From Cylindrospermum sp. NIES-4074 (lineage in GTDB: Bacteria; Cyanobacteriota; Cyanobacteriia; Cyanobacteriales; Nostocaceae): DNA of 64,000 bases. Below the pieces are notes generated by a model that was given only the letters and a program-made list of their open reading frames with translations, did no database searches and had not been told where the DNA came from. The position numbers were made by a program, and so were the translations under genes. Each line of letters opens with the position of its first letter. Position 1 is the stretch's first letter. This document shows positions 1 to 64,000 of this stretch, piece after piece. The stretch spans positions 5,829,254 through 5,893,253 of the forward strand of contig AP018269.1 in NCBI GenBank assembly GCA_003994795.1, written 5' to 3'.

Positions 1-303
1 GTTTGTCATGATTGTTTTTGATAAAATCTACAGCAAATTTAGCACCATTAGAAAATTCTTTAGCAACCAAGTATCCTTTATTAAAATTTTTAACGTCCAT
101 ATACATAAATAATTGATAAACATCTAATGCGCTTGCTTCTCTAGTATTACATCTTGTTTTCTGGCTGCAATAGAATTATCTATTAATTCGGAAATCACAT
201 CTAAATAATTATAAGTATTTTTACCCAACTCATCAAAGATTTGATTAGAAGGTTCAACTTTTGTTACATATGGACAAGGTTCTAATTTCTCTAGGTTAAT
301 CAT
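1..303 (-). pseudogene. Decayed GHKL-type ATPase gene, interior deleted, continues past left edge
   Basis: A minus-strand frame starts at 303 and runs 59 codons to a stop at 124-126. It contains the stretch YLDVISELIDNSIAA, which matches the N-box (E-x-x-D-N-S) of GHKL ATPases (MutL/Hsp90/histidine-kinase fold). A different frame then stays open to the window edge, reading CNTREASALDVYQLFMYMD and a lysine-rich tail. That second part looks like the far C-terminal end of the same kind of protein. The ATP lid, the G boxes and the middle are missing, so an out-of-frame internal deletion is the simplest reading. It probably was a stand-alone ATPase of a defence or restriction locus, but this is inference. 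The end outside the window is unknown. Confidence 0.55.
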
Positions 304-459
304 GGTTATAACTTGGTATTATCTGAGTAAATATTATAACCATAATATCAAAATTGATTAAGTGAATTCTGTAGATTACCCCATTAAGTTGACGCAATAA
401 AGAATGGGGATTGATTTGTGAATCTCCCCATTCCTCTAATAGCTATCCCCTATTCCCGG

Positions 460-2718
460 TTAGGCTTCTATTACTACTCGGAGATTACCGCGTTTTTTGG
501 CGACGCGACAGGCAGTTGTGCTACCAGAACGCTCAAACTCTAAATCTAGGATGGTGGTACCAACTCGCAAATTGTGTACTGATAAGCGATTAATTGATTC
601 TGGTAAAGCAGGGTCGATGATTCTTAGGCAGTTATTTTGGGCATCAGGAACCAAATTTACGATCATTTGCAATAGTTGGAAGATGCTACCAGTAGCCCAA
701 GCTTGGGGGGTACAAGCTACCGGATATTTTACGGGAGCGTTATCACCGTTTTTTTCATAGCCACAGAAGAGTTCTGGAGGACGTTGATAGGACTGGTGAA
801 TAGTCATATCAAATAAACCTTGGAAAACTTCTAGGGCTTGATCAATTAAACCAAGCGATCGCAATCCCATCGCAATCAAAGAGTTATCATGGGGCCAAAC
901 TGAACCGATATGATAGCCCATTGGATTGTAAGCAGGTGACAAACTGCTTAAGGTACGAATTCCCCAACCATTAAACATATCTGGGGCCCGCAACCTTTCT
1001 GCCACGCTGTAAGCTTTTTCGGGTGTGAAAAGTCCCAATTGCAGACAGTGACCGGGATTAGAGGTAATACTATCTACCTGATTCCCATCCCCATCTAAAG
1101 CTAAAGCGCAGAAATCCTGGTCTTCGATCCAAAAGTCTTGGTTAAAACGAACTTTCAGATTTCTAGCTTCTTCTTGCCAAAGGTCTGCTAATTCAAACTG
1201 CTTCTTCGTTCTGGCAATTTCTGCTAGACGCGTTTTCGCTGCATAAACGTAAGCTTGCACCTCACAGAGGGCAATCGAGCCATTGGCTAAGTTCCCCTTG
1301 TGGTCTACGATACAGTCTCCAGAGTCTTTCCAGCCTTGGTTAGTCAGACCACCTTTAGATTTGCGGTAGTAGCTGAGATAAGTATTGTGTTTGGTATGGC
1401 GATCGATCCACTCCATTGCGGCTAGAGCATTAGGCCAAAGTTGCTCTAGGGTTTCTTGATCGTGAGTCCAAGCATAGTATTCAGCATACAACATCAGCCA
1501 CAGCGGAGTCGCATCGACTGTTCCGTAATAGGGTGTATGGGGAATTTCTTGACACCGAGCCATTTCCCCGAACCGCAACTCATGCAAAATCTTACCTGGT
1601 TCCTCTTCCCGCCACTCATCTTCAGTTTTACCTTGGAATGTCGCCAGCAAAGTGAGAGTTTCTTTAGCAATTTGGGGATTTAACATCAGAGTTTGGGAAG
1701 CTGTAATCAAAGAATCTCGCCCAAACAGCGTTGAAAACCAAGGTACTCCAGCGGAAACTGTCTTATGCTTACCAAAGGACTGACGCAATAAATACATATC
1801 TTGCTCGGCCCGTTCAATCACTCGATTGAAAAGACTTTTATCTGAGCTAATGCGGGTAATTTGTTGCACCCACTGTTGTTCTTCCATCAACTCAGCGGCT
1901 TTTGCTTGTACCAAGGTGACAGCTGCGTTGACGGTAGAGCTAGGCTTGTTGTTGATCAACATATTCAACCGATAGCCTAGTTTTTGGGTTTCGTGAGAAG
2001 CTAACTCTAACTGCCAAACTGCCGTGTAACCCTTGAAATAGTCTGGTTGGCGATATTGGAATTGGATACGGGATTCCATCACCGAGTTATCTAGACCTTG
2101 ATAAGCCAGTGTCAAAGATTCTTCTTTAGAACTGGGTGCAGTCCCATCAAGTTCCTCTGGGGTTGGTTCCAATAGGCGTAAAATCTTACCTCGTTTTTCT
2201 CTACCAAAACCCCGGACTTCAAATAAATCCACAAAATCTGCATCAAAGCTGAGACTGAGTTCAAAACTGACAGTGGTGGTGCTGAAGTTAGAAACTTCTA
2301 ATTCTTCAAATAATGCCCCATTCAGCACAAGTTCCCGACGAATCCCTACTGTATCGGCTTTCAAACGCTCCTCAACTCTGGGATTAGTACACAGAACCGA
2401 CAGAGAAAAGCCTTTTTCAGCGGTACTGCTGAGGAGTACAGGCGATCGCCCTTCAATTTGCAATTCTAGGCGACTTAAGAAACGACTATCACAACTAAAT
2501 AATCCCATACTGGGACTGCCATCGTTGAGGGCACAACCAGAAATGTTACCGATAGTGTCTGTCACCAAGAATAAATCATCATCTTTAACCGTCAGAGTTG
2601 GCTGTTGTCGTTCACTGACAACACTAGGCCATTCCGGGATAGGTAGTTGTTCTGCGGGAATAAAAGTTTTTCCGTCCAAGAAAATCTTTTCCGGGGTGAT
2701 TAGTGTATCCAGTGTCAT
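460..2718 (-). CDS. Amylo-alpha-1,6-glucosidase / glycogen debranching-type protein
   Basis: A 752-residue protein with an N-terminal glycogen-debranching-enzyme domain (about residues 40-240) followed by an (alpha/alpha)6 six-hairpin glycosidase domain (about 290-700). Visible landmarks are VPWFSTLFGRDS near 325-336, YYGTVDATPLWL near 397-408, NQGWKDSGD near 470 and VWPHDNSLIA near 625. These are typical of the bacterial family annotated as amylo-alpha-1,6-glucosidase, which trims alpha-1,6 branches of glycogen-like glucans. It has no signal peptide, so it should act in the cytosol on storage glucan. It is a single gene with a spacer on both sides. The exact substrate is not provable from sequence; the family assignment is firm. 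Confidence 0.88.
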   Translation of the reverse strand: MTLDTLITPEKIFLDGKTFIPAEQLPIPEWPSVVSERQQPTLTVKDDDLFLVTDTIGNISGCALNDGSPSMGLFSCDSRFLSRLELQIEGRSPVLLSSTAEKGFSLSVLCTNPRVEERLKADTVGIRRELVLNGALFEELEVSNFSTTTVSFELSLSFDADFVDLFEVRGFGREKRGKILRLLEPTPEELDGTAPSSKEESLTLAYQGLDNSVMESRIQFQYRQPDYFKGYTAVWQLELASHETQKLGYRLNMLINNKPSSTVNAAVTLVQAKAAELMEEQQWVQQITRISSDKSLFNRVIERAEQDMYLLRQSFGKHKTVSAGVPWFSTLFGRDSLITASQTLMLNPQIAKETLTLLATFQGKTEDEWREEEPGKILHELRFGEMARCQEIPHTPYYGTVDATPLWLMLYAEYYAWTHDQETLEQLWPNALAAMEWIDRHTKHNTYLSYYRKSKGGLTNQGWKDSGDCIVDHKGNLANGSIALCEVQAYVYAAKTRLAEIARTKKQFELADLWQEEARNLKVRFNQDFWIEDQDFCALALDGDGNQVDSITSNPGHCLQLGLFTPEKAYSVAERLRAPDMFNGWGIRTLSSLSPAYNPMGYHIGSVWPHDNSLIAMGLRSLGLIDQALEVFQGLFDMTIHQSYQRPPELFCGYEKNGDNAPVKYPVACTPQAWATGSIFQLLQMIVNLVPDAQNNCLRIIDPALPESINRLSVHNLRVGTTILDLEFERSGSTTACRVAKKRGNLRVVIEA

Positions 2719-3308
2719 GAGCCAAAGTTCCGTATACAGGTTTAGATTGGGGCGATCAAATTCAGGTTAACGGGAAAATCACATTTGAATTATGCAAGCC
2801 AAAATAATGCTCACACACTGCTGGCATCAGCAAATCCTTATAAATGTATATTTTTTACATCTAAAGTCAAGGCTGAAAACTGGCGATTTTCACCTGATTT
2901 GTTCGATCTTGAACATTTAGGGACACCAAACATAGAGAATACTCAGCTAGAACCGATACCATTTAATGAAGAAGTATTTCCAGTGAGGAGCCACAACAAA
3001 AACCAATATTAACAAGGCATTTTTTAGGTTATCCTGTGGGAAACGGCGCTATGGGCTTAGATTACTGATGAAAGCTGCAACTTGCCTTTTCTAGGGCTAC
3101 CTGAGACCAAAGCTGGTCGAGAATATATTACAAAACTTCACTTATAGACCAGCATATAGGCTAGTCATTGCTCCCCCTGCTTTTGCAAAAAGCACTTTTG
3201 AGGATTCTTTACATATTGCAACTGTCTGTTTAACTTGTGAGTCCGTTGTAATTTGTACAATGCAGTTGTGAGGTGGATCTTTTCCAGATTGGGCGTTTAA
3301 CGATATTC
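2719..3308. other. Intergenic region, no supported gene
   Basis: About 550 bases lie between the divergently read glucosidase and sensor kinase genes. A 75-codon plus-strand frame (2785-3012) begins with TTG, has no recognisable domain and no clear ribosome-binding site, so I do not call it. Both neighbours' promoters should lie here, but I see no convincing -35/-10 pair or operator. Confidence 0.5.
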
Positions 3309-5294
3309 ATGAGCATTTTGACTTCTGTGCTGAGTGATCTGCTAAAGTCACTACCCTACCTGCGGCCCCAGCTTTATTTCAAGGCTTCACTAACGGCACT
3401 CTCCCATGCGATGGAAGATCAGGTTTTGGCTGCGACTTTAGACCAGCCCCTACTAATTGCTAGTTTTCAGCGAGAGCGATTTTACCGCCAAGAAGCTCAT
3501 CGCTACCAACGTCTTTCTCAGCGAAGTGATCAAATATATGTATTATCTGCACCAGAAACTGATTTCGCCAATAGCTCGGAATACTATGAAAAAGTAGCTT
3601 TTGAGCCGGAGGACGGCTTAAGTCAAGAGTGGCATTTGGTGGTGATAGCTGATAATTATGCTACCTGTCTGGTTTGTCGCGAAAGCCTTGGCTCTATTGC
3701 CAAAAATCAACAACTCCCGGAGATTAGCCCTGGTTTGGATATGGACACGGCGCGAAGATTTGAGGGGATTTGGACATCGGAGAGGGGAGTGAGCCTCAAA
3801 GCAGCCCAATTGCTATTAGACAGGATTGTGGTTTATAGACCTGATTTGGCGGGCAAAATTCAGGAGGCACGCCAGCGGTTTGGCATTGGGGAGCCGAGAA
3901 GCTATTCTGGCATACCGGCCCTCAATGAGTATGCTTGTGATATTGATACTGACCCGTTTGTGCAGCGCTTAGTAACTTATCTGCAAGCTAGTCAGTACAA
4001 ATTGCATAAAGCCTACCGTTCAATCACTGCCCAAGCACGGAAAGAACGCTTGGTGAATTCGATTAGTACGGCTATTAGGCGATCGCTCGATCCTCATGAA
4101 GTCCTGCAAGTGGCAGCACAAGAATTAGGGCAACATCTGGGGGCTTGTCGCTGTTTAATTTACCGCGCTCAAGCTACAGACGCCCAAGCCATGATTGAAC
4201 ACGAGTTTTTGAATCCTGGCATAGTTTCTGTGCGGGGACAAACCTGGGAGTTAGAGGGCAATCCCCTATTTCGGGAAATCATCCAACAAGGTGAGGGGGT
4301 CTGTGTAGCTGATACCCTAATTGACTATCGCGTTACCAGTTCGCCAGCATTGTCTTTAATCGCCAAAAAGTTTGCTATTCGTTCTTGGCTGATGGAACCA
4401 GTGTTTTATCAAGGGCGATTGTTGGGCATTGTCGAGCTACACTATTGCCGTCTGCCTCCCCACGAGTGGCAAGTTGGGGAATTGGACTTGGTAGAGGCGA
4501 TCGCTACCCAAGTCGGTGCAGCTCTCATCCAAGCTGAAGCTTTTGCCAACCTAGAAGAACTCAACAAGCAGCTAGAAGCCCTAGACCGCACCCGCAGCAA
4601 CCTGATAGCCATCACTGGACACGAACTCCGTACCCCCCTATCTACAATTCAAGTTTGCCTAGAAAGCCTCGCCAGTGAGCCTGATATGCCCCTAGAATTG
4701 CAGCAGGTAATGCTAAGTACGGCTCTTTCTGACTCGGAACGGATGCGAAAACTGGTACAAGATTTCCTCACCCTTTCCAACCTAGAAAGCGGTCGGGTGG
4801 AATGGCATCCAGAATCCCTGAGTTTACAAGAGTGTGTAGATTTAGCACTCAGCCGACTTCGCACCCGCTCCGCTACGGAAGATTTACCCCAAATCAAGGC
4901 TCAAATTGCCGAAAACCTGCCTTTAGTTAGGGCTGACGGTGATTGGCTGGTAGAGGTATTGGCAAAACTCATAGACAATGCTTGCAAATTTACACCCCCG
5001 AAAGGAGAGATCACCATTAAGGCTTCCCGCAACCTCAATCAGACGGTGGAAGTCACTGTGGCTGATACTGGAAGGGGCATTGAACCCCATCGTTTAGAAA
5101 TAGTTTTTGACCGCTTCTATCAAGAAGAAGGGGCACTGCGCCGTACCACAGGTGGTACTGGTCTGGGATTAGCAATTTCTCGCCAAATTGTCAATGGCTG
5201 GGGAGGTAAAATTTGGGCAGACTCAACTGGCAAAGACCAAGGCAGCCAGTTTCACTTCACCATCCCCATTGTTCAAGGCAGTGCTGGGGATTAG
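3309..5294 (+). CDS. DICT-GAF sensor histidine kinase
   Basis: Numbering from an upstream GTG at 3273 gives 673 residues; the ATG at 3309 (MSILTSVLSD) gives 661 and fits the usual DICT start, so it is preferred. The order is a DICT sensory domain (about 20-150), a GAF domain (about 260-420), a HisKA dimerisation helix with the phospho-acceptor in TGHELRTPL (His450 in long numbering), and a HATPase domain with N-box LIDNACKFTP, G1 VADTGRGI and G2 GGTGLGLAI. It has no transmembrane segment and no receiver domain, so it is a soluble orphan kinase whose partner regulator is elsewhere. DICT domains are found mainly in light- or redox-related cyanobacterial sensors. The signal is unknown. Confidence 0.88.
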   Translation: MSILTSVLSDLLKSLPYLRPQLYFKASLTALSHAMEDQVLAATLDQPLLIASFQRERFYRQEAHRYQRLSQRSDQIYVLSAPETDFANSSEYYEKVAFEPEDGLSQEWHLVVIADNYATCLVCRESLGSIAKNQQLPEISPGLDMDTARRFEGIWTSERGVSLKAAQLLLDRIVVYRPDLAGKIQEARQRFGIGEPRSYSGIPALNEYACDIDTDPFVQRLVTYLQASQYKLHKAYRSITAQARKERLVNSISTAIRRSLDPHEVLQVAAQELGQHLGACRCLIYRAQATDAQAMIEHEFLNPGIVSVRGQTWELEGNPLFREIIQQGEGVCVADTLIDYRVTSSPALSLIAKKFAIRSWLMEPVFYQGRLLGIVELHYCRLPPHEWQVGELDLVEAIATQVGAALIQAEAFANLEELNKQLEALDRTRSNLIAITGHELRTPLSTIQVCLESLASEPDMPLELQQVMLSTALSDSERMRKLVQDFLTLSNLESGRVEWHPESLSLQECVDLALSRLRTRSATEDLPQIKAQIAENLPLVRADGDWLVEVLAKLIDNACKFTPPKGEITIKASRNLNQTVEVTVADTGRGIEPHRLEIVFDRFYQEEGALRRTTGGTGLGLAISRQIVNGWGGKIWADSTGKDQGSQFHFTIPIVQGSAGD

Positions 5295-5412
5295 GGAGTG
5301 TGGGGAGCAGGGTGTGGGGTGTGGGGTGTGGGGTGTGGGGTGTGGGGAAGAGACAGAGAAAAAATATTTTCCCCTACACCCTACCCCCTACACCCCACAC
5401 CCCTATTCTCTG
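5295..5412. repeat. Heptamer repeat tract forming a large inverted repeat
   Basis: Five or so copies of GTGTGGG are followed, after an A/T-rich centre, by C-rich copies of the complementary heptamer (CCCTACA/CCCCACA). The transcript could fold into a long G-C hairpin just after the kinase stop codon and before psaD. This is a short tandemly repeated repeat of the Nostocales type; it may also act as a terminator or insulator. Confidence 0.8.
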
Positions 5413-5515
5413 ACCAATGACCAAACTGTTACAGTCTATGACGCGATCGCCATCTGAGCTTCGTGGCAGTGTTACGATGCCTTAAAAACGTTCAACGTTG
5501 TTGAGAGAATAGTTT

Positions 5516-5935
5516 ATGGCAGAGAAGCTATCTGGACAAACGCCGCTTTATGCTGGCAGCACTGGTGGACTGCTGAAAAAGGCAGAAGTGGAAGAAAAGT
5601 ACGCTATCACTTGGACTAGCCCGAAGGAGCAAGTATTTGAACTGCCTACAGGTGGCGCCGCCACTGCACGGAAGGGCGAAAACCTCCTGTACATAGCTCG
5701 GAAAGAACATGGTATCGCTTTGGGCGGTCAACTCCGGAAATTCAAAATCACAGACTACAAAATTTACCGGATTTTACCCAACGGAGAAACCACTTTAATT
5801 CACCCAGCTGATGGTGTTTTCCCTGAAAAGGTAAACGCAGGTCGGGACAAAGTGCGTTATGTCCCACGCAGAATCGGACAAAACCCCAGTCCGGCACAAC
5901 TCAAGTTTAGTGGGAAAGCTACCCACGACGCTTAA
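5516..5935 (+). CDS. psaD: Photosystem I reaction centre subunit II (PsaD)
   Basis: A 139-residue basic protein, the normal length for cyanobacterial PsaD. It begins [20 protein letters not shown] and carries the conserved [16 protein letters not shown] segment and the basic C-terminal part with [13 protein letters not shown]. PsaD is the peripheral stromal-side subunit of photosystem I that docks ferredoxin and stabilises PsaC. It has its own transcription unit: a repeat hairpin lies upstream, and a perfect 10-bp stem-loop follows 23 bases after the stop. trpE starts about 100 bases later. Identification is by direct sequence recognition. Confidence 0.97.
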
Positions 5936-5958
5936 TAAGTTCTGAGTGCTGAGTGCTG

Positions 5959-5988
5959 AGTGCTGAGTAAAAATCAGGACTCAGCACT
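5959..5988 (+). terminator. Repeat-derived stem-loop after psaD
   Basis: The last copy of the AGTGCTGAGT heptamer array pairs perfectly with ACTCAGCACT ten bases downstream, giving a 10-bp stem. A short T-rich segment lies further on. It probably ends or protects the psaD transcript. There is no classical T-run directly after the stem, so the terminator role is inferred. Confidence 0.5.
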
Positions 5989-6033
5989 TAAAGTTCAGGA
6001 CTTTCTACAGAGCTAAAGGTCAATAACTCTTTT

Positions 6034-7548
6034 ATGATATTCCCCAATTTTTCCCATTTTTCCCAACTAGCTTTAGAAGGCAACTTTATCCCCGTGTATC
6101 AGGAATGGATAGCAGACCTGGATACGCCTGTATCTGCTTGGTATAAAGTCTGTGCAGATCAGCCTTATAGCTTTTTGTTGGAATCAGTGGAAGGTGGAGA
6201 AAAACTGGGACGTTATAGTTTATTGGGTTGCGATCCGCAGTGGATTTTGGAAGCAAGGGGCGATCGCACAATTCAAACACAGCGCGACGGTTCCCAAGCA
6301 GTATTTGCAGGTGATCCCTTTACAGCTTTAGCCAAATGTCTCGCACCTTATTACCCAGTAAAATTACCGCAACTACCTTCAGGAATCGGCGGTTTATTTG
6401 GGTTTTGGGGTTATGAATTGATTCGCTGGATTGAGCCGCGTGTGCCAGTTTATCCACCGGATGAGCGAAATATCCCGGATGGGTTGTGGATGCAGGTAGA
6501 CCACCTGTTGGTTTTTGACCAAGTGAAACGAAAAATTTGGGCGATCGCCTATGCTGATTTACGCGACAAAGAAGTCGGTTTAGAGGCAGCATATCAACAA
6601 GCGTGCGATCGCATCCAGAAGATGATATCTCAGCTATCTCTACCCCTATCGCCACAAAATACCAAATTGACCTGGACACCACCAGAAACCAGGGAAAAAG
6701 GGGAAAAAGAAGAATACACCAGTAACTTCACCCGCCCAGATTTCTGCGCCAGCGTCGAAAAAGCCAAAGAATACATTAAAGCAGGTGATATCTTCCAAGT
6801 CGTTCTTTCCCAACGACTATCTACAAAATACACAGGTGATCCCTTCGCCCTTTACCGTTCCCTACGCCAGATAAATCCCTCGCCTTACATGGCTTACTTT
6901 AACTTCCAAGATTGGCAAATTATTGGTTCCAGTCCAGAAGTGATGGTGAAAGCAGAAATCGATCCTGACGGTGGGACAATAGCCATAGTCCGCCCGATTG
7001 CGGGGACACGTCCACGGGGGAAGACAACCCAAGAAGATATAGCCTTAGCACAAGATTTACTCCAAGACCCGAAAGAAGTTGCTGAACACGTGATGTTGGT
7101 GGATTTGGGGCGAAATGATTTAGGGCGCGTTTGTCAAAACGGTAGCGTAGTAGTGGACGAATTAATGGTAGTTGAGCGCTACTCTCATGTAATGCACATT
7201 GTTACAAATGTTGTGGGTAAATTAGCCCCAGATAAAACAGCTTGGGATTTACTCAAAGCTTGCTTCCCAGCGGGTACAGTCAGCGGCGCACCGAAAATTC
7301 GGGCGATGGAAATTATCCATGAATTAGAACCTAGCCGCCGGGGTGTGTATTCTGGTGTGTATGGGTATTACGACTTTGAGGGACAATTAAATAGTGCGAT
7401 CGCCATTCGCACAATGGTATTGCACGATAATACCGTAACTGTGCAAGCCGGTGCAGGCATGGTGGCAGATTCTGACCCTGAAAAAGAATATGAAGAAACC
7501 CTGAATAAAGCCAGAGGGTTGTTAGAAGCAATTCGCTGTTTGCGGTGA
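6034..7548 (+). CDS. trpE: Anthranilate synthase component I
   Basis: A 504-residue enzyme that converts chorismate plus ammonia or glutamine to anthranilate, the first step of tryptophan synthesis. The N-terminal domain has FLLES near residue 49, matching the LLES element of the tryptophan feedback site. The C-terminal chorismate-binding domain has RPIAGTRPRGK, VDLGRNDLGRV and AGAGMVADSDPEKEYEET, which includes the metal- and substrate-binding residues. Lengths and motifs favour TrpE over aminodeoxychorismate synthase (PabB) or isochorismate synthase, though cyanobacterial genomes carry paralogues. The glutamine amidotransferase partner (TrpG) is not in the window. Confidence 0.93.
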   Translation: MIFPNFSHFSQLALEGNFIPVYQEWIADLDTPVSAWYKVCADQPYSFLLESVEGGEKLGRYSLLGCDPQWILEARGDRTIQTQRDGSQAVFAGDPFTALAKCLAPYYPVKLPQLPSGIGGLFGFWGYELIRWIEPRVPVYPPDERNIPDGLWMQVDHLLVFDQVKRKIWAIAYADLRDKEVGLEAAYQQACDRIQKMISQLSLPLSPQNTKLTWTPPETREKGEKEEYTSNFTRPDFCASVEKAKEYIKAGDIFQVVLSQRLSTKYTGDPFALYRSLRQINPSPYMAYFNFQDWQIIGSSPEVMVKAEIDPDGGTIAIVRPIAGTRPRGKTTQEDIALAQDLLQDPKEVAEHVMLVDLGRNDLGRVCQNGSVVVDELMVVERYSHVMHIVTNVVGKLAPDKTAWDLLKACFPAGTVSGAPKIRAMEIIHELEPSRRGVYSGVYGYYDFEGQLNSAIAIRTMVLHDNTVTVQAGAGMVADSDPEKEYEETLNKARGLLEAIRCLR

Positions 7549-7582
7549 ACTTTAACGTCAGCCCAGAGGGGTAAGAGGAGCT

Positions 7583-8146
7583 TTATTTTGATGGTTTTAG
7601 CCAGGTAAAGATTTGTGTGGCTGTGAGATGCAGTTGCAGAAAATCTGGGGTTGGTAAGCGTTCATCCCCAGTTATTTCTAAAGGCTCTTGTCCTGGTAAA
7701 AATACTAATATCACTCGTTCATCTGGGTCAATTAACCATCCTAACTTTGTACCGTATTTTAAACAGTAGAGAATATTTCTAATTACTTTGGTAGTATTCT
7801 GTTCTGGTGAGAGAATTTCAATTGTCCAATCGGGATAAATTTCAAAGCTATTTGCAAATTCCCCCGCAGCATCAAAAGGAATCCTTTCCCAAGTAAAGAC
7901 TGTCACATCTGGTACAATTGACCGTTCACCAAAGCTACAGCGTAGTTCTGGAAAAGCTAAAGCAATTTGTTGTTCTTCAGCTACTTGATTAATTGCATTA
8001 CACAATTTAAGTTGTAATCGCGAGTGCTTACCTTGTGGCATCGGTTTTTGGTAGATGTTACCATCGATAAATTCACTAGCAGGCTTGGTTTCTGGCAGTT
8101 TGCGGAACTCTGCTAAGGTAATTTTTTGGTGTAGCGTGGTTGTCAT
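7583..8146 (-). CDS. Uma2 family (DUF820) putative endonuclease
   Basis: A 187-residue protein of the very expanded cyanobacterial Uma2/DUF820 family, which has a PD-(D/E)XK nuclease-like fold. Family landmarks are SEFIDGNIYQKPMP near 24-37, IVPDVTVF near 100, WTIEILSPEQNTTKV near 108-125 and LGWLIDPDERVILVF near 145-160, where the conserved Asp/Glu residues sit. No biological substrate is established for these proteins; a link to mobile elements or DNA metabolism is often suggested. A second, sequence-divergent family member lies at 8782-9369 on the other strand. HIP1 sites border the start codon. Confidence 0.88.
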   Translation of the reverse strand: MTTTLHQKITLAEFRKLPETKPASEFIDGNIYQKPMPQGKHSRLQLKLCNAINQVAEEQQIALAFPELRCSFGERSIVPDVTVFTWERIPFDAAGEFANSFEIYPDWTIEILSPEQNTTKVIRNILYCLKYGTKLGWLIDPDERVILVFLPGQEPLEITGDERLPTPDFLQLHLTATQIFTWLKPSK

Positions 8147-8282
8147 AATGCGATCGCTCCTGCCAAAATCAGATCAATCCCTGTTTGGGTGAAATTTTAG
8201 CATTTTGGTGACGTAAAAGTTGAGTTTCTGCCAAGCATTACAATAGATACTAGAGCCAAAAAAGTTCTACTATAGCTAACCT

Positions 8283-8516
8283 ATGACACCAGCCATCAGC
8301 AGACCTTCATCCTTACTGAGCCGCATTCAAGTTGAAAAAGTAGACAAATTAAATTTGTTTAAATTTAGTGATGAACTCCAAAATCGAATGGAAACTCTTT
8401 TAGAGAGAAAAAAAGCTGATTTGCTGACTCCAGATGAAATTATTGAACTGGAAGCTATTGGAGAATTAGACAGAATTTTTACTCACATCAATGCAATGTT
8501 GGTTGCTCAAGCATGA
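8283..8516 (+). CDS. Small acidic protein upstream of an HNH-type gene
   Basis: A 77-residue acidic, mostly helical protein (FKFSDELQNRMETLLERKK, then LLTPDEIIELEAIGELDRIF). It ends inside the first codons of the next gene (ATGA overlap at 8513-8516), so the two are translationally coupled. From memory, similar small ORFs precede HNH endonuclease genes in Nostocales genomes, which suggests a paired module, perhaps an antitoxin or accessory protein. No domain of known function is visible, and the partner here is truncated. Confidence 0.65.
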   Translation: MTPAISRPSSLLSRIQVEKVDKLNLFKFSDELQNRMETLLERKKADLLTPDEIIELEAIGELDRIFTHINAMLVAQA

Positions 8517-8737
8517 CTATTGATGATATTACTAGAGCATTAGTAAGGAAGCGAGCAAAATACCTGTGTGAATACTGCCACCCCAGTGATTATGAAGATG
8601 CTGATATTGAGGATTTAATGAAGAAATTGCACGATTTTTGGCAGGATTTTATTAAAAATGATTTTCTAGCTATAGAGAAAATAATCAATACAAATACAGA
8701 GAATATAATTAATAAAGATGTATCCCCTTCTTCTTAA
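8513..8737 (+). pseudogene. Truncated HNH endonuclease with foreign tail
   Basis: The first 24 residues (VRKRAKYLCEYCHPSDYED) are the start of a cyanobacterial HNH endonuclease, whose first zinc or structural pair is CEYC. The rest of the HNH fold, including the catalytic His-Asn-His core, is absent. The reading frame continues into an unrelated Asp/Lys/Asn-rich helix (DLMKKLHDFWQDFIKNDF) to a total of 74 residues. A deletion or recombination joined the head of the nuclease to another coding fragment. It is coupled to the preceding small gene by a 4-bp overlap. It cannot be an active HNH nuclease; a residual binding role is possible but unsupported. Confidence 0.6.
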
Positions 8738-8781
8738 GTATGAGGATAGTGTATACTCTTTCATTAGATTAGGGTAAACCG

Positions 8782-9369
8782 ATGCAATCCGCTACAAAGA
8801 CTTTACCTCCCACCCTGAAATTAAAAATCGACTTGACAGACGACCAATATTTCCAACTTTGTCAAAACAACCGCGATTTAAGATTTGAACGCACAGCATC
8901 AGGAGAACTACTAATTATGTCACCAACCGGCAGCGATACAGGTAATCGTAACTTTGATATCGCTGTTGAATTAGGAATTTGGAATAAACAAACTAAATTA
9001 GGTAAAGGTTTCGACTCTTCCACCGGCTTTAAGCTTCCTAATGGTACAGAATGCTCTCCTGATGTGGCTTGGATTAAAAAAGAACGCTGGGATAGTTTAA
9101 CCCCGGAACAACAAAGTAAGTTTGCACCTATTGCACCTGATTTTGTGATTGAATTGCGTTCTCCTAGCGATAACTTAAAACCTTTGCAAAAGAGAATGCA
9201 GGAATATATCGAGAATGGTGTAAAGTTAGCTTGGCTGATAGATAGGAAAAACAAGCGTGTAGAAATTTATCGTCCTCAGCAAGATGTAGAAATTTTGAAA
9301 AATCCTACTAGCCTTTCTGGTGAAAATATCCTACCTGGCTTTGTCTTGGATTTAACAGAAATTTTATAA
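8782..9369 (+). CDS. Uma2 family (DUF820) putative endonuclease
   Basis: A 195-residue member of the same family as the gene at 7583-8146, but of a different subgroup: it opens with LPPTLKLKIDLTDDQYFQLC. Nuclease-fold landmarks are TASGELLIMSPTGSDTGNRN near 39-58, GFKLPNGTECSPDVAWI near 80-98, DFVIELRSPSDNLKPLQ near 123-140 and KLAWLIDRKNKRVEIY near 150-165. The ELRSPSD segment holds the E-x-x-S-P core. The function in the cell is not known. It faces the unrecognised gene at 9483 with a short hairpin between their 3' ends. Confidence 0.9.
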   Translation: MQSATKTLPPTLKLKIDLTDDQYFQLCQNNRDLRFERTASGELLIMSPTGSDTGNRNFDIAVELGIWNKQTKLGKGFDSSTGFKLPNGTECSPDVAWIKKERWDSLTPEQQSKFAPIAPDFVIELRSPSDNLKPLQKRMQEYIENGVKLAWLIDRKNKRVEIYRPQQDVEILKNPTSLSGENILPGFVLDLTEIL

Positions 9370-9442
9370 AAATAACCGCTTTTTAGATTGGATGTTTTTT
9401 GTAACTTAGGTTTTATAAACTAACATTAAAGTGCAATTTAAG

Positions 9443-9463
9443 CCTCTCCCCAATGCGGAGAGG
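9443..9463. terminator. Stem-loop between convergent genes
   Basis: CCTCTCC and GGAGAGG form a 7-bp stem with a 7-base loop between the 3' ends of the Uma2 gene and the gene at 9483. A TTTTACT tract follows on the plus side. It is a weak candidate for a bidirectional terminator. Confidence 0.35.
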
Positions 9464-9482
9464 GGTAAGATTTTACTATTAA

Positions 9483-10895
9483 CTAACGATTAGGATAAAC
9501 ATGGCGCATTTCAAAACGGCTCAATTCCCACAGCGTTAGCAAAGCCTGTTTAGCAGCATTCATCTGAGATTGAGAAAAAGATATTTTTCCATGTTCTATT
9601 ATCCAGATATATGTTCGAGTCATTAAATCTGCTTTTAAACAATTCTCATATTCACAATTATTTATCCTAGTTATTTGTGCATCTAAGTAAACCAGCGCAT
9701 CTTTAAAAGTCCAACCTAGAGAATTATTATTAACTTGCTCTCGTGTGTTTTTCCATTCAATACCGTGCAGATTTCCTATAATATAATCCATACCCATAAT
9801 TGCTGAATCAGTATTCCGCACCAAATCTGTAAAAGCTTTATAATATGGACGCAAAAGGGATGCAGCAATATTTGCTTTATATATATGCAGCCAAGATTGA
9901 ATATCACGCAGATAAGGGATAAAATCTCTAATATCATTAATCTCTATTATAGAACCACGCTCATACTGATAAATCATAATTTTTGACAGCCATTCAACTT
10001 CAGATAATGGCGATTTTTCAGAGTAATAATCAATAACTTTAGGAATATACTTTTCTAATAACCACTTTTTAGTATATATAGCTGTCCAAGTTCCTCGTGA
10101 ACCGATATCTTGTTGCCATGAAGTTACTTTTCTTTGTTCCAAGGATTGTAAATGAACATCGTTTAATTCATAAATTATCTTAATTTGATTATTAGGTATT
10201 AAGGAAAAATTGCCACCATACTTAGGTAATATAAACGCATGATCACGAATTCCCCGACTAACGCGAATTGATATGTCCTCTTGATGGAAAATATGCCATT
10301 CTGATTTTCCTTGAGCATAATTAAATTCATCAGCAAACTTCTGCATTAGTTCCCATAGCGGTTGTTCTACAGAAAACAGATAAAAACCTCTAATATCTGC
10401 AAATTGTATAAAATCAAAATCCCATGTTTCCAAAAGATTTTCAAATTCAATAATTTTATTTTGGTATTTTTGGCAAACCACATCGACACACAAACATAAA
10501 TCCACCGTTTCTAACTCAGATAAAATTAATGTTGTTTGTCCTAAGTTTACCGAAAAAGCATTGTTTTCTAATTGTTTGAGAAAATAACGACATCCCCAAT
10601 TAGGCTGAGTGTTTAACCCTGCCATCAATTTTCCCAAAATATCTTGATGGCTTAAGCTTATTTTTAAACCTCTTAAAAAGATACTGCTAAACTCTATTAC
10701 ACAATTACCTTCAGCAAAAGCTTTAGGTAAATTACACTCAATTGTTACCTTAGGTTTAACAATAATTAATCGGTTATCTTCATTCAAAGGTCTGATGTAC
10801 AAAGGTAGTATTAGCAGTATCCAATTTTGGCAAAAATATCTGCTGAATTCTATTCGCGGTGATACAAAATAATTAGGGACGCAGAATTGCTGCAT
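9483..10895 (-). CDS. Unrecognised 470-residue protein
   Basis: I do not recognise this protein. It is open for 470 residues. It has a hydrophobic patch near residues 24-34, but no clear signal peptide, P-loop, helix-turn-helix or metal site. It is rich in aromatic and Ile/Asn residues (for example WQQDIGSRGTWTAIYTKKW near 265-285 and SWLHIYKANIAASLLRPYY near 345-365). Base composition is more A+T-rich than the neighbouring pur genes, which suggests later acquisition. It lies 39 bases downstream of purQ on the same strand, but composition argues against a purine role. The true start may be internal, since the first 50 residues are unlike the rest. Confidence 0.6.
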   Translation of the reverse strand: MQQFCVPNYFVSPRIEFSRYFCQNWILLILPLYIRPLNEDNRLIIVKPKVTIECNLPKAFAEGNCVIEFSSIFLRGLKISLSHQDILGKLMAGLNTQPNWGCRYFLKQLENNAFSVNLGQTTLILSELETVDLCLCVDVVCQKYQNKIIEFENLLETWDFDFIQFADIRGFYLFSVEQPLWELMQKFADEFNYAQGKSEWHIFHQEDISIRVSRGIRDHAFILPKYGGNFSLIPNNQIKIIYELNDVHLQSLEQRKVTSWQQDIGSRGTWTAIYTKKWLLEKYIPKVIDYYSEKSPLSEVEWLSKIMIYQYERGSIIEINDIRDFIPYLRDIQSWLHIYKANIAASLLRPYYKAFTDLVRNTDSAIMGMDYIIGNLHGIEWKNTREQVNNNSLGWTFKDALVYLDAQITRINNCEYENCLKADLMTRTYIWIIEHGKISFSQSQMNAAKQALLTLWELSRFEMRHVYPNR

Positions 10896-10934
10896 CCCTA
10901 GTCTGGTTAAATATCAGAGGCACGAAGGTTAACC

Positions 10935-11612
10935 CTAAACTAACACCGCTACTTTCTCTATCAAGCCTTGAAACAACCTTAAGCCATCACTACCCCCTAA
11001 AGCGGTGTCTGAAGCCCTTTCTGGGTGCGGCATCATGCCCAATACATTGCCTTGAAGGTTGCAAATCCCAGCAATATTATTCAGCGAACCGTTGGGGTTC
11101 TCCCCTTGATAGCGGAACAAAACTTGTCCGTTATCTTCAAGTGCTGATAAAGTTGCTTTGTCAGCGTAGAATCGTCCCTCTCCGTGAGCAATGGGTAAGG
11201 TGATAACTTCCCCCTCTGCATAACCTTGACTCCAAGGGAGATTGTTACGCTCAACTTTCAGGGAAACACGATCGCAAATAAAATGCAAATCCTGATTCCT
11301 TGCCAGTACCCCAGGTAATAACCCAGCTTCGGTTAATACCTGAAAGCCGTTGCAAATACCCAGGACAAATTTTCCTTTTTGTGCGTGTTCCACAACCTGC
11401 CGCATCACAGGTGAATATCGAGCGATCGCACCACACCGCAAATAATCCCCATAACTAAAACCACCAGGCACGATTACCACATCCAAATCGGCAATATCCG
11501 TTTCTTGATGCCAAACCATGCGCGTTGGTTGTCCTAGCAAGTCTCTAGTGACATAAGCCACATCGCGATCGCAATTAGAACCAGGAAAAACCAAAACCCC
11601 AAATTTAGTCAT
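10935..11612 (-). CDS. purQ: Phosphoribosylformylglycinamidine synthase subunit PurQ
   Basis: A 225-residue class I glutamine amidotransferase that supplies ammonia to PurL in the fourth step of purine synthesis. It begins MTKFGVLVFPGSNCDRDVAY, has the nucleophile elbow VLGICNGFQVL with the catalytic Cys near residue 86, and the catalytic His-x-Glu in MMPHPERASD near 195. FGAM synthase in cyanobacteria is the three-part type (PurL, PurQ, PurS); purS lies just upstream on the same strand at 11693-11971, so the two form an operon, separated by a repeat tract of about 80 bases. purL is not in the window. Confidence 0.96.
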   Translation of the reverse strand: MTKFGVLVFPGSNCDRDVAYVTRDLLGQPTRMVWHQETDIADLDVVIVPGGFSYGDYLRCGAIARYSPVMRQVVEHAQKGKFVLGICNGFQVLTEAGLLPGVLARNQDLHFICDRVSLKVERNNLPWSQGYAEGEVITLPIAHGEGRFYADKATLSALEDNGQVLFRYQGENPNGSLNNIAGICNLQGNVLGMMPHPERASDTALGGSDGLRLFQGLIEKVAVLV

Positions 11613-11692
11613 TAGTCATTTAGTCATTGGTAATGGGTAATGGGTGATGGGTAATGGGTAATAGTTTGGACTAATTACCCATTACCCTTACC
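11613..11692. repeat. TAATGGG heptamer repeats between purS and purQ
   Basis: Copies of the heptamer TAATGGG/TGATGGG run through the gap and are followed by the partly complementary ATTACCC, which could form a hairpin in the purS-purQ message. It is a Nostocales short tandem repeat sitting inside an operon. Confidence 0.75.
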
Positions 11693-11971
11693 TCAGAACA
11701 CTCCCGTCTGTGATTCCACCTCAATCAACTCAAAGCGATAATTTTCAATTACCGGATTTGCTAACATTTGGTCACAAATGCGATCAAGGTTTTGACGCGC
11801 TCTTGTCTCATCAGGGGAGACAATGGTGACTTCAATGTACTTACCGATCCGCACCTGTTCCACGTTGTCATATCCCAGCTGCTTGAGGCCCGATTGTACA
11901 GCCACACCAGCAGGGTCTAAGACTGAAGGACGAAGCGTCACGAAAATTTTAGCTAGATACTTCCTTTGCAC
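11693..11971 (-). CDS. purS: Phosphoribosylformylglycinamidine synthase subunit PurS
   Basis: A 92-residue protein of the PurS family, the small dimeric subunit that lets PurQ pass ammonia to PurL. Family features are YLAKIFVTLRPSVLDPAGVA at the start, the GYDNVEQVRIGKYIEV segment near 33-48 and the C-terminal ENYRFELIEV. Length is normal (80-95 residues). It is the first gene of the minus-strand purS-purQ pair, and its promoter should lie in the spacer before the divergent Fur-family gene. Confidence 0.93.
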   Translation of the reverse strand: MQRKYLAKIFVTLRPSVLDPAGVAVQSGLKQLGYDNVEQVRIGKYIEVTIVSPDETRARQNLDRICDQMLANPVIENYRFELIEVESQTGVF

Positions 11972-12110
11972 AGGCTTTTTGCTGAATGCTGCGATCGCTA
12001 TACTATAACTTTCTGCTCCAACTGAGTGAAAATAAGATAATAGAGCGGTTACAGTTAATTTATTAATTAGCCAGTATAACAGCTTCCACTACAGAGGCAA
12101 ACTTACACCA

Positions 12111-12521
12111 TTGTCTATGAGAGCCATACGCACCCGCAGTCAAGAGCGTATTTTGAACCTGCTAAAAACTATTAAGCAAGGCATTTCCGCCCAGGATATT
12201 TACGTAGAATTACGTAACCGCAATCAGACCATAGGTTTAGCGACAGTTTACCGCTCACTGGAAGCCTTAAAACTTGATGGTATGGTACAAGTGCGGACTT
12301 TGGCTAACGGTGAAGCCCTCTATGGTCTAGTGCAGCAAGACAAACACCATCTAACTTGTCTGCAATGCGGTGTCTCCATCCCAATTAATCAATGCCCTGT
12401 TCATGAACTAGAACACCAGTTACAGAACACCCACAAATTTAAAGTTTTTTATCACACCTTAGAATTTTTTGGTTTGTGCAACCAATGCCAAACAAATCAA
12501 GCTGTGGAAATTAGTCATTAG
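12111..12521 (+). CDS. zur: Fur-family metalloregulator, probably Zur (FurB)
   Basis: A 136-residue Fur-family repressor. It has an N-terminal winged helix (about 1-80; recognition segment TIGLATVYRSLEALK) and a C-terminal metal and dimer domain with the two zinc-structural pairs CLQC (near 84) and CNQC (near 125), plus KHHLTC. The N-terminus MRAIRTRSQERILNLLK matches what I recall of the Anabaena zinc regulator FurB/Zur, not FurA or the peroxide sensor FurC. As Zur it would sense cytosolic zinc and repress zinc uptake genes. No zinc-uptake genes are nearby and I see no clear TGATAAT-type palindrome upstream, so the zinc assignment rests on protein similarity. Confidence 0.8.
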   Translation: MSMRAIRTRSQERILNLLKTIKQGISAQDIYVELRNRNQTIGLATVYRSLEALKLDGMVQVRTLANGEALYGLVQQDKHHLTCLQCGVSIPINQCPVHELEHQLQNTHKFKVFYHTLEFFGLCNQCQTNQAVEISH

Positions 12522-12652
12522 TCATTGGTCATTGGTCATTGGTCATTGGTCATTGGGTAATTGCTAATTAATTATCCCCCCTGCTCCTCTGCTCCCCTGC
12601 TCCCCACACTCCCCACACTCCCCACACTCCCCACACTCCCCACACTCCCCAT
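12508..12652. repeat. Two heptamer repeat tracts (GTCATTG and CTCCCCACA types)
   Basis: The first tract overlaps the last codons of the Fur-family gene: TCATTGG is repeated about five times. The second, 12585-12652, has five or six copies of ACTCCCC. Both are short tandem repeats and lie between convergent genes. Confidence 0.85.
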
Positions 12653-12653
12653 G

Positions 12654-13658
12654 TCAACTAGAGCGATTGTTTCCTCCAGGAATCTCGCTACTCCACAGGG
12701 AGTTAGCGTCAGATGGAGAATCCGCAACAACGGAGCGTATACCCTCTAAGGCAGCGGGAATAGTGCGAGGATCTATAAAAATGACCTTGCTGCTATCGCT
12801 TTTACCAATAGTCGCACCCATATCTAGATAGCCCAAAGCAAACAGAACTTCTATGGCTTTTTGAGCGTCGGGGTTGGTTTTGATTTTTTGGGCAATAATT
12901 TCTGCTGACTCAGCAATAGCTTGAGCTTTGAGAACTTGTTGCTGGCGTTCTGCTTGCGCTTTGAGAACGATCGCCTTTTGTTCTGCTTCTGCCTGCAAAA
13001 TTACAGATTTTTGTCGCGCTTCTGCGTCTAAAATTTGGGCATCGGCTTTACCTCTAGCACTATTAACAGCCGATTCGCGATCGCCTTCTGAAGTTAAAAT
13101 TGATGCTCGTTTGCGCCGTTCCGCCGACATTTGCAATTCCATCGACTCTTGCACTGCTTGAGAAGGAATAATATCTCGCAGTTCCACCCTTGTCACTTTC
13201 ACGCCCCAAGGATCTGTGGAAATATCTAAATCTTGTAACAGAAGTTCATTGATTTGCGATCGGGCAGTAAAGGTTTGATCTAACTCCAGTTGCCCCATTT
13301 CCGAGCGAATTTGGGTAAGCACCAAGTTCACCATCGCCGACTGGAGATTTTCCACCTTATACCAGGCTTTTTCCATATCCACAATCCGCCAATAAACCAC
13401 CGCATCCACCTCAATACTAACGTTGTCGCGAGTGATGCACTTTTGGGGCGGAATATCTAAAACCTTCTCGCGGATAGTTTCTCGGTAAACGACTTTATCC
13501 AGGAAGGGAATCACAACATTTAGCCCTGGTTGCAACTTCTTGTTATAGCTACCCAGTCTTTCCACCAAAGCTTCATTACCCTGATTAATAACTCTGACAG
13601 ATCCTGCAACGGCAGAACCACCAAGAGCCAAAAATACTAGCAAAAAGAACTGTTCCAT
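12654..13658 (-). CDS. SPFH/band-7 (stomatin-like, QmcA-type) membrane protein
   Basis: A 334-residue SPFH-domain protein with an N-terminal membrane anchor (residues 3-20), a band-7 domain (about 20-190, with [18 protein letters not shown] and [18 protein letters not shown]) and a long Ala/Glu/Gln-rich coiled coil (about 190-270). Such proteins form large oligomers on membranes and are linked to membrane quality control and lateral organisation. The gene directly follows an nfeD gene on the same strand with 55 bases between, the classical pairing in which NfeD supports the stomatin homologue. The C-terminal 40 residues are Ser/Asn-rich and probably disordered. Confidence 0.92.
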
Positions 13659-13713
13659 TTTCCGTTTCCTAATTTTTGAGTAGAAGTTTTAATTGTTAAC
13701 AACTGACTAAAAG

Positions 13714-14148
13714 CTAAGAATGCAAAACATTTTCCGGCATCACGATCAAGGTAGTGCCTTCTCTTCTAACCACATAAACTGCTTGCTGAGGTGCTAGGCT
13801 GAGTTTGTCATCATCACATCTTGCTCGCCAAGAATTTCCCTCGTATAATACCCGTCCTGTTGTCCCAGCCGGAATTGCTGTTAAAGTTTCCCCTATAACT
13901 GCATCCTGAATTTTTGACTTCCGCCGTCGCGGTTGAAAGAACCGCCGGAAAAGCAGAACCAGCACTAAAGAAAGCACTAGCCAAACCACCACTTGCAGCC
14001 ATAAACTTCCTAAACCCACTTGAGACAGCAATGCCACCACAAAGGCGCTAATTCCCATCATGAAGGCAACAAAAGCCGATGGTAAAAACAGTTCCATTAA
14101 ACACAGAACCGCTCCTGCCAGAAGCCAGATTAAGGTATAACTCGCCAT
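13714..14148 (-). CDS. NfeD family membrane protein
   Basis: A 144-residue short-type NfeD protein: three closely packed hydrophobic segments (about 5-25, 28-45, 48-68), a basic loop FRRFFQPRRRKSK, then a soluble OB-fold domain (about 85-142, GETLTAIPAGTTGRV and YVVRREGTTLIVM). The serine-protease domain of long NfeD forms is absent, as usual for this subclass. It is the first gene of the nfeD-SPFH pair. The OB domain is thought to support assembly or function of the partner. Confidence 0.9.
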   Translation of the reverse strand: MASYTLIWLLAGAVLCLMELFLPSAFVAFMMGISAFVVALLSQVGLGSLWLQVVVWLVLSLVLVLLFRRFFQPRRRKSKIQDAVIGETLTAIPAGTTGRVLYEGNSWRARCDDDKLSLAPQQAVYVVRREGTTLIVMPENVLHS

Positions 14149-14382
14149 AGCGCCATCCTAGACACTACATTTATCTAAATACATTTCTGGAATGATATAC
14201 ACCCAGATACTAACAATTTACAGAAAGCAAAACTTGTATTTTTAGCAATCAATTTTTGATTAAATTGAGTAACAGGGTGTAGTCTGGGGTACACAAATCC
14301 AGTTTATTCTAGCCTTCAAGTCTTGGACAGCTAAATTTAATCGAAATTCACGAGTTGATTAATTCTTTTAATTTATACCTTA

Positions 14383-16359
14383 ATGATTTCTACCCAGCGG
14401 ATAATTTATTGCTTAAATCCAGACTGTAATCACCCGATTAACCCTGTAGGCGATGTCTGGCAACAAGCCGGTACGCGTCTACGCCTTTGTGCCAGTTGTC
14501 AAACTCCCCTAGTCCACCGCTACGTCTGGGCTAGCGGCCCATTGGCAGCAGAAACTCCACCAGGAACAAAAGTGGCAGATAGGTATGAGGTAATTACCCA
14601 ACATATTTGGCTTGATACTCAACCGGGACTACCGCCAGAAGTACCAAAAGAACTGCCGCCTGAAGTCACTCCTTACCTCAAGTTATATCAAGAACGGTTA
14701 CACCTCCCCCAAGTCTATGGCTTTGTTGGTTCCTTGGCAGAAGAGACAGGTGAGATTCTGCTGTTGGAAAATGCGCCTATAGATGAAACAGGAAATCTTT
14801 ACCCGACCATAACCGACGCTTGGGAGCAAGCAACAGCAGTCAGACAAGTTTACTGGCTATGGCAAATTCTCCAACTCTGGAAACCTTTATCAGAATTGGG
14901 AGTCGCCCAAAGTTTGCTGGTGTCAGATAACTTGCGCGTCCAAGGTTGGTGCGTGCGCTTGTTGGAACTTCACCAAACAACAGTAAATAAATTTAGTTTG
15001 GTGGATTTGGGGCAGTCTTGGCAATCTTGGGTAGCATCAGCAAACACAAACATCTCCCAAAACTTACAAAAGATAGTTGAGGAAATGTGTCAAACTGGGG
15101 CAGAGTTAGGGGCAATTTCTACTCAACTCAATGCCTTATTACTCTCATCAGCAGCAGAATTGCCCTTAACCCTACAGGTGGCAGGAGCAACAGATGCCGG
15201 GCCAGAACTGACGCACAATGAAGATACTTGCTACCCCTGTAATTCTGGTGACTTGGATGACTTCTTACAGCCGCGTTTAGCAATTATTTGTGATGGCATT
15301 GGTGGACACGAAGGCGGCGAGGTTGCCAGTCAATTAGCAGTGCAGTCGGTAAAGTTGCAAATGCGTGCCTTACTAGCAGAGGTAGCAGAACAAACTGAAC
15401 TTGTCCCACCTGACTTGTTACCCCAACAAATAGAGGCCAGCTTGCGAGTTGTCAATAATGTGATTTGGTCTCGCAATAACGAGCAAAAACGCCAAGGTAG
15501 AGAACGCATGGCGACAACTCTCGTGATGGCGGTGCAGATACCCCAACGAGTGCAAACAACCTCTGGGTGGCTCTCAGAAAATGCCCATGAACTTTATTTG
15601 GCTAATATTGGTGATAGTCGTGCTTACTGGATAACTCGCAATTATTGCCAGCTACTGACTGTAGATGATGATGTAGCGGCGCGAGAAGTCCGTTTGGCTC
15701 GTAGTCTGTATCGTCAAGCACTCCAAAGACCTGATGCAACTGCCCTTACCCAAGCATTAGGGACAAAAGAAGCTGAATCTCTACGTTTTCTCATCAAGCG
15801 ATTTATTTTGGAAGAAGATGGCATTTTGCTACTGTGTTCTGATGGTTTAAGTGACAATAATTGGGTAGAACAATCTTGGCAAGATTATGCAATTCCTTTG
15901 TTAACGGGTAAGCTTACAGTTGAAGAAACTGCCCGTAACTGGATTAACCTAGCAAATGAGAAAAATGGGCACGATAACACATCCGTTGTCTTGACTTATT
16001 GCCGTGTCTCACCAGATTATTTAGTGCAGGTGACTCAATCACCACCGCCAGTAGAAATTGTAAAAACAGAACTAGAAACAGAACTAGAAACAGAACTAGA
16101 ACTAGTAGCAGAACCATCTTTGGCAGAAAGTTCGCAAGCACTGCTAGATTTAGACTTCACAGAAGAACCAACTCCCGTCCCTGTGAAACAACCTAGTCGG
16201 AGTAGGCCTTTAGTTTTGGTGGGAGGCTTGTTGCTATTGTTAGCGGGGGGTATGAGTTTGGGATTATTTGCTTGGTGGCAACTTCGTCCCCAATCCTTTC
16301 AGCAGACGTGTCGGCAACTTCCCCAACCAGTGCAGCAACTCTGCCCACAGCGTAATTAA
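14383..16359 (+). CDS. Membrane-anchored PP2C-type Ser/Thr protein phosphatase with zinc-ribbon head
   Basis: A 658-residue multidomain protein. Residues 1-45 form a four-cysteine zinc ribbon (Cys10, Cys15, Cys36, Cys39). A kinase-like or linker region follows (about 60-255). The PP2C phosphatase domain spans about 263-540: GATDAGPELTHNED near 267, the metal-binding CDGIGGHEGGE near 302 and GHDNTSVVLTY near 530. A low-complexity linker (TELE repeated three times) leads to one transmembrane helix near 605-628. The catalytic domain should face the cytosol. PP2C enzymes remove phosphate from Ser/Thr and need Mn or Mg. The DNA for the linker is a 12-bp tandem repeat. It is a single gene with its own terminator. 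Confidence 0.9.
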   Translation: MISTQRIIYCLNPDCNHPINPVGDVWQQAGTRLRLCASCQTPLVHRYVWASGPLAAETPPGTKVADRYEVITQHIWLDTQPGLPPEVPKELPPEVTPYLKLYQERLHLPQVYGFVGSLAEETGEILLLENAPIDETGNLYPTITDAWEQATAVRQVYWLWQILQLWKPLSELGVAQSLLVSDNLRVQGWCVRLLELHQTTVNKFSLVDLGQSWQSWVASANTNISQNLQKIVEEMCQTGAELGAISTQLNALLLSSAAELPLTLQVAGATDAGPELTHNEDTCYPCNSGDLDDFLQPRLAIICDGIGGHEGGEVASQLAVQSVKLQMRALLAEVAEQTELVPPDLLPQQIEASLRVVNNVIWSRNNEQKRQGRERMATTLVMAVQIPQRVQTTSGWLSENAHELYLANIGDSRAYWITRNYCQLLTVDDDVAAREVRLARSLYRQALQRPDATALTQALGTKEAESLRFLIKRFILEEDGILLLCSDGLSDNNWVEQSWQDYAIPLLTGKLTVEETARNWINLANEKNGHDNTSVVLTYCRVSPDYLVQVTQSPPPVEIVKTELETELETELELVAEPSLAESSQALLDLDFTEEPTPVPVKQPSRSRPLVLVGGLLLLLAGGMSLGLFAWWQLRPQSFQQTCRQLPQPVQQLCPQRN

Positions 16360-16375
16360 ATGATCGAAAATAGAA

Positions 16376-16640
16376 TAACCATTTTGTTATAGAATGGAAG
16401 TTAACGCGAAAGCGAGCAGCAATAACCAAGTGGGTTTTTTGTTGTTCGCAAGTCTGCTCATCCTCAACAAAAGCGCCTCTGAGACACCCGTGGGAGTGGA
16501 CAAGTGCATTGGGGATGGAAAAATGCGATGATTTTTTCTTCCCACCAACTGCTGATCGAAAAAAGCCATTGCTCGGATTTATCGGTCTTTAACGAATTAT
16601 CATCAAAGCCTGCATTGGGCAGGCTTTGTTTGTATATTGT
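16376..16640 (+). other. Spacer with strong stem-loop; possible terminator or small RNA
   Basis: A 9-bp stem AAAGCCTGC/GCAGGCTTT with a 5-base loop at 16605-16627 is followed by GTTTGT. The 240 bases upstream of it have no supported gene. It probably ends the phosphatase transcript, but a separate small RNA ending here is possible. Confidence 0.4.
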
Positions 16641-16764
16641 TTTGTACAGATTAAGAGATGAAGAGGGAGTTTTACCAGCAGTCTATTTGGGAAACAAGTA
16701 AATTCAGTTAGGGATAGCTTGGGAAATGGTTGTGGAACAGCAAAAGCTAGGTGTAAATGTTGTT

Positions 16765-16986
16765 ATGAAAGTTGGCGATCGCGTCCGCGTTAAAGATTCG
16801 GTAGTAGTTTACCATCATCCTGAGCATCGTGGTCAGGCTTTTGACATCAAAGGTTCAGAAGGCGAAATCGCTGCTATTGTCACTCAATGGCAAGGTAGAC
16901 CCGTGAGTGCTAACTTCCCTTTATTAGTCCAGTTTAGTAAAAAATTTAAAGCCCATTTACGAGACAATGAATTAGAAATCATCTAA
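16765..16986 (+). CDS. ftrV: Ferredoxin-thioredoxin reductase, variable chain
   Basis: A 73-residue SH3-like protein starting MKVGDRVRVKDSVVVYHHPE and containing GSEGEIAAIVTQWQGRPVSA. This is the alpha (variable) chain of ferredoxin-thioredoxin reductase, which passes photosynthetic electrons from ferredoxin to thioredoxin together with the catalytic 4Fe-4S beta chain. An in-frame ATG at 16726 would add 13 residues; the shorter start matches the usual family N-terminus, and neither has a clear ribosome-binding site. The catalytic chain gene is not in the window. It ends 5 bases before the convergent small gene at 16992. Confidence 0.93.
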   Translation: MKVGDRVRVKDSVVVYHHPEHRGQAFDIKGSEGEIAAIVTQWQGRPVSANFPLLVQFSKKFKAHLRDNELEII

Positions 16987-16991
16987 ATCTC

Positions 16992-17213
16992 TCATTGGCG
17001 GCGAAACCACCGAAAAATATTCGGTTCGCCGCGCATTTTTTCCAAGTCTTGACGGTTTTGTGCTGCTGTTGTCCGATACCAATGGCAATAACGTTGAAAT
17101 TCTGAACGTGTCTGAACTTCTTCGTAAAACTGGCGAGTTGCTTGGTAAACAGCAAAAGTTTCCTCAACTTCAGGTTGAGGAGATAGTATAATGTACGGTA
17201 AATATTTAGACAT
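16992..17213 (-). CDS. Small conserved-looking cyanobacterial protein, function unknown
   Basis: A 73-residue soluble protein with many aromatic and basic residues (FQRYCHWYRTTAAQNRQDLE and a tail ending FRWFRRQ). It has no recognisable domain. It is called because it is compact, ends 5 bases from ftrV in convergent layout, and resembles small proteins I recall from Nostocales. A role tied to ftrV is possible but there is no direct evidence. Confidence 0.6.
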   Translation of the reverse strand: MSKYLPYIILSPQPEVEETFAVYQATRQFYEEVQTRSEFQRYCHWYRTTAAQNRQDLEKMRGEPNIFRWFRRQ

Positions 17214-17362
17214 AATTTTAAGAGTGCTGGGTGCTGAGGATCAAGAAATCCAAATTTTGTAACTATTGAAATTATAGCTATTGACAATAAAACTCTTAAG
17301 ACTATTATTGCTGCTTGCAGTCAGCAAATAGTTATCTTTGTTGAATACTCCTTATTCCTGAC

Positions 17363-17520
17363 TCTTTACTTTTTACTCAGCACTCAGCACTCAGCACTCG
17401 GAACTCAGCACTCAGCACTCGGAACTCAGCACTCAGCACTCAGCACTCAGCACTCAGCACTCAGCACTCAGCACTCGGAACTCAGCACTCAGCACTCGGA
17501 ACTCAGCACTCAGCACTCAT
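17363..17520. repeat. Long ACTCAGC/CTCGGAA heptamer array
   Basis: About 150 bases of ACTCAGC-type heptamers in a row, broken regularly by CTCGGAA variants, reaching the last codon of the YdcF gene. It is the longest tandem heptamer array in the window. Confidence 0.9.
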
Positions 17521-18312
17521 TCAAAGCCAACCACGCAAGCGATATACAAAACTACCAACGTATTCTTTAAGGGCGTTAGTAAATTGTTGTAGATTGCCAG
17601 CATCAGGTAACGAATTCAGTAGAGCGGCTTTGGGAGTGCTGCCGATTTCTTGGATATCACCTTGACTAACCAGAAAATCAGTCGGTGCCGCAATGACATC
17701 AACACCTTGACGCTGAAAAATTTTGAGCGATCGCGGCATATGCATAGCTGAAGTCACCAGTAACACCCGGCGAATGCCACGAGATTCCAGAATTTTGCGG
17801 ACATTCACAGCATTTTGATAAGTGTTGAGAGAGTCAGGCTCTTGGACAATTGCCTCAGCTGGGATACCAATAGAAGTCAAGACTTCTGCCATATCTGCCG
17901 ACTCTGAAGCACCACTACCACGCCAATCAATGCGACCCCCACTAAGGATAATTATCGGCGCTTTTTTTTGGCGATAGAGTTGAGCGGCATAAATCACGCG
18001 ATCGCCTTGTTCGCTTAAATCTACAGTTGGTCTGGGGGGAAAAGCTGACTTGGTTGCACCACCCAAAACTACAATTGCTTCAGCATTAGGCATGGGTACA
18101 GGCGGGAAATTTTGCCATTCTAGCGATCGCACCAGGGATTTAGCAACCCAAGCATTACTGCTCAATAGTAATAAAGTTAATGAAAAGGCGATCGCTAATG
18201 CCGCAGTCCGCGGACGCTTCCACAACGTTACCAATGCCACTACCAAACTCACACTAGCTAGTCCCAGCGGATAAAAAAACAGCGGCAATAATTTGGAAAG
18301 ATACAAAAACAT
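17521..18312 (-). CDS. YdcF/ElyC family protein (DUF218)
   Basis: A 263-residue protein with two N-terminal membrane segments (about 8-30 and 36-56) and a Rossmann-like DUF218 domain. Landmarks are NAEAIVVLGGATKS near 75, ILSGGRIDWRGSGASESADM near 120, PDSLNTYQNAVNVRKIL near 158 and VLLVTSAMHMPRSLKIFQ near 180. The E. coli relatives ElyC and SanA act in envelope and peptidoglycan homeostasis; the reaction is not established. It is in a minus-strand series with the gene at 18388. Confidence 0.88.
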   Translation of the reverse strand: MFLYLSKLLPLFFYPLGLASVSLVVALVTLWKRPRTAALAIAFSLTLLLLSSNAWVAKSLVRSLEWQNFPPVPMPNAEAIVVLGGATKSAFPPRPTVDLSEQGDRVIYAAQLYRQKKAPIIILSGGRIDWRGSGASESADMAEVLTSIGIPAEAIVQEPDSLNTYQNAVNVRKILESRGIRRVLLVTSAMHMPRSLKIFQRQGVDVIAAPTDFLVSQGDIQEIGSTPKAALLNSLPDAGNLQQFTNALKEYVGSFVYRLRGWL

Positions 18313-18387
18313 ACTGGGTAATAGGCGATGGGTAATGGGTAATGGGTAATAGTTTTTTGTTTTTTCCCTATTACCAATTCCCTAATA

Positions 18388-18900
18388 TTACCTTTGCCAA
18401 AACCGGAAATTGAAAGTTCCAGAAGTGCGACGGTAGCGCCGGGTGGGTTTTCTTTTTTGCTGTCTAGTAATTCTCTCATTAGGCTGTTGAATTTCAGCTT
18501 CTTCTATGTTTATGGCTGGCAGCTGAGTTTTTGTTTCTTCTTTACTTTTCCACCAAGCAATTATCCAGCCACCACCTAAACCAGCTATTCCACCCAACAC
18601 AATACTCATCGGTGCTTGATAACCAAAAAATACAAAACCAAGCATGAAAAATAACCAGTATTTCAACCCCGCATCGATACCATCAGAGGAAGCTACAGTT
18701 GAGGATTGGGGGCTATTTTCAGTTGCTGTGGTGATCCAGCCTAAGACAACACCACCCATAATCCCCAGGAACAGACCCAGGATGAGGGAGGCCCCCGCCA
18801 TCTTCAAGATGATTGTTAAAAGTAACCCAAAGATTACTTGAGAAAGGAAATTTGGCGAGGAGGATAAAAGCTCACTGAGGATATTATTTTTTTGTGCCAT
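18388..18900 (-). CDS. Small multi-pass membrane protein with basic tail, unknown
   Basis: A 170-residue protein with four probable membrane segments in two pairs (about 18-52 and 78-112), separated by a Ser/Thr-rich loop. It ends with a strongly basic cytosolic tail (RITRQQKRKPTRRYRRTSG). Gly-rich helices suggest tight packing. No family is recognised. It lies between the YdcF gene and the kinase fusion on the same strand, with TAATGGG repeats (18313-18387) after it. Confidence 0.65.
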   Translation of the reverse strand: MAQKNNILSELLSSSPNFLSQVIFGLLLTIILKMAGASLILGLFLGIMGGVVLGWITTATENSPQSSTVASSDGIDAGLKYWLFFMLGFVFFGYQAPMSIVLGGIAGLGGGWIIAWWKSKEETKTQLPAINIEEAEIQQPNERITRQQKRKPTRRYRRTSGTFNFRFWQR

Positions 18901-18946
18901 ATACCAATTCTGGATTTTGAAGTTTGGATTTATCAGCTAAAAAAGG

Positions 18947-20491
18947 CTATTGGCGAATCACTTTGTTTAATTGTGACTGTAGTGGTTGGGTTGTATCTAA
19001 AACTGTAATGTATGGTTGTTCCTTGTCTGTGAAAGGTTCAGCTTGCTTAAGTTGAGACACCAATAAGTCAGCGGTAGCATCAGCAATATCACCTGTACGG
19101 TTGACAAGACGCTCTTGCAAAACTTCTAGCGGTGCTGTGCAGTGGATAATTTGCAAGGGTAGTTGGTGCTTTTCGGCTTGAGCGATCGCATCTTGTCGTA
19201 AATGCTGGCGATCGTATTTAGCATCTAAAATTACTTTCCACCCTTGATTAGCCAGTATAATTCCCAAGGTCAACAATCGGGTATAAGTTTTTTCGGTCAT
19301 CTCAGGCGTATACAAATCATCGCCACCTCTTTCCCAAACAGAAATTCCCCCCAAATGTTTCCGCACCGCATCAGAGCGCAGATGAATCGCTCCCAGTTGG
19401 CGGGCTAAAGATTTTGCTGTTGTACTCTTCCCTGAACCCGACAACCCCGACATTAAAATTACTTGCCCTTGCTGAGGTTTAGTATAATGCCAAGCTAGTC
19501 GGTAATATTCAGCAGCAGTTTTTGCCGCTTCTTCCTTAACCTCCACAGGTACACCAGGATCATCTAACAAAAAGGAAGTCACCTTTGCCCGGACATAAGA
19601 CTGACGGCTTAAATACAAAGGCAGCACCTGCAAACCTTCCCAATCTCCAGTTTGCTCCACATAGGCATTCAAATACGCATTACTCAAATCTGGACGCTGC
19701 TGTGCCTCCAAATCCATCACTGCATAGGCAACGTCAAACATCACATCGACAAAGCGAAACGGCTCGTTAAACTCAATGCAGTCAAACAACAAGATTTTGT
19801 CATGCCAGAGAGCAATATTTCTCAGGTGCAAGTCTCCATGACATTCCCGGACATAATTATTGGCAATACGACTTTTAAATAGTTCTATTCGTTCTGTAAA
19901 AAACTTATCTGTATATTGCTTGGTTTCATCAAACTGCAACTGCGTTTGCGGGCCGCCAATATACTTCTCCGTCTGGTCGTAATTCTCATCAATTGAAGCT
20001 CGAACTTGTGGCACCTCACCAAAACTGCGAATGTAATCATTTGTCTCGGCTAGAGCATGGTACTGAGCCACCACCCGTCCTAAATCTTCCAAGAGTGTCT
20101 CATTTAACTTACCCTGTGCAAACAAGCTGCTAAACAGCGACTCTTGAGGAAATTGGCGCATCTTCAGCGCATATTCTACAGCTTCCCCTGTTCCTCCCAA
20201 CTTATACTGTTCCCCTGTCACAGTTACGGGTAAAACTTCCAAATACAGTTCACCTGCTCCCCGCTGATTCAACCGCAACTCTTCCTGACAAAAATGCTGG
20301 CGCTTCTCTAAGCTGGAGTAGTCCAAAAAGCCAAAATTTACAGGTTTTTTCAACTTGTAGGCATAATCCCCAGTTAGTAGCACATAAGAGACATGAGTTT
20401 GAATCAGTTGAATTGGTTCTGTTACCGCATGGGGATAAAATCCTGGCTGTAACATTTGCTGAATTAGCGCTGGAAGATTGGCTGCTGTCAT
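18947..20491 (-). CDS. Fusion of aminoglycoside-phosphotransferase-like and P-loop kinase domains
   Basis: A 514-residue two-domain protein. The N-terminal half (about 25-310) has an APH/choline-kinase-type fold with the catalytic loop CHGDLHLRN (217-225) and the metal-binding FDCIEFN (236-242). The C-terminal half (about 343-514) is a P-loop kinase with Walker A GLSGSGKST (349-357), then HLRSDAVRKHLG and a lid region, resembling gluconate or zeta-toxin-like small-molecule kinases. Both active sites look intact. Such fusions occur in many bacteria, usually annotated as AAA family ATPase; the substrate is unknown. The small-molecule kinase reading is inferred from domains. Confidence 0.85.
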   Translation of the reverse strand: MTAANLPALIQQMLQPGFYPHAVTEPIQLIQTHVSYVLLTGDYAYKLKKPVNFGFLDYSSLEKRQHFCQEELRLNQRGAGELYLEVLPVTVTGEQYKLGGTGEAVEYALKMRQFPQESLFSSLFAQGKLNETLLEDLGRVVAQYHALAETNDYIRSFGEVPQVRASIDENYDQTEKYIGGPQTQLQFDETKQYTDKFFTERIELFKSRIANNYVRECHGDLHLRNIALWHDKILLFDCIEFNEPFRFVDVMFDVAYAVMDLEAQQRPDLSNAYLNAYVEQTGDWEGLQVLPLYLSRQSYVRAKVTSFLLDDPGVPVEVKEEAAKTAAEYYRLAWHYTKPQQGQVILMSGLSGSGKSTTAKSLARQLGAIHLRSDAVRKHLGGISVWERGGDDLYTPEMTEKTYTRLLTLGIILANQGWKVILDAKYDRQHLRQDAIAQAEKHQLPLQIIHCTAPLEVLQERLVNRTGDIADATADLLVSQLKQAEPFTDKEQPYITVLDTTQPLQSQLNKVIRQ

Positions 20492-20820
20492 ACTTAGTAT
20501 TTAGAGAATTTTGGGTATTTAGAGAATTTTGGTATTTTATAGCAGAATCAAGGCATCAGGAGTCAGAGGTAAAAGAGGCTTTCTATCTGACTTTCACAGC
20601 TAATGTCTGTACTTTACTCAGTCGCAAACTCCTGTAACTGCCAATACACAACTATAAATATAGATAATTATCCCAAATTATCGGTATTTATCAGTGGTGG
20701 CAATGGGGGATGAAATATTGACGTTGATAGCGGGAACAAAAAAACCAGGGTTAAAACCCTGGTTTTTTCAGCAATTATCACAAAGTTCAAGTAGTAGGAA
20801 AGACAAATATGTACTTGAGA
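20492..20820. other. Intergenic region before rplY terminator
   Basis: About 330 bases. Apart from the strong stem-loop at 20738-20768 and a short repeat TTTAGAGAATTTTGG (twice near 20500-20530), I see no gene or site. Confidence 0.5.
20738..20768 (-). terminator. Rho-independent terminator of rplY
   Basis: AAAAAACCAGGG and CCCTGGTTTTTT form a perfect stem with a short A/T loop and T-runs on both strands. It lies downstream of rplY on the minus strand and could work in both directions. Confidence 0.85.
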
Positions 20821-21120
20821 TTAATCCTTGGGGGTGACAAAAAAGCTTACGTGGTAAGGTGTACCCTTTGCTGGATGAATTTGCAGTTCCCGGATGACGG
20901 TGATATCCCGCCACTCAAGTTCAGGAATATTGAGTTCAATCTCTGTCTTGTTAACGATCGCTGCTTTCATCAAACGCTCAACGGTTTTAGCATCAACTAC
21001 TAAAGAGATTGATTCAGCACCCTTGTGACCGTATAAATTGGCAGGTATTAGCCCAGAACGGCGCAAAGCTCTTGGCTTGCTGCCTTCAGGACGCTTTTGA
21101 GATTCAATTGTGATAGCCAT
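20821..21120 (-). CDS. rplY: 50S ribosomal protein L25 (short form)
   Basis: A 99-residue protein starting [20 protein letters not shown] with [12 protein letters not shown], the typical L25 N-terminal 5S-rRNA-binding fold. It lacks the C-terminal CTC extension, as in other short L25 proteins. It binds 5S rRNA in the large ribosomal subunit. It lies 63 bases downstream of purA on the same strand and ends before a strong terminator, so purA-rplY may be one transcript. Confidence 0.94.
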
Positions 21121-21183
21121 AGTAGTTGTTAGTTGTCAGTTGTCAGTTGGTAGGAACACAGCAATGCTGTGTCCCTAAATTAG

Positions 21184-22860
<1,677 letters not shown>

Positions 22861-23907
22861 ATGGCTTTATACGCTGAATTACATCGGCATCTAGGCGGTT
22901 CGGTTGTACCCCGCGTTTTGTGGCGCTATTTCGAGCGTCATTCTAGTGAGTTGATTTCTCGCTTTGCTGAATATGCAGAATTTGAAGATTTTTACACCCG
23001 CCCCCGTAATACCCTTGATGAGTATTTGGAATTGCACACCCTGGTAGAAAGTGTCCAAACTGTAGAGACTTTGCCTTATTTTATCTACCGCTTGTTGCGT
23101 GGTGCCTATATATTTGAGAATTTGGCTTATCTGGAATTGCGCTACACTCCCTATTTACGGACACCTGAGCATTTGAGTCAGTCTGAGAGAATTGACAAGA
23201 TGGCAGAAATTGTGGAAGTTGTGGGAAAAGCTAGCCACTTGCCAGAATATCCCATTGTCACTAGCCAAATTCTGTGTATGCACACGCGCCTACCTTATGA
23301 GGTGAATCTGGCGATTATTGATTTAGCCGCACAAAACAAAAAATATGTCTGTGCGGTGGATGTGGCTGGTGGAGACAGTTACTATCGCGATCGCCTCAAA
23401 GAATGGGTTAGCCTATATGAATATGCCCGCTCCTTGGGCGTTAACACCACCGGACACCTTTACGAAACCACCGCTGGTTGTTATCCAGAACTGTTACCTT
23501 ATCTGAAGCGCATTGGTCACGGTATCCAAATTCCCCTACTATATCCAGAGTTACTTCAAGATGTGGCGAAACGCGGACAGTGTTTAGAAATATGTCCCAC
23601 AACTTACCTCAAAACCGGAACTTTACAGGATATACGTCAACTTAAGTTAGTTTTTGACCGTTGTTTTGATGCAGGAGTAGATATCGCTATTTGTACTGAC
23701 AACGCTGGATTACATAATGTGCGTCTGCCATTTGAGTATGAAAATCTCTTAACTTACGACATTATTAATTTTGAACAGCTACAAGCTTGTCAGGATGCCG
23801 CTTTTCGCCATGCTTTTGCTTGGCCCCATGCTCAACGTCCCGCATCTTTGCTCAACGGGTTGCTGCAACCGGAAGCAGCCCCCAAAGCTTTAGCAATGAG
23901 AGACTAA
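22861..23907 (+). CDS. Adenosine deaminase family protein, divergent active site
   Basis: A 348-residue metal-dependent (beta/alpha)8 deaminase-family protein; the ATG at 22861 (MALYAELHRHLGGSV) is chosen over an upstream in-frame codon at 22804. It keeps the metal-binding HRH (HRHLGG) near 7-9, a His-x-x-Glu in TGHLYET near 200 where classical enzymes have HAGE, RIGHGIQ near 219, and CPTTYLKTG. The usual TDDP near the end reads CTDNAGLHN, so one of the two conserved Asp residues is changed. It probably deaminates a purine nucleoside or a related base, but the substrate is uncertain. It sits next to purA in divergent layout. Confidence 0.8.
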   Translation: MALYAELHRHLGGSVVPRVLWRYFERHSSELISRFAEYAEFEDFYTRPRNTLDEYLELHTLVESVQTVETLPYFIYRLLRGAYIFENLAYLELRYTPYLRTPEHLSQSERIDKMAEIVEVVGKASHLPEYPIVTSQILCMHTRLPYEVNLAIIDLAAQNKKYVCAVDVAGGDSYYRDRLKEWVSLYEYARSLGVNTTGHLYETTAGCYPELLPYLKRIGHGIQIPLLYPELLQDVAKRGQCLEICPTTYLKTGTLQDIRQLKLVFDRCFDAGVDIAICTDNAGLHNVRLPFEYENLLTYDIINFEQLQACQDAAFRHAFAWPHAQRPASLLNGLLQPEAAPKALAMRD

Positions 23908-23990
23908 GGAATTGGTAATAGGTAATGGGTAATAGGTAATTGGGAAAAGTTCTGACCCATTTACCTATTAGCTAATCAAAAAATTGTAGG
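23908..23990. repeat. TAATGGG-type repeats
   Basis: GGTAATAGGTAATGGGTAAT follows the deaminase stop codon, with a complementary ATTTACCTATTAG further on. It could pair as a hairpin between convergent genes. Confidence 0.6.
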
Positions 23991-24009
23991 TTTTGGTAAA
24001 GTTTAGGCG

Positions 24010-24339
24010 TTAACAACCTTCTACAGCACCACCTACTGTTTTCCAGGCATCAAGACCACCTGTAATCGCTGATACATCAGTAAACCCAGCCGTTCGCAAT
24101 ATTTCGGCTGCGTGGGCTGTGTGTGCATCATGTTCGCCATAAACGTAAATCTGGCGTTCCTTGTGTAGGGAAGATTGGGCGCGGGATACTAAGTCATCTA
24201 AGGGTATGGGGATAGCACCAGTAATGTGGCCGTGGTTGTAAGTATGGCGATCGCGCACATCAATAATTGTAAAAGCAGGTTGACCCCATTCCAGACGCGA
24301 CTTTAGATCATGGACATCAGCTAATAAACTACTACTCAT
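24010..24339 (-). CDS. Rhodanese-like protein lacking the catalytic cysteine
   Basis: A 109-residue single rhodanese fold with IIDVRDRHTYNHGHITGAIP near 25-44 and the C-terminal GGLDAWKTVGG. In active enzymes the loop after the central strand reads V-Y-C-x-x-G-x-R-S; here it is YVYGEHDAHTAHA and the only cysteine in the whole protein is the last residue. It therefore should not catalyse sulfur transfer by the usual mechanism, and may bind or sense a partner. It is transcribed convergently to the deaminase gene and divergently from mutL. Confidence 0.85.
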   Translation of the reverse strand: MSSSLLADVHDLKSRLEWGQPAFTIIDVRDRHTYNHGHITGAIPIPLDDLVSRAQSSLHKERQIYVYGEHDAHTAHAAEILRTAGFTDVSAITGGLDAWKTVGGAVEGC

Positions 24340-24488
24340 AAGCTTTTTCCACCTAGAACCTCACAAGCAATCTATCAAATATCTCCTAGCGATCGCGCTT
24401 TCTTTACAATTAATCAAAATTTCTGTTACAGCCTAAATAAAATTGCTTATCCTATTCAGTGGTCGGCTACTGGCCTACACTAGAATTT

Positions 24489-26249
24489 ATGGCATCTACT
24501 ATTCAAGCTTTACCAACAGAAGTCGTATATCTGATTACAGCCGGAGAGGTAATTGACTCTTTAGCTTCTGTGGTGCGGGAATTGGTAGAAAATTCCCTAG
24601 ATGCTGGTGCAACGCGCATTGTCGTTTCTCTATGGCCGCAGCAGTGGCGAGTCCGTGTAGCGGATAATGGTTGCGGAATGAACCTCGATGACTTGCAACA
24701 AGCAGCAGCAGCCCACAGCACCAGTAAAATTCGCTCTAGTGCGGATTTATGGAAAATTACTAGTTTGGGGTTTCGTGGTGAAGCCTTGCACAGTTTGACA
24801 ACGCTGGCAAATTTAGAAATTCTCAGTCGTCCAGGGGATGGAAAGGTAGGATGGCAGGTTGTTTATGGGGATAGAGGCCAAGCCGTGCAAGTGGAAGCCA
24901 CCGCCATTGCCCCTGGTACCGTTGTCACAGTCTCTAATTTATTTGCCAATTGTCCAGCGCGGCGTCAGGGTTTACCCACAACAGCAGTGCAAATGAAGGC
25001 TGTGCAAGGGATAATTCAACAAATTGCCCTTTGTCATCCCCATGTCACCTACCAAGTTTGGCAAAATGACCGGGAATGGTTTACTATCTGTCCTGCGGCT
25101 ACAGTTGGGCAACTACTGCCACAAATTCTCCCGCAAGTGCGACAAGCTGATTTGCAAGAAGTGAATTTAGAATTACCCAACCCCCAAAACCTAGAACTCA
25201 GCACTCAGCACTTCAGCCGAAGCATCGAGCACTCAGCACTTAATACTCCTAACTCAGCACTCAGCACTCAGCACTCAGCACTGACTTTAGTGGTAGGATT
25301 ACCAGATCGTTGCCATCGCCATCGTCCAGACTGGGTGCGGGTGGCGATTAATGGCAGAATGGTGAAGTCGCCGGAGCTAGAGCAAACGATACTTTCAGCA
25401 TTTCATAAAACATTACCGCGCGATCGCTATCCAGTTTGTTTTTTACATTTAGCCATTTCCCCCAACCAAATCAACTGGAACCGTCATCCCGCAAAAACAG
25501 AAATTTATCTCAACGAAATAAGTTATTGGCAAGAGCAAATTACCCAAGCTATTAACCAAGCACTCCGCATCAGTTCTGCAAATCTTAAAGAAAGTGTTCA
25601 CACAACACGAGTTAGTAAATTACTCAAAGCCGCAGAAGAAAAAGGCGGTTACAATTTCAACAGAAAAAATGGGAATGGCGATGCTCACAATTCAGAAATC
25701 AGCCCTCAACACTCATTAAAAGCTGTGGCTCAAGTTAGTAACACTTACATTGTGGCTGAGCATCCTGGGGGAATGTGGTTAGTAGAACAGCACATCGCCC
25801 ATGAACGAATTTTGTATGAACAATTGTGTGATAATTGGCAACTTGTCCCTATTGAACCGCCAATTATTCTTTATCAATTATCGCCAGCGCAAGTTTCTCA
25901 ACTGCAACGCATTAACTTAGATATTGAACCGTTTGGCGAACAACTTTGGGCAGTCCGCAACCTACCCGCAATGTTACAACAGCGAGAAGATTGTGCTGAA
26001 GCAATTTTAGAACTTAGTTTAGGAGGTGATTTACAAACAGCCCAAGTTGCTGTTGCTTGTCGCAGTGCCATTCGTAATGGCACACCAATGAATATATCAG
26101 AAATGCAGAAACTTTTAGATGATTGGCAACGCACTCGCAACCCCCGTACCTGTCCGCATGGAAGACCAATTTATTTATCATTGGATGAGTCTTCTTTAGC
26201 GCGGTTTTTCCGGCGGAATTGGGTGATTGGTAAAAGTCATGGGATTTGA
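24489..26249 (+). CDS. mutL: DNA mismatch repair protein MutL
   Basis: A 586-residue MutL; the ATG at 24489 (MASTIQALPTEVVYLITAGE) is chosen because it matches the family start. The N-terminal GHKL ATPase (about 1-330) has ELVENSLDAGATR, ADNGCGM, TSKI and GFRGEAL. The C-terminal dimerisation domain (about 410-586) has VEQHIAHERILYE, ACRSAIRNG and CPHGRP, which correspond to the endonuclease metal site of MutL proteins outside the MutH group. The first residue of the DQHA motif is Glu here. A heptamer repeat tract is built into the reading frame at 25191-25284 (about residues 235-265), giving an extra Ser/His/Thr-rich stretch. MutS is not in the window. Confidence 0.94.
   Translation: MASTIQALPTEVVYLITAGEVIDSLASVVRELVENSLDAGATRIVVSLWPQQWRVRVADNGCGMNLDDLQQAAAAHSTSKIRSSADLWKITSLGFRGEALHSLTTLANLEILSRPGDGKVGWQVVYGDRGQAVQVEATAIAPGTVVTVSNLFANCPARRQGLPTTAVQMKAVQGIIQQIALCHPHVTYQVWQNDREWFTICPAATVGQLLPQILPQVRQADLQEVNLELPNPQNLELSTQHFSRSIEHSALNTPNSALSTQHSALTLVVGLPDRCHRHRPDWVRVAINGRMVKSPELEQTILSAFHKTLPRDRYPVCFLHLAISPNQINWNRHPAKTEIYLNEISYWQEQITQAINQALRISSANLKESVHTTRVSKLLKAAEEKGGYNFNRKNGNGDAHNSEISPQHSLKAVAQVSNTYIVAEHPGGMWLVEQHIAHERILYEQLCDNWQLVPIEPPIILYQLSPAQVSQLQRINLDIEPFGEQLWAVRNLPAMLQQREDCAEAILELSLGGDLQTAQVAVACRSAIRNGTPMNISEMQKLLDDWQRTRNPRTCPHGRPIYLSLDESSLARFFRRNWVIGKSHGI
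25191..25284. repeat. CTCAGCA heptamer tract inside mutL
   Basis: About ten CTCAGCA-type units, in frame, encode SALSTQHSAL-like residues within the ATPase domain of MutL, where the ribosomal S5-like fold begins. Repeats are slightly varied (for example CTTCAGC, ACTTAATA). Confidence 0.9.
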
Positions 26250-26420
26250 TTTTAAAATTGAAACCTCTATGTAAATGAGGCTAAAATTTGACCACTCAAA
26301 ACTTTTCAAACACCCTCTAAATGTATCAACTTTAAAGTTAAACATGAGGGCTGGGGACTGGGTAAAAAGTCTTTTTGTGTTTTGGATAAAGTCGAGTTTA
26401 GCATTCAGCAGTTTGCTGTA

Positions 26421-26963
26421 TCAGTAATAACCAAAAAACAAGTTTCCAGTGGCTTCTGGGTTCTCACCACAGAATTCTTTTAACAGCTGCAAATACTCTT
26501 GCTTGGAAATATAACCGTCACCGTTCACATCGAGTTTTTGAAAAATTTCTTCGTACCCACTGGCGTTAAAACCAAATGCCGTGAGCAACTGCTTGTATTC
26601 TTCTAAAGCAATTTGCTCATTACCATTGATGTCTATTACGTCAAACAAAGCCGCCATCGGCTGTTCCCAAGCTGCTGAAGAATTATTATCTGCAACAAAT
26701 TGCTGATTGCAACTTTCAAGGTATTCATCTAATGAAACTTTGTTGTCTTGATTAATATCGGCATTAATCCAGTAATTTTCCCATATAGAGATTACCTGAT
26801 TATGGAGATTTTCATAATCAGATGAACCAGGTTCCCAACCACGTATCCGCGCAAAATTATTAGCAATGTGATCAAAGTCTTCTGGCTCTACAAATCCGTT
26901 TTTATCGACATCTAAGCCTCGGAAGAAAACTGTCAATTTCTTCTTGATTAGTTCAGATACCAT
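26421..26963 (-). CDS. Calerythrin-like EF-hand calcium-binding protein
   Basis: A 180-residue acidic protein with four EF-hand loops: DVDKNGFVEPED near 19, DINQDNKVSLDE near 70, DINGNEQIALEE near 110 and DVNGDGYISKQE near 145. Loops 1, 2 and 4 have the usual acidic residues at positions 1, 3, 5 and 12; loop 3 has Gly and Glu at odd positions and may bind weakly. The layout resembles calerythrin and other bacterial sarcoplasmic-like calcium buffers or sensors. It is a single gene on the minus strand. Confidence 0.9.
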   Translation of the reverse strand: MVSELIKKKLTVFFRGLDVDKNGFVEPEDFDHIANNFARIRGWEPGSSDYENLHNQVISIWENYWINADINQDNKVSLDEYLESCNQQFVADNNSSAAWEQPMAALFDVIDINGNEQIALEEYKQLLTAFGFNASGYEEIFQKLDVNGDGYISKQEYLQLLKEFCGENPEATGNLFFGYY

Positions 26964-27213
26964 GAGTTAGACACCCTGACAACAATTAATCCTTATTGGC
27001 TCTTCGGTACTTTTTATGGAAAACTAGGTTCAAAATGGTTGAAAGCCTTATTTCGTAGGCATTTCATTCAAAATTATGGCATAATTCTTTATAACCCTTG
27101 CCCCATAAGGGTTTTGTTAGAATCAATCCTCAATTACCATAAAAACAACGCAAGAGCCTCCTTATTTTAGTTTTAAACTATACCATAAACTAGGTACAAT
27201 TTCAAACTTTTTA

Positions 27214-27278
27214 CTCACCGTTCGCGCCATCGAGGATGAGTTTGGTGAAATGGATGAAATAAGGGAGAGTATCTAAGC
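27214..27278. repeat. 65-bp direct repeat, copy A
   Basis: Matches the copy at 27384-27448 at 64 of 65 positions. Read on the plus strand, it is an open tail LTVRAIEDEFGE..DEIRESI ending in a stop, so both copies may be C-terminal remnants of one gene. The protein is not recognised. Confidence 0.85.
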
Positions 27279-27310
27279 TGATATCTTGCACCATTTTTAA
27301 TTAACCCAAA

Positions 27311-27370
27311 GGTGGGCAATGCCCGTGACGCAAGAATCGGGGTTTCACGGCAATAAAAGCATTGCCCACC
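27311..27370. mobile_element. Small inverted-repeat element between the two direct repeats
   Basis: GGTGGGCAATGC (27311-27322) and GCATTGCCCACC (27359-27370) are perfect 12-bp inverted arms, 36 bases apart. The sequence has no coding capacity. A MITE-like insertion or a recombination remnant is likely. Confidence 0.55.
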
Positions 27371-27383
27371 CTACAAAAATTGG

Positions 27384-27448
27384 CTCACCGTTCGCGCCAT
27401 CGAGGATGAGTTTGGTGAAATAGATGAAATAAGGGAGAGTATCTAAGC
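27384..27448. repeat. 65-bp direct repeat, copy B
   Basis: Second copy of the repeat at 27214-27278; it differs at one position (Met to Ile in the translated tail). The copies are 170 bases apart. Confidence 0.85.
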
Positions 27449-27461
27449 AGGCGATCATTTT

Positions 27462-27499
27462 ATAAAAACGCCTTCTCGGTAAGAGAAAGCGTTTTTATT
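27462..27499 (-). terminator. Terminator after the SRPBCC-DUF924 pair
   Basis: AAAAACGCCTTCTC and GAGAAAGCGTTTTT pair with a short loop and T-run on both strands. It lies 9 bases past the DUF924 stop codon. Confidence 0.8.
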
Positions 27500-27507
27500 A
27501 TCAACAA

Positions 27508-28083
27508 TTAAAAAGATGAACCTGGCTGTTTGAGAAACTCCTCTTCTTCTGGAGTGGAGGTACGCCCCAAAATACGATTGCGATGAGGAAAACGCCCAAA
27601 CCGCTCAATTATTTGCATATGTTGCCAGGCATACTCAATCGTACTCGCACTATCAGGATCATGACTAAGTTTTTCAAATAGCTTGACACAGTAACGCTGA
27701 TGAGCTAAGTCTTCACTGTGTTCAAAGGGCAAGTAGATAAACCAGCATTGCACAGGCAATAGTTGACGCTCATAACCTTGGGCTATAGCGTGTTGGGCTG
27801 CTGAGAGAGCTTCCCAATCGGTAGCAAAGGCTTTTGGAGTATCACGAAAGATATTTCGGGGAAATTGATCTAATAGCAGAATTAAAGCTATACAAGTCTC
27901 TGGTGACTCAAGCCAATCGTCTAGATATCCCGCTGCTGCCTTGGAGTAATCTGTGAGAAACTTAGTTTCCATTTCTCGATCAAATTCTGTTTTTTTGCTA
28001 AACCAAACTTGTCGAGGTTTACCATAACTAGGTTCATCAGGATGACCAAACCAAAATTCCAAAATCGCTTTTGCCTGTGACAT
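27508..28083 (-). CDS. DUF924 family protein
   Basis: A 191-residue helical protein of the DUF924 family: AILEFWFG at the start, VWFSKKTEFDREM near 27, LILLLDQFPRNIFRDTPKAF near 66-85 (family core) and a C-terminal RFPHRNRILGR near 165. The fold resembles tetratricopeptide helices; biochemical function is not known. It starts 5 bases after the stop of the SRPBCC gene, so the two are coexpressed. Confidence 0.9.
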   Translation of the reverse strand: MSQAKAILEFWFGHPDEPSYGKPRQVWFSKKTEFDREMETKFLTDYSKAAAGYLDDWLESPETCIALILLLDQFPRNIFRDTPKAFATDWEALSAAQHAIAQGYERQLLPVQCWFIYLPFEHSEDLAHQRYCVKLFEKLSHDPDSASTIEYAWQHMQIIERFGRFPHRNRILGRTSTPEEEEFLKQPGSSF

Positions 28084-28088
28084 TGCTG

Positions 28089-28646
28089 TTATTGCCCATT
28101 ACAAAGCACTTGCCGCATTTTTCGCAGATTTGCAGGTAACTCCAGGTTCATTGCTTGTTGAATGAAAACTGAAGGTATGGGGATATTAGGTGTTGCTTGG
28201 ACTGTATAAGCTAACAAAGTGCCATTGGCACAATCTCTTAGCTCTAAATTAGCACTAAAGTCTTCAAAAGTCCCCTTTTCCATGCGAAATTGTACTTGCT
28301 GTCCTAGTACTTCGACGACGTTGAGGTAAATTTCAACTTGAGCGGTGAAAAAGAAAAAGGCTTTTTGGGCAGCTTGATATAGACGTTTAGCCTCACCTTT
28401 ATGCAAAACTTCGCTTTTGGTGATATCTGGAAAATATTGTACCCAACGGGGGTAATCAGTTATTTGCTGCCAGACGTGCGATCGCACTAACGGTAAATAC
28501 ATACTCGCAGTGACAGCGCCACCCCAAGTAGTATACGATCGCGTTTCTACCAAAATTTCACCCTTGACCAACAATCTTTGCTTGTCTTGACTCCAAACCA
28601 TACCCGAACCCTTAATATTTGAGTCTGATATATAAGACGCAGACAT
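28089..28646 (-). CDS. SRPBCC (polyketide cyclase/START-like) family protein
   Basis: A 185-residue protein with a helix-grip lipid- or ligand-binding fold (about 40-180). Landmarks are YLPLVRSHVWQQITDYPRW near 51, YFPDITKSEVLHKGEAKRLY near 71 and VQFRMEKGTFEDFSANLELR near 114. Such domains bind hydrophobic ligands or act in ubiquinone- and pigment-related steps. It is the first gene of a minus-strand pair with DUF924. The ligand is unknown. Confidence 0.82.
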   Translation of the reverse strand: MSASYISDSNIKGSGMVWSQDKQRLLVKGEILVETRSYTTWGGAVTASMYLPLVRSHVWQQITDYPRWVQYFPDITKSEVLHKGEAKRLYQAAQKAFFFFTAQVEIYLNVVEVLGQQVQFRMEKGTFEDFSANLELRDCANGTLLAYTVQATPNIPIPSVFIQQAMNLELPANLRKMRQVLCNGQ

Positions 28647-29033
28647 AGTGATTTTAGTTACTCCTCAACTCATCCACCAAATCACAGGGCTGAAACTGGC
28701 AACCAGTAAACTTGATCGAGTCCAACCCAGCCCATTTTAATTCCAGTTCTATGTTAAATAGGTTTCCCGGATATGGTGGTTTTCTGCTCATTATTCCGGT
28801 AAGCCACTTATAAAACCGTATTTATTACAACAATTTACACAAAAAACACGGAAGATGATTTTTCCAGAGCAATACTTATGGATGAAAATCTGATCTGACA
28901 ACAGCTAGAATGGCACAAACACGATTTGATGATCAAGTTGTCCTCAGTCCCAGACACCGAGCTAAACAGTGTTGAGTAAATATTACACTTATATAACCCA
29001 TAGCAACTTTTGAGTTGAGAGGAAAATGTTTAG
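28647..29033. other. Divergent intergenic region
   Basis: About 390 bases without a supported gene. I see no strong repeat or operator. Promoters of the SRPBCC gene and the small membrane gene should lie here. Confidence 0.45.
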
Positions 29034-29228
29034 GTGAATCAATCTTCCTTAAATCGTAGATTAACCGAGATTGCTGGCATCCTCCTTGGTTTGGGGATAG
29101 CCGTTTGGATATTGAGAGGCTTTGGCATTCTCACTTTTATTCCTGGTGGAATTATTGGGGTGTTGTTACTAGGGGCGATCGCAATGGCGATCGTCAGTTA
29201 CGCCCAAAAAACATGGTGGCGTTTCTAA
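29034..29228 (+). CDS. Small two-segment membrane protein, unknown
   Basis: A 64-residue protein starting at GTG; an upstream ATG in the same frame hits a stop after three codons, so GTG is the only start. Residues 11-29 and 34-56 are hydrophobic and Gly-rich, giving two membrane helices, with a short basic end (QKTWWRF). No family is recognised; sequence around GTG has GAGGAAAATG as a possible ribosome-binding site. Confidence 0.6.
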   Translation: MNQSSLNRRLTEIAGILLGLGIAVWILRGFGILTFIPGGIIGVLLLGAIAMAIVSYAQKTWWRF

Positions 29229-29408
29229 ATCCCTGGTAGCTTGAAAATGAAGATGAGGAAAAGCACGCAAATCTAAGTCTGTTAAAAGACAAAATAATAA
29301 ACAAAAATCCTCCGTGCTAGTTTCTCATCTAAAAACAAAATGTGCTAAATCAAACTTTACTTTAAAAAATTAATACGGTTGACAGATTGCTCATCAGGAG
29401 AAAGAAAA

Positions 29409-29573
29409 ATGGCAAGGTATGTATGTACTGTCTGTGGTTATGAATATGACCCAGAACTCGGTGATCCAGATAGTGGGATAGAACCGGGAACTGCCTTTGA
29501 AAATATACCAGATGATTGGCTATGTCCAGTTTGCGGCGCGACAAAAGATCAATTTGAACTAGTGGAAGATTAG
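29409..29573 (+). CDS. Rubredoxin
   Basis: A 54-residue rubredoxin with the two iron-binding pairs CTVCG (residues 6-9) and CPVCG (39-42) and the family core [18 protein letters not shown]. It binds one Fe by four cysteines and carries single electrons. This is the free soluble form, without the membrane tail of RubA, which acts in photosystem assembly. The ATG at 29409 is used because it matches the family start; GGAG at about -10 is a good ribosome-binding site. Its electron partners are unknown. Confidence 0.95.
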
Positions 29574-29850
29574 CACCCTTGATTTAAGAAGGGGTTCCAG
29601 GTTCGGGTGTAGGGGAAAAAAATGCATCAGCTTAACCTCTAAGAGCAGAGCAACTCAATTAATTAATTAATTAATTAATGGAAAATCAATATATGAGGTG
29701 CAACCTGTAAGGAATTGCAAACGAATTTTCCCATTACCCAATATTAATCCCTAATACCCAATCCCCAATACCCAAAGAAGAATTGAGCTTAGTAGTTTTT
29801 TAGATTTAGAACCAATTAAAAAGCATGAGTTTTATTAAGGCAAAATAGAT

Positions 29851-29988
29851 AAAAGAGGTTTGTTTAAATATGACAGAGGTAAAACTTACTCAGCAGACTT
29901 AAATGGCGCTTTGAATATCTTAAGAAAAGTAGTTGGGGACTCTATCTTTGATAGAAACTCAGTAGAGAGGCGCGTAGTTAGCCCGTAA
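29851..29988 (+). pseudogene. TnpB (IS605 OrfB) C-terminal remnant
   Basis: A 45-codon frame ending in TAA at 29986 reads RGLFKYDRGKTYSADLNGAL and then NILRK. This is the last part of an IS200/IS605-family TnpB, including the RuvC-III motif A-D-x-N-G-A with its catalytic Asp. The upstream zinc finger, RuvC-I and RuvC-II parts are gone. It is a dead fragment between rubredoxin and ndhS. Confidence 0.82.
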
Positions 29989-30260
29989 GCATTCAGCACT
30001 TCAGCGTTCAGCAGTCAGCGTTCGATGCTCGCTCACGCCGTAAGCGCAAAGCGCAGGCTTGTCTGCGACACGCTCCGCGAACCGCCAACGCATAGCGTTC
30101 CGCAGGAAAGTCTAAAACAGAGTTTTAGACTGGGTTTAAGGGTTTTTCTCAAGGGATAATTACACCAAAAACAATTAGTAATCCCTCTGTCATAATGCTC
30201 ATAAATTCTTTAAGATTGCTGACGGCTGACGGCTGACGGCTGACGGCTGAATGCTTACGT
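29989..30260. repeat. Repeat cluster after the TnpB remnant
   Basis: Contains CAGCACTTCAGC-type heptamers, a G+C-rich palindromic segment (CGCAAAGCGCAGGC, CACGCTCCGCG, ATAGCGTTCCGCAGG) common in Nostocales spacers, AGTCTAAAACAGAGTTTTAGACT (a 10-bp inverted repeat) and five copies of GGCTGAC near 30220-30250. No gene is visible. Confidence 0.75.
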
Positions 30261-30357
30261 TAGCTCTTTAAGGTGTAAACCGGATCAAGCTAGAAATATT
30301 TGACTATATTTTTAGTAACTATTAAGCTAATAACAGGAAATAAGCGAGGGTAAAAAC

Positions 30358-30552
30358 ATGATTCTGCCTGGAGCAACTGTTCGCATCAAAAATCCCACAG
30401 ATACCTATTATCGGTATGAAGGGCTTGTGCAACGGGTAAGTGATGGTAAGGTGGCTGTACTATTTGAAGGTGGTAACTGGGATAAAATAGTTACCTTTCG
30501 TTTACCAGAATTAGAACTCGTAGAGACTACAGGCAAGAAAAAAGGGAAATAA
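30358..30552 (+). CDS. ndhS: NAD(P)H-quinone oxidoreductase subunit S
   Basis: A 64-residue SH3-like protein: [20 protein letters not shown], then [20 protein letters not shown] and [13 protein letters not shown]. This matches the cyanobacterial NDH-1 subunit S (plant CRR31), which forms part of the ferredoxin-binding site of the photosynthetic complex I used in cyclic electron flow. The C-terminus has a lysine-rich tail (TGKKKGK). AGCGAGG lies upstream as a ribosome-binding site. It is a single gene. Confidence 0.92.
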
Positions 30553-30734
30553 TGATTTAGTCATTAGTCAGTGGTCATTTGTCATCAGTCAAAGACTATT
30601 GGCTAATAACTAAGGACTAATGACCCTTACGGGTTCACCAGTCGCTCATGGGGGAAACCACGCCACTTGCTTTAAGCCGGGGAACCCGTCCAACGCAGTG
30701 GCTCCCCAAGACCGCGCTGGCTCACTAAGGACTA

Positions 30735-31400
30735 ATGACTACTATGCGTCTTCCTTTACCACAGTTTGCGATTGGCGATCGCCATCCTCACCATATTGCG
30801 GAAGTGATCGAGACCACAACTACCGAATTTTTGGCACAGTGTTTGGAACCGGAAGATTTGAGTTTTCCCCCCATGCCAGCTTTTGGTAGTTGGGTTTGTG
30901 CTGTGGATGAAGAGTCAGGCAATCAAGTTTATGCTGTGGTGTATTATGCCACGACCACGCCTGTAGACTCCGTACATCGGGCCAGAGCCTTGGGGTTATC
31001 CTTGGATGACTTGCGTGAGGAACAACCTCAAATATTTGCTATGCTCAAAACTGAATTCCGGGCGGCGATCGTCGGATTTGAGCAGCCTTTACAAAAGATA
31101 GGCTATAACCAAAGGGTGTATCAGTATCTACCACCACGTCCTCCACAAATACATCAAGCGGTTTATCGGTGCGAACCAGAAGCGATCATTAAGTTCACCG
31201 AAGAGCTAGATTTTTTGCGGACATTACTTTTGATCAATGGTGCGCCAGTAGAATCTTTAGCCGCAGCTGCCATTCGAGAAGTTTACCAGTTACGCAAAGC
31301 TGACCGACAATGGCTCATTAAAGCTGGACGGAACCTGAGCGTACTGTTGAAAGATGATTATGATCGCCTACGGTTTATTTTAAGTCAAATCCATCCATAG
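30735..31400 (+). CDS. HAS-barrel-like cyanobacterial protein
   Basis: A 221-residue protein with an N-terminal beta-barrel region (about 10-110; LPQFAIGDRHPHHIAEVIET, FGSWVCAVDEESGNQVYAVV) similar to the barrel found in HerA-type ATPases, but here without any P-loop. The C-terminal half is helical (FLRTLLLINGAPVESLAAAA) and ends KDDYDRLRFILSQIHP. Such stand-alone proteins are found in cyanobacteria; the function is not known. The start at 30735 may be 3 codons too long, since ATG at 30744 is possible. It is preceded by a palindrome-rich repeat (30600-30730). Confidence 0.68.
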   Translation: MTTMRLPLPQFAIGDRHPHHIAEVIETTTTEFLAQCLEPEDLSFPPMPAFGSWVCAVDEESGNQVYAVVYYATTTPVDSVHRARALGLSLDDLREEQPQIFAMLKTEFRAAIVGFEQPLQKIGYNQRVYQYLPPRPPQIHQAVYRCEPEAIIKFTEELDFLRTLLLINGAPVESLAAAAIREVYQLRKADRQWLIKAGRNLSVLLKDDYDRLRFILSQIHP

Positions 31401-31553
31401 GTAGTTAGTTGCTAGACAATTGCCTAGATAGTGTAAGTTAAGGTTTTTTAAAGTTTTTTTCAGGGTAGCTTTTACAGTTATATAGATTGATCGGGCGATT
31501 ACCCCAACAAAGGTAATCGCAACTTCACCATCGCCCCAACAACCGCCCTACCT

Positions 31554-33707
31554 ATGGAACTCATCTCACAAGTTCTTGCTTTGGAACCAATTTCCCAAGT
31601 TCTTGGCAAGGAACCAATTGTTCCCTTTGCTATTTTGCTGGTGGTCATCTTAGTTGTACCCATTTTGTTTGAGCGGCTAAGACTACCAGGATTAGTGGGT
31701 TTGGTTTGCTCTGGGGTAGTACTAGGGCCATCAGGCTGGAATTTATTCCACTCTGACTTGCCAATGATGAATCTGCTATCAGACATTGGGTTAGTTTACT
31801 TAATGTTTGTAGCTGGACTAGAAGTTGATATTCACCTGTTCAATCAGCGAAAAAATCGTTCCTTGGGTTTCGGCAGCTTTACCTTCAGTGTCCCCCTGAT
31901 CATAGGAATCTTAGTAGGGCGGATTTTTGGCTTTGGCTGGAATGCTGCCATCTTAATTGGCTCTTTGTTCGCTTCTCATACCCTGTTGGCATATCCCATT
32001 ATTAGTCGCTTGGGAATAGTCAACAACGAAGCTGTCACTGTCACCATTGGCGCTACGATTTTTACAGATATCAGCGCCCTGTTGGTATTAGCTGTTTGTG
32101 TAGCAATTCATGCTGGGGCATTCAGCTTGGTGAAGCTACTCACCTTATTGGTTTCCTTAACTATTTACACCTTAGTCGTTTTGATAGGCTTTGATAGGGC
32201 AGGCAAAGAATTTTTCCGCCGGTCTGGAGATGACCAGGGAAACCAGTTTTTATTTGTGCTGCTGTCCTTGTTTTTGGCTGCTGTGGGCGCTCAATTAATT
32301 GGGGTAGAAAAAATTGTCGGTGCTTTTTTAGCAGGTTTAGCAGTCAATGAAGTTGTGGGTGAAGGGCCAGTCAAAGAAAAGGTGGTGTTTGTTGGCAGTG
32401 TACTCTTTATTCCCATTTTCTTTGTTGACCTGGGCTTATTGATCAATCTGCCTGCTTTTGTCAGTAGCCTGAGTACAATCAAGTTAACGCTGTTCATTGT
32501 AGTCGGTTTGATTGGCAGCAAATTTATAGCCGCGTTGTTAGCAAAACTGGTTTACCGCTACAACTGGCAAGAAATGCTGATGATGTGGTCGTTGAGTATG
32601 CCCCAGGTGGGTGCGACCTTAGCAGCAACTTTGGTAGGATATCGAGTTGGGTTGCTGCCGGCATCCGTATTAAATAGTGTCATTGTCTTAATGCTAGTGA
32701 CATCAACTTTGGGGCCTGTGATTACCAGTCGGGTAGGTGTGGGGTTGACTGCCTCAGCATCTGAAGAGCCAGAACAAATCAACCTGTCCGAGCAGAACCC
32801 AGAGAGGATGCACAGTGACTTTACTATAGTTGTACCTATTCATAATCCCCAGACTCAGCAGCATTTGATGGAAATGGCGGCGTTATTAGCACGTCAGTCT
32901 CAGGGTAGAATTATTCCCCTAGCGATCGCCACTGGTGCGGCTCAAATGGATGCACCATATTTAGCCGCTTCTCTACAACGCAGTGAGCAGTTACTCGCAA
33001 AAGCCACAGCCCAAAGTCAAAGCTTGGGTGTGGTAGCAGAACCATTACTCAGAATTGATGATGCCTTTGCCCCCGGAATTAGTCGAGCTGCACGGGAACA
33101 ACAGGCGAGTTTGATTATCATGGGTTGGGGTAAACGTAGTGGTTTGCGATCGCGTCTTTTTGGCAATGTGATTGATAATGTGCTTTGGGCCTCCCATTGT
33201 CCAGTAGCGGTGACAAGGTTGGTGGAGTCACCAAAAAAAATTCGGCGCATCCTTGTGCCAGTGGAGAACTTAATTGCACCATCTCTACAAACCGTGCAAT
33301 TTGCCCAGATGCTAGCAGAAGCCAATCAAGCCCAAGTGACTGTGCTCAACGTGTGCGATCGCCGTACCGGTTCCAGTAAAATCGCTGCTAGGCGATCGCA
33401 TCTCTCCCAATTAGTATCTAAATTAGCTTTGCCCAACCCACCAGAAATTCAAATCATTCCCCATGAGAACATTGCCCAAGCAATTTTGCAAGCAGCGCGA
33501 TTGTATGATTTAGTCGTGTTACCCTTTATCCGCAATCGTACCTGCCCTGGAGGGTTAGCTATTAGTGATGTCACAACCGAATTAGCCAGACAACTCACTT
33601 GCTCAATCATCATCCTCAGAGAACCACAACGCACTCAAACAGTAGTTAGTCCAAATGGGGTTCCCAACATCACCGCAACAGTGCTGAGTGCCCAGTTAGA
33701 GTGCTGA
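31554..33707 (+). CDS. Cation:proton antiporter (CPA2/KefB type) with C-terminal Usp domains
   Basis: A 717-residue membrane protein. About residues 20-400 form 12 or so membrane helices of the Na+/H+ exchanger domain (PILFERLRLPGLVGLVCSGV near 35-55; MFVAGLEVDIHLFN near 84; LMMWSLSMPQVGATLA near 342). About 425-570 and 570-700 are universal-stress-protein-like domains, the first with the nucleotide-binding motif GWGKRSGLRSRLFGN near 525. It exchanges Na+ or K+ for H+ across the plasma or thylakoid membrane, and the Usp domains may regulate it by nucleotide binding. Ion preference cannot be told. Confidence 0.9.
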   Translation: MELISQVLALEPISQVLGKEPIVPFAILLVVILVVPILFERLRLPGLVGLVCSGVVLGPSGWNLFHSDLPMMNLLSDIGLVYLMFVAGLEVDIHLFNQRKNRSLGFGSFTFSVPLIIGILVGRIFGFGWNAAILIGSLFASHTLLAYPIISRLGIVNNEAVTVTIGATIFTDISALLVLAVCVAIHAGAFSLVKLLTLLVSLTIYTLVVLIGFDRAGKEFFRRSGDDQGNQFLFVLLSLFLAAVGAQLIGVEKIVGAFLAGLAVNEVVGEGPVKEKVVFVGSVLFIPIFFVDLGLLINLPAFVSSLSTIKLTLFIVVGLIGSKFIAALLAKLVYRYNWQEMLMMWSLSMPQVGATLAATLVGYRVGLLPASVLNSVIVLMLVTSTLGPVITSRVGVGLTASASEEPEQINLSEQNPERMHSDFTIVVPIHNPQTQQHLMEMAALLARQSQGRIIPLAIATGAAQMDAPYLAASLQRSEQLLAKATAQSQSLGVVAEPLLRIDDAFAPGISRAAREQQASLIIMGWGKRSGLRSRLFGNVIDNVLWASHCPVAVTRLVESPKKIRRILVPVENLIAPSLQTVQFAQMLAEANQAQVTVLNVCDRRTGSSKIAARRSHLSQLVSKLALPNPPEIQIIPHENIAQAILQAARLYDLVVLPFIRNRTCPGGLAISDVTTELARQLTCSIIILREPQRTQTVVSPNGVPNITATVLSAQLEC

Positions 33708-34326
33708 GTAAAAAAATCAAATTAGTCTGTTCACGTAGCGTTGCCGCAGGCTAGCCCCAATATGCGGCATGGAAACAGAAAAAAGATTTATTTCGAGCAG
33801 AGAGTGCAGGAGAAATAATGCGTCCTGACTTTAACCTCCTCCGTTTCGCTATGGTATCACTCAGCACTACTGAAAATTATTGTCTAAAAAAAGGCAAAGA
33901 CGAGAATATGGTAAATTCATCTCATATTCATCAACATGGTAATCTTTCCTTAAGTTAGGATAATTAAATCAAAATAGGAGCTTCTGTCGTCAGGACTAAA
34001 GATAAATTGCTATTTGCTAACAAAATTTTTATTTTACATTTAATTCTGTCTATCTACTTAATTATTGTAAAAAGACTTTATATTGTTGAAGATTTGATGA
34101 ACCATAGCTGAAAAACTAACAAAAATCAGAAAATATTTGTTATTTTGCTAATTGAATTATGCAGTTATTTCGCACGAATATAACGAAATTGTATCTGTAG
34201 GAAAATTGGTAAGTCCACAAATACCTTTTTGATTGGCCGTCTTCGTCATGTATTTTTGTACCCAAGTTGGGTAATCTAAAAAGAAGCGCAATAGCTACTG
34301 AAAAATCTGTAAATAACCGGGAAATT
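33708..34326. other. Intergenic region with G+C-rich repeat
   Basis: About 620 bases with no supported gene. A copy of a Nostocales repeat (CGTAGCGTTGCCGCAGGCTA) is near 33732-33752. The remaining A/T-rich part holds no clear operator. Confidence 0.5.
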
Positions 34327-35262
34327 ATGAGAATTTTGGTGACGGGCGGTGCTGGGTTTATTGGTTCCCATCTGATCGACCGATTAATAACTGATGGGCA
34401 TGAAGTAATATGTCTGGATAACTTTTACACAGGGCATAAACGTAATATCCTCAAATGGATAGCTCATCCATACTTTGAATTAATTCGTCATGATATCACC
34501 GAACCAATTCGGTTAGAGGTGGATCAAATTTATCATTTAGCTTGTCCTGCTTCCCCTGTACATTATCAGCACAACCCAGTCAAAACCGTTAAAACTAACG
34601 TGATGGGAACACTGAATATGTTGGGTTTAGCAAAGCGTGTGAAAGCTAGATTTTTGTTGGCTTCCACCAGCGAAGTGTATGGAGATCCAGAAGTTCATCC
34701 CCAAACTGAAGATTATCGCGGTAGCGTCAACCCCATTGGTATTCGTTCATGCTACGACGAAGGCAAAAGAATTGCCGAGACTTTGGCTTTTGATTACTAC
34801 AGACAAAATAAAGTCGATATTCGGGTAGCGAGGATATTCAACACCTATGGCCCACGGATGTTAGAAAACGATGGTCGGGTAGTAAGTAACTTAATCGTTC
34901 AAGCATTACGGGGTATTCCTTTAACTGTGTATGGTGAAGGCACACAAACCCGTAGTTTTTGCTACGTCTCAGACTTAGTAGACGGTCTGATGCGGTTGAT
35001 GAACGGTGAGTACATTGGGCCCGTGAATCTGGGGAATCCTGATGAATACACGATTTTAGAATTGGCACAGGCAGTGCAAAACTCGATTAACCCAGATGCA
35101 AAGATTAAGTTTGAACCGCTACCTGCTGACGATCCACGCCGTCGCCGTCCCGATATTACAAGGGCAAAAACTTGGTTAAATTGGGAACCTACCATTCCTC
35201 TACAAGAAGGGTTAAAACTAACAATAGAAGATTTCCGCGAACGTATCGAAAATAGTAAATAA
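34327..35262 (+). CDS. UDP-glucuronate decarboxylase (UDP-xylose synthase)
   Basis: A 311-residue NAD-dependent sugar-nucleotide enzyme of the extended short-chain dehydrogenase family. It starts [20 protein letters not shown] at an ATG; the upstream frame to 34267 is not needed. Motifs are [10 protein letters not shown] for [15 protein letters not shown] near 70, and the catalytic Tyr and Lys in CYDEGKR near 144, a combination typical of UXS rather than of epimerases or dTDP-glucose dehydratases. It converts UDP-glucuronate to UDP-xylose. The next gene, 97 bases on, makes UDP-glucuronate, so they are an operon for polysaccharide precursors. Confidence 0.9.
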
Positions 35263-35359
35263 TCTGAAGTCAGTTGTCATTTATTGACCACTGACCAATA
35301 ACAAAGTTGCTGAAAGCTTCGGAAGCAGAACCCAAGAACAAAGCGAGGAATTAAATAAA

Positions 35360-36751
35360 ATGCGTGTTTGCGTAATTGGTACAGGTTACGTTGGTTTAGT
35401 TACAGGTGCTTGCTTGGCTCATATTGGGCATGATGTAATTTGTGTAGATAACAACGAAGAAAAAGTTAAGTTAATGAAGTCTGGGCAGTCCCCCATTTTT
35501 GAACCGGGACTCTCAGACATTATGCAGTCTGCCATTAATGCTGGGAAAATCGAGTTCTCCACAGACCTAGCGGCTGGAGTCGCTCACGGAGAAATTCTAT
35601 TTATTGCTGTGGGAACGCCTCCTTTACCCACTGGTGAAAGCGATACTCGTTATGTGGAAGCTGTCGCTCGTGGCATTGGGGCAAATCTCAACGGTGGTTA
35701 TAAAGTCATTGTTAATAAATCTACAGTGCCTATCGGCTCTGGTGATTGGGTGCGGATGATTGTTCTCGATGGCATTGCTGAACGCCAAAAAACACTGATA
35801 TCTGCTGGTGGGGGATCGATTGAGGAGAAAATCCCTGAAATTGCCGCTCAGTTTGATGTCATCAGCAATCCAGAATTTCTGCGTGAAGGTTCGGCAGTGT
35901 TCGACACATTTAACCCTGATCGCATTGTCTTGGGTGGTAATTCTCAAAAAGCGATCGGCTTAATGAAAGACCTGTATGCCCCAATTATCGATCGCCAGTA
36001 CGCTGCTGATCAATCATTAGCACCTGTACCCGTGCTGGCCACAGACCTCAGTTCGGCAGAAATGATCAAATATGCCGCTAACGCCTTTTTAGCCACTAAG
36101 ATTAGTTTTATTAACGAAGTTGCCAACATTTGCGATCGCGTCGGTGCTGATGTTACTCAAGTAGCCAAAGGCATTGGTCTAGACTCCCGCATTGGTAACA
36201 AGTTCTTGCAAGCTGGTATTGGCTGGGGCGGTTCCTGCTTCCCTAAAGATGTTTCGGCGCTAATTCATACCGCTGATGACTATGGCTACGAAGCCCAGCT
36301 AATGAAAGCCGCTGTCAGCGTCAACGAACGCCAAAGGCTAATCGCTTTAGAAAAACTCCAGCAAGTCCTCAAAATCCTCAAAGGTAAAACTGTCGGCTTA
36401 CTCGGATTAACCTTTAAGCCAGATACCGACGATTTGCGCGATGCTCCAGCACTTAACCTGATTGAGCAGCTCAACCGACTGGGAGCTAAAGTCAAAGCCT
36501 ACGACCCCATTGTTTCCCAGACAGGTCTGCGTCATGGCATTTCTGGTGTGCTAGTGGAAACCGATGCCGAACGGCTAGCTGATGGCTGTGATGCTTTAGT
36601 ACTCGTGACCGAATGGCAGCAGTTCAGCACTTTGGACTATGGGAAAATGGCAAAATTGATGAGCCACGCCGTTATTATCGACGGTCGTAACTTCCTAGAC
36701 CCCGAAAAAATGGTCAGGGCTGGGTTCCAATATGTAGGTGTTGGCAGATAA
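35360..36751 (+). CDS. UDP-glucose 6-dehydrogenase
   Basis: A 463-residue NAD-dependent oxidase that converts UDP-glucose to UDP-glucuronate. It has the N-terminal Rossmann motif VIGTGYVGLVTGACLA, the catalytic cysteine in GWGGSCFPKDV (near 290), and the C-terminal UDP-binding domain with GLTFKPDTDDLRDAPAL. Length and order are normal. It follows the UDP-glucuronate decarboxylase and precedes a strong terminator, so this is the end of the operon. Confidence 0.95.
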   Translation: MRVCVIGTGYVGLVTGACLAHIGHDVICVDNNEEKVKLMKSGQSPIFEPGLSDIMQSAINAGKIEFSTDLAAGVAHGEILFIAVGTPPLPTGESDTRYVEAVARGIGANLNGGYKVIVNKSTVPIGSGDWVRMIVLDGIAERQKTLISAGGGSIEEKIPEIAAQFDVISNPEFLREGSAVFDTFNPDRIVLGGNSQKAIGLMKDLYAPIIDRQYAADQSLAPVPVLATDLSSAEMIKYAANAFLATKISFINEVANICDRVGADVTQVAKGIGLDSRIGNKFLQAGIGWGGSCFPKDVSALIHTADDYGYEAQLMKAAVSVNERQRLIALEKLQQVLKILKGKTVGLLGLTFKPDTDDLRDAPALNLIEQLNRLGAKVKAYDPIVSQTGLRHGISGVLVETDAERLADGCDALVLVTEWQQFSTLDYGKMAKLMSHAVIIDGRNFLDPEKMVRAGFQYVGVGR

Positions 36752-36823
36752 AACATCAAAAATTAGAAAGTGAAAATCTGATTCAGACATTGTTGTTTAA
36801 TTTTTAGTCGAATACCCAAACAA

Positions 36824-36861
36824 TTAAAGCGCCGCCTAGATTTTTTTAGGTGGCGCTTTAA
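36824..36861 (+). terminator. Rho-independent terminator after UDP-glucose dehydrogenase
   Basis: TTAAAGCGCCGCCTA and TAGGTGGCGCTTTAA form a 15-bp stem (one G-U pair) around a T-rich loop, followed by T-rich sequence. Confidence 0.88.
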
Positions 36862-37088
36862 TTTAATTTTATGAAAATGAAACCACAGATAAACACAGAT
36901 GTAGATGCAAAGCAGCTTGCCGAAGGCTACACTGATAAATTATCGATTTGCTGTCGCGTGTATAAGTTGTACTTTTTAGAGTCTGGAATTATTGGTAAAT
37001 CTGTAATTCTCTGGAAAATTACAGCCGCGACAGCTTCTGTGGTTCCAAATAATAAATCAGGACTTTTGCCGGAAGTCTATTTTTAATC

Positions 37089-37925
37089 TCAAGGGCTATT
37101 GGGAATCCGCTCTATCTCAGCATATCCGCTAAAAATCAATCTTTTTCCCTCAGTATCTAAACGGTTGAGTCGCATTTTTACCCCATCCAGGTCAAAGCGA
37201 TCTAAATCGACCATATTATCCAAAATTTCTACCAGCGCCACACTCAAGGTTTGGGAGATTTCTCGTTGTGCTTCTGGCACAGTATCAAGTTCAATTTTTG
37301 GATCTTTGAAAGCAACCCGCCGCCTTCTTTCAATGCTGATCCCAAGGGTCATGCTCAGGGGGATGAGTTCACCGTTGTTTAAATCTGCTTTGGCGACAAG
37401 ATGTAAGCGATTTTCTGGCAATAGCTGCACCTGAACTTCCGTAAAGGAAACTGGTTCACCGCCAGATAATGCTGTCAAGGCTGGCACGGAAAGGTTAAGC
37501 AAGCGCTTTTTCACCAGTTCTGCCTTAAAAGCCTCATTGATGCCTTCTTCTGACAAAATCACTTGGGCTACTGCTTGGGTGGGTTGCTTGAGGCTGAGTT
37601 TTCCACTCATAACCGAACTGAAGTCAATTGCAACTGCATCGGTTTCAAAAGACATCTCCTCAACCGCAAAGTCTCTGCGAATCACCAAGCCACGACCGCT
37701 CATCTTAAAGCTATCGATGCTGCCTTGCAACAGTTTGCTGGAGGGATAGCAGCGCACAAAGACTTCTACTGACTCGCTTTGGGTGAACAAGTGGCGAATC
37801 GTTTGGCTGGCGACTGTATTGAGCATCCGCTCTCCCCAATCAGTGCCTTTAGGATTTTGTAAACCAGTAAGTCCGCCGAACATTAGGTTTTGGGTCTCTA
37901 GAAGTTCTTTATACTTTTGTAACAA
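37089..37925 (-). CDS. DUF2993 family protein (LmeA-like)
   Basis: A 278-residue protein of the DUF2993 family, widespread in cyanobacteria and actinobacteria. Landmarks are GERMLNTVASQTIRHLF near 31, SIDSFKMSGRGLVIRRDFAV near 70, EGINEAFKAELV near 126 and DLDRFDLDGVKMRLNRLDTE near 240. Relatives bind phospholipids at the membrane. There is no signal peptide, so it may sit at the inner face. The start region is Leu-rich. It is a single gene on the minus strand. Confidence 0.85.
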   Translation of the reverse strand: MLQKYKELLETQNLMFGGLTGLQNPKGTDWGERMLNTVASQTIRHLFTQSESVEVFVRCYPSSKLLQGSIDSFKMSGRGLVIRRDFAVEEMSFETDAVAIDFSSVMSGKLSLKQPTQAVAQVILSEEGINEAFKAELVKKRLLNLSVPALTALSGGEPVSFTEVQVQLLPENRLHLVAKADLNNGELIPLSMTLGISIERRRRVAFKDPKIELDTVPEAQREISQTLSVALVEILDNMVDLDRFDLDGVKMRLNRLDTEGKRLIFSGYAEIERIPNSP

Positions 37926-38080
37926 ACTGTGAACAATACAGCAAGCGATCCCGTAATAGGTTCTGCTGATGAATGAGTGTAGGATAGCTGATGCTTGATA
38001 GCTAAGTGTGTCGGATGTTACTATATTTTATCTATTAACCTTAAATTTAGTGTAAATTAAATAGATTTTGCAGAATATCT

Positions 38081-38869
38081 ATGTTGAACGAGTCCATTTT
38101 TTCAGATATTCAAAATCATTGGGCAAAAGCATCTATTCTCGCTGCTGCCGAGCGAAATATACTAAAAGGTTATCCAGGCGGGACTTTTCGCCCTGATGCA
38201 CCTGTGACTCGTGCAGAATTTGCGGCTATTATTTATACAGCTTTACCGAAACAGGCATCATTTCGTCCTGGGATTACCTTTATAGATATACCAGTTAATC
38301 ACTGGGCGGCGAAGGCGATCGCCTCAGCATATCAGACAAATTATCTGTCTGGGTATCCCAATCGTGCTTTCAAACCCAATCAACCAATCCCGCGCGTGCA
38401 AGCTTTAACGGCGTTAGTTTCAGGGTTAAATTATGGGGTAACAGTAGACCCGATCAATACTTTGAAAAAATATTATGCTGATTTCGGGCAAATACCCAGT
38501 TATGCTATGAGTGCGATCGCCGCCGCCACTGAAAAGCGCCTCGTTGTTAACTACCCAGACATCCGCCGCTTACAGCCCAATACAAACGCCACTAGAGGCG
38601 AAATAGCCACATTTATTTGTCGAGTTCTCGAAATTCCTACTGTACCTTACAACTACATTCCTGGTATGGAATTGTTTGTGATTCCCCCACAATTTGATGC
38701 TGCTGATGCTTTTGTGGCAGGATTGGCACGGGTGCAAACAGGTAACAAGTGGGGTTATATCGACAAAACTGGAAAATTTGTGATTCCGCCACAATTTGAG
38801 GAAGCTGATTCTTTTTCAGAAGGATTGGCATTAGTGAAAGAAAATATTGATAAATCAACTTCAATCTAA
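38081..38869 (+). CDS. SLH-domain and WG-repeat protein, first half of a split gene
   Basis: A 262-residue protein with three S-layer-homology domains (about 6-55, 67-117 and 130-182; FSDIQNHWAKASILAAAERN, FIDIPVNHWAAKAIASAYQT) and then two WG repeats (RVQTGNKWGYIDKTGKF). It stops inside a WG repeat at a TAA (38867-38869). The next frame, in the same phase, starts 3 bases later with a family-10-like glycosidase followed by more WG repeats. Together they would be a 911-residue surface protein, so the stop looks like a recent nonsense change. There is no N-terminal signal peptide, which is unusual for an SLH protein. Confidence 0.82.
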   Translation: MLNESIFSDIQNHWAKASILAAAERNILKGYPGGTFRPDAPVTRAEFAAIIYTALPKQASFRPGITFIDIPVNHWAAKAIASAYQTNYLSGYPNRAFKPNQPIPRVQALTALVSGLNYGVTVDPINTLKKYYADFGQIPSYAMSAIAAATEKRLVVNYPDIRRLQPNTNATRGEIATFICRVLEIPTVPYNYIPGMELFVIPPQFDAADAFVAGLARVQTGNKWGYIDKTGKFVIPPQFEEADSFSEGLALVKENIDKSTSI

Positions 38870-38872
38870 TTT

Positions 38873-40813
38873 ATGGAAGTTCGCGGCGTTTGGATCACGA
38901 CAACAGATAGTAAAGTCCTTAATTCCCAGAAAAACATTGCCGAGGCTATAAAGTTTCTCGCCGAAACTGGATTTAACGTTATATTTCCCGTTGTCTGGAA
39001 TAGGGGTTTCACCAACTATCGCAGCAAAGCCATGCTGAAAAACTTTGGCGTAGAAATCAATCCGCGCGATGACTTTAAAGATAGAGATCCTTTAGCCGAA
39101 TTAATTGAGGAAGCAAAAAAAGTGAATCTTGCGGTTATCCCCTGGTTTGAATATGGTTTTATGAGTTCTTATCAAAAAAATGGTGGGGAAATCATCGCCA
39201 AAAAACCAGAATGGGCAGCCATTGATTACACTGGTAAAAACCTGAGTGTAAATAATTATTTTTGGCTAAATGCTTTTGATAGCGAAGTGCAGGATTTTTT
39301 ATTAAGTTTATTTTTAGAAGTAGTCCAAAACTATGAAGTTGCCGGTATTCAAGGAGATGATCATTTTCCCTGTTTACCAATGGAAGGTGGTTATGACAAA
39401 AAAACTACTGCACGCTATCAGCAAGAGTTTAATCAACAACCACCAAAACCGCCAGAAAGAGGAAATTCTAAAGATCCACAATGGCAAAATCCACAATGGC
39501 AACAATGGGTACGGTGGCGGGCTGATATTCTTTCCAATTTTTTAAGCCGTGTCTACCAAGAAATAATTAATGTAAATCCTGAATTAATTATTTCAATGGC
39601 TCCAAGTGTTTATCGTTGGGGTTATGAAAACTACCTCCAAGATTCTCAAACTTGGGTTGATATGGGGTTAGTTGATTTAATTCATCCGCAGTTATATCAA
39701 AGGGAATTGGAACTTTATAAAAGAGATATAGATAGGCTTTGTACAGAACAATTTACTAAACAACAATTACCTCAATTAATTCCTGGTGTTCTTATAAAAC
39801 AGAATACGTATAGAATTAATCCACAAAATTTAATCGATGTAATAAAATCTAATCGTTGTATTGGTATTCAAGGGGAAGCCCTCTGGTTTTATGAAGGTTT
39901 GCGAGAAGATAATAATGCTTTAGCTAATCTTCTCAAATCTGGTGTTTACTCTCAACCTCCTGGAAAATTTGACGCAAAAGAAATTAAAAAGAATACCTTT
40001 ACCTATCGGCGAATCAATAATAACTATAATTTCATAAATACATCACAGTCAATTAGCCTCAAGGTACAATTTGATTGGGTTGATAGATTTTCGGAAGGTA
40101 TGGCAGCAGTTAAAATGGGTTACAAATGCAGTTACATTGATAAAGCAGGTAAACTGCTCAACCGCTTTCAGTATGATACTGCTGAACCTTTTTCAGAAGG
40201 ACTAGCCCTAGTAGAAATTAAGGATAAATACGGTTATATTGATAAAACTACCAAACTGATAATTAGTAATAAATTTGATGCAGCAGCATCATTTTCTGAA
40301 GGTGTAGCAGCAGTAAAAATAGGTAATAAATGGGGATATATTGATCAAGCGGGAGAAATTATTATTTCTGCTCAGTTTGATGATGTTAAATCATTTTCTG
40401 AAGACTTAGCACCCGTAAAAATAGCTAATATGTGGGGTTATATTGATAAAACAGGCAGCACTGTAATTCTATCTGATTTTGATGAAGTGACAAACTTTTT
40501 TGAAGGTCTTGCATTAGTTAAAATTGGGAATAAATTAGGTTATATAGATAAAACTGGACAATTTATTATCAAACCGCAATTTGATGAAGCCGACATTTTT
40601 TCTGAAGGATTAGCTCCTGTGAAAATGGGAGGTAAATGGGGATATATTAATCAGTTTGGTCAGTTTGCGATTACACCATATTTCGATTTTGCTAAACCTT
40701 TTTCGGAAGGTTTGGCATTAGTTAATGTTGGTGGCAAATTCAAACAAGATCAGGAGCAAGGGAAAGCAGAGTTTATCGGCGGCAAATGGGGATATATTCG
40801 CAAACCTGAATAA
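38873..40813 (+). CDS. Family-10-like glycosyl hydrolase with WG repeats, second half of a split gene
   Basis: A 646-residue protein. About 1-345 is a DUF187/GHL10-type TIM barrel (EVRGVWITTTDSKVL at the start, FPVVWNRGF near 36, IPWFEYGFM near 87, GIQGDDHF near 158). About 385-646 has eight or so WG repeats (NKWGYIDQAGEI type). It has no start-proximal ribosome-binding site and no signal peptide, and it is in phase with the SLH/WG frame that ends at 38869. It is either reached by readthrough, by coupled re-initiation, or dead. Its paralogue at 61968 has its own signal anchor, so this part was probably exported by the N-terminal half. Confidence 0.85.
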   Translation: MEVRGVWITTTDSKVLNSQKNIAEAIKFLAETGFNVIFPVVWNRGFTNYRSKAMLKNFGVEINPRDDFKDRDPLAELIEEAKKVNLAVIPWFEYGFMSSYQKNGGEIIAKKPEWAAIDYTGKNLSVNNYFWLNAFDSEVQDFLLSLFLEVVQNYEVAGIQGDDHFPCLPMEGGYDKKTTARYQQEFNQQPPKPPERGNSKDPQWQNPQWQQWVRWRADILSNFLSRVYQEIINVNPELIISMAPSVYRWGYENYLQDSQTWVDMGLVDLIHPQLYQRELELYKRDIDRLCTEQFTKQQLPQLIPGVLIKQNTYRINPQNLIDVIKSNRCIGIQGEALWFYEGLREDNNALANLLKSGVYSQPPGKFDAKEIKKNTFTYRRINNNYNFINTSQSISLKVQFDWVDRFSEGMAAVKMGYKCSYIDKAGKLLNRFQYDTAEPFSEGLALVEIKDKYGYIDKTTKLIISNKFDAAASFSEGVAAVKIGNKWGYIDQAGEIIISAQFDDVKSFSEDLAPVKIANMWGYIDKTGSTVILSDFDEVTNFFEGLALVKIGNKLGYIDKTGQFIIKPQFDEADIFSEGLAPVKMGGKWGYINQFGQFAITPYFDFAKPFSEGLALVNVGGKFKQDQEQGKAEFIGGKWGYIRKPE

Positions 40814-40974
40814 TTTTCAATTGCCACCAGTAGACTTGTCTACAAGAATCAAAAGAAGGCAGGGTGCAGGGCAACTTGGTGTCAAGGAAATTTATCTGTT
40901 CAGGCAACATTCTTGAGCAGGAGCAGCTATTACAAAAATACGTAAGTGAAGCCCCTCGTAGACATCGCCTCTCC

Positions 40975-42225
40975 CTACCTCGTCAACAATCGCCGGCGCA
41001 AATTATCCAGCGCTGCATTTGCACTCACATGGCGAGTTAAAGACCGACCCCGGATAGTTCCAAACCGATATTCAAAACTGGTCACTTCATCCCCAGGCCC
41101 CGCTAAACCCACATAAACCAAACCCACTGGTTTAGTATCCGTCCCCCCGGTGGGGCCAGCGATTCCAGTAATACTTAATCCCCAAGTAGTTCCGAGGCGG
41201 GTTTTTACCCCAATAGCCATTTGTTCAGCTACAGTCGCACTCACCGCCCCAAATTTATCTAAATCTTCTGGGTTAACCCCCAACAACTTCACCTTCACCG
41301 AGTTGTCATAAGAAATTACTCCACCCCAAAAATAATCTGAGCTACCAGAAATCTCTGTCAACATTTGCCCCAGTCCGCCACCGGTGCAAGATTCTGCCAC
41401 CGATAAGGTTTCCCCTGATGCACGTAACAATTTACCCACCACAGAAGCTAAGGTTTCATCATCAGCACCGTAATAATCTAAACCAGCAATATCTATCAGT
41501 TGCTTCTCAATTGGTGCTATTAACTCCTCTGCTGCTGCGGCTGAAGTTGCTTTTGCAGAAACGCGCAGCCTCACTTCTCCTTTGCCTGCATAAGGCGCTA
41601 CCGTTGGATTAAGTAAATTTAAATAAGCAGAGACTTTTTCCGCCAAAACAGATTCACCAATTCCCCAAAATCTTAAACTGCGGCTATAAATAATTTCTTT
41701 ACCCCAACCTTGACTTTTCAGAAACGGTACCGCTGTTTCTTCCCACATCCGATACATTTCGCTGGGAACACCGGGAAAGGTGAAAATCGTTAACTCAGGA
41801 CGGGGTTGCCAAATGATACCGGGTGCTGTTCCGGTGGGGTTGGGTAGAACTTTTGCCCCTTGGGGAATTAAGGCTTGTTTGCGGTTGCTGGGAGACATTT
41901 CTCGACCCCGTTGGGCAAATTTCTGAGCGATATCTTCAATCACTTCTGGGTCTTCAACCAAGGGAGCACCAAAAAAATTGGCGATCGCTTCGCAGGTAAG
42001 ATCATCTGGTGTGGGCCCAAGTCCACCTGTGAAAATGAGAATTTGAACTCTGGAAGCGGCAATTTCTATAACTTGCTTTAACCGTTCTGGATTATCCCCA
42101 ACCACAGTTTGATAATAGTGAGGAATACCTAGCTGCGCTAATTGCTGGGCGAGATATTGGGCATTGCTGTTGAGGATATCTCCTAGCAGCATTTCAGTAC
42201 CAACACAAATAATTTCTGCACTCAT
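40975..42225 (-). CDS. cinA: CinA family protein, nicotinamide mononucleotide amidohydrolase
   Basis: A 416-residue two-domain protein. The N-terminal MoCF-like COG1058 domain (about 1-170) begins MSAEIICVGTEMLLGDILN and has FTGGLGPTPDDLT. The C-terminal CinA domain (about 255-412) has SVAESCTGGGLGQMLTE and FWGGVISYDNSVK, where the catalytic Ser and Lys of nicotinamide mononucleotide deamidase sit. It recycles pyridine nucleotides and hydrolyses ADP-ribose in related enzymes. Length is normal. A MITE-like element lies 80 bases before the start. Confidence 0.93.
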   Translation of the reverse strand: MSAEIICVGTEMLLGDILNSNAQYLAQQLAQLGIPHYYQTVVGDNPERLKQVIEIAASRVQILIFTGGLGPTPDDLTCEAIANFFGAPLVEDPEVIEDIAQKFAQRGREMSPSNRKQALIPQGAKVLPNPTGTAPGIIWQPRPELTIFTFPGVPSEMYRMWEETAVPFLKSQGWGKEIIYSRSLRFWGIGESVLAEKVSAYLNLLNPTVAPYAGKGEVRLRVSAKATSAAAAEELIAPIEKQLIDIAGLDYYGADDETLASVVGKLLRASGETLSVAESCTGGGLGQMLTEISGSSDYFWGGVISYDNSVKVKLLGVNPEDLDKFGAVSATVAEQMAIGVKTRLGTTWGLSITGIAGPTGGTDTKPVGLVYVGLAGPGDEVTSFEYRFGTIRGRSLTRHVSANAALDNLRRRLLTR

Positions 42226-42303
42226 TGGATTTGGTAATAGGTAATAGGGATCAGGATTAGAGGATTAGAGGATGAGCAGGATTTATTTGAGAATGATTAA
42301 TAT

Positions 42304-42445
42304 TTAGGATTTACGCACACTCTACGAATTATTGGCGTTCTTCTCTACGCACAGTCGCTAACGCTTTGGCAGAAGACGACGCACCAGAAGCCGCCTTGGC
42401 GGTTCCATAAATTGGGCTTTTTGGCGATTTTTGCGTAAGTCCTAA
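42304..42445. mobile_element. MITE-like element with TTAGGA(T/C)TTACGCA ends
   Basis: About 142 bases; the left end TTAGGATTTACGCA and the right end TGCGTAAGTCCTAA are inverted copies with one difference. The interior (TCTACGCACAGTCGCTAACG and so on) has no gene. This end sequence is frequent in Nostocales elements, from memory. Confidence 0.6.
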
Positions 42446-42534
42446 TATTAATCCTCATTATCCTTTCATCCTTAAATCCTGATTGGTAATTGGGGAGGAG
42501 GTAATTAACAAAAAACCATTACCCATTACCAAAA

Positions 42535-43581
42535 TTAAGATTGTCGAGAAAGTCTCCAAACTCGCCAGATAGCGTAACTTAACAACGAGGTAGACGCAGA
42601 GGCGTAAATAATGCCACTAGGGATGCCGACAACAGCTAAAGCCAAACTTCCCACCCACAGAGTTAAAGAGTAAATAAACAAAACTGTTAATCTGTGGGAC
42701 AGACCAGCTTGTAATAAACGGTGATGCAAATGGCTTTTATCGGCCACAAAAGGTGATTTACCTCGACGTAATCGCGCTAAAATCACGGCGGACATATCGA
42801 CAATCGGCACTGCCAAAATTAGATAAGGTAATAAAACGGCAGTGAAAGCAGGGATTTTCACTAAACCAATTACACCCACAGCGGCTAGGGTGAAGCCCAT
42901 AAAATAAGCCCCACCATCTCCCATAAAGATTTGTGCAGGGTTGAAATTGTAACGGAGAAATCCCAAGGCTGCACCAGCTAAAGCGGCAGCAATGATGGCT
43001 GCTGCGGGTTGACGCATAAACAAGGACACCACCAACATCACTACAGCGGCAATTCCAGACACTCCAGCGGCTAATCCATCTAAACCGTCAATCCAGTTAA
43101 TGGCATTTACCATCCCCACCAGCCAAATGACTGTGATGGGCAAACTCAGCCAGTTGAGATTGACTATTCCCATTGTGGGAATGCTAATAAAATCTATACT
43201 TACTCCTGCTTTCCATGCAGCAGTTGCCACCATAACTTGCATCAGCAAGCGTATTAAGGGAGACAGGTTTAATAAATCGTCGGCTAAACCGATGAGAAAA
43301 AAGCCCAGACCTCCGAGAATAACACCCCCAATTTGCCATTCTTTTTCCGGTGATAAAATCCCAAAACCGCCTAACCACCAGACAAGTAATAGGGAGAGGA
43401 AAGTACCTGCGAAGATAGAAACTCCTCCTAAGCGTACCATCGGACGTTGATGAACTTTGCGATCGCCTGGTTGATCTACACGTCCACTTTTGATGCCAAT
43501 GTTTTTGACATCAGGCGTAGTCCAAAGAACGACTACTGCGGCGACGAGAAAGGCAATCAGATGATAAATCTGAGCAGGCAT
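42535..43581 (-). CDS. WecA/MraY-type undecaprenyl-phosphate sugar-1-phosphate transferase
   Basis: A 348-residue membrane enzyme with about ten helices. Family signatures are DDLLNLSP near 97, NAINWIDGLDGLAAGV near 157, MGDGGAYFMGF near 217 and SHLHHRLLQAGL near 275. The sugar-selecting His-rich loop and the DDxxD and DGGA residues are intact. It links a sugar-1-phosphate (probably N-acetylglucosamine) to a C55 lipid carrier, the first step for O-antigen-like or cell-wall polysaccharides. Length favours WecA-like enzymes over MraY, which is usually longer and sits in the dcw cluster. Substrate remains uncertain. Confidence 0.85.
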   Translation of the reverse strand: MPAQIYHLIAFLVAAVVVLWTTPDVKNIGIKSGRVDQPGDRKVHQRPMVRLGGVSIFAGTFLSLLLVWWLGGFGILSPEKEWQIGGVILGGLGFFLIGLADDLLNLSPLIRLLMQVMVATAAWKAGVSIDFISIPTMGIVNLNWLSLPITVIWLVGMVNAINWIDGLDGLAAGVSGIAAVVMLVVSLFMRQPAAAIIAAALAGAALGFLRYNFNPAQIFMGDGGAYFMGFTLAAVGVIGLVKIPAFTAVLLPYLILAVPIVDMSAVILARLRRGKSPFVADKSHLHHRLLQAGLSHRLTVLFIYSLTLWVGSLALAVVGIPSGIIYASASTSLLSYAIWRVWRLSRQS

Positions 43582-43699
43582 CGGTATCTTCTCATAAGTA
43601 GTGTGTCAGACAGAAATTTGGTGAGGGCGATTTCTACCTAATATCTACTACATTTGGGTCAGTTATCAGTATGGGAATTTTAGATATTCAGCCAAGTTG

Positions 43700-43796
43700 C
43701 TATATGAGGCTGGTAATGGGTAACGGGTAATGGGTAATAGGTAATGGGTGATATTTATTTCTCTTTCCAATTACCAATTACCAATTACCAATTCCA
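43700..43796. repeat. TAATGGG and CAATTAC repeat pair
   Basis: GGTAATGGGTAACGGGTAAT is followed by several copies of ACCAATT, the complementary direction, before glyA. A hairpin between two convergent ends is possible. Confidence 0.75.
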
Positions 43797-43833
43797 GCGA
43801 CCTAACTAGCAACTTAGGTTATTGAAGTATTGC

Positions 43834-45117
43834 TTAGGCTAGGGCTGGCACGGGAATTTCTAAGTGAGGGTATAAGGGGAAGCGATCGCACAATGCTGCT
43901 ACCCGTCGCCGACAATCTTGGGCTACTGTCTCAGAATCAGGAGCAAGTAGGCGATCGGCAATAATATTCCCAATCTCCGTAAATTCCGCAGTCCCTAAGC
44001 CCCGTGTAGTCATAGCTGGAGAACCCAACCGCAGACCACTAGTAACAAAAGGCGACTGGGGATCAAAAGGAACTGTATTTTTATTGGCGGTAATATTTAT
44101 ACCGCTTACCAGCTGATCCGCTTGCTTACCTGTGAGGCCAATAGAGCGCAAATCCACCAACATTAAATGGTTATCAGTGCCATTTGACACCAACTTTAAA
44201 CCCCGATTTTGCAGTTGAGTTGCCAAGGCGCGGGCATTTTCAATTACTTGGGCAGAATAAGTTGTAAAGTCAGGCTTCAGGGCTTCACCGAAAGCTACTG
44301 CCTTACCAGCAATCACGTGTTCCAATGGCCCCCCTTGGGTACCAGGGAAAACGGATTTATCCAGCTTTTTACCCAATTCCCCATCACGAGTTAAGATTAA
44401 ACCACCACGAGGCCCGCGCAGAGTTTTATGGGTAGTTGTTGTTACCACATCACAATAAGGAATCGGGTCAAGATGATGACCAGTAGCCACTAAACCAGCA
44501 ATGTGAGCAATATCTGCCAATAAGTAAGCACCAATTTCATCAGCGATACTCCGAAACTTGGCAAAGTCGATCGCACGGGGATAAGCCGAATAACCGCAAA
44601 TCAGGAGCTTAGGACGCTCTTTCAGCGCCAGCTCACGAATTTGGTTATAGTCCAGTTGTTCTGTTTGTGGGCTGACACCATAGTGACGAACTTGGAACCA
44701 TTTACCCGACACATTCACTGGTGAACCGTGGGTGAGGTGTCCCCCATGAGACAAATCCATCCCCATGATTTTGTCACCTGGTTCCAGCAGCGTGAGAAAG
44801 ACTGCAAAGTTTGCTTGTGCGCCAGAATGGGGTTGTACATTGGCATGAGCAGCACCAAACAACTGTTTTGCCCGGTCAATAGCCAGTTGCTCGATTTTGT
44901 CAACGAACTCACAGCCACCGTAATAACGCTTACCAGGCAACCCTTCAGCATATTTATTTGTCAGTACGGAACCTTGAGCGGCTAGAACAGCGGCTGAGGT
45001 AAAGTTTTCGCTAGCAATCAACTCCAAGTGGTCACGTTGACGCTGTAGTTCTTGGTTAATTAATTCACCAATAGCAGGATCGGAGGATGTCAGAAAGTCT
45101 GAGTTAGTCTTGGTCAC
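43834..45117 (-). CDS. glyA: Serine hydroxymethyltransferase
   Basis: A 427-residue PLP enzyme that converts serine and tetrahydrofolate to glycine and methylene-tetrahydrofolate, the main one-carbon source for purine and thymidylate. Landmarks are [15 protein letters not shown] near 32-46, [15 protein letters not shown] near 54, and the PLP lysine in [13 protein letters not shown] near 230. Length and order are standard. It links functionally with the purine genes in the window. A HIP1 site lies in the first coding part. Confidence 0.97.
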
Positions 45118-45324
45118 TTCAAATATCCTTGTGTAAATTTGTACAAAATCTGGAGTTTAGTTGGGGGCAGTACCGGAGTCACGGCTGATAGTCGATAGTT
45201 TGTATGACTATTGATGTTGACTTATTTATTATTAGACGCCAGCCCAATTCATGCCTTAATTAATCATCGAGCTAATTTTTTGCATATTAACTTTGACACT
45301 CTCTATCACTAACTTTAGGGGGAT

Positions 45325-45356
45325 GCGATCGCCAATGGTCTGTGAAAGGCGATCGC
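45325..45356. repeat. Inverted pair of HIP1 octamers
   Basis: GCGATCGCC and GGCGATCGC, 14 bases apart, give a 9-bp stem upstream of glyA. HIP1 sites are abundant in Nostocales; a pair spaced to form a hairpin is less usual. Confidence 0.6.
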
Positions 45357-45504
45357 TAGTGCTGGCTGCCTCTACTCAATCTTGGCGTAAAAATTTAATT
45401 TATTACTTTCTACTAAAGCAACTCATCTCCAAGATATACAACATACAATAAATTAAGGTGTACTTAGCAATTTTTTGCTACTAGCCACATTTTTACCAAA
45501 AAGA

Positions 45505-45574
45505 GCGCTGGAGGTTGCCCTCTGGATGTACTCCGCCAGAAGAATCATAAAATCTGACGATGCGTAACCAGCGC
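45505..45574 (+). ncRNA. Candidate structured RNA element
   Basis: GCGCTGG (45505-45511) and CCAGCGC (45568-45574) close a 70-base segment that contains two inner pairings, AGGTTGCCCT (AGG/CCT) and CTGGATGTACTCCGCCAG (CTGG/CCAG). It sits upstream of a small gene and resembles a branched fold, with no tRNA T-loop. It may be an attenuator or a small RNA; the class is unknown. Confidence 0.35.
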
Positions 45575-45630
45575 CCACCCTGTCTGACAGTTAAATATAG
45601 GCAACAATAAGGATTTACAGGAGGGATTGG

Positions 45631-45828
45631 ATGCTAGTCATTTTAATAGACGATCAAATCCTAGCCCCTGAGCAGGTTTGCCAGTCTTGTCTACTTGCTG
45701 ATGGAACTGGTCAACCTCGTTGGCGTGGGGGTCAACTGCGCTGTGGTCAAGCAATTCGCAAATGCGCTCAACAGCAGTCAGAGCAGTATGAATGTATGAT
45801 GGGTTTCCGCATCGCCCATATAGAATAA
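45631..45828 (+). CDS. Small cysteine-rich cyanobacterial protein, unknown
   Basis: A 65-residue soluble protein with a CxxC (CQSC, residues 17-20) and further Cys at 38, 45 and 55, so a small metal-binding fold is possible. A good ribosome-binding site (ACAGGAGGG) precedes the ATG. No family is recognised; a structured RNA candidate lies about 60 bases upstream. Confidence 0.68.
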   Translation: MLVILIDDQILAPEQVCQSCLLADGTGQPRWRGGQLRCGQAIRKCAQQQSEQYECMMGFRIAHIE

Positions 45829-45909
45829 TCTAACTTGTCAGCAAGACCTAGCAACTGCGTTATCCTAAGCTCAAGTAACTGTTGAAATTTCACCACAGGA
45901 GAACGCAAT

Positions 45910-46386
45910 ATGACTTGGCGCGGGTCTACAATAGCTTCTGACCGGATTTTTGCTTGCTTACCTTATTTGCTGCCCCTAGTTGAAGGTGTAGCCTTTGGTG
46001 GCTTTTTGTTTGCACAGTTTCCGATCTTAAATATCGTTTTTTTGCCAGTTTTGCTCTTGAGCGGAATTTACAAAGGCATACCCTTTGCGGGAATCATCAT
46101 TTTCTTCGCCTTGTTTTTATTGGTTGTCAGAAACGAAAAAATCAGTCACTTCATTCGTTTCAATACCATGCAGGCCATTCTGATCGATATTGTGATCTTT
46201 TTGTGCTTCCTCTTACTGAAAGCTGTGCGTTCAGTTCCTGGTACTAGTTTTGCAATACAAACGCTAGAAACTACCCTTTTTATCGGCATAGTTGCAGCTG
46301 TTGTCTATTCTGTTATCCAGTCGCTGAGTGGGCGCTATGCGGAAATACCGACGCTTTCTGAAGCTGTTTATATGCAGGTGCGCTAG
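45910..46386 (+). CDS. Tic20 family protein
   Basis: A 158-residue membrane protein with four hydrophobic segments (about 15-35, 40-70, 85-105 and 120-140). The core RIFACLPYLLPLVEGVAFGG and the ISHFIRFNTMQAILIDI segment are typical of the cyanobacterial homologues of chloroplast Tic20, an inner-envelope translocon part. The role in bacteria is not clear. AGGAGAACGC precedes the start. It ends 3 bases before the convergent gene at 46390. Confidence 0.88.
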   Translation: MTWRGSTIASDRIFACLPYLLPLVEGVAFGGFLFAQFPILNIVFLPVLLLSGIYKGIPFAGIIIFFALFLLVVRNEKISHFIRFNTMQAILIDIVIFLCFLLLKAVRSVPGTSFAIQTLETTLFIGIVAAVVYSVIQSLSGRYAEIPTLSEAVYMQVR

Positions 46387-46389
46387 GGG

Positions 46390-47163
46390 TTAACGAGCTA
46401 CCACAGTGTTTTCCAGGCGACCAATACCTTCAATTTCTACGCGGACGCGATCGCCTAACCTTAACCCACCTACCCCAGATGGTGTACCTGTTAACACCAC
46501 ATCCCCAGGTAGTAGTGTCATCACCTGACTAATATAGGACACCAAAAAATCTGGGGGAAATACCATCTGATCAATACAAGCAGATTGCACAGGATGGGGA
46601 TGATCATTCAAAAAAGTTTGTAATCTAGCACCGGGATTTAACTCTCGCACCACCCAAGGCCCCAAAGGACAGAAGGTATCAAAACCTTTGGCTCTTGTCC
46701 ACTGACCATCCTGTTTTTGTAAATCCCGTGCTGTCACATCATTGGCGATAGTGTAACCCCAAATTTTGGTTTGGGCTTCCTCTGGCGTACACTTAAAAGT
46801 GCGATCGCCAATCACCACTGCCAACTCTCCTTCGTAGTCTACCCGCTGCGACTGTTGCGGATACTTAATTTCCATCTCCGAGGCAATGATAGAAGTCGGT
46901 GGCTTGAGAAAGATCAGTGGTTCAGCAGGCACAGGAGTCCCCATTTCCGCCGCATGGTCTACATAATTTTTGCCTACCGCCACAATTTTTGAGGGCGCAC
47001 AGGGAGCCAGAATTTGATAATTGTCTGGTTCCAAGATTAAATCAGTGGGTTGGCCATGCAACCAGGGCGGAGCATCCAACACTTCCACATTGAGGGATAG
47101 TTGTAGTAACCCATAGTAAATTAGTCCTTCTTGATTTTGAACTCGCAAATAGCGCTGCGCCAT
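46390..47163 (-). CDS. Fumarylacetoacetate hydrolase family protein
   Basis: A 257-residue FAH-fold enzyme. Landmarks are APSKIVAVGKNYVDHAAEMG near 55-74, the metal-binding Glu, Glu and Asp in VDYEGELAVVIG near 108 and TIANDVTARDLQ near 137, and the C-terminal PGDVVLTGTPSGVGGL. Such enzymes cleave or decarboxylate beta-keto acids (acylpyruvases, oxaloacetate decarboxylases). The substrate cannot be fixed. It is divergent from rpsF by 180 bases. Confidence 0.92.
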   Translation of the reverse strand: MAQRYLRVQNQEGLIYYGLLQLSLNVEVLDAPPWLHGQPTDLILEPDNYQILAPCAPSKIVAVGKNYVDHAAEMGTPVPAEPLIFLKPPTSIIASEMEIKYPQQSQRVDYEGELAVVIGDRTFKCTPEEAQTKIWGYTIANDVTARDLQKQDGQWTRAKGFDTFCPLGPWVVRELNPGARLQTFLNDHPHPVQSACIDQMVFPPDFLVSYISQVMTLLPGDVVLTGTPSGVGGLRLGDRVRVEIEGIGRLENTVVAR

Positions 47164-47343
47164 AACCTTGATTAATATCCTTAGAGATCCAAACTTTGGC
47201 AGATTTGGCTAATGATTCAAATTGAAAACTGGTAAGATTATAGTTCCTTGTTGCTTCAGATGTTGATTAGTGCTGATACCGTATCGTTATTAGCGTATAA
47301 ATTAACATCAGCAACCGTTTTGTCCAGAAGGAAACTAAAAACC

Positions 47344-47697
47344 ATGACGACAGTTTACGAGACAATGTACATCCTGCGCCCTGACTTGGGAGACGAACAG
47401 GTAGAGCAAGCGGTTAATAAATACCAGAACTTGCTGCGCGAACAAGGCGCTGATGAAATCCAAATTCAAAATCGTGGTAAGCGCCGTCTGGCTTATGAAA
47501 TCAAAAAGCACCGCGATGGCATCTACATCCAATTCAACTACACTGCACCAGCAAAAGCGATCGCTCCTTTTGAACGAGCTATGCGTTTGAGCGAAGAAGT
47601 GATCCGCTATCTCACAGTTAAGCAAGACATCCAAGAAGAAAAACCAGCCAAAGCGGCTGCTCCTGTGGTAACTGCACCTGTAACTGCACCTGTATAA
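47344..47697 (+). CDS. rpsF: 30S ribosomal protein S6
   Basis: A 117-residue protein from the ATG at 47344 ([20 protein letters not shown]), the normal start. The core [18 protein letters not shown] and [17 protein letters not shown] are typical of S6. The C-terminus has an Ala/Pro/Val repeat ([10 protein letters not shown]), a common variable tail. S6 binds 16S rRNA with S18. An upstream in-frame start at 47248 would add 32 residues that do not match the family. A perfect stem-loop follows the stop. Confidence 0.95.
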
Positions 47698-47709
47698 GAG
47701 AGCCAAGTC

Positions 47710-47739
47710 TGAGTGCTGAATTTAACAATTCAGCACTCA
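47710..47739 (+). terminator. Heptamer-derived stem-loop after rpsF
   Basis: TGAGTGCTGAATT and AATTCAGCACTCA form a perfect 13-bp stem with a 4-base loop, 13 bases after the stop codon. The GAGTGCT/AGCACTC unit belongs to the heptamer repeat family. The following sequence is A-rich, not a T-run, so a 3'-end protecting role is as likely as termination. Confidence 0.55.
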
Positions 47740-47872
47740 AAACTAAATTAGATAAAAATAAAAAATTTATTTGTCGTTTTTCGTTTTCCTGATTAAGCTG
47801 GGAATGCTAAATTAACAGGTACTTGCCAATGGCAGTATCATCGCAGTTATACCAACAGAGCTGTAAGCCACT

Positions 47873-48433
47873 GTGAGCCAAATCGACCCCCCCAACATTC
47901 AAGCTCTTTCTACAGAAATATCGCAGTTGCGCCAAGAGTTGCAACTCCGCGATCAATTAGTGCAGCAGCTATCTCAGGAACTCTTCCGGCTGGTAAAGGG
48001 TAATACTAACTTTATGCCCCAGCGGTCGGAGCCTGAGCGTGATCTAAGTCAATTGCATGCTTTGCGAGAACAACTCCAAGCCGTTGAACAGCAGGTGACT
48101 TTCTACCAGGAGCAAATTACGGCTCGTGATGCCGAAATTTACCAATTGCGACAGTCAGTCCAAGAACTAACCGATCGCAGTCGGATGTTGGAGCAAGTAG
48201 TACAAGAGTTACCGCAAATTTACCGTCGTAAGTTTGAGGAGCGCATGGCTCCAGTGAGAGAAAAGGTGACAATGCTACAGCGGGAAAACCGCCAACTACA
48301 GGCAGAACTGCAAAGCGTCAGTTATCGTTTAGCAGTTAAAAATCGCCATACCACTCACAGCGGCATTGATTTACCTAATTTTCCCCGTGTGGCAACTGGA
48401 CAAAGTAATATTTCAACTCCCCAGAATGCCTAA
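47873..48433 (+). CDS. Coiled-coil protein, conserved-looking, unknown
   Basis: A 186-residue protein read from GTG at 47873. Residues 8-155 are Gln/Leu/Glu-rich heptads (LSTEISQLRQELQLRDQLVQ) forming one or two coiled coils, with a short Pro/Arg break near 48-60. The last 30 residues are Ser/Thr/Asn-rich and flexible. There is no membrane segment. A role in cell organisation is plausible but not shown by sequence. Confidence 0.7.
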   Translation: MSQIDPPNIQALSTEISQLRQELQLRDQLVQQLSQELFRLVKGNTNFMPQRSEPERDLSQLHALREQLQAVEQQVTFYQEQITARDAEIYQLRQSVQELTDRSRMLEQVVQELPQIYRRKFEERMAPVREKVTMLQRENRQLQAELQSVSYRLAVKNRHTTHSGIDLPNFPRVATGQSNISTPQNA

Positions 48434-48452
48434 GTATATCATCGTGGTGGCA

Positions 48453-48558
48453 TCTAGACGACTAGTACCCCTCTGCAAAATTAAAAAAGCAGATTACACC
48501 AGCTTTTTTAACTTTTAATTTTTAATTTTTAATTCCGAGAAAGCGGTACTAGTCTAGA
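48453..48558. mobile_element. MITE-like inverted-repeat element
   Basis: TCTAGACGACTAGTACC at the left and GGTACTAGTCTAGA at the right form interrupted inverted ends around 70 A/T-rich bases that include AAAAAAGC/GCTTTTTT. It has no coding capacity and follows the coiled-coil gene. Confidence 0.55.
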
Positions 48559-48857
48559 ACCTCCATGAATCATTAATGTGGTGAACCACCTACCACCAAA
48601 CAAGATATCGTGATTGAGTAAGCTCTAAACAGCTTGTTAAAAATCTCTAAAAGTCTCAAAAATTGATCCCACATCTGGCATAATTAGGTCGGGTAAAGCT
48701 GCTGCCTATTCTCATGGATGGTTGTACTGTACAAAAAAAAGGGCAGTCAGCTTGAGAGCAACTTGCCTTCATAAACAATTTTACATGTCTGGAATGTCCC
48801 CCACACAGAGGTACGATTGATTCCCAATAATTTAAGAGGAATTAGTACATTATCCCT

Positions 48858-48934
48858 CTAAGCTAGTATCCAATCACTAAAAACTTTGGTGAGGAAGTCT
48901 TCGTAACCGTTAAAAAATGCAAATATTACTTGAC
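48858..48934 (-). pseudogene. Fragment resembling the C-terminus of the adjacent STAS gene
   Basis: A minus-strand frame reads QVIFAFFNGYEDFLTKVF and then SDWILA before a TAG at 48858-48860. It aligns with the last part of the STAS protein (SVFEIFNSYEDILTIV), sharing F-N-x-Y-E-D-x-L-T-x-V. The nucleotides also match in part (CTTCGTAAC, GTTAAAAA). A decayed partial duplicate of the STAS gene is the simplest explanation. Confidence 0.5.
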
Positions 48935-48966
48935 CTCACCATCCTAATTTCGCTGAAAATAGAAAT

Positions 48967-49320
48967 TCAGCTTGCTAACACCAAACTATCCTCGTTGACG
49001 ATAGTGAGGATATCTTCGTAACTGTTAAAAATCTCAAAGACCGAATCCAGTTGGGTGAGTTCCAAAATCAACCTTACAGGGGTCTGTACGTTGCAAAGAA
49101 CTAAGCGACAACCGCTCTGACGAGCAGCTTTTAGCCCTTTTACCAGAGGAACTAACCCAGAACTATCCATGAAATCCACTGCTGCTAGATCAATAACCCA
49201 GAGTTGGTGACGCTGGGGTTCGACTCCAGCCATCTTTTCGCTCAATGCTGTACCACCATGTAAGTCTATACTTCCTTGGGGTTTGAACAAAATTACTTGG
49301 CGTTCTTGTGTAAGAGTCAT
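48967..49320 (-). CDS. STAS-domain anti-sigma-factor-antagonist-like protein
   Basis: A 117-residue STAS protein from the ATG at 49320 (MTLTQERQVILFKPQGSIDL); the longer frame to 49368 adds a hydrophobic stretch not typical of the family. The conserved loop DFMDSSGLVPLVKGL (near 50-66) carries the Ser that partner kinases phosphorylate in SpoIIAA-like switches. No kinase or phosphatase partner gene is adjacent. It probably takes part in a partner-switching regulatory system. Confidence 0.88.
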   Translation of the reverse strand: MTLTQERQVILFKPQGSIDLHGGTALSEKMAGVEPQRHQLWVIDLAAVDFMDSSGLVPLVKGLKAARQSGCRLVLCNVQTPVRLILELTQLDSVFEIFNSYEDILTIVNEDSLVLAS

Positions 49321-50038
49321 GTATTTAAATGGGTAGTTTATACAGTTAACAAAAAGAAATGTTGACATTAATGCTGCTTCTATTTCAACAGCAAACTTAA
49401 GGTTTTAACTTGATCTGTGCTGGCTTTCAGTCATGCGGTAGAGACGATTTTTTCAGTATTTAACCCGTATAATTTGTGATAACTTCACCAATATAGGCAT
49501 AATTGCCTGGTTATTTCTGTAGCAAAGGTATCTTTCACTAAATTTTTATAATAAATCTTGTTATTTATAAAGAAATTATAAAGAATTTTATTTTTATGGT
49601 AAAATCAATTTTTTTATGGTAACGAGTGCTTAGTTTAAGAGTCAAGTCGCTTTGCTCCAATTCAAAATTCAAAATTCTTGCATTCAAGAAAATTAGTGGG
49701 AAGCTCGATCTCACCACTTTCTTGTTGACCTTTTTTGAATTCAAAAAAGGTCAATAGTCAAAATTCAAATAATAATCAGAGATTAACGGCTAGTAGCGCT
49801 TTGGGGAATTAAAAATTAAAAAGCTGATAACGTAAGCCTTTCGGTGATTTTGTAGCTTGCTTAACCGTAGGGGTATGGTAGCTTTATTTCTGCCCTGATG
49901 TACTGGTACTCAACCAACTCAGAAACGACTGACTGATGTAGACGACAAACTATTCTGTGTAGCGGCTTGATTGACACCCTAACCAAGAACAGGCAAAGAT
50001 ATACTAAAGGTAAAAATTTGTAAAGGCGGCGGTGCGGG
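49321..50038. other. Long intergenic region with a perfect palindrome
   Basis: About 720 bases between divergent genes. The only clear structure is the 30-bp palindrome at 49725-49754. The rest is A/T-rich, with repeated TCAAAATTCAAA-like words. Confidence 0.55.
49725..49754. promoter_or_regulatory. 30-bp perfect palindrome
   Basis: TTGACCTTTTTTGAA is followed directly by its own reverse complement (TTCAAAAAAGGTCAA), centred on GAATTC. As DNA it could be an operator for a dimeric regulator; as RNA it could form a hairpin with a T-run inside. It is in the spacer 285 bases upstream of the DedA gene. Confidence 0.55.
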
Positions 50039-50668
50039 ATGTCATTTGAGCTGATTTCACTAGAAAATATCCAGGAAATTGCCCATAGCTACGGTTATTG
50101 GGCGATTTTCTTGGGAATTTTGCTAGAAAATTTGGGCATTCCTCTTCCTGGTGAAACCGTGACCCTAGTAGGTGGTTTCCTCGCTGGTAGTGATGAACTA
50201 AATTACTGGCTGGTTCTCGGTGATGCCGTTACTGGTGCTGTAATTGGCGGCACTTGTGGCTATTGGATTGGGAAAGTGGGCGGTTGGCCTTTACTGCTAA
50301 AAATTGGCGGGTTGTTCCGAATTTCCGAAGTCAAACTGTTGAGTATTAAAGAGCAATTTAGTCAAAATGCAGGTAAAACCGTATTTATTGGGCGATTTTT
50401 AGCATTATTGCGAGTTTTTGCTGCGCCACTAGCTGGCATAGCCGAAATGCCCTTTGGAGAGTTCTTTGCATACAACTTAGCAGGAGCGACTGCTTGGGCT
50501 AGCGTGATGGTGACATTAGCTTTCTTTGCTGGTAAAGTCGTCTCTTTAGAACAATTGGTTGCTTGGGTAGGTCAATTTGCGATCGCCGCATTACTGATTG
50601 TGATTGCCTTAATAGTTATCCCTTTGTGGTGGGAATCCCGCCAAGTCAAAAATTCATTAGAGGAATAA
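50039..50668 (+). CDS. DedA family membrane protein
   Basis: A 209-residue protein of the DedA/SNARE-associated (VTT) family with four or five membrane segments. Family landmarks are GILLENLGIPLPGETV near 28-43, FIGRFLALLRVFAAPLAGIA near 118-137 and FAYNLAGATAWASVMV near 145. Members are lipid-flipping or proton-dependent transporters needed for membrane homeostasis. The Glu and two Arg residues usually needed are present. It is a single gene, convergent with argG. Confidence 0.9.
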   Translation: MSFELISLENIQEIAHSYGYWAIFLGILLENLGIPLPGETVTLVGGFLAGSDELNYWLVLGDAVTGAVIGGTCGYWIGKVGGWPLLLKIGGLFRISEVKLLSIKEQFSQNAGKTVFIGRFLALLRVFAAPLAGIAEMPFGEFFAYNLAGATAWASVMVTLAFFAGKVVSLEQLVAWVGQFAIAALLIVIALIVIPLWWESRQVKNSLEE

Positions 50669-50724
50669 TCAAGTTTTGGATTTTGAGATTGAGGATTAAT
50701 CCAAAATCCAAAATCCAAAATTGA

Positions 50725-51927
50725 CTAGCCTCTAGTCTGCTGCGCCCAAATGCGGGTTGGTAGACCCCAAACATAGATAAAGCCTTCAGCGGCCTTGTGG
50801 TCAAATTGGTCTTCAGCACCGTAAGTTGCCAAATCGGGACTGTAGAGAGATTGATCACTCCAACGACCGACGATTGTGGCATTACCCTTGAAAAGTTTTA
50901 CCCGCACAACTCCAGACACTCGCTCTTGTGTCTTTTGAATAAAGGCATCTAATGCCCCTTTAAGCGGACTGTACCATAGACCGTTGTAGACAAGTTGAGT
51001 ATAAGTTTCTTCCAAACCCCGCTTGTAGTGGCTCACATCTGCCGTTAAAGTCAGGCTTTCTAAATCACGATGAGCCTGAATTAGCACCACCATAGCGGGT
51101 GATTCATAGATTTCTCGTGATTTGATGCCCACCAGACGGTTTTCAATCATATCAATCCGCCCGATACCGTGATTTCCTACCGTTTGATTGAGTTGTTCAA
51201 TTAGCTCAACTGGGTTTTTGGCTGTCCCGTTGAGGGTGGTAGGAATGCCGTTATTGAAACCGATTTCAATATATTCTGGCTCATTGGGAGTTTCTGCGAT
51301 CGCCTTTGTCATTTGATAAATTTCTTCTGGTGGCTCAAATGACGGGTCTTCCAGCAACCCAGCTTCGATACTGCGACCAAGCAAATTTTTATCAATACTG
51401 TAGGGAGAAGATTTTTTCACAGGTGCAGGGATGCCACATCGCTCACCATAGGCGATCGTTTGCTCCCTGCTCATCCCCCATTCTCGTGCTGGTGCGAGGA
51501 TCTTCAAATTAGGATTGAGAGCAGCACAGGAGACATCAAAGCGCACCTGGTCGTTACCTTTACCAGTACAACCATGTGCGATCGCATCAGCACCGTATTT
51601 TGCAGCTGCTTCTACTAATATTTTGGCAATCAGCGGTCGAGCTAGAGCAGTTCCTAGAGGATAGCGATTTTCATAAAGAGCATTAGCTTGAATAGCGGGA
51701 AAAGCATAATCTTTAACAAAGCTATCTTTAACATCTGCCACGAGGGACTCACTAGCACCTGATTTCAGAGCTTTTTCGCGAATTGGCTCTAATTCATCTC
51801 CTTGACCTAAATCTGCTGCAAGTGTAATCACCTCCTCCACACCCCACTCGTTCATCAAATAAGGGATGCAAACAGAAGTATCAACTCCACCAGAATATGC
51901 CAAGACAACCTTTTTAGCGCGACCCAT
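50725..51927 (-). CDS. argG: Argininosuccinate synthase
   Basis: A 400-residue enzyme joining citrulline and aspartate with ATP, the penultimate arginine step. Landmarks are [16 protein letters not shown] near 10-25 (ATP PP-loop), [13 protein letters not shown] near 117, and [15 protein letters not shown] near 175. Length is normal. It may be coregulated with nitrogen supply, but I see no clear NtcA site upstream. Confidence 0.97.
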
Positions 51928-52029
51928 TAGTTTCTCCAGTTAGGAAAACAAAGAATGAGTCATTATTATATCTGACTAAACTCTGTATATTTTTTTGATG
52001 CAACAACCTATTGGGTAATTAACCGCAAA

Positions 52030-52440
52030 CCCAAACAATATAGCAAAGTGCTGAGTGCTGAGTGCTGAGGAGCCAGCCGCGTGGGCGGGTTTCCCGACTT
52101 GAGGAGCCACTGCGTTGCGGGGGTTCCCCCCGTTGAAGCAAGTGGCGTCGGACTGGCGTTGCTGAGTATAAACCTAGTTGCTTCAAGGCTTTGAGGAATC
52201 AACACCGTCCTAACCACCGAGAAGGTTGCTATACAAACTATCTGGGTTAATTTCCTGATTATTCTCTTCAGAGAGATTAGTATTGGCATTCACTTTTAGG
52301 GAATACCAAAAAATCAATAGTGCATTATATTTTTCCTGTAGAACAGGCGTCTCGCCTGTTTTGGGCGGGCAAGACTTGTACTGAGCTTGTCGAACGCGAA
52401 CAGCGTCTCGTAGAGAAGTATGCCCACCCCACAAGAGTTT
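52030..52440. repeat. Repeat cluster between argG and the HD gene
   Basis: Contains GTGCTGA heptamers (52047-52070), a G+C-rich segment (GTGGGCGGGTTTCCCGACTT) and the hairpin ACAGGCG/CGCCTGT at 52343-52359 within a Nostocales repeat (TTTTGGGCGGGCAAGACTT). Small frames across it have no domain. Confidence 0.7.
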
Positions 52441-52481
52441 TATCAAATTGACTAAATAAACTAGTAACGCACCAAATTTGC

Positions 52482-53093
52482 CTAAATCTGCAATGATGAA
52501 GTCGTCTCTTGCAAATACCCCGCAGCCACAGAATCATCAATCACTTGCAACACAAACGGCCAGAGTTCCGGCATCCCCGTCTCTACAGGAGCCATTCGTT
52601 TCATTGCTTGATCTCGTGTAATCCCATAAATCAGCCAAGTCCCGCCATGATTTTGCTGATTGTGTAGCAAAGGCTGTATTCTATCTAAGGAAGCGGCAAA
52701 TCTGGCTGTAGGCGTTTCCCTGGCTTCAAACTCTTGCCAAAGTAAACGCAACTCTTCACCTTGCTCTGTTGGTAATAGTCCGAATAAGCGGATAGCTGCT
52801 TGTGCTTCTAGGTCTGCTTTATTTTGATTTGCCTGGACATCGTAGCAGAAGATATCGCCGACATCGATTTCTACCAAGTCGTGAATCAGCAACATTTTCA
52901 TGGCGTGGGAGATATCCACCCCCGCAGGAGCATATTCTGCTAAAGCGATCGCCATTACTGCCAAATGCCATGAATGTTCGGCGCTATTTTCTCGCCGTGA
53001 ACCACCAACAAGAGAAGTTTGGCGTAGCACTTGTTTGAGGCGGTCAATCTCGATAATGAATTGAATTTGTTGAGTTAGTCGGTTGGTTGTCAC
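52482..53093 (-). CDS. HD-domain phosphohydrolase (YfbR/HDDC2-like)
   Basis: A 203-residue HD-superfamily enzyme. It has GGSRRENSAEHSWHLAVMA near 32-50 (first His), LLIHDLVEIDVGDIF near 88-102 (His-Asp metal pair and Asp-Val-Gly-Asp) and a distal Asp near 145. These match the HDDC2/YfbR group, which removes phosphate from deoxynucleoside 5'-monophosphates. The exact substrate is not proved. It lies just downstream, on the same strand, of the small-RNA array. Confidence 0.85.
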   Translation of the reverse strand: MTTNRLTQQIQFIIEIDRLKQVLRQTSLVGGSRRENSAEHSWHLAVMAIALAEYAPAGVDISHAMKMLLIHDLVEIDVGDIFCYDVQANQNKADLEAQAAIRLFGLLPTEQGEELRLLWQEFEARETPTARFAASLDRIQPLLHNQQNHGGTWLIYGITRDQAMKRMAPVETGMPELWPFVLQVIDDSVAAGYLQETTSSLQI

Positions 53094-53112
53094 GTTCGCA
53101 CTACTCCCATCA

Positions 53113-53184
53113 AAAAGCGCCTGGGAGTGTTACCGTGTTTCCACCCCAAGCGCCTTCTGTTTTCAACATTGCTCCTCACACACG
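53113..53184 (-). ncRNA. Yfr2-like small RNA, copy 1
   Basis: Minus-strand unit of about 72 nt. It starts GTGTGTGAGGAGCATTG, then has a strong stem (GCGCTTGGGGTG / CTCCCAGGCGC, one bulge) around a loop with GGAAACACGGTAACA, and ends in TTTTT. A consensus promoter precedes it. The layout and the GGAAACA loop fit the cyanobacterial Yfr2 ncRNA family as I recall it. Its 5' segment is the complement of the Yfr1 motif with one difference at the end. Confidence 0.62.
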
Positions 53185-53190
53185 ACTAAA

Positions 53191-53219
53191 TATTATCACG
53201 AGTTAAATTAAATGGCAAG
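53191..53219 (-). promoter_or_regulatory. Sigma-70 type promoter of small RNA copy 1
   Basis: TTGCCA (-35, 53214-53219), a 17-base spacer and TAATAT (-10, 53191-53196) on the minus strand place the start near 53184, exactly at GTGTGTGAGG. Confidence 0.72.
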
Positions 53220-53255
53220 TATATTGAACAACATTTTTTAAATTGTATAAAACAT

Positions 53256-53325
53256 AAAAAGCGCCTGGGAGTGTTACCGTGTTTCCACCCCAAGCGCTTT
53301 TTATATTCAACAATACTCCTCACAC
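53256..53325 (-). ncRNA. Yfr2-like small RNA, copy 2
   Basis: Minus-strand unit of about 70 nt, starting GTGTGAGGAGTATTG, with an identical loop and a stem whose base is AAAAAGCGC/GCGCTTTTT. The first 11 nt (GTGTGAGGAGT) are the exact complement of the conserved Yfr1 motif ACTCCTCACAC. The final T-run is a terminator. Confidence 0.65.
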
Positions 53326-53331
53326 AACTGA

Positions 53332-53360
53332 ACTTTATCATTAGTTGAATTAAATGGCAA
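53332..53360 (-). promoter_or_regulatory. Sigma-70 type promoter of small RNA copy 2
   Basis: TTGCCA (53355-53360), 17 bases, TAAAGT (53332-53337). The -35 element and flanks (TATACTTGCCATTTAATT) are shared with copy 1. Confidence 0.7.
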
Positions 53361-53418
53361 GTATATTGAGTCGTAGTGATAAAACTGGATGAAATCAGGC
53401 ATTTTTGGCATTGAAAAT

Positions 53419-53490
53419 AAAAAGCGCCTGGGAGTGTTACCGTGTTTCCACCCCAAGCGCTTTTTATATTCAACAATGCTCCTCACACAC
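53419..53490 (-). ncRNA. Yfr2-like small RNA, copy 3
   Basis: Minus-strand unit of about 72 nt with the same hairpin, loop, T-run and GTGTGTGAGGAGC start as the others. Its upstream -10-like TATCGT has no good -35, so it may be weak or use a different start. It is the copy nearest purH. Confidence 0.6.
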
Positions 53491-53580
53491 GACTAAACGA
53501 TATCACTGCTGGAAGCAATCGGCTAGGGTACTGAGTGACACTTTATAAACTGCACTATCCAGCAAGAAGAATCGCCTCAT

Positions 53581-55104
53581 TTAGTGTAAGAAGTGACGTA
53601 CTCCCGTAAACACCATCACTAAACCTAGTTCGTTAGCGGCTTTAATCACAACTTGATCTCGCAAACTTCCCCCTGGTTGGACAATGGCTTTAATGCCGGC
53701 ATCTGCGGCAGTTTTTACGGAATCATCAAAGGGGAAAAATCCGTCGCTGGCTAAGATTGCACCTTTGGCTTTTTCCCCTGCTTGTTCTAGGGCAATTTTT
53801 ACTGAGCCGACACGGTTCATTTGACCAGCACCTACTCCTAGTGTAGCGCGATCGCCACTCACAACAATGGCATTGGATTTAACGTGTTTGCAAACCTTCC
53901 ACGCAAACAGCAATTCTGTTAATTCTTCGGGGGTGGGTTGACGTTCGGTGACGACTTGCCATTGACTTGTGTCAGCAATGACATCATCAGCACCTTGCAC
54001 CAAAAAACCGCCAGCGATCGCTTTCACAGTTTCTTTGGGGCCGCTCACCAAATCTGGTAAAATCAAAATGCGAACATTAGCTTTTGCTGCCAGAACTTCT
54101 TGAGCATCGGCATCACAACCAGGGGCAACAACGCATTCTAAAAAGGTTTTGGTTAATTCCCTGGCTGTGTCCCCGTCAATGGAACGATTAAGGGCGACAA
54201 TGCCACCAAAAGCAGAAATCGGGTCAGCATGAAAAGCCTTTTGGTAAGCTGCATGGATGGTGTCACCTTCAGCGGTGCCACAAGGGTTAGTATGTTTGAT
54301 AATTGTGGCGGCGGGGGTGTCGGTGAATTCAGAAATGATCCGCCGTGCTGCTTCTAAATCAACTAAGTTATTGTAGCTAAGTTCTTTACCTTGCAATTTG
54401 GTCGCAGCAGCCCATCCTGTGAGTGTTGTACCAGTTTGATACCATCCTGCGCTTTGGTGGGGATTTTCGCCGTAGCGGAGGGGTTGCAGTTGTTGTCCGG
54501 TGAGGGTGTATTCTGGAGAAGTGCCAGCGAGGTAAGATGCGATCGCTTGATCATAACTTCCAGTGTGCAAAAATCCTTTTAACGCGCACTTTTGGCGAAA
54601 TTCTAAAGATGCTTCCCCGGCGTTTTGGCGTAATTCTTGCAAATACTCGCTATATTGACCAGGGTCACACAATACGGTAAGATGGGCAAAGTTTTTGGAT
54701 GATGCCCTTAACATTGCTGGGCCACCGATATCAATTTGCTCAACTGCCTCAGCTAATGTTACACCTGGTTTGGCGATCGCTTCCACAAAAGGATAAAGAT
54801 TCACCACCACCAAATCAATAGGGCGAATTTGGTTATTTTCCAAATCTGTCAAATCTTGCGCCACATCCCGCCGTGCTAAAATTCCTCCATGAATTCGGGG
54901 ATGCAGTGTTTTAACTCGACCGCCTAAAATTTCTGGAGAACCTGTATAATCAGCAACTTTTGTCACTGGTAGCCCTGCATCTTTGAGGGCTTGGGCTGTT
55001 CCCCCACTGCTGATTAAATCAAATTCAAATTCTTCAACTAAACTTCGGGCTAAGTCAATTAAACCAGTTTTGTTAGATACACTCAGCAGGGCTAGACGCG
55101 CCAT
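53581..55104 (-). CDS. purH: Bifunctional AICAR formyltransferase / IMP cyclohydrolase
   Basis: A 507-residue enzyme for the last two steps of IMP synthesis. The N-terminal cyclohydrolase (about 1-190) has SVSNKTGLIDLARSL, SSGGTAQAL and LHPRIHGGILARRD. The formyltransferase part has RYGENPHQSAGWY near 208, KHTNPCGTAEG near 265 with the catalytic Lys-His, and SDGFFPFDDSV near 455. Length is normal for cyanobacteria. The three small RNA genes lie directly downstream on the same strand. Confidence 0.97.
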   Translation of the reverse strand: MARLALLSVSNKTGLIDLARSLVEEFEFDLISSGGTAQALKDAGLPVTKVADYTGSPEILGGRVKTLHPRIHGGILARRDVAQDLTDLENNQIRPIDLVVVNLYPFVEAIAKPGVTLAEAVEQIDIGGPAMLRASSKNFAHLTVLCDPGQYSEYLQELRQNAGEASLEFRQKCALKGFLHTGSYDQAIASYLAGTSPEYTLTGQQLQPLRYGENPHQSAGWYQTGTTLTGWAAATKLQGKELSYNNLVDLEAARRIISEFTDTPAATIIKHTNPCGTAEGDTIHAAYQKAFHADPISAFGGIVALNRSIDGDTARELTKTFLECVVAPGCDADAQEVLAAKANVRILILPDLVSGPKETVKAIAGGFLVQGADDVIADTSQWQVVTERQPTPEELTELLFAWKVCKHVKSNAIVVSGDRATLGVGAGQMNRVGSVKIALEQAGEKAKGAILASDGFFPFDDSVKTAADAGIKAIVQPGGSLRDQVVIKAANELGLVMVFTGVRHFLH

Positions 55105-55216
55105 AATTCCCCAGGTTCCTAAAAATTGAGAGCAGAAAATTATTTTACTGCGATCTGCGAGGAACAGTATGCTAGTTGACGGAGATAGGGATTTAAATGA
55201 GTTCAGCTAAGAAAAT

Positions 55217-55314
55217 TGTAGGTTGGGTTGAGGGATGTTCGCGGAGCGTGCCGGAGGCATAACCCAACATTAGCAAAAATTAGTTTGGTTTCACTTCGTT
55301 TAACCCAACCTACA
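55217..55314. mobile_element. 98-bp MITE-like element
   Basis: TGTAGGTTGGGTT and AACCCAACCTACA are perfect 13-bp terminal inverted repeats. The interior includes GCGGAGCGTGCCGGAGGCATAA-like bases and a second inner AACCCAAC. It lies between purH and the small membrane gene, 112 bases from the purH start codon, and could affect its promoter. Confidence 0.75.
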
Positions 55315-55365
55315 GTTACATTTTTGTTTTTCGCGTTAATTGATAATTAATTCAGCCTAAATTTT

Positions 55366-55563
55366 TCAGAATGTCCCCCTAAATGCAGCATAGGCAAGGG
55401 TAAGGATAATTGGGATAATGATAGGGATAGCAACAATAAGTCCTGTTTTACCAATACGGATTTCTTTCCCATCAGTTTTCAGCAGAGCAATTACAGCTGC
55501 GGTTCCCATAAAAATCCAAAGGAATCCAAAGACGATAAAGATAGTAAATACTGACTCATTCAT
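55366..55563 (-). CDS. Small two-segment membrane protein, unknown
   Basis: A 65-residue protein with two hydrophobic helices (about 5-28 and 40-60) joined by a charged loop KTDGKEIRIGKTG. There is no recognised family. It starts 16 bases from the first, decayed CRISPR repeat, so its upstream region is inside the array end. Confidence 0.6.
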   Translation of the reverse strand: MNESVFTIFIVFGFLWIFMGTAAVIALLKTDGKEIRIGKTGLIVAIPIIIPIILTLAYAAFRGTF

Positions 55564-55578
55564 AATTCGTTTTACTAT

Positions 55579-56913
55579 ATTTCAATCTCTAAAAAGGATT
55601 TTGGTGAATTGCAATTTTACCATTCTTGCCTTCCCAAGGTTTAACTTTTCTGTTTCAATCCCTAAGAGGGATTTTGGTGAATTGCAATTTTATCGCAAGT
55701 ATCCAATGTTTGATGAAAATGCGTTTCAATCCCTAATAGGGATTTTGGTGAATTGCAATATTTACTATCAGTAGTACCGTATTTCTGTTGGCAGGTTTCA
55801 ATCCCTAATAGGGATTTTGGTGAATTGCAATCACCAGGTACGGGAGAAAAAATATTACCAGAGTAGTTTCAATCCCTAATAGGGATTTTGGTGAATTGCA
55901 ATGCTTCACTAAAATATCTACATAGTCAGCCTTGGAGTTTCAATCCCTAATAGGGATTTTGGTGAATTGCAATTTGCCCTCTACTGCCCAAGTCGCGGTA
56001 GCAGTTCGTTTCAATCCCTAATAGGGATTTTGGTGAATTGCAATTGAAGAGAATCTAGAGCTGTAAAGCGCGGAGAACGAAATGGTTTCAATCCCTAATA
56101 GGGATTTTGGTGAATTGCAATTTATCCTCCTGGATATGTATACATTGTAATTGTGTTTCAATCCCTAATAGGGATTTTGGTGAATTGCAATGCGGACAGC
56201 TTGCATCGCACAGTGTAATTTCATGGTTTCAATCCCTAATAGGGATTTTGGTGAATTGCAATATAACTTGCACTATGATTGTTTCAATATTGAATAGAGT
56301 TTCAATCCCTAATAGGGATTTTGGTGAATTGCAATAAAGTAGAGGAAGCATCTAAGTCTTTTGTAAACGTGTTTCAATCCCTAATAGGGATTTTGGTGAA
56401 TTGCAATAATGCAGTAATTGATAAAATTGCAGGGAAAAAATGTTTCAATCCCTAATAGGGATTTTGGTGAATTGCAATTTGAATCCTCCAATCTGCTCGG
56501 CAGGATGGAGAAGATGTTTCAATCCCTAATAGGGATTTTGGTGAATTGCAATTCCTGTATTTAGTGGAATTCAAGCAACTTATCTCGTTTCAATCCCTAA
56601 TAGGGATTTTGGTGAATTGCAATACTGCATAAACGGCTGTGTCACCGCTGCCAGTTTTGTTTCAATCCCTAATAGGGATTTTGGTGAATTGCAATTTTGC
56701 TTCTCAAACTCCATCACCTCTTGCTTGCAGTTTCAATCCCTAATAGGGATTTTGGTGAATTGCAATGGCATGGCTTCTACTATCTTTGGATGCTGCGCTG
56801 TGTTTCAATCCCTAATAGGGATTTTGGTGAATTGCAATGCTATTAGAACAACGCAGGAAAAATGCATCTCAAATAAGTTTCAATCCCTAATAGGGATTTT
56901 GGTGAATTGCAAT
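55579..56913 (-). CRISPR. CRISPR array, 19 repeats of 37 bp, no cas genes in window
   Basis: Nineteen copies of a 37-bp repeat starting GTTTCAATCCCTAATAGGG and ending GGTGAATTGCAAT on the plus strand, with 18 unique spacers of 33-40 bp. The repeat's inner palindrome is CCCTA/TAGGG. On the minus strand the repeat ends ATTGAAAC, the usual 8-nt handle of type I and III crRNAs, so transcription runs right to left. The first repeat (55579) has several changes and the second (55652) one, which marks the old, leader-distal end and agrees with that direction. No Cas1, Cas2, Cas6 or effector gene is within the 64 kb, so the subtype is not determinable here. Short frames inside the array are artefacts of the 37-bp repeat. 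Confidence 0.98.
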
Positions 56914-57175
56914 AGCGGGCTTCTGAAACCCAGACTGTATTTAGTTTTCAAGGTGCGGTTGCGCGGATCGATCATCAATATACCATTCCAGCCGTTGCTT
57001 GGGAAGAGGGCGAAGAAAAAAAATCGCCGAAACCCTTTTGTGTGAAGCATTTCAGAGTTTGCGCGGATCGTAATTGGCATAAAAGAGGCTGAAATCCTTG
57101 CAGTGATTGAGATAGAAGCATTTTTTTTAGTCATTGAATTTCTACACCCACCCATCCGCGCAACCTAGCACCCAG
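56914..57175 (-). promoter_or_regulatory. CRISPR leader region
   Basis: Right of the last repeat, on the minus strand upstream of the array. It has no gene and contains GCGCGGATCG twice (56961-56970 and 57061-57070, exactly 100 bases apart) and ATCCGCGCAA in inverted direction (57154-57163). A minus-strand CACCTTGAAAACTAAATACA tract borders the array; such A/T-rich leader ends are typical for cyanobacteria. Confidence 0.65.
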
Positions 57176-57235
57176 AAGCCAAGCTAGGAGCGGTTTTTTG
57201 ATGACAGCGATTTTCAGGTAAATAAACTCGCGGGG

Positions 57236-57498
57236 GTAGGGGCACAGCACTGCTCATTGGTGTCAACTTAAGCTCAACCCGTTGTCCCACAAACGTTTGA
57301 CCCCACCCCTCAATCCCTGCCCCTAATCCCCACTCCGTGGGGGCCCCGAGTTCCCCTCTTGAGGGGAGGGGAGGTTTTGCGTCAGCAAAGCCGGGGTGGG
57401 GTTCTTTGGGATTGGTTGGTAATTGAATAAGTTTGATATCACATCATTACGAGGGCTTCACCTTAAGTTGACACGTATGAGCACTGCTGTGCCCCTAC
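57236..57498. mobile_element. 263-bp MITE-like element with 37-bp ends
   Basis: The left end (GTAGGGGCACAGCACTGCTC, and so on to CTTAAG) and the right end are inverted copies over 37 bases with three mismatches. The interior has a smaller inverted G+C-rich part (CCCCACCCCTC / GGGGTGGGG), so a second repeat may be nested in it. It has no transposase gene. Confidence 0.75.
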
Positions 57499-57613
57499 GA
57501 TAGATGTGGTGCAAATAAATGAAAGCTGCTGGAATGTGAATTTTCTCTTCCTGTCCTTGCATACTTGGCATGAGAAGTGTAGTATTTCAGCCTTGATTCT
57601 TACCTGATGACTC

Positions 57614-58240
57614 ATGACTAAAACCTTAGATTTTATTACCGTTCCCCCAGAAACAGAGACAGCACCTCAAGGTTTAATCGTCACTTTACACGGTTGGGGC
57701 GCAAATGCCCAGGATGTAGCATCACTATCGCCATATTTTAGCTTGCCTGGTTATCAATTCGTTTTTCCTGATGCACCTTTTCCCCATGCCTATTCTGCCA
57801 TCGGGAAAGCGTGGTATGACTTGCGTCAAGAAAATATGTATCAAGGCTTGACAGAAAGTCGGCAATTGTTAATTGATTGGTTGCAATCCTTAGAGAGTAG
57901 CACTGGAATACCTTTATCGCGCACTATTTTGAGTGGATTTTCTCAAGGTGGGGCGATGACTTTGGATGTAGGATTAACTTTGCCTCTGGCAGGTTTAGTT
58001 GTAATGAGTGGATATTTACATCCTGGTGCAGCAAAAACTGTTAAAAGTAGTTATCCCCCAACCGTGATTATGCACGGCAGACTTGATGAAGTCGTACCCC
58101 TAGCTGCTGCTGTTCAGGCACGGGAAACCTTAACATCTCTGGGCGTGGCGTTAGAGTACCATGAATTTAACATGGGACATGAAATCAGTCTCGATATGTT
58201 AGAGGTACTACGAAATTTCGTCGTGAATAAAATAGGTTAG
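57614..58240 (+). CDS. Phospholipase/carboxylesterase family alpha/beta hydrolase
   Basis: A 208-residue serine hydrolase of the acyl-protein-thioesterase group. It has LIVTLHGWGANAQD near 22-35 (oxyanion loop), the nucleophile elbow SGFSQGGAMTL near 111-121 with Ser, the Asp in HGRLDEVVPL near 155, and the His in FNMGHEIS near 187. Small carboxyl esterases of this group hydrolyse short-chain esters or lysophospholipids. No signal peptide, so it is cytosolic. It is a single gene after a MITE. Confidence 0.92.
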   Translation: MTKTLDFITVPPETETAPQGLIVTLHGWGANAQDVASLSPYFSLPGYQFVFPDAPFPHAYSAIGKAWYDLRQENMYQGLTESRQLLIDWLQSLESSTGIPLSRTILSGFSQGGAMTLDVGLTLPLAGLVVMSGYLHPGAAKTVKSSYPPTVIMHGRLDEVVPLAAAVQARETLTSLGVALEYHEFNMGHEISLDMLEVLRNFVVNKIG

Positions 58241-58330
58241 TCTAGGTTACAAATTTTTTACAAATTCGGCTAGAAATCAGCGCAATTTTTACGAAATCAA
58301 TGTCCACTAGTGAGTAAGATAGATGGGGTG

Positions 58331-58349
58331 GTTGCGTAAGGGCGCAACT
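58331..58349 (+). promoter_or_regulatory. Leader hairpin upstream of the DUF2555 gene
   Basis: GTTGCG and CGCAAC form a 6-bp stem with a TAAGGG loop about 50 bases before the ATG. A strong ribosome-binding site GGGAGGGG lies nearer. It may tune translation; the role is inferred. Confidence 0.35.
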
Positions 58350-58396
58350 TAACCTAAAGCTGAAGGCGAATGCTGCAAACGGGAGGGGCAACCATT

Positions 58397-58609
58397 ATGA
58401 CAACTCTAAGCATTTCCAGAAAAGAAATTGCTGCCATGACTGCGGCAGAAGTTGAGGAATTGGCTACACGACTGGAGCTTGATAATTATAGTAATGCTTT
58501 TGAGGGTTTGAATGATTGGCATCTATTGCGAGCGATCGCATTTCAGCGTCCAGAGTTAGTAGAATCCTATATCCATCTCCTAGATTTAGAACCTTACGAT
58601 GAAGCGTAG
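58397..58609 (+). CDS. DUF2555 family protein
   Basis: A 70-residue acidic helical protein (ISRKEIAAMTAAEVEELATR and LNDWHLLRAIAFQRPELVES). It matches what I recall as the cyanobacterial DUF2555 family, which has no known function and is limited to photosynthetic bacteria. The ATG at 58397 follows a strong GGGAGGGG ribosome-binding site. The gene coaBC follows after 70 bases on the same strand. Confidence 0.75.
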   Translation: MTTLSISRKEIAAMTAAEVEELATRLELDNYSNAFEGLNDWHLLRAIAFQRPELVESYIHLLDLEPYDEA

Positions 58610-58680
58610 CCGTTGGAGATTTGAAATTGGGGTTGACTGGCTAAAATCAGAAATGATCGGAATTTAAGCCAAAGATACCA

Positions 58681-59898
58681 ATGTCATCATCTGCAAATCC
58701 TCCATCATCAAACCGGGTTCTCATTGCTGTAGGTGGCGGTATCGCCGCCTACAAAATTTGTGAATTGGTTTCGACGCTGTTTAAAACCGGGGTAGAAGTC
58801 CGCGTCATTCTCACCCGTTCCGCCCAAGAATTTATCACCCCTCTAACTTTAGCGACTTTATCTCGTCATCGCGCCTACACAGATGATGATTTTTGGCAAC
58901 CAATTCACTCTCGCCCATTACATATAGAGTTGGGTGAGTGGGCTGATTTGTTGGTAATTGCCCCTTTAACGGCTAATACCTTGGCAAAATTAGCTCAGGG
59001 GATGGCAGATAGTTTGTTGACAAATACAGTCCTCGCTTCAACTTGTCCCGTACTGTTAGCACCGGCAATGAATACAGATATGTGGCAACAGTTAGCGGTG
59101 CAGCGGAATTGGCAGCAACTATTGACAGATGCAAGATATTATGGTATGGGTACTGCGTCGGGGTTGTTGGCTTGCGATCGCATTGGTGCCGGGAGAATGG
59201 CAGAACCCACCGAGATTTTAACTTATATCCAATCTTTACTCCACACCCAAGGTAAGCGAGATTTAGCCGGGAAAAGGGTGTTAATTAGCGCTGGGGGAAC
59301 AAGAGAACATCTTGATCCAGTGAGATTTATTGGCAATCCATCTACAGGTAAAATGGGATTAGCTTTAGCCCAAGCAGCACTGCACCGAGGCGCAAGTGTA
59401 ACGCTGGTGCATGGGCCAGCCAGTTGGGCTGTACCCTTGGGAGTACAAGCAATTCCCGTAATTAGTGCCGCCCAAATGCAGCAGGCAATGTTAGAATATT
59501 TTCCCAATGCAGATGTGATTGTTATGTCGGCAGCAGTCGCGGATGTCAAGCCTAAAGATTATAGTCCAGAGAAATTACCCAAGCGATCGCTTCCCCAAAC
59601 CCTTCCCCTTGAACCTGTACCAGATATTATCGCTCAATTAGCAAAACTCAAACAACCCCATCAACGGTTAATTGGCTTTGCTGCACAGACTGGAGATATT
59701 GTCACACCAGCGTTAGAGAAGTTGCAGAGTAAGAAATTAGATGCGATCGTTGCCAACCCCATAGATCAAGCTGATAGTGGTTTCGGCAGTGACAACAATC
59801 AAGCGATATTTTTAGATCAACAAGGGAATCAATTAGCTATTCCACCCTGTTCTAAATTAAAGCTGGCTCATCAGTTATTTGATTTTGTGGACGCTTAA
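58681..59898 (+). CDS. coaBC: Bifunctional phosphopantothenoylcysteine decarboxylase / phosphopantothenate-cysteine ligase
   Basis: A 405-residue enzyme for two steps of CoA synthesis. The N-terminal flavoprotein (about 1-190) has [16 protein letters not shown], the catalytic His in [12 protein letters not shown] and [10 protein letters not shown]. The C-terminal ligase (about 195-405) has [29 protein letters not shown] and GFAAQTGD. Length and order are normal. It may share a transcript with the upstream DUF2555 gene. Confidence 0.96.
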
Positions 59899-59903
59899 GT
59901 CAT

Positions 59904-60095
59904 ATCTTGCACCTAGCCCTAACGACTGGAAGTCGCGGCTATAAGAACGAAGTCCGCCTGCGCGGACTAACGACAAATCAAGGGTTTTGGAGCCTGCGGA
60001 GGTGGTCATTGAGCTTGCGATGTCCTGAGCTTGTCGAAGGGTCGAAGTGCAGGCTTTGTTCTGGTAGCCGCGATTTTAATCGTCCGGTGCAAGAT
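59904..60095. mobile_element. MITE-like element with ATCTTGCACC ends
   Basis: ATCTTGCACC and GGTGCAAGAT are perfect 10-bp terminal inverted repeats about 190 bases apart, with partly complementary inner parts (AAGTCGCGGCTAT, TAGCCGCGATTTT). A G+C-rich interior has CTGCGCGGACTAACG. It has no gene. Confidence 0.72.
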
Positions 60096-60362
60096 GTTAG
60101 TTAACAAATCAAAACCTTGCGCCTTTGGGTGAGGCTACATCAATCTATTATGCAAAGAGGATTAGTTAATATATATGCGCGCACAGATTCCTATTATAAA
60201 AATATAGTACCCAAAAACCTGGGATTTTGTCAACCCCCTGCGCCTCATTACTAAAGAACTGCATAATTTGGGCAGACTACAGACGGCGTTATAAATTAAT
60301 AACATAGTGTATCGACAAAACCGGACTTGTTCTGGCTCGATCTCAATAGCAAAGGTTTGGAG

Positions 60363-61841
60363 ATGTTTACTTTATCAGAAACTACTATCATCGGGGCAAT
60401 CTTGCTGGTAGCTTTGGGCATTTTAGGTTGGGGCTATTATCGCGCCAGACCTTTTGGTAAACTGGGAATCTTAGCCTGGTTGCAGTCGGTGGTGTTGATA
60501 GCTCCCTGGCTGGTGTTTTTTGGATTATTTGCCGCAGGAATTTACATCAATATAGTAGGCATATTGTTCTTGCTGGTGGCTTCAACGGTGTTGTATGTCT
60601 TCTTGGGTAGACAGTTACGTTCATCTGGGCAAGATGCCATACTCAGACAACGGGCAACAGAAAGACTGGCAGCTGATGCCGCACAAAATGCCAACAATCC
60701 AGTAGTAATTGGAGAACTAAACCTGGATGTGGTGTCAATACCCGAAGAAGAGTTGAGTGCAATTAAAAGCATTTTCGGTATTGATACATTTTTCGCCACA
60801 GAAACGATCGCCTATCAAGAAGGTGTAATTTTCAGAGGCAATCTGCGAGGAGAACCAGAAGCCATACATAATAGGCTAACCAAGGCTTTGCAAGAACGTC
60901 TCGATGATAAATATCGGTTGTTTTTAGTGGAGAACACAGACGGTAAACCCGTGGTCATTGTCCTCCCCAGCCGCACCGATCCCCGGCCAATGCTGTTGCC
61001 CCAAAAGGCTTTTGCAGTTATTCTCTTGGTAGCAACACTCGCCACCAACTTAGAAGCTGCGGGGTTACTGCTGAATTTTGATTTATTTGCCACCCCACAG
61101 CGATTTACAGAAGCATTACCCATAGCTAGTGGGATATTTGCGATTTTGGCAACCCATGAACTTGGTCATTGGTTACTGGCCCAGCGTCACCAAGTCCGTC
61201 TTAGCTGGCCCTTCTTTTTGCCAGCTGTACAAATTGGCTCCTTTGGGGCAATTACCCGCTTTGAGTCGATATTACCTAACCGCAAAGCACTATTTGATAT
61301 TGCCTTGGCGGGGCCTGCTGCTGGCGGCATTGTTTCTTTGTTAATGTTGGTGGTAGGTTTGCTACTTTCTAACTCTGGCAGTTTATTTCAATTACCAAAT
61401 CAGTTTTTCCAAGGCTCGATTTTAGTAGGAAGCTTGGCCCGGGTTGTCTTGGGTTCTGCTTTACAATCTTCTCTAGTGAATGTCCATCCCTTGGTGCTAA
61501 TTGGTTGGCTGGGGTTGGTAATCACTGCTTTAAATTTAATGCCTGCTGGACAACTAGATGGTGGGCGGATTGTGCAGGCGATTTATGGACGCAAAACTGC
61601 AAGTCGAGTGACGATCGCCACTTTAATTGTACTAGGGCTAGTATCTCTGGCTAATCCTCTGGCTATGTACTGGCTGATTGTGATTGTGTTCTTGCAACGT
61701 GATCAAGAACGCCCCACTTTGAATGAAATCACCGAACCTGATGATGCAAGGGCGGCTTTGGGTCTTTTGGCGCTATTCTTGATGATTACCACCCTTTTAC
61801 CTTTAACTCCTGGCTTGGCTGGGCGTTTGGGAATTGGTTAG
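60363..61841 (+). CDS. Site-2 protease family membrane metalloprotease
   Basis: A 492-residue M50 protease from ATG 60363 (an upstream TTG would add 12). It has two helices first (about 7-25 and 40-75), a soluble region, then six or so helices. The zinc motif HELGH is in ILATHELGHWLLAQRH near 267, and the third ligand in MPAGQLDGGRIVQ near 400. It is closest to the EGY-type of chloroplasts and cyanobacteria, which are tied to chlorophyll-protein accumulation; the link is by family. Substrates here are unknown. Confidence 0.9.
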   Translation: MFTLSETTIIGAILLVALGILGWGYYRARPFGKLGILAWLQSVVLIAPWLVFFGLFAAGIYINIVGILFLLVASTVLYVFLGRQLRSSGQDAILRQRATERLAADAAQNANNPVVIGELNLDVVSIPEEELSAIKSIFGIDTFFATETIAYQEGVIFRGNLRGEPEAIHNRLTKALQERLDDKYRLFLVENTDGKPVVIVLPSRTDPRPMLLPQKAFAVILLVATLATNLEAAGLLLNFDLFATPQRFTEALPIASGIFAILATHELGHWLLAQRHQVRLSWPFFLPAVQIGSFGAITRFESILPNRKALFDIALAGPAAGGIVSLLMLVVGLLLSNSGSLFQLPNQFFQGSILVGSLARVVLGSALQSSLVNVHPLVLIGWLGLVITALNLMPAGQLDGGRIVQAIYGRKTASRVTIATLIVLGLVSLANPLAMYWLIVIVFLQRDQERPTLNEITEPDDARAALGLLALFLMITTLLPLTPGLAGRLGIG

Positions 61842-61854
61842 GGGTGTGGGGAGA

Positions 61855-61967
61855 TGGGGGAGAGGGGGAGTAATATTTAATATTTCTTACTCCCCACACT
61901 CCCCACACTCCCCACACTCCCCACACTCAGCACTCAGCACTCAGCACTCCCCACACCCCCCACACTC
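61855..61967. repeat. CTCCCCACA and CTCAGCA heptamers with inverted copies
   Basis: GGGGAGTAA and TTACTCCCC can form a 9-bp stem near 61868-61896; four ACTCCCC copies and three CTCAGCA copies follow. It separates two convergent genes and probably ends both transcripts. Confidence 0.8.
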
Positions 61968-63284
61968 CTACGGTTTCCAACCGGTAAGCAGATTAGGATA
62001 AGCGGTTGCTGTGGGGAAGATTTGCTGAAAGCCGGTTTGACGTTCTAAGGGTTTTTCTTGGCTAATGTTCCACAGGGTTTCATAGAAAAAGAATGAGACT
62101 CCAGCAAAATTGCGATCGCGCACTTTTTGCACTTGTGTCTGAATCTGCTGCATCGGCACACTTCTATTTTTCAAACCGCTCAAAATGCCGATACTCACGG
62201 GGATATGACTTTGGGCGGTTTTCACTTCTGGATACTCTAATTCGCTGATAAAAACATTCAAATCGTTGCGATAAACTTGTATAACTAAGTCTTCGACTAT
62301 TCCCATCCGTTCCCACTTCTGCCAGTCTGCTAAAAAGTATTCATAGGAAAAACGCTGGGGATTAGGTGCAACGGAAACAAGACAATCTTTTTTATTAGCT
62401 TTGATAGCTATAAATACCCGCTTCATAAAGTCAGTAATTTTGTTAGCCCTCCAACGCACCCATTCGGGATCTTTGGGGTTTTTAGAAGGCGCTCGACCAC
62501 GGTGTTCTTTTTTGTAGAGTGCTACTGTATAGGCATCATAGCCCAATTCTGATGGTAAGCCAAAATGGTCATCAAATTGAATGCCATCGACATCGTAGTT
62601 TTTAACTATTTCTACAATTAAGTCTTGGATAAATTGTTGCACATCTGGGAGAAATGGATTTAGCCACACCCGATCATCTTTGCCTTCTTTGACTATCCGC
62701 TTACCGTTGCTGAGATTGGTTAGCCATTGGGGACGACGTTTAGCTAATTCAGAATCAGCCGGGGCCATAAAGCCAAATTCAAACCAGGGAATCACAGTTA
62801 AGCCTTTTTTATGTCCCTCGCTGACAACTTCTTTGAGCATATCTCGCCCTTGCAATCCTGGTGTAGGATCAAGCGATCGCCCAATCACTCTAGCTGCAAC
62901 TTTGCTGGGATATAGTGTATACCCCCAATTCCACACAGCCGGATATACAGTGTTAAAGTTGAGTTCATTCAAGCGTTGCAAGGCATTCTTGAGGCGATCG
63001 CGCTCAAACAACACATCGCTATCAATATTAGTTAACCATACACCCCTTAACTCCGAATTTGGCGATCGCTTCACAGGCGTTTGAGCATTTAAGGGAAATG
63101 ACAACATTACCGCAGCTACCATACTCAAAGCCACCACCACAGCCAAAAACCCTGGCTTTCTACTTCGACGCACATTCCCCCAATGTAGAAGCTCAACACA
63201 CCACAGCACAAGTCTTTTCATCATTTTGCTACAGACTTCGTTAAATAATGGATGATGACTGGGAACACTAGCTAGAAGTTGCAT
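61968..63284 (-). CDS. Family-10-like glycosyl hydrolase (DUF187/GHL10) with membrane anchor
   Basis: A protein of 438 residues from ATG 63284, which has GAGG upstream; GTG 63335 and ATG 63221 are alternatives. The N-terminus has a strong hydrophobic anchor or signal segment (FLAVVVALSMVAAVMLSF), so it is exported. The TIM barrel (about 80-420) has ELRGVWLTNIDSDVLFERDR, VIPWFEFGFMAPADS and DGIQFDDHFGLPSELGYD with the catalytic Asp pair. Relatives hydrolyse cell-wall or extracellular polysaccharide. It is a paralogue of the second half of the split gene at 38873, without its WG repeats. Substrate unknown. Confidence 0.88.
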   Translation of the reverse strand: MQLLASVPSHHPLFNEVCSKMMKRLVLWCVELLHWGNVRRSRKPGFLAVVVALSMVAAVMLSFPLNAQTPVKRSPNSELRGVWLTNIDSDVLFERDRLKNALQRLNELNFNTVYPAVWNWGYTLYPSKVAARVIGRSLDPTPGLQGRDMLKEVVSEGHKKGLTVIPWFEFGFMAPADSELAKRRPQWLTNLSNGKRIVKEGKDDRVWLNPFLPDVQQFIQDLIVEIVKNYDVDGIQFDDHFGLPSELGYDAYTVALYKKEHRGRAPSKNPKDPEWVRWRANKITDFMKRVFIAIKANKKDCLVSVAPNPQRFSYEYFLADWQKWERMGIVEDLVIQVYRNDLNVFISELEYPEVKTAQSHIPVSIGILSGLKNRSVPMQQIQTQVQKVRDRNFAGVSFFFYETLWNISQEKPLERQTGFQQIFPTATAYPNLLTGWKP

Positions 63285-63583
63285 TATCGCCTGACCTCTA
63301 CCTACAGATGGATTGTTTGAGTTTTCCCAACTCACTGATACTACGTCAATTGAGAATTTAATTTCATCCCAACTTAATTGACATCAAATCTCTACATTTG
63401 GGGTACAATGGGGGGTAATACCCCACGCGCCGACCTAATTAGGCAATGCGTAGGATTGTATTATGCTTTACAGAAATAATTTTATGTTTGAGTTAACCGC
63501 ATTACTTTTTGAGTAAAGGTTAATTGAATAATTCCTCGGAAATAGCTTGATAACTTCATAACAATAAAAAAGCAGGACTTTTA
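63285..63583. other. Intergenic region before the right-edge gene
   Basis: About 250-300 bases. A TTGACA near 63378 and TACAAT near 63404 are spaced by 20 bases, longer than a good promoter. No repeat or gene is clear. Confidence 0.4.
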
Positions 63584-64000
63584 ATGACCAGCTTAGGTGA
63601 TTCTCAAGACAGCACAGCCAGCGCCACAGTAGCCACTAAAAGGCTAGCAAGAGCCATGATGGTTGCTGCTGGAGAGTTTTCACTGATTTTAGCTTGTTGT
63701 AATTCAGCCCAAAAGCAGCAACAAGTACTTAATTTATTAAGAGAATCATCCTCAGCAGACATCCAAGAAATTGTTCTCCCACCTGCGTCCGAAACACTTT
63801 ATACTACAATTACCGCCGCACTGGGTGATGCTCAACCCGAAGCTTTGATTGTAGGGGGTTTAGAATCTGTAGAAGGTATTAATCAACTCCTCATCAGCAC
63901 CAATCTCATGCGAAATGAATTTCGCAAGACGTTCAACTTCCCTCTCGTGTTATGGGTAAATGAAGAAATCTTGTGCAAGTTAGTTTGGCTAGCACCTGAT
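63584..64000 (+). CDS. Start of a large ORF cut by the right edge, possible TPR/NTPase-type regulator
   Basis: An open frame from ATG 63584 (MTSLGDSQDSTASATVATKR) to the edge, 139 codons without a stop. It has an AGCAGGA ribosome-binding site. The segment AQPEALIVGGLESVEGINQL and FNFPLVLWVNEEILCKLVWL recalls the N-terminal part of large cyanobacterial proteins with NB-ARC, CHAT or TPR parts, where the same F-P-L-V-L-W-V-N motif occurs. That recall is not strong evidence. No transmembrane segment is visible. Confidence 0.6.
   Translation, partial: MTSLGDSQDSTASATVATKRLARAMMVAAGEFSLILACCNSAQKQQQVLNLLRESSSADIQEIVLPPASETLYTTITAALGDAQPEALIVGGLESVEGINQLLISTNLMRNEFRKTFNFPLVLWVNEEILCKLVWLAPD

What the first reader, a model, noticed from the sequence alone, without database searches (positions are those of the whole stretch)
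53113..53490. Three-copy tandem array of Yfr2-like small RNA genes between an HD-phosphohydrolase gene and purH
Three nearly identical units of 70-72 nt lie on the minus strand about 145-165 bases apart. Each has a GTGTGAGGAG start, a long G+C stem with a GGAAACA-containing loop, and a T-run. Copies 1 and 2 each have TTGCCA and a -10 with exact 17-base spacing that places the start at GTGTGAGG. Separate promoters plus terminators mean independent transcripts, not processed leader parts. The Yfr2 family is known to me as abundant, multi-copy and conserved in cyanobacteria; the match here is from memory of the family, not a search.
Basis: partly seen in the sequence, partly recalled or inferred. 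Interest (0 to 1): 0.8.

Follow-up and report, generated by a model that had tools for sequence, protein, structure and literature searches.

The report
Three Yfr2 regulatory RNA genes
Three near-identical genes for Yfr2, a known small RNA of cyanobacteria that probably soaks up another small RNA called Yfr1, sit in a row beside a purine gene, in an arrangement shared by most close relatives examined, and the lead copy has a conserved switch-like DNA site in front of it.

Summary
Three direct repeats, each a long hairpin ending in a T-run, lie on the minus strand between purH and an HD-domain gene. All three pass the cut-off of Rfam RF01701 Cyano-1 (49.3-52.1 bits, cut-off 41), the motif a paper assigns to Yfr2. 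The genome has a fourth, weaker copy and one Yfr1 gene.

Best explanation: multi-copy Yfr2 antagonises Yfr1. The conserved 5' GUGUGAGGAG is complementary to Yfr1's unpaired CUCCUCACAC. Published work supports the interaction in Nostoc and Prochlorococcus.

The purH-side copy has an intact dyad, CASTT-N4-AASTGTCAC; its right half precedes the Yfr2 start motif in 60 of 243 genomes, control 0. The other two copies have a degraded dyad but a TTGCCA -35. The only other exact dyad in this genome precedes a conserved ~164-nt transcript candidate without an Rfam match.

The array is a new member of a known kind. No expression was tested.

The parts
53416..53492 (-). Yfr2 copy A (purH side); RNA predicted to start at about 53488-53490
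   Evidence: RF01701 52.1 bits; own model R1 96.5 bits (the model was built with this copy in it)
53255..53329 (-). Yfr2 copy B (middle); RNA predicted to start at about 53325
   Evidence: RF01701 51.4 bits; R1 90.7 bits at 53253-53329 (same caveat)
53109..53185 (-). Yfr2 copy C (HD side), possibly also leader of the HD gene; RNA predicted to start at about 53181-53183
   Evidence: RF01701 49.3 bits; R1 94.8 bits (same caveat); ends 15 nt before the HD start codon
53535..53552 (-). Dyad CAGTTTATAAAGTGTCAC, candidate operator of copy A
   Evidence: only exact CASTTN4AASTGTCAC match in the window and one of two in the genome
53332..53360 (-). Promoter-like site of copy B: TTGCCA - 17 - TAAAGT, TG before the -10
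   Evidence: upstream dyad degraded, 10 of 14
53190..53218 (-). Promoter-like site of copy C: TTGCCA - 17 - TAATAT, TG before the -10
   Evidence: upstream dyad degraded, 9 of 14
53581..55104 (-). purH (AICARFT/IMPCHase), upstream gene
   Evidence: PF01808 and PF02142
52482..53093 (-). HD-domain protein (HD_3, YfbR-like), downstream gene
   Evidence: PF13023 4e-54, PF12917 9.1e-11

Best explanation
The three units are yfr2 genes. Each RNA is about 72 nt: a 5' tail GUGUGAGGAG that is unpaired or weakly paired, then a long hairpin with a GGAAACACGGNAACA-type loop that doubles as terminator. Shown here: family match, covariation of the hairpin, conservation of the tail and its complementarity to the single Yfr1 of this genome. 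Inferred, with published support in other strains: the tail pairs with Yfr1 and keeps it from its mRNA targets, and several copies raise the dose. Inferred from sequence only: copy A is driven by a factor binding the dyad around -64 to -47, while copies B and C rely on better -35 boxes and would depend less on that factor. PlmA, the cyanobacterial GntR-type regulator whose Prochlorococcus form binds yfr2 promoters, is the first candidate.
For: RF01701 over cut-off three times. Hairpin supported by covariation on 30 copies: 13 of 18 pairs with changes on both sides, 0 of 500 shuffles reaching it (structure derived from the same alignment). GTGTGAGGAG is present in 63 of 63 sense copies of the family purH loci and 74 of 75 of the named loci (some of these copies built the model that found them). 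Own Yfr1 has the complementary motif fully unpaired; predicted Yfr2-Yfr1 gain is -17.9 to -21.6 kcal/mol for the four copies, and 0 or 1 of 200 shuffles of the first 14 nt reach it. RF01701 is found in 216 of 217 family genomes. Sense copies follow purH in 28 of 30 family loci, at least two in 24 of those 28. Published: Nostoc Yfr2 binds Yfr1 in EMSA (PMC6974561, passage); Yfr2 relieves Yfr1 repression in an E. coli reporter (PMC6778093, section 6); PMM1637 binds yfr2 promoters carrying CGRE1 (PMC6778093, passage). Dyad: 25 of 28 first copies score at least 12 of 14 against 1 of 3100 shuffles.
Against: No RNA was measured here. In the predicted folds part of the 5' tail is paired: unpaired probability falls to 0.18 in copy A and 0.37 in copy C. 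The Prochlorococcus pull-down found further Yfr2 targets, so sequestration may not be the whole function. The link from dyad to PlmA is untested, and the CGRE1 sequence could not be read. The dyad is intact only before copy A; the fourth copy also lacks it (8 of 14). The dyad is not only a yfr2 element: of 8 sites outside the own family scanned with Rfam, 1 has a Cyano-1 match beside it. The purH link is absent in 2 of 30 family loci and 4 of 38 named Nostocales.
Confidence: 0.85

Rival explanations
1. The array is Yfr2, but its main job is direct control of many mRNAs through the hairpin loop or tail, with Yfr1 binding secondary.
For: Much of the loop is invariant or nearly so in 30 aligned copies; the Prochlorococcus pull-down enriched many RNAs including psbA, nblS, rbcR and PMM1637 mRNA.
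Against: GUGUGAGGAG is fully complementary to Yfr1 in all four own copies; the Nostoc work proposes the Yfr1 route.
Confidence: 0.3
2. Copy C is mainly a 5' leader or attenuator of the HD gene rather than a free sRNA.
For: It ends 15 nt before the HD start codon with a GGGAG site between. Of 14 loci where the HD gene was found after the array, 4 have this short gap of 15-17 nt (own, L037, L053, L085). Synechocystis Yfr2b and Yfr2c share their start with a downstream gene.
Against: In 9 of those 14 loci the gap is about 78-106 nt, and in L039 about 500; in the other 96 of 110 purH loci no HD gene was found in the stretch held, which is short for the family set. Copy C has a promoter-like site and a hairpin with T-run of its own.
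Confidence: 0.15
3. The extra copies are decaying duplicates without function.
For: Copy C is 86% identical to copy B and its dyad is degraded; copy number varies from 1 to 4 at purH in the family loci.
Against: All three keep tail, loop and hairpin, and copies B and C keep consensus-like promoters.
Confidence: 0.07

Closest known systems
Yfr2 / Cyano-1 RNA (RF01701)
   Same: Model match over cut-off for three copies, same 5' motif, hairpin and loop, multi-copy
   Different: The introduction of PMC6778093 says yfr2 genes occur at unconserved loci; here the locus beside purH is conserved in most Nostocales examined, usually in tandem
Nostoc sp. PCC 7120 Yfr2
   Same: Four repeats in the genome reported; this genome also has four matches
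NsiR1 of Nostoc
   Different: Sequences not compared; whether Rfam holds NsiR1 was not checked
CGRE1 element bound by PMM1637 before yfr2 in Prochlorococcus
   Same: A promoter element of yfr2 genes

Membership tests
Yfr2 / Cyano-1 (RF01701) | Covariance model score over the curated cut-off | tested here: met
   52.1, 51.4, 49.3 bits against 41
Yfr2 / Cyano-1 (RF01701) | Conserved 5' tail GTGTGAGG and central loop on a long stem | tested here: met
   published description
Yfr2 / Cyano-1 (RF01701) | Own promoter and independent small transcript | tested here: inconclusive
   promoter-like sites before copies B and C, weaker for copy A; no transcript data
Yfr2 / Cyano-1 (RF01701) | Interaction with Yfr1 | tested here: inconclusive
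   predicted pairing only; binding shown by others for Nostoc
Yfr2 / Cyano-1 (RF01701) | Several copies per genome | tested here: met
   four matches, the fourth 38.5 bits, under the Rfam cut-off
PlmA/CGRE1 regulation | CGRE1 motif in the promoter | not testable with these tools
   paper PMC6191309 not held; motif name searched, sequence not found
PlmA/CGRE1 regulation | A PlmA-type GntR protein in the genome | tested here: inconclusive
   a 330-aa protein with a GntR domain whose N-terminus scores best, under the cut-off, against MocR-type models; not compared with a PlmA sequence

The most novel reading that the evidence does not exclude
One regulator, perhaps PlmA, uses the dyad CASTT-N4-AASTGTCAC to run a small regulon in Nostocaceae that is largely RNA: the purH-side yfr2 array and a second, unnamed transcript of about 164 nt starting GUGCAAGGAGUG. 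Both RNAs carry a 5' stretch complementary to the conserved CACUCCUCACACC of Yfr1 (GUGUGAGGAG and AGGAGUG), so both would buffer Yfr1, and within the array the copies divide into one factor-dependent and two more constitutive genes.
Probability: 0.25. Interest if true: 0.6.

Novelty: new member of a known kind. Interest (0 to 1): 0.38.

Why it matters
Yfr2 and Yfr1 are among the most widespread small RNAs of cyanobacteria, and what switches Yfr2 on outside Prochlorococcus is not settled in the papers seen. A conserved array with a conserved dyad gives a defined DNA target for finding that regulator in strains that can be manipulated, and the second transcript with the same dyad gives a way to test whether the network has another arm.

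Tried and rejected
Concerted evolution of the copies: mean within-genome identity 0.875 against 0.845-0.849 between genomes, and only 15 of 57 copies have their nearest copy (ties counted) in the same genome, so recent homogenisation is not the general rule.

Known light and nitrogen boxes (motifs recalled, from no call): HLR1-like sites in 5 of 62 upstream regions and GTA-N8-TAC in 4 of 62, so neither explains the promoter conservation.

Additional Yfr1-motif RNAs: ACTCCTCACAC occurs 6 times in the genome against 8 for the reversed control, no enrichment; one is Yfr1, one is the complement of copy B. The other four were scanned with Rfam without a match.

Protein-coding reading: the 96-aa minus-strand ORF across the array has no Pfam match. 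For the second transcript, frame 1 from its first base is open for 14 to 55 codons (in two of 20 to the end), with an NTG at position 1 in 20 of 20 and a shared start like VQGVIP, then diverges; a leaderless short peptide is neither shown nor excluded.

Structure of the second transcript: the fold of an incomplete stretch is no better than shuffles (z -0.09); on the 20-sequence alignment 7 of 35 pairs have a change on both sides, 3 of the 7 in the terminator hairpin. Support outside the terminator is weak.

Papers: 42 papers hold 'Yfr2', 40 listed, several unrelated. Yfr2 with purH returned 0. Yfr2 with tandem returned 14, several unrelated; I read Yfr2 passages in five of them (PMC6974561, PMC8400943, PMC4734099, PMC3610870, PMC7344720) and one more section of PMC4734099; none describes a purH array in what I saw. 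String searches for the dyad's right half and for the second RNA's 5' end returned 27 and 22 papers; of the 20 listed each, all are on other subjects by title, one of them a cyanophage paper. Supplementary tables, where PCC 7120 sRNAs are listed, could not be read, so the second transcript may already be catalogued there.

Full report
What is there. The minus strand between purH (53581-55104) and an HD-domain gene (52482-53093) carries three direct repeats, spaced 144 and 163 bases. I call them A (purH side), B and C (HD side). All three match Rfam RF01701 over its cut-off. A model built here from 30 copies, the four own copies among them, gives 96.5, 90.7 and 94.8 bits for A, B and C; as it was built with them, these scores are not independent. 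The whole genome holds one more match, 38.5 bits with RF01701 and 65.4 with the own model, at C1:640115-640184, and a single Yfr1.

Why it is Yfr2. Cyano-1 is described as the motif of the Yfr2 family (PMC8400943, passage). Voss et al. describe a conserved unpaired 5' end and a conserved 12-nt loop on a long stem, and a printed Yfr2a oligonucleotide carries the same GTGTGTGAGGAG start (PMC2662882, passages). The copies here have both features. On 30 aligned copies, chosen by me from model hits, the hairpin shows 97.0% paired cells and 13 of 18 pairs with changes on both sides; none of 500 shuffles reaches this and slid controls pair 40-56% of cells. The structure was derived from the same alignment.

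Distribution. RF01701 is present in 216 of 217 genomes of the family, mostly 2 to 5 matches each. Of 60 family genomes searched for purH, 59 have it; the 30 best-scoring loci were examined, so the sample leans to close relatives and includes the own locus. Sense copies follow purH in 28 of 30, 63 copies in all, at least two in 24 of the 28 (12 further matches on the other strand are the mirror of the hairpins). L060 and L061 have none, also by Rfam. By record title I class 38 as Nostocales; 34 of these have sense copies (75 in all; 5 further matches on the other strand); none of the other 42 do, three of which (L106, L114, L128) have little DNA after purH. Fifteen of those 42 were also scanned with RF01701: 0 matches. 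The Nostocales without copies are L083, L088, L096 and L124. So one yfr2 locus is conserved in Nostocales, although the family is described as lying at unconserved loci (PMC6778093, introduction).

How it probably works. The tail GUGUGAGGAG is present in 63 of 63 and 74 of 75 sense copies of the two sets and is complementary to CUCCUCACAC, which is unpaired in the own Yfr1. Predicted gain on pairing is -18.6, -20.1, -17.9 and -21.6 kcal/mol for C, B, A and the fourth copy; shuffling the first 14 nt gives means of -9.1 to -11.3, with 1, 1, 1 and 0 of 200 shuffles reaching the real value (there c1 is C and c3 is A). The Yfr1 core CACUCCUCACACC is reported conserved in all homologs of 89 genomes (PMC4734099, section 15). 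[quoted passage not shown] Prochlorococcus Yfr2 undoes Yfr1 repression in an E. coli reporter (PMC6778093, section 6). This genome's own RNAs were not tested.

Promoters. Registered on the -10, 62 distinct upstream regions of the family share TG-N-TAT-NN-T, a -35 region ACTTGCC, and a dyad CASTT-N4-AASTGTCAC starting at about -64. It scores at least 12 of 14 in 25 of 28 first copies, 11 of 23 second and 7 of 11 later copies; 1 of 3100 shuffles does. In the named set 26 of 34 first copies and 52 of 73 copies do. In the window only copy A has it intact; B scores 10, C 9 and the fourth copy 8. Promoters without the dyad nearly always have TTG at the -35: family 19 of 19 against 29 of 43 with the dyad (Fisher p 0.003); named 19 of 20 against 34 of 52 (p 0.015). 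These counts are not corrected for relatedness and the sets may overlap. The window fits: A has the dyad and TAGCCG, B and C have TTGCCA and a degraded dyad.

The dyad elsewhere. AASTGTCAC 38-58 bases before GTGTGAGGAG occurs in 60 of 243 genomes of the order, in 13 of 33 families sampled (11 of 18 genomes of the own family, 49 of 225 others, by my count), with the reversed control at 0. The matches were not each checked with RF01701, and absence in 183 is for an exact pattern. In 25 genomes the full dyad occurs 57 times against 4 for the reversed control, some sites being read on both strands. Of 43 sites in the 16 genomes of the own family, by my comparison of coordinates 16 lie at the second transcript below (15 by overlap, one), 14 before a yfr2 match, 3 just after purH without a separate check, and 10 elsewhere. 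Against this, of 8 sites from other families scanned with Rfam only 1 has a Cyano-1 match beside it. So the dyad is linked to these RNAs in the own family but is not exclusive to them. In the own genome with one mismatch there are 27 sites against 7 for the control; 7 of the 27 read GACTTACGCAAGTGTCAC.

The second transcript. The other exact own site (C1:2849808-2849825) stands before a -10-like GATATCCTT, a start GTGCAAGGAGTG and a terminator hairpin that ends a predicted RNA of 164 nt. A 261-base stretch with the dyad in it is found over most of its length in 22 of 24 family genomes of the 40 searched, partly in one more, and in none of 16 genomes of other families. In the 20 loci aligned the dyad is exact in all. 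The stretch has no Rfam match. AGGAGUG can pair with CACUCCU of Yfr1; own predicted gain is -12.6 kcal/mol, 0 of 100 shuffles of the first 20 nt reaching it, though the best shuffle is close at -12.2. The other loci were paired with the own Yfr1 only. With the spacing pattern it is found in 15 of 243 genomes, 15 of 18 of the own family and 0 of 225 others, control 0. It may encode a short leaderless peptide and may already be in tables I could not read.

Which factor. PMM1637, a GntR regulator common to cyanobacteria, binds yfr2 promoters with the CGRE1 motif in Prochlorococcus (PMC6778093, passage), and reviews name PlmA as a regulator of YFR2 in marine picocyanobacteria (PMC7344720 and PMC6243067, passages). 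The genome has two GntR-domain proteins; one, 330 aa, has a MocR-like N-terminus. A listed motif of the MocR-type regulator PdxR begins AAAGTGG (PMC4494728, passage), close to AAAGTGTCAC. This is a lead, not a test.

Verdict. The array is an ordinary, well-conserved member of a known family; the dyad and the second transcript are what deserve a follow-up.

Noticed in passing
L153:1293-1456 (minus strand), dyad at L153:1501-1518; G000:C1:2849600-2849763 and 2849808-2849825: Conserved intergenic transcript candidate of 164 nt with the same upstream dyad as yfr2 copy A, a terminator hairpin and no Rfam match; found over most of its length in 22 of 24 family genomes searched.
   Followed up: partly
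55652-56913: CRISPR array of 18 CRISPR-DR5 repeats on the minus strand, upstream of purH; DR5 repeats also lie upstream of purH in the same-genus locus L037. No cas genes were sought.
   Followed up: no
53093-53109: The HD gene starts 15 nt after the end of yfr2 copy C, with a GGGAG site in between; a similar gap of 15-17 nt is seen in L037, L053 and L085.
   Followed up: partly
L054:957-1040: A PsrR1 RNA match (48.4 bits, cut-off 42) lies downstream of the purH of one relative.
   Followed up: no
G000, several places, among them L163, L166 and L167: GACTTACGCAAGTGTCAC, one base off the dyad, occurs 7 times on three contigs, and two more sites (L171, L172) differ from it by one base; it looks like part of a dispersed repeat.
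   Followed up: no
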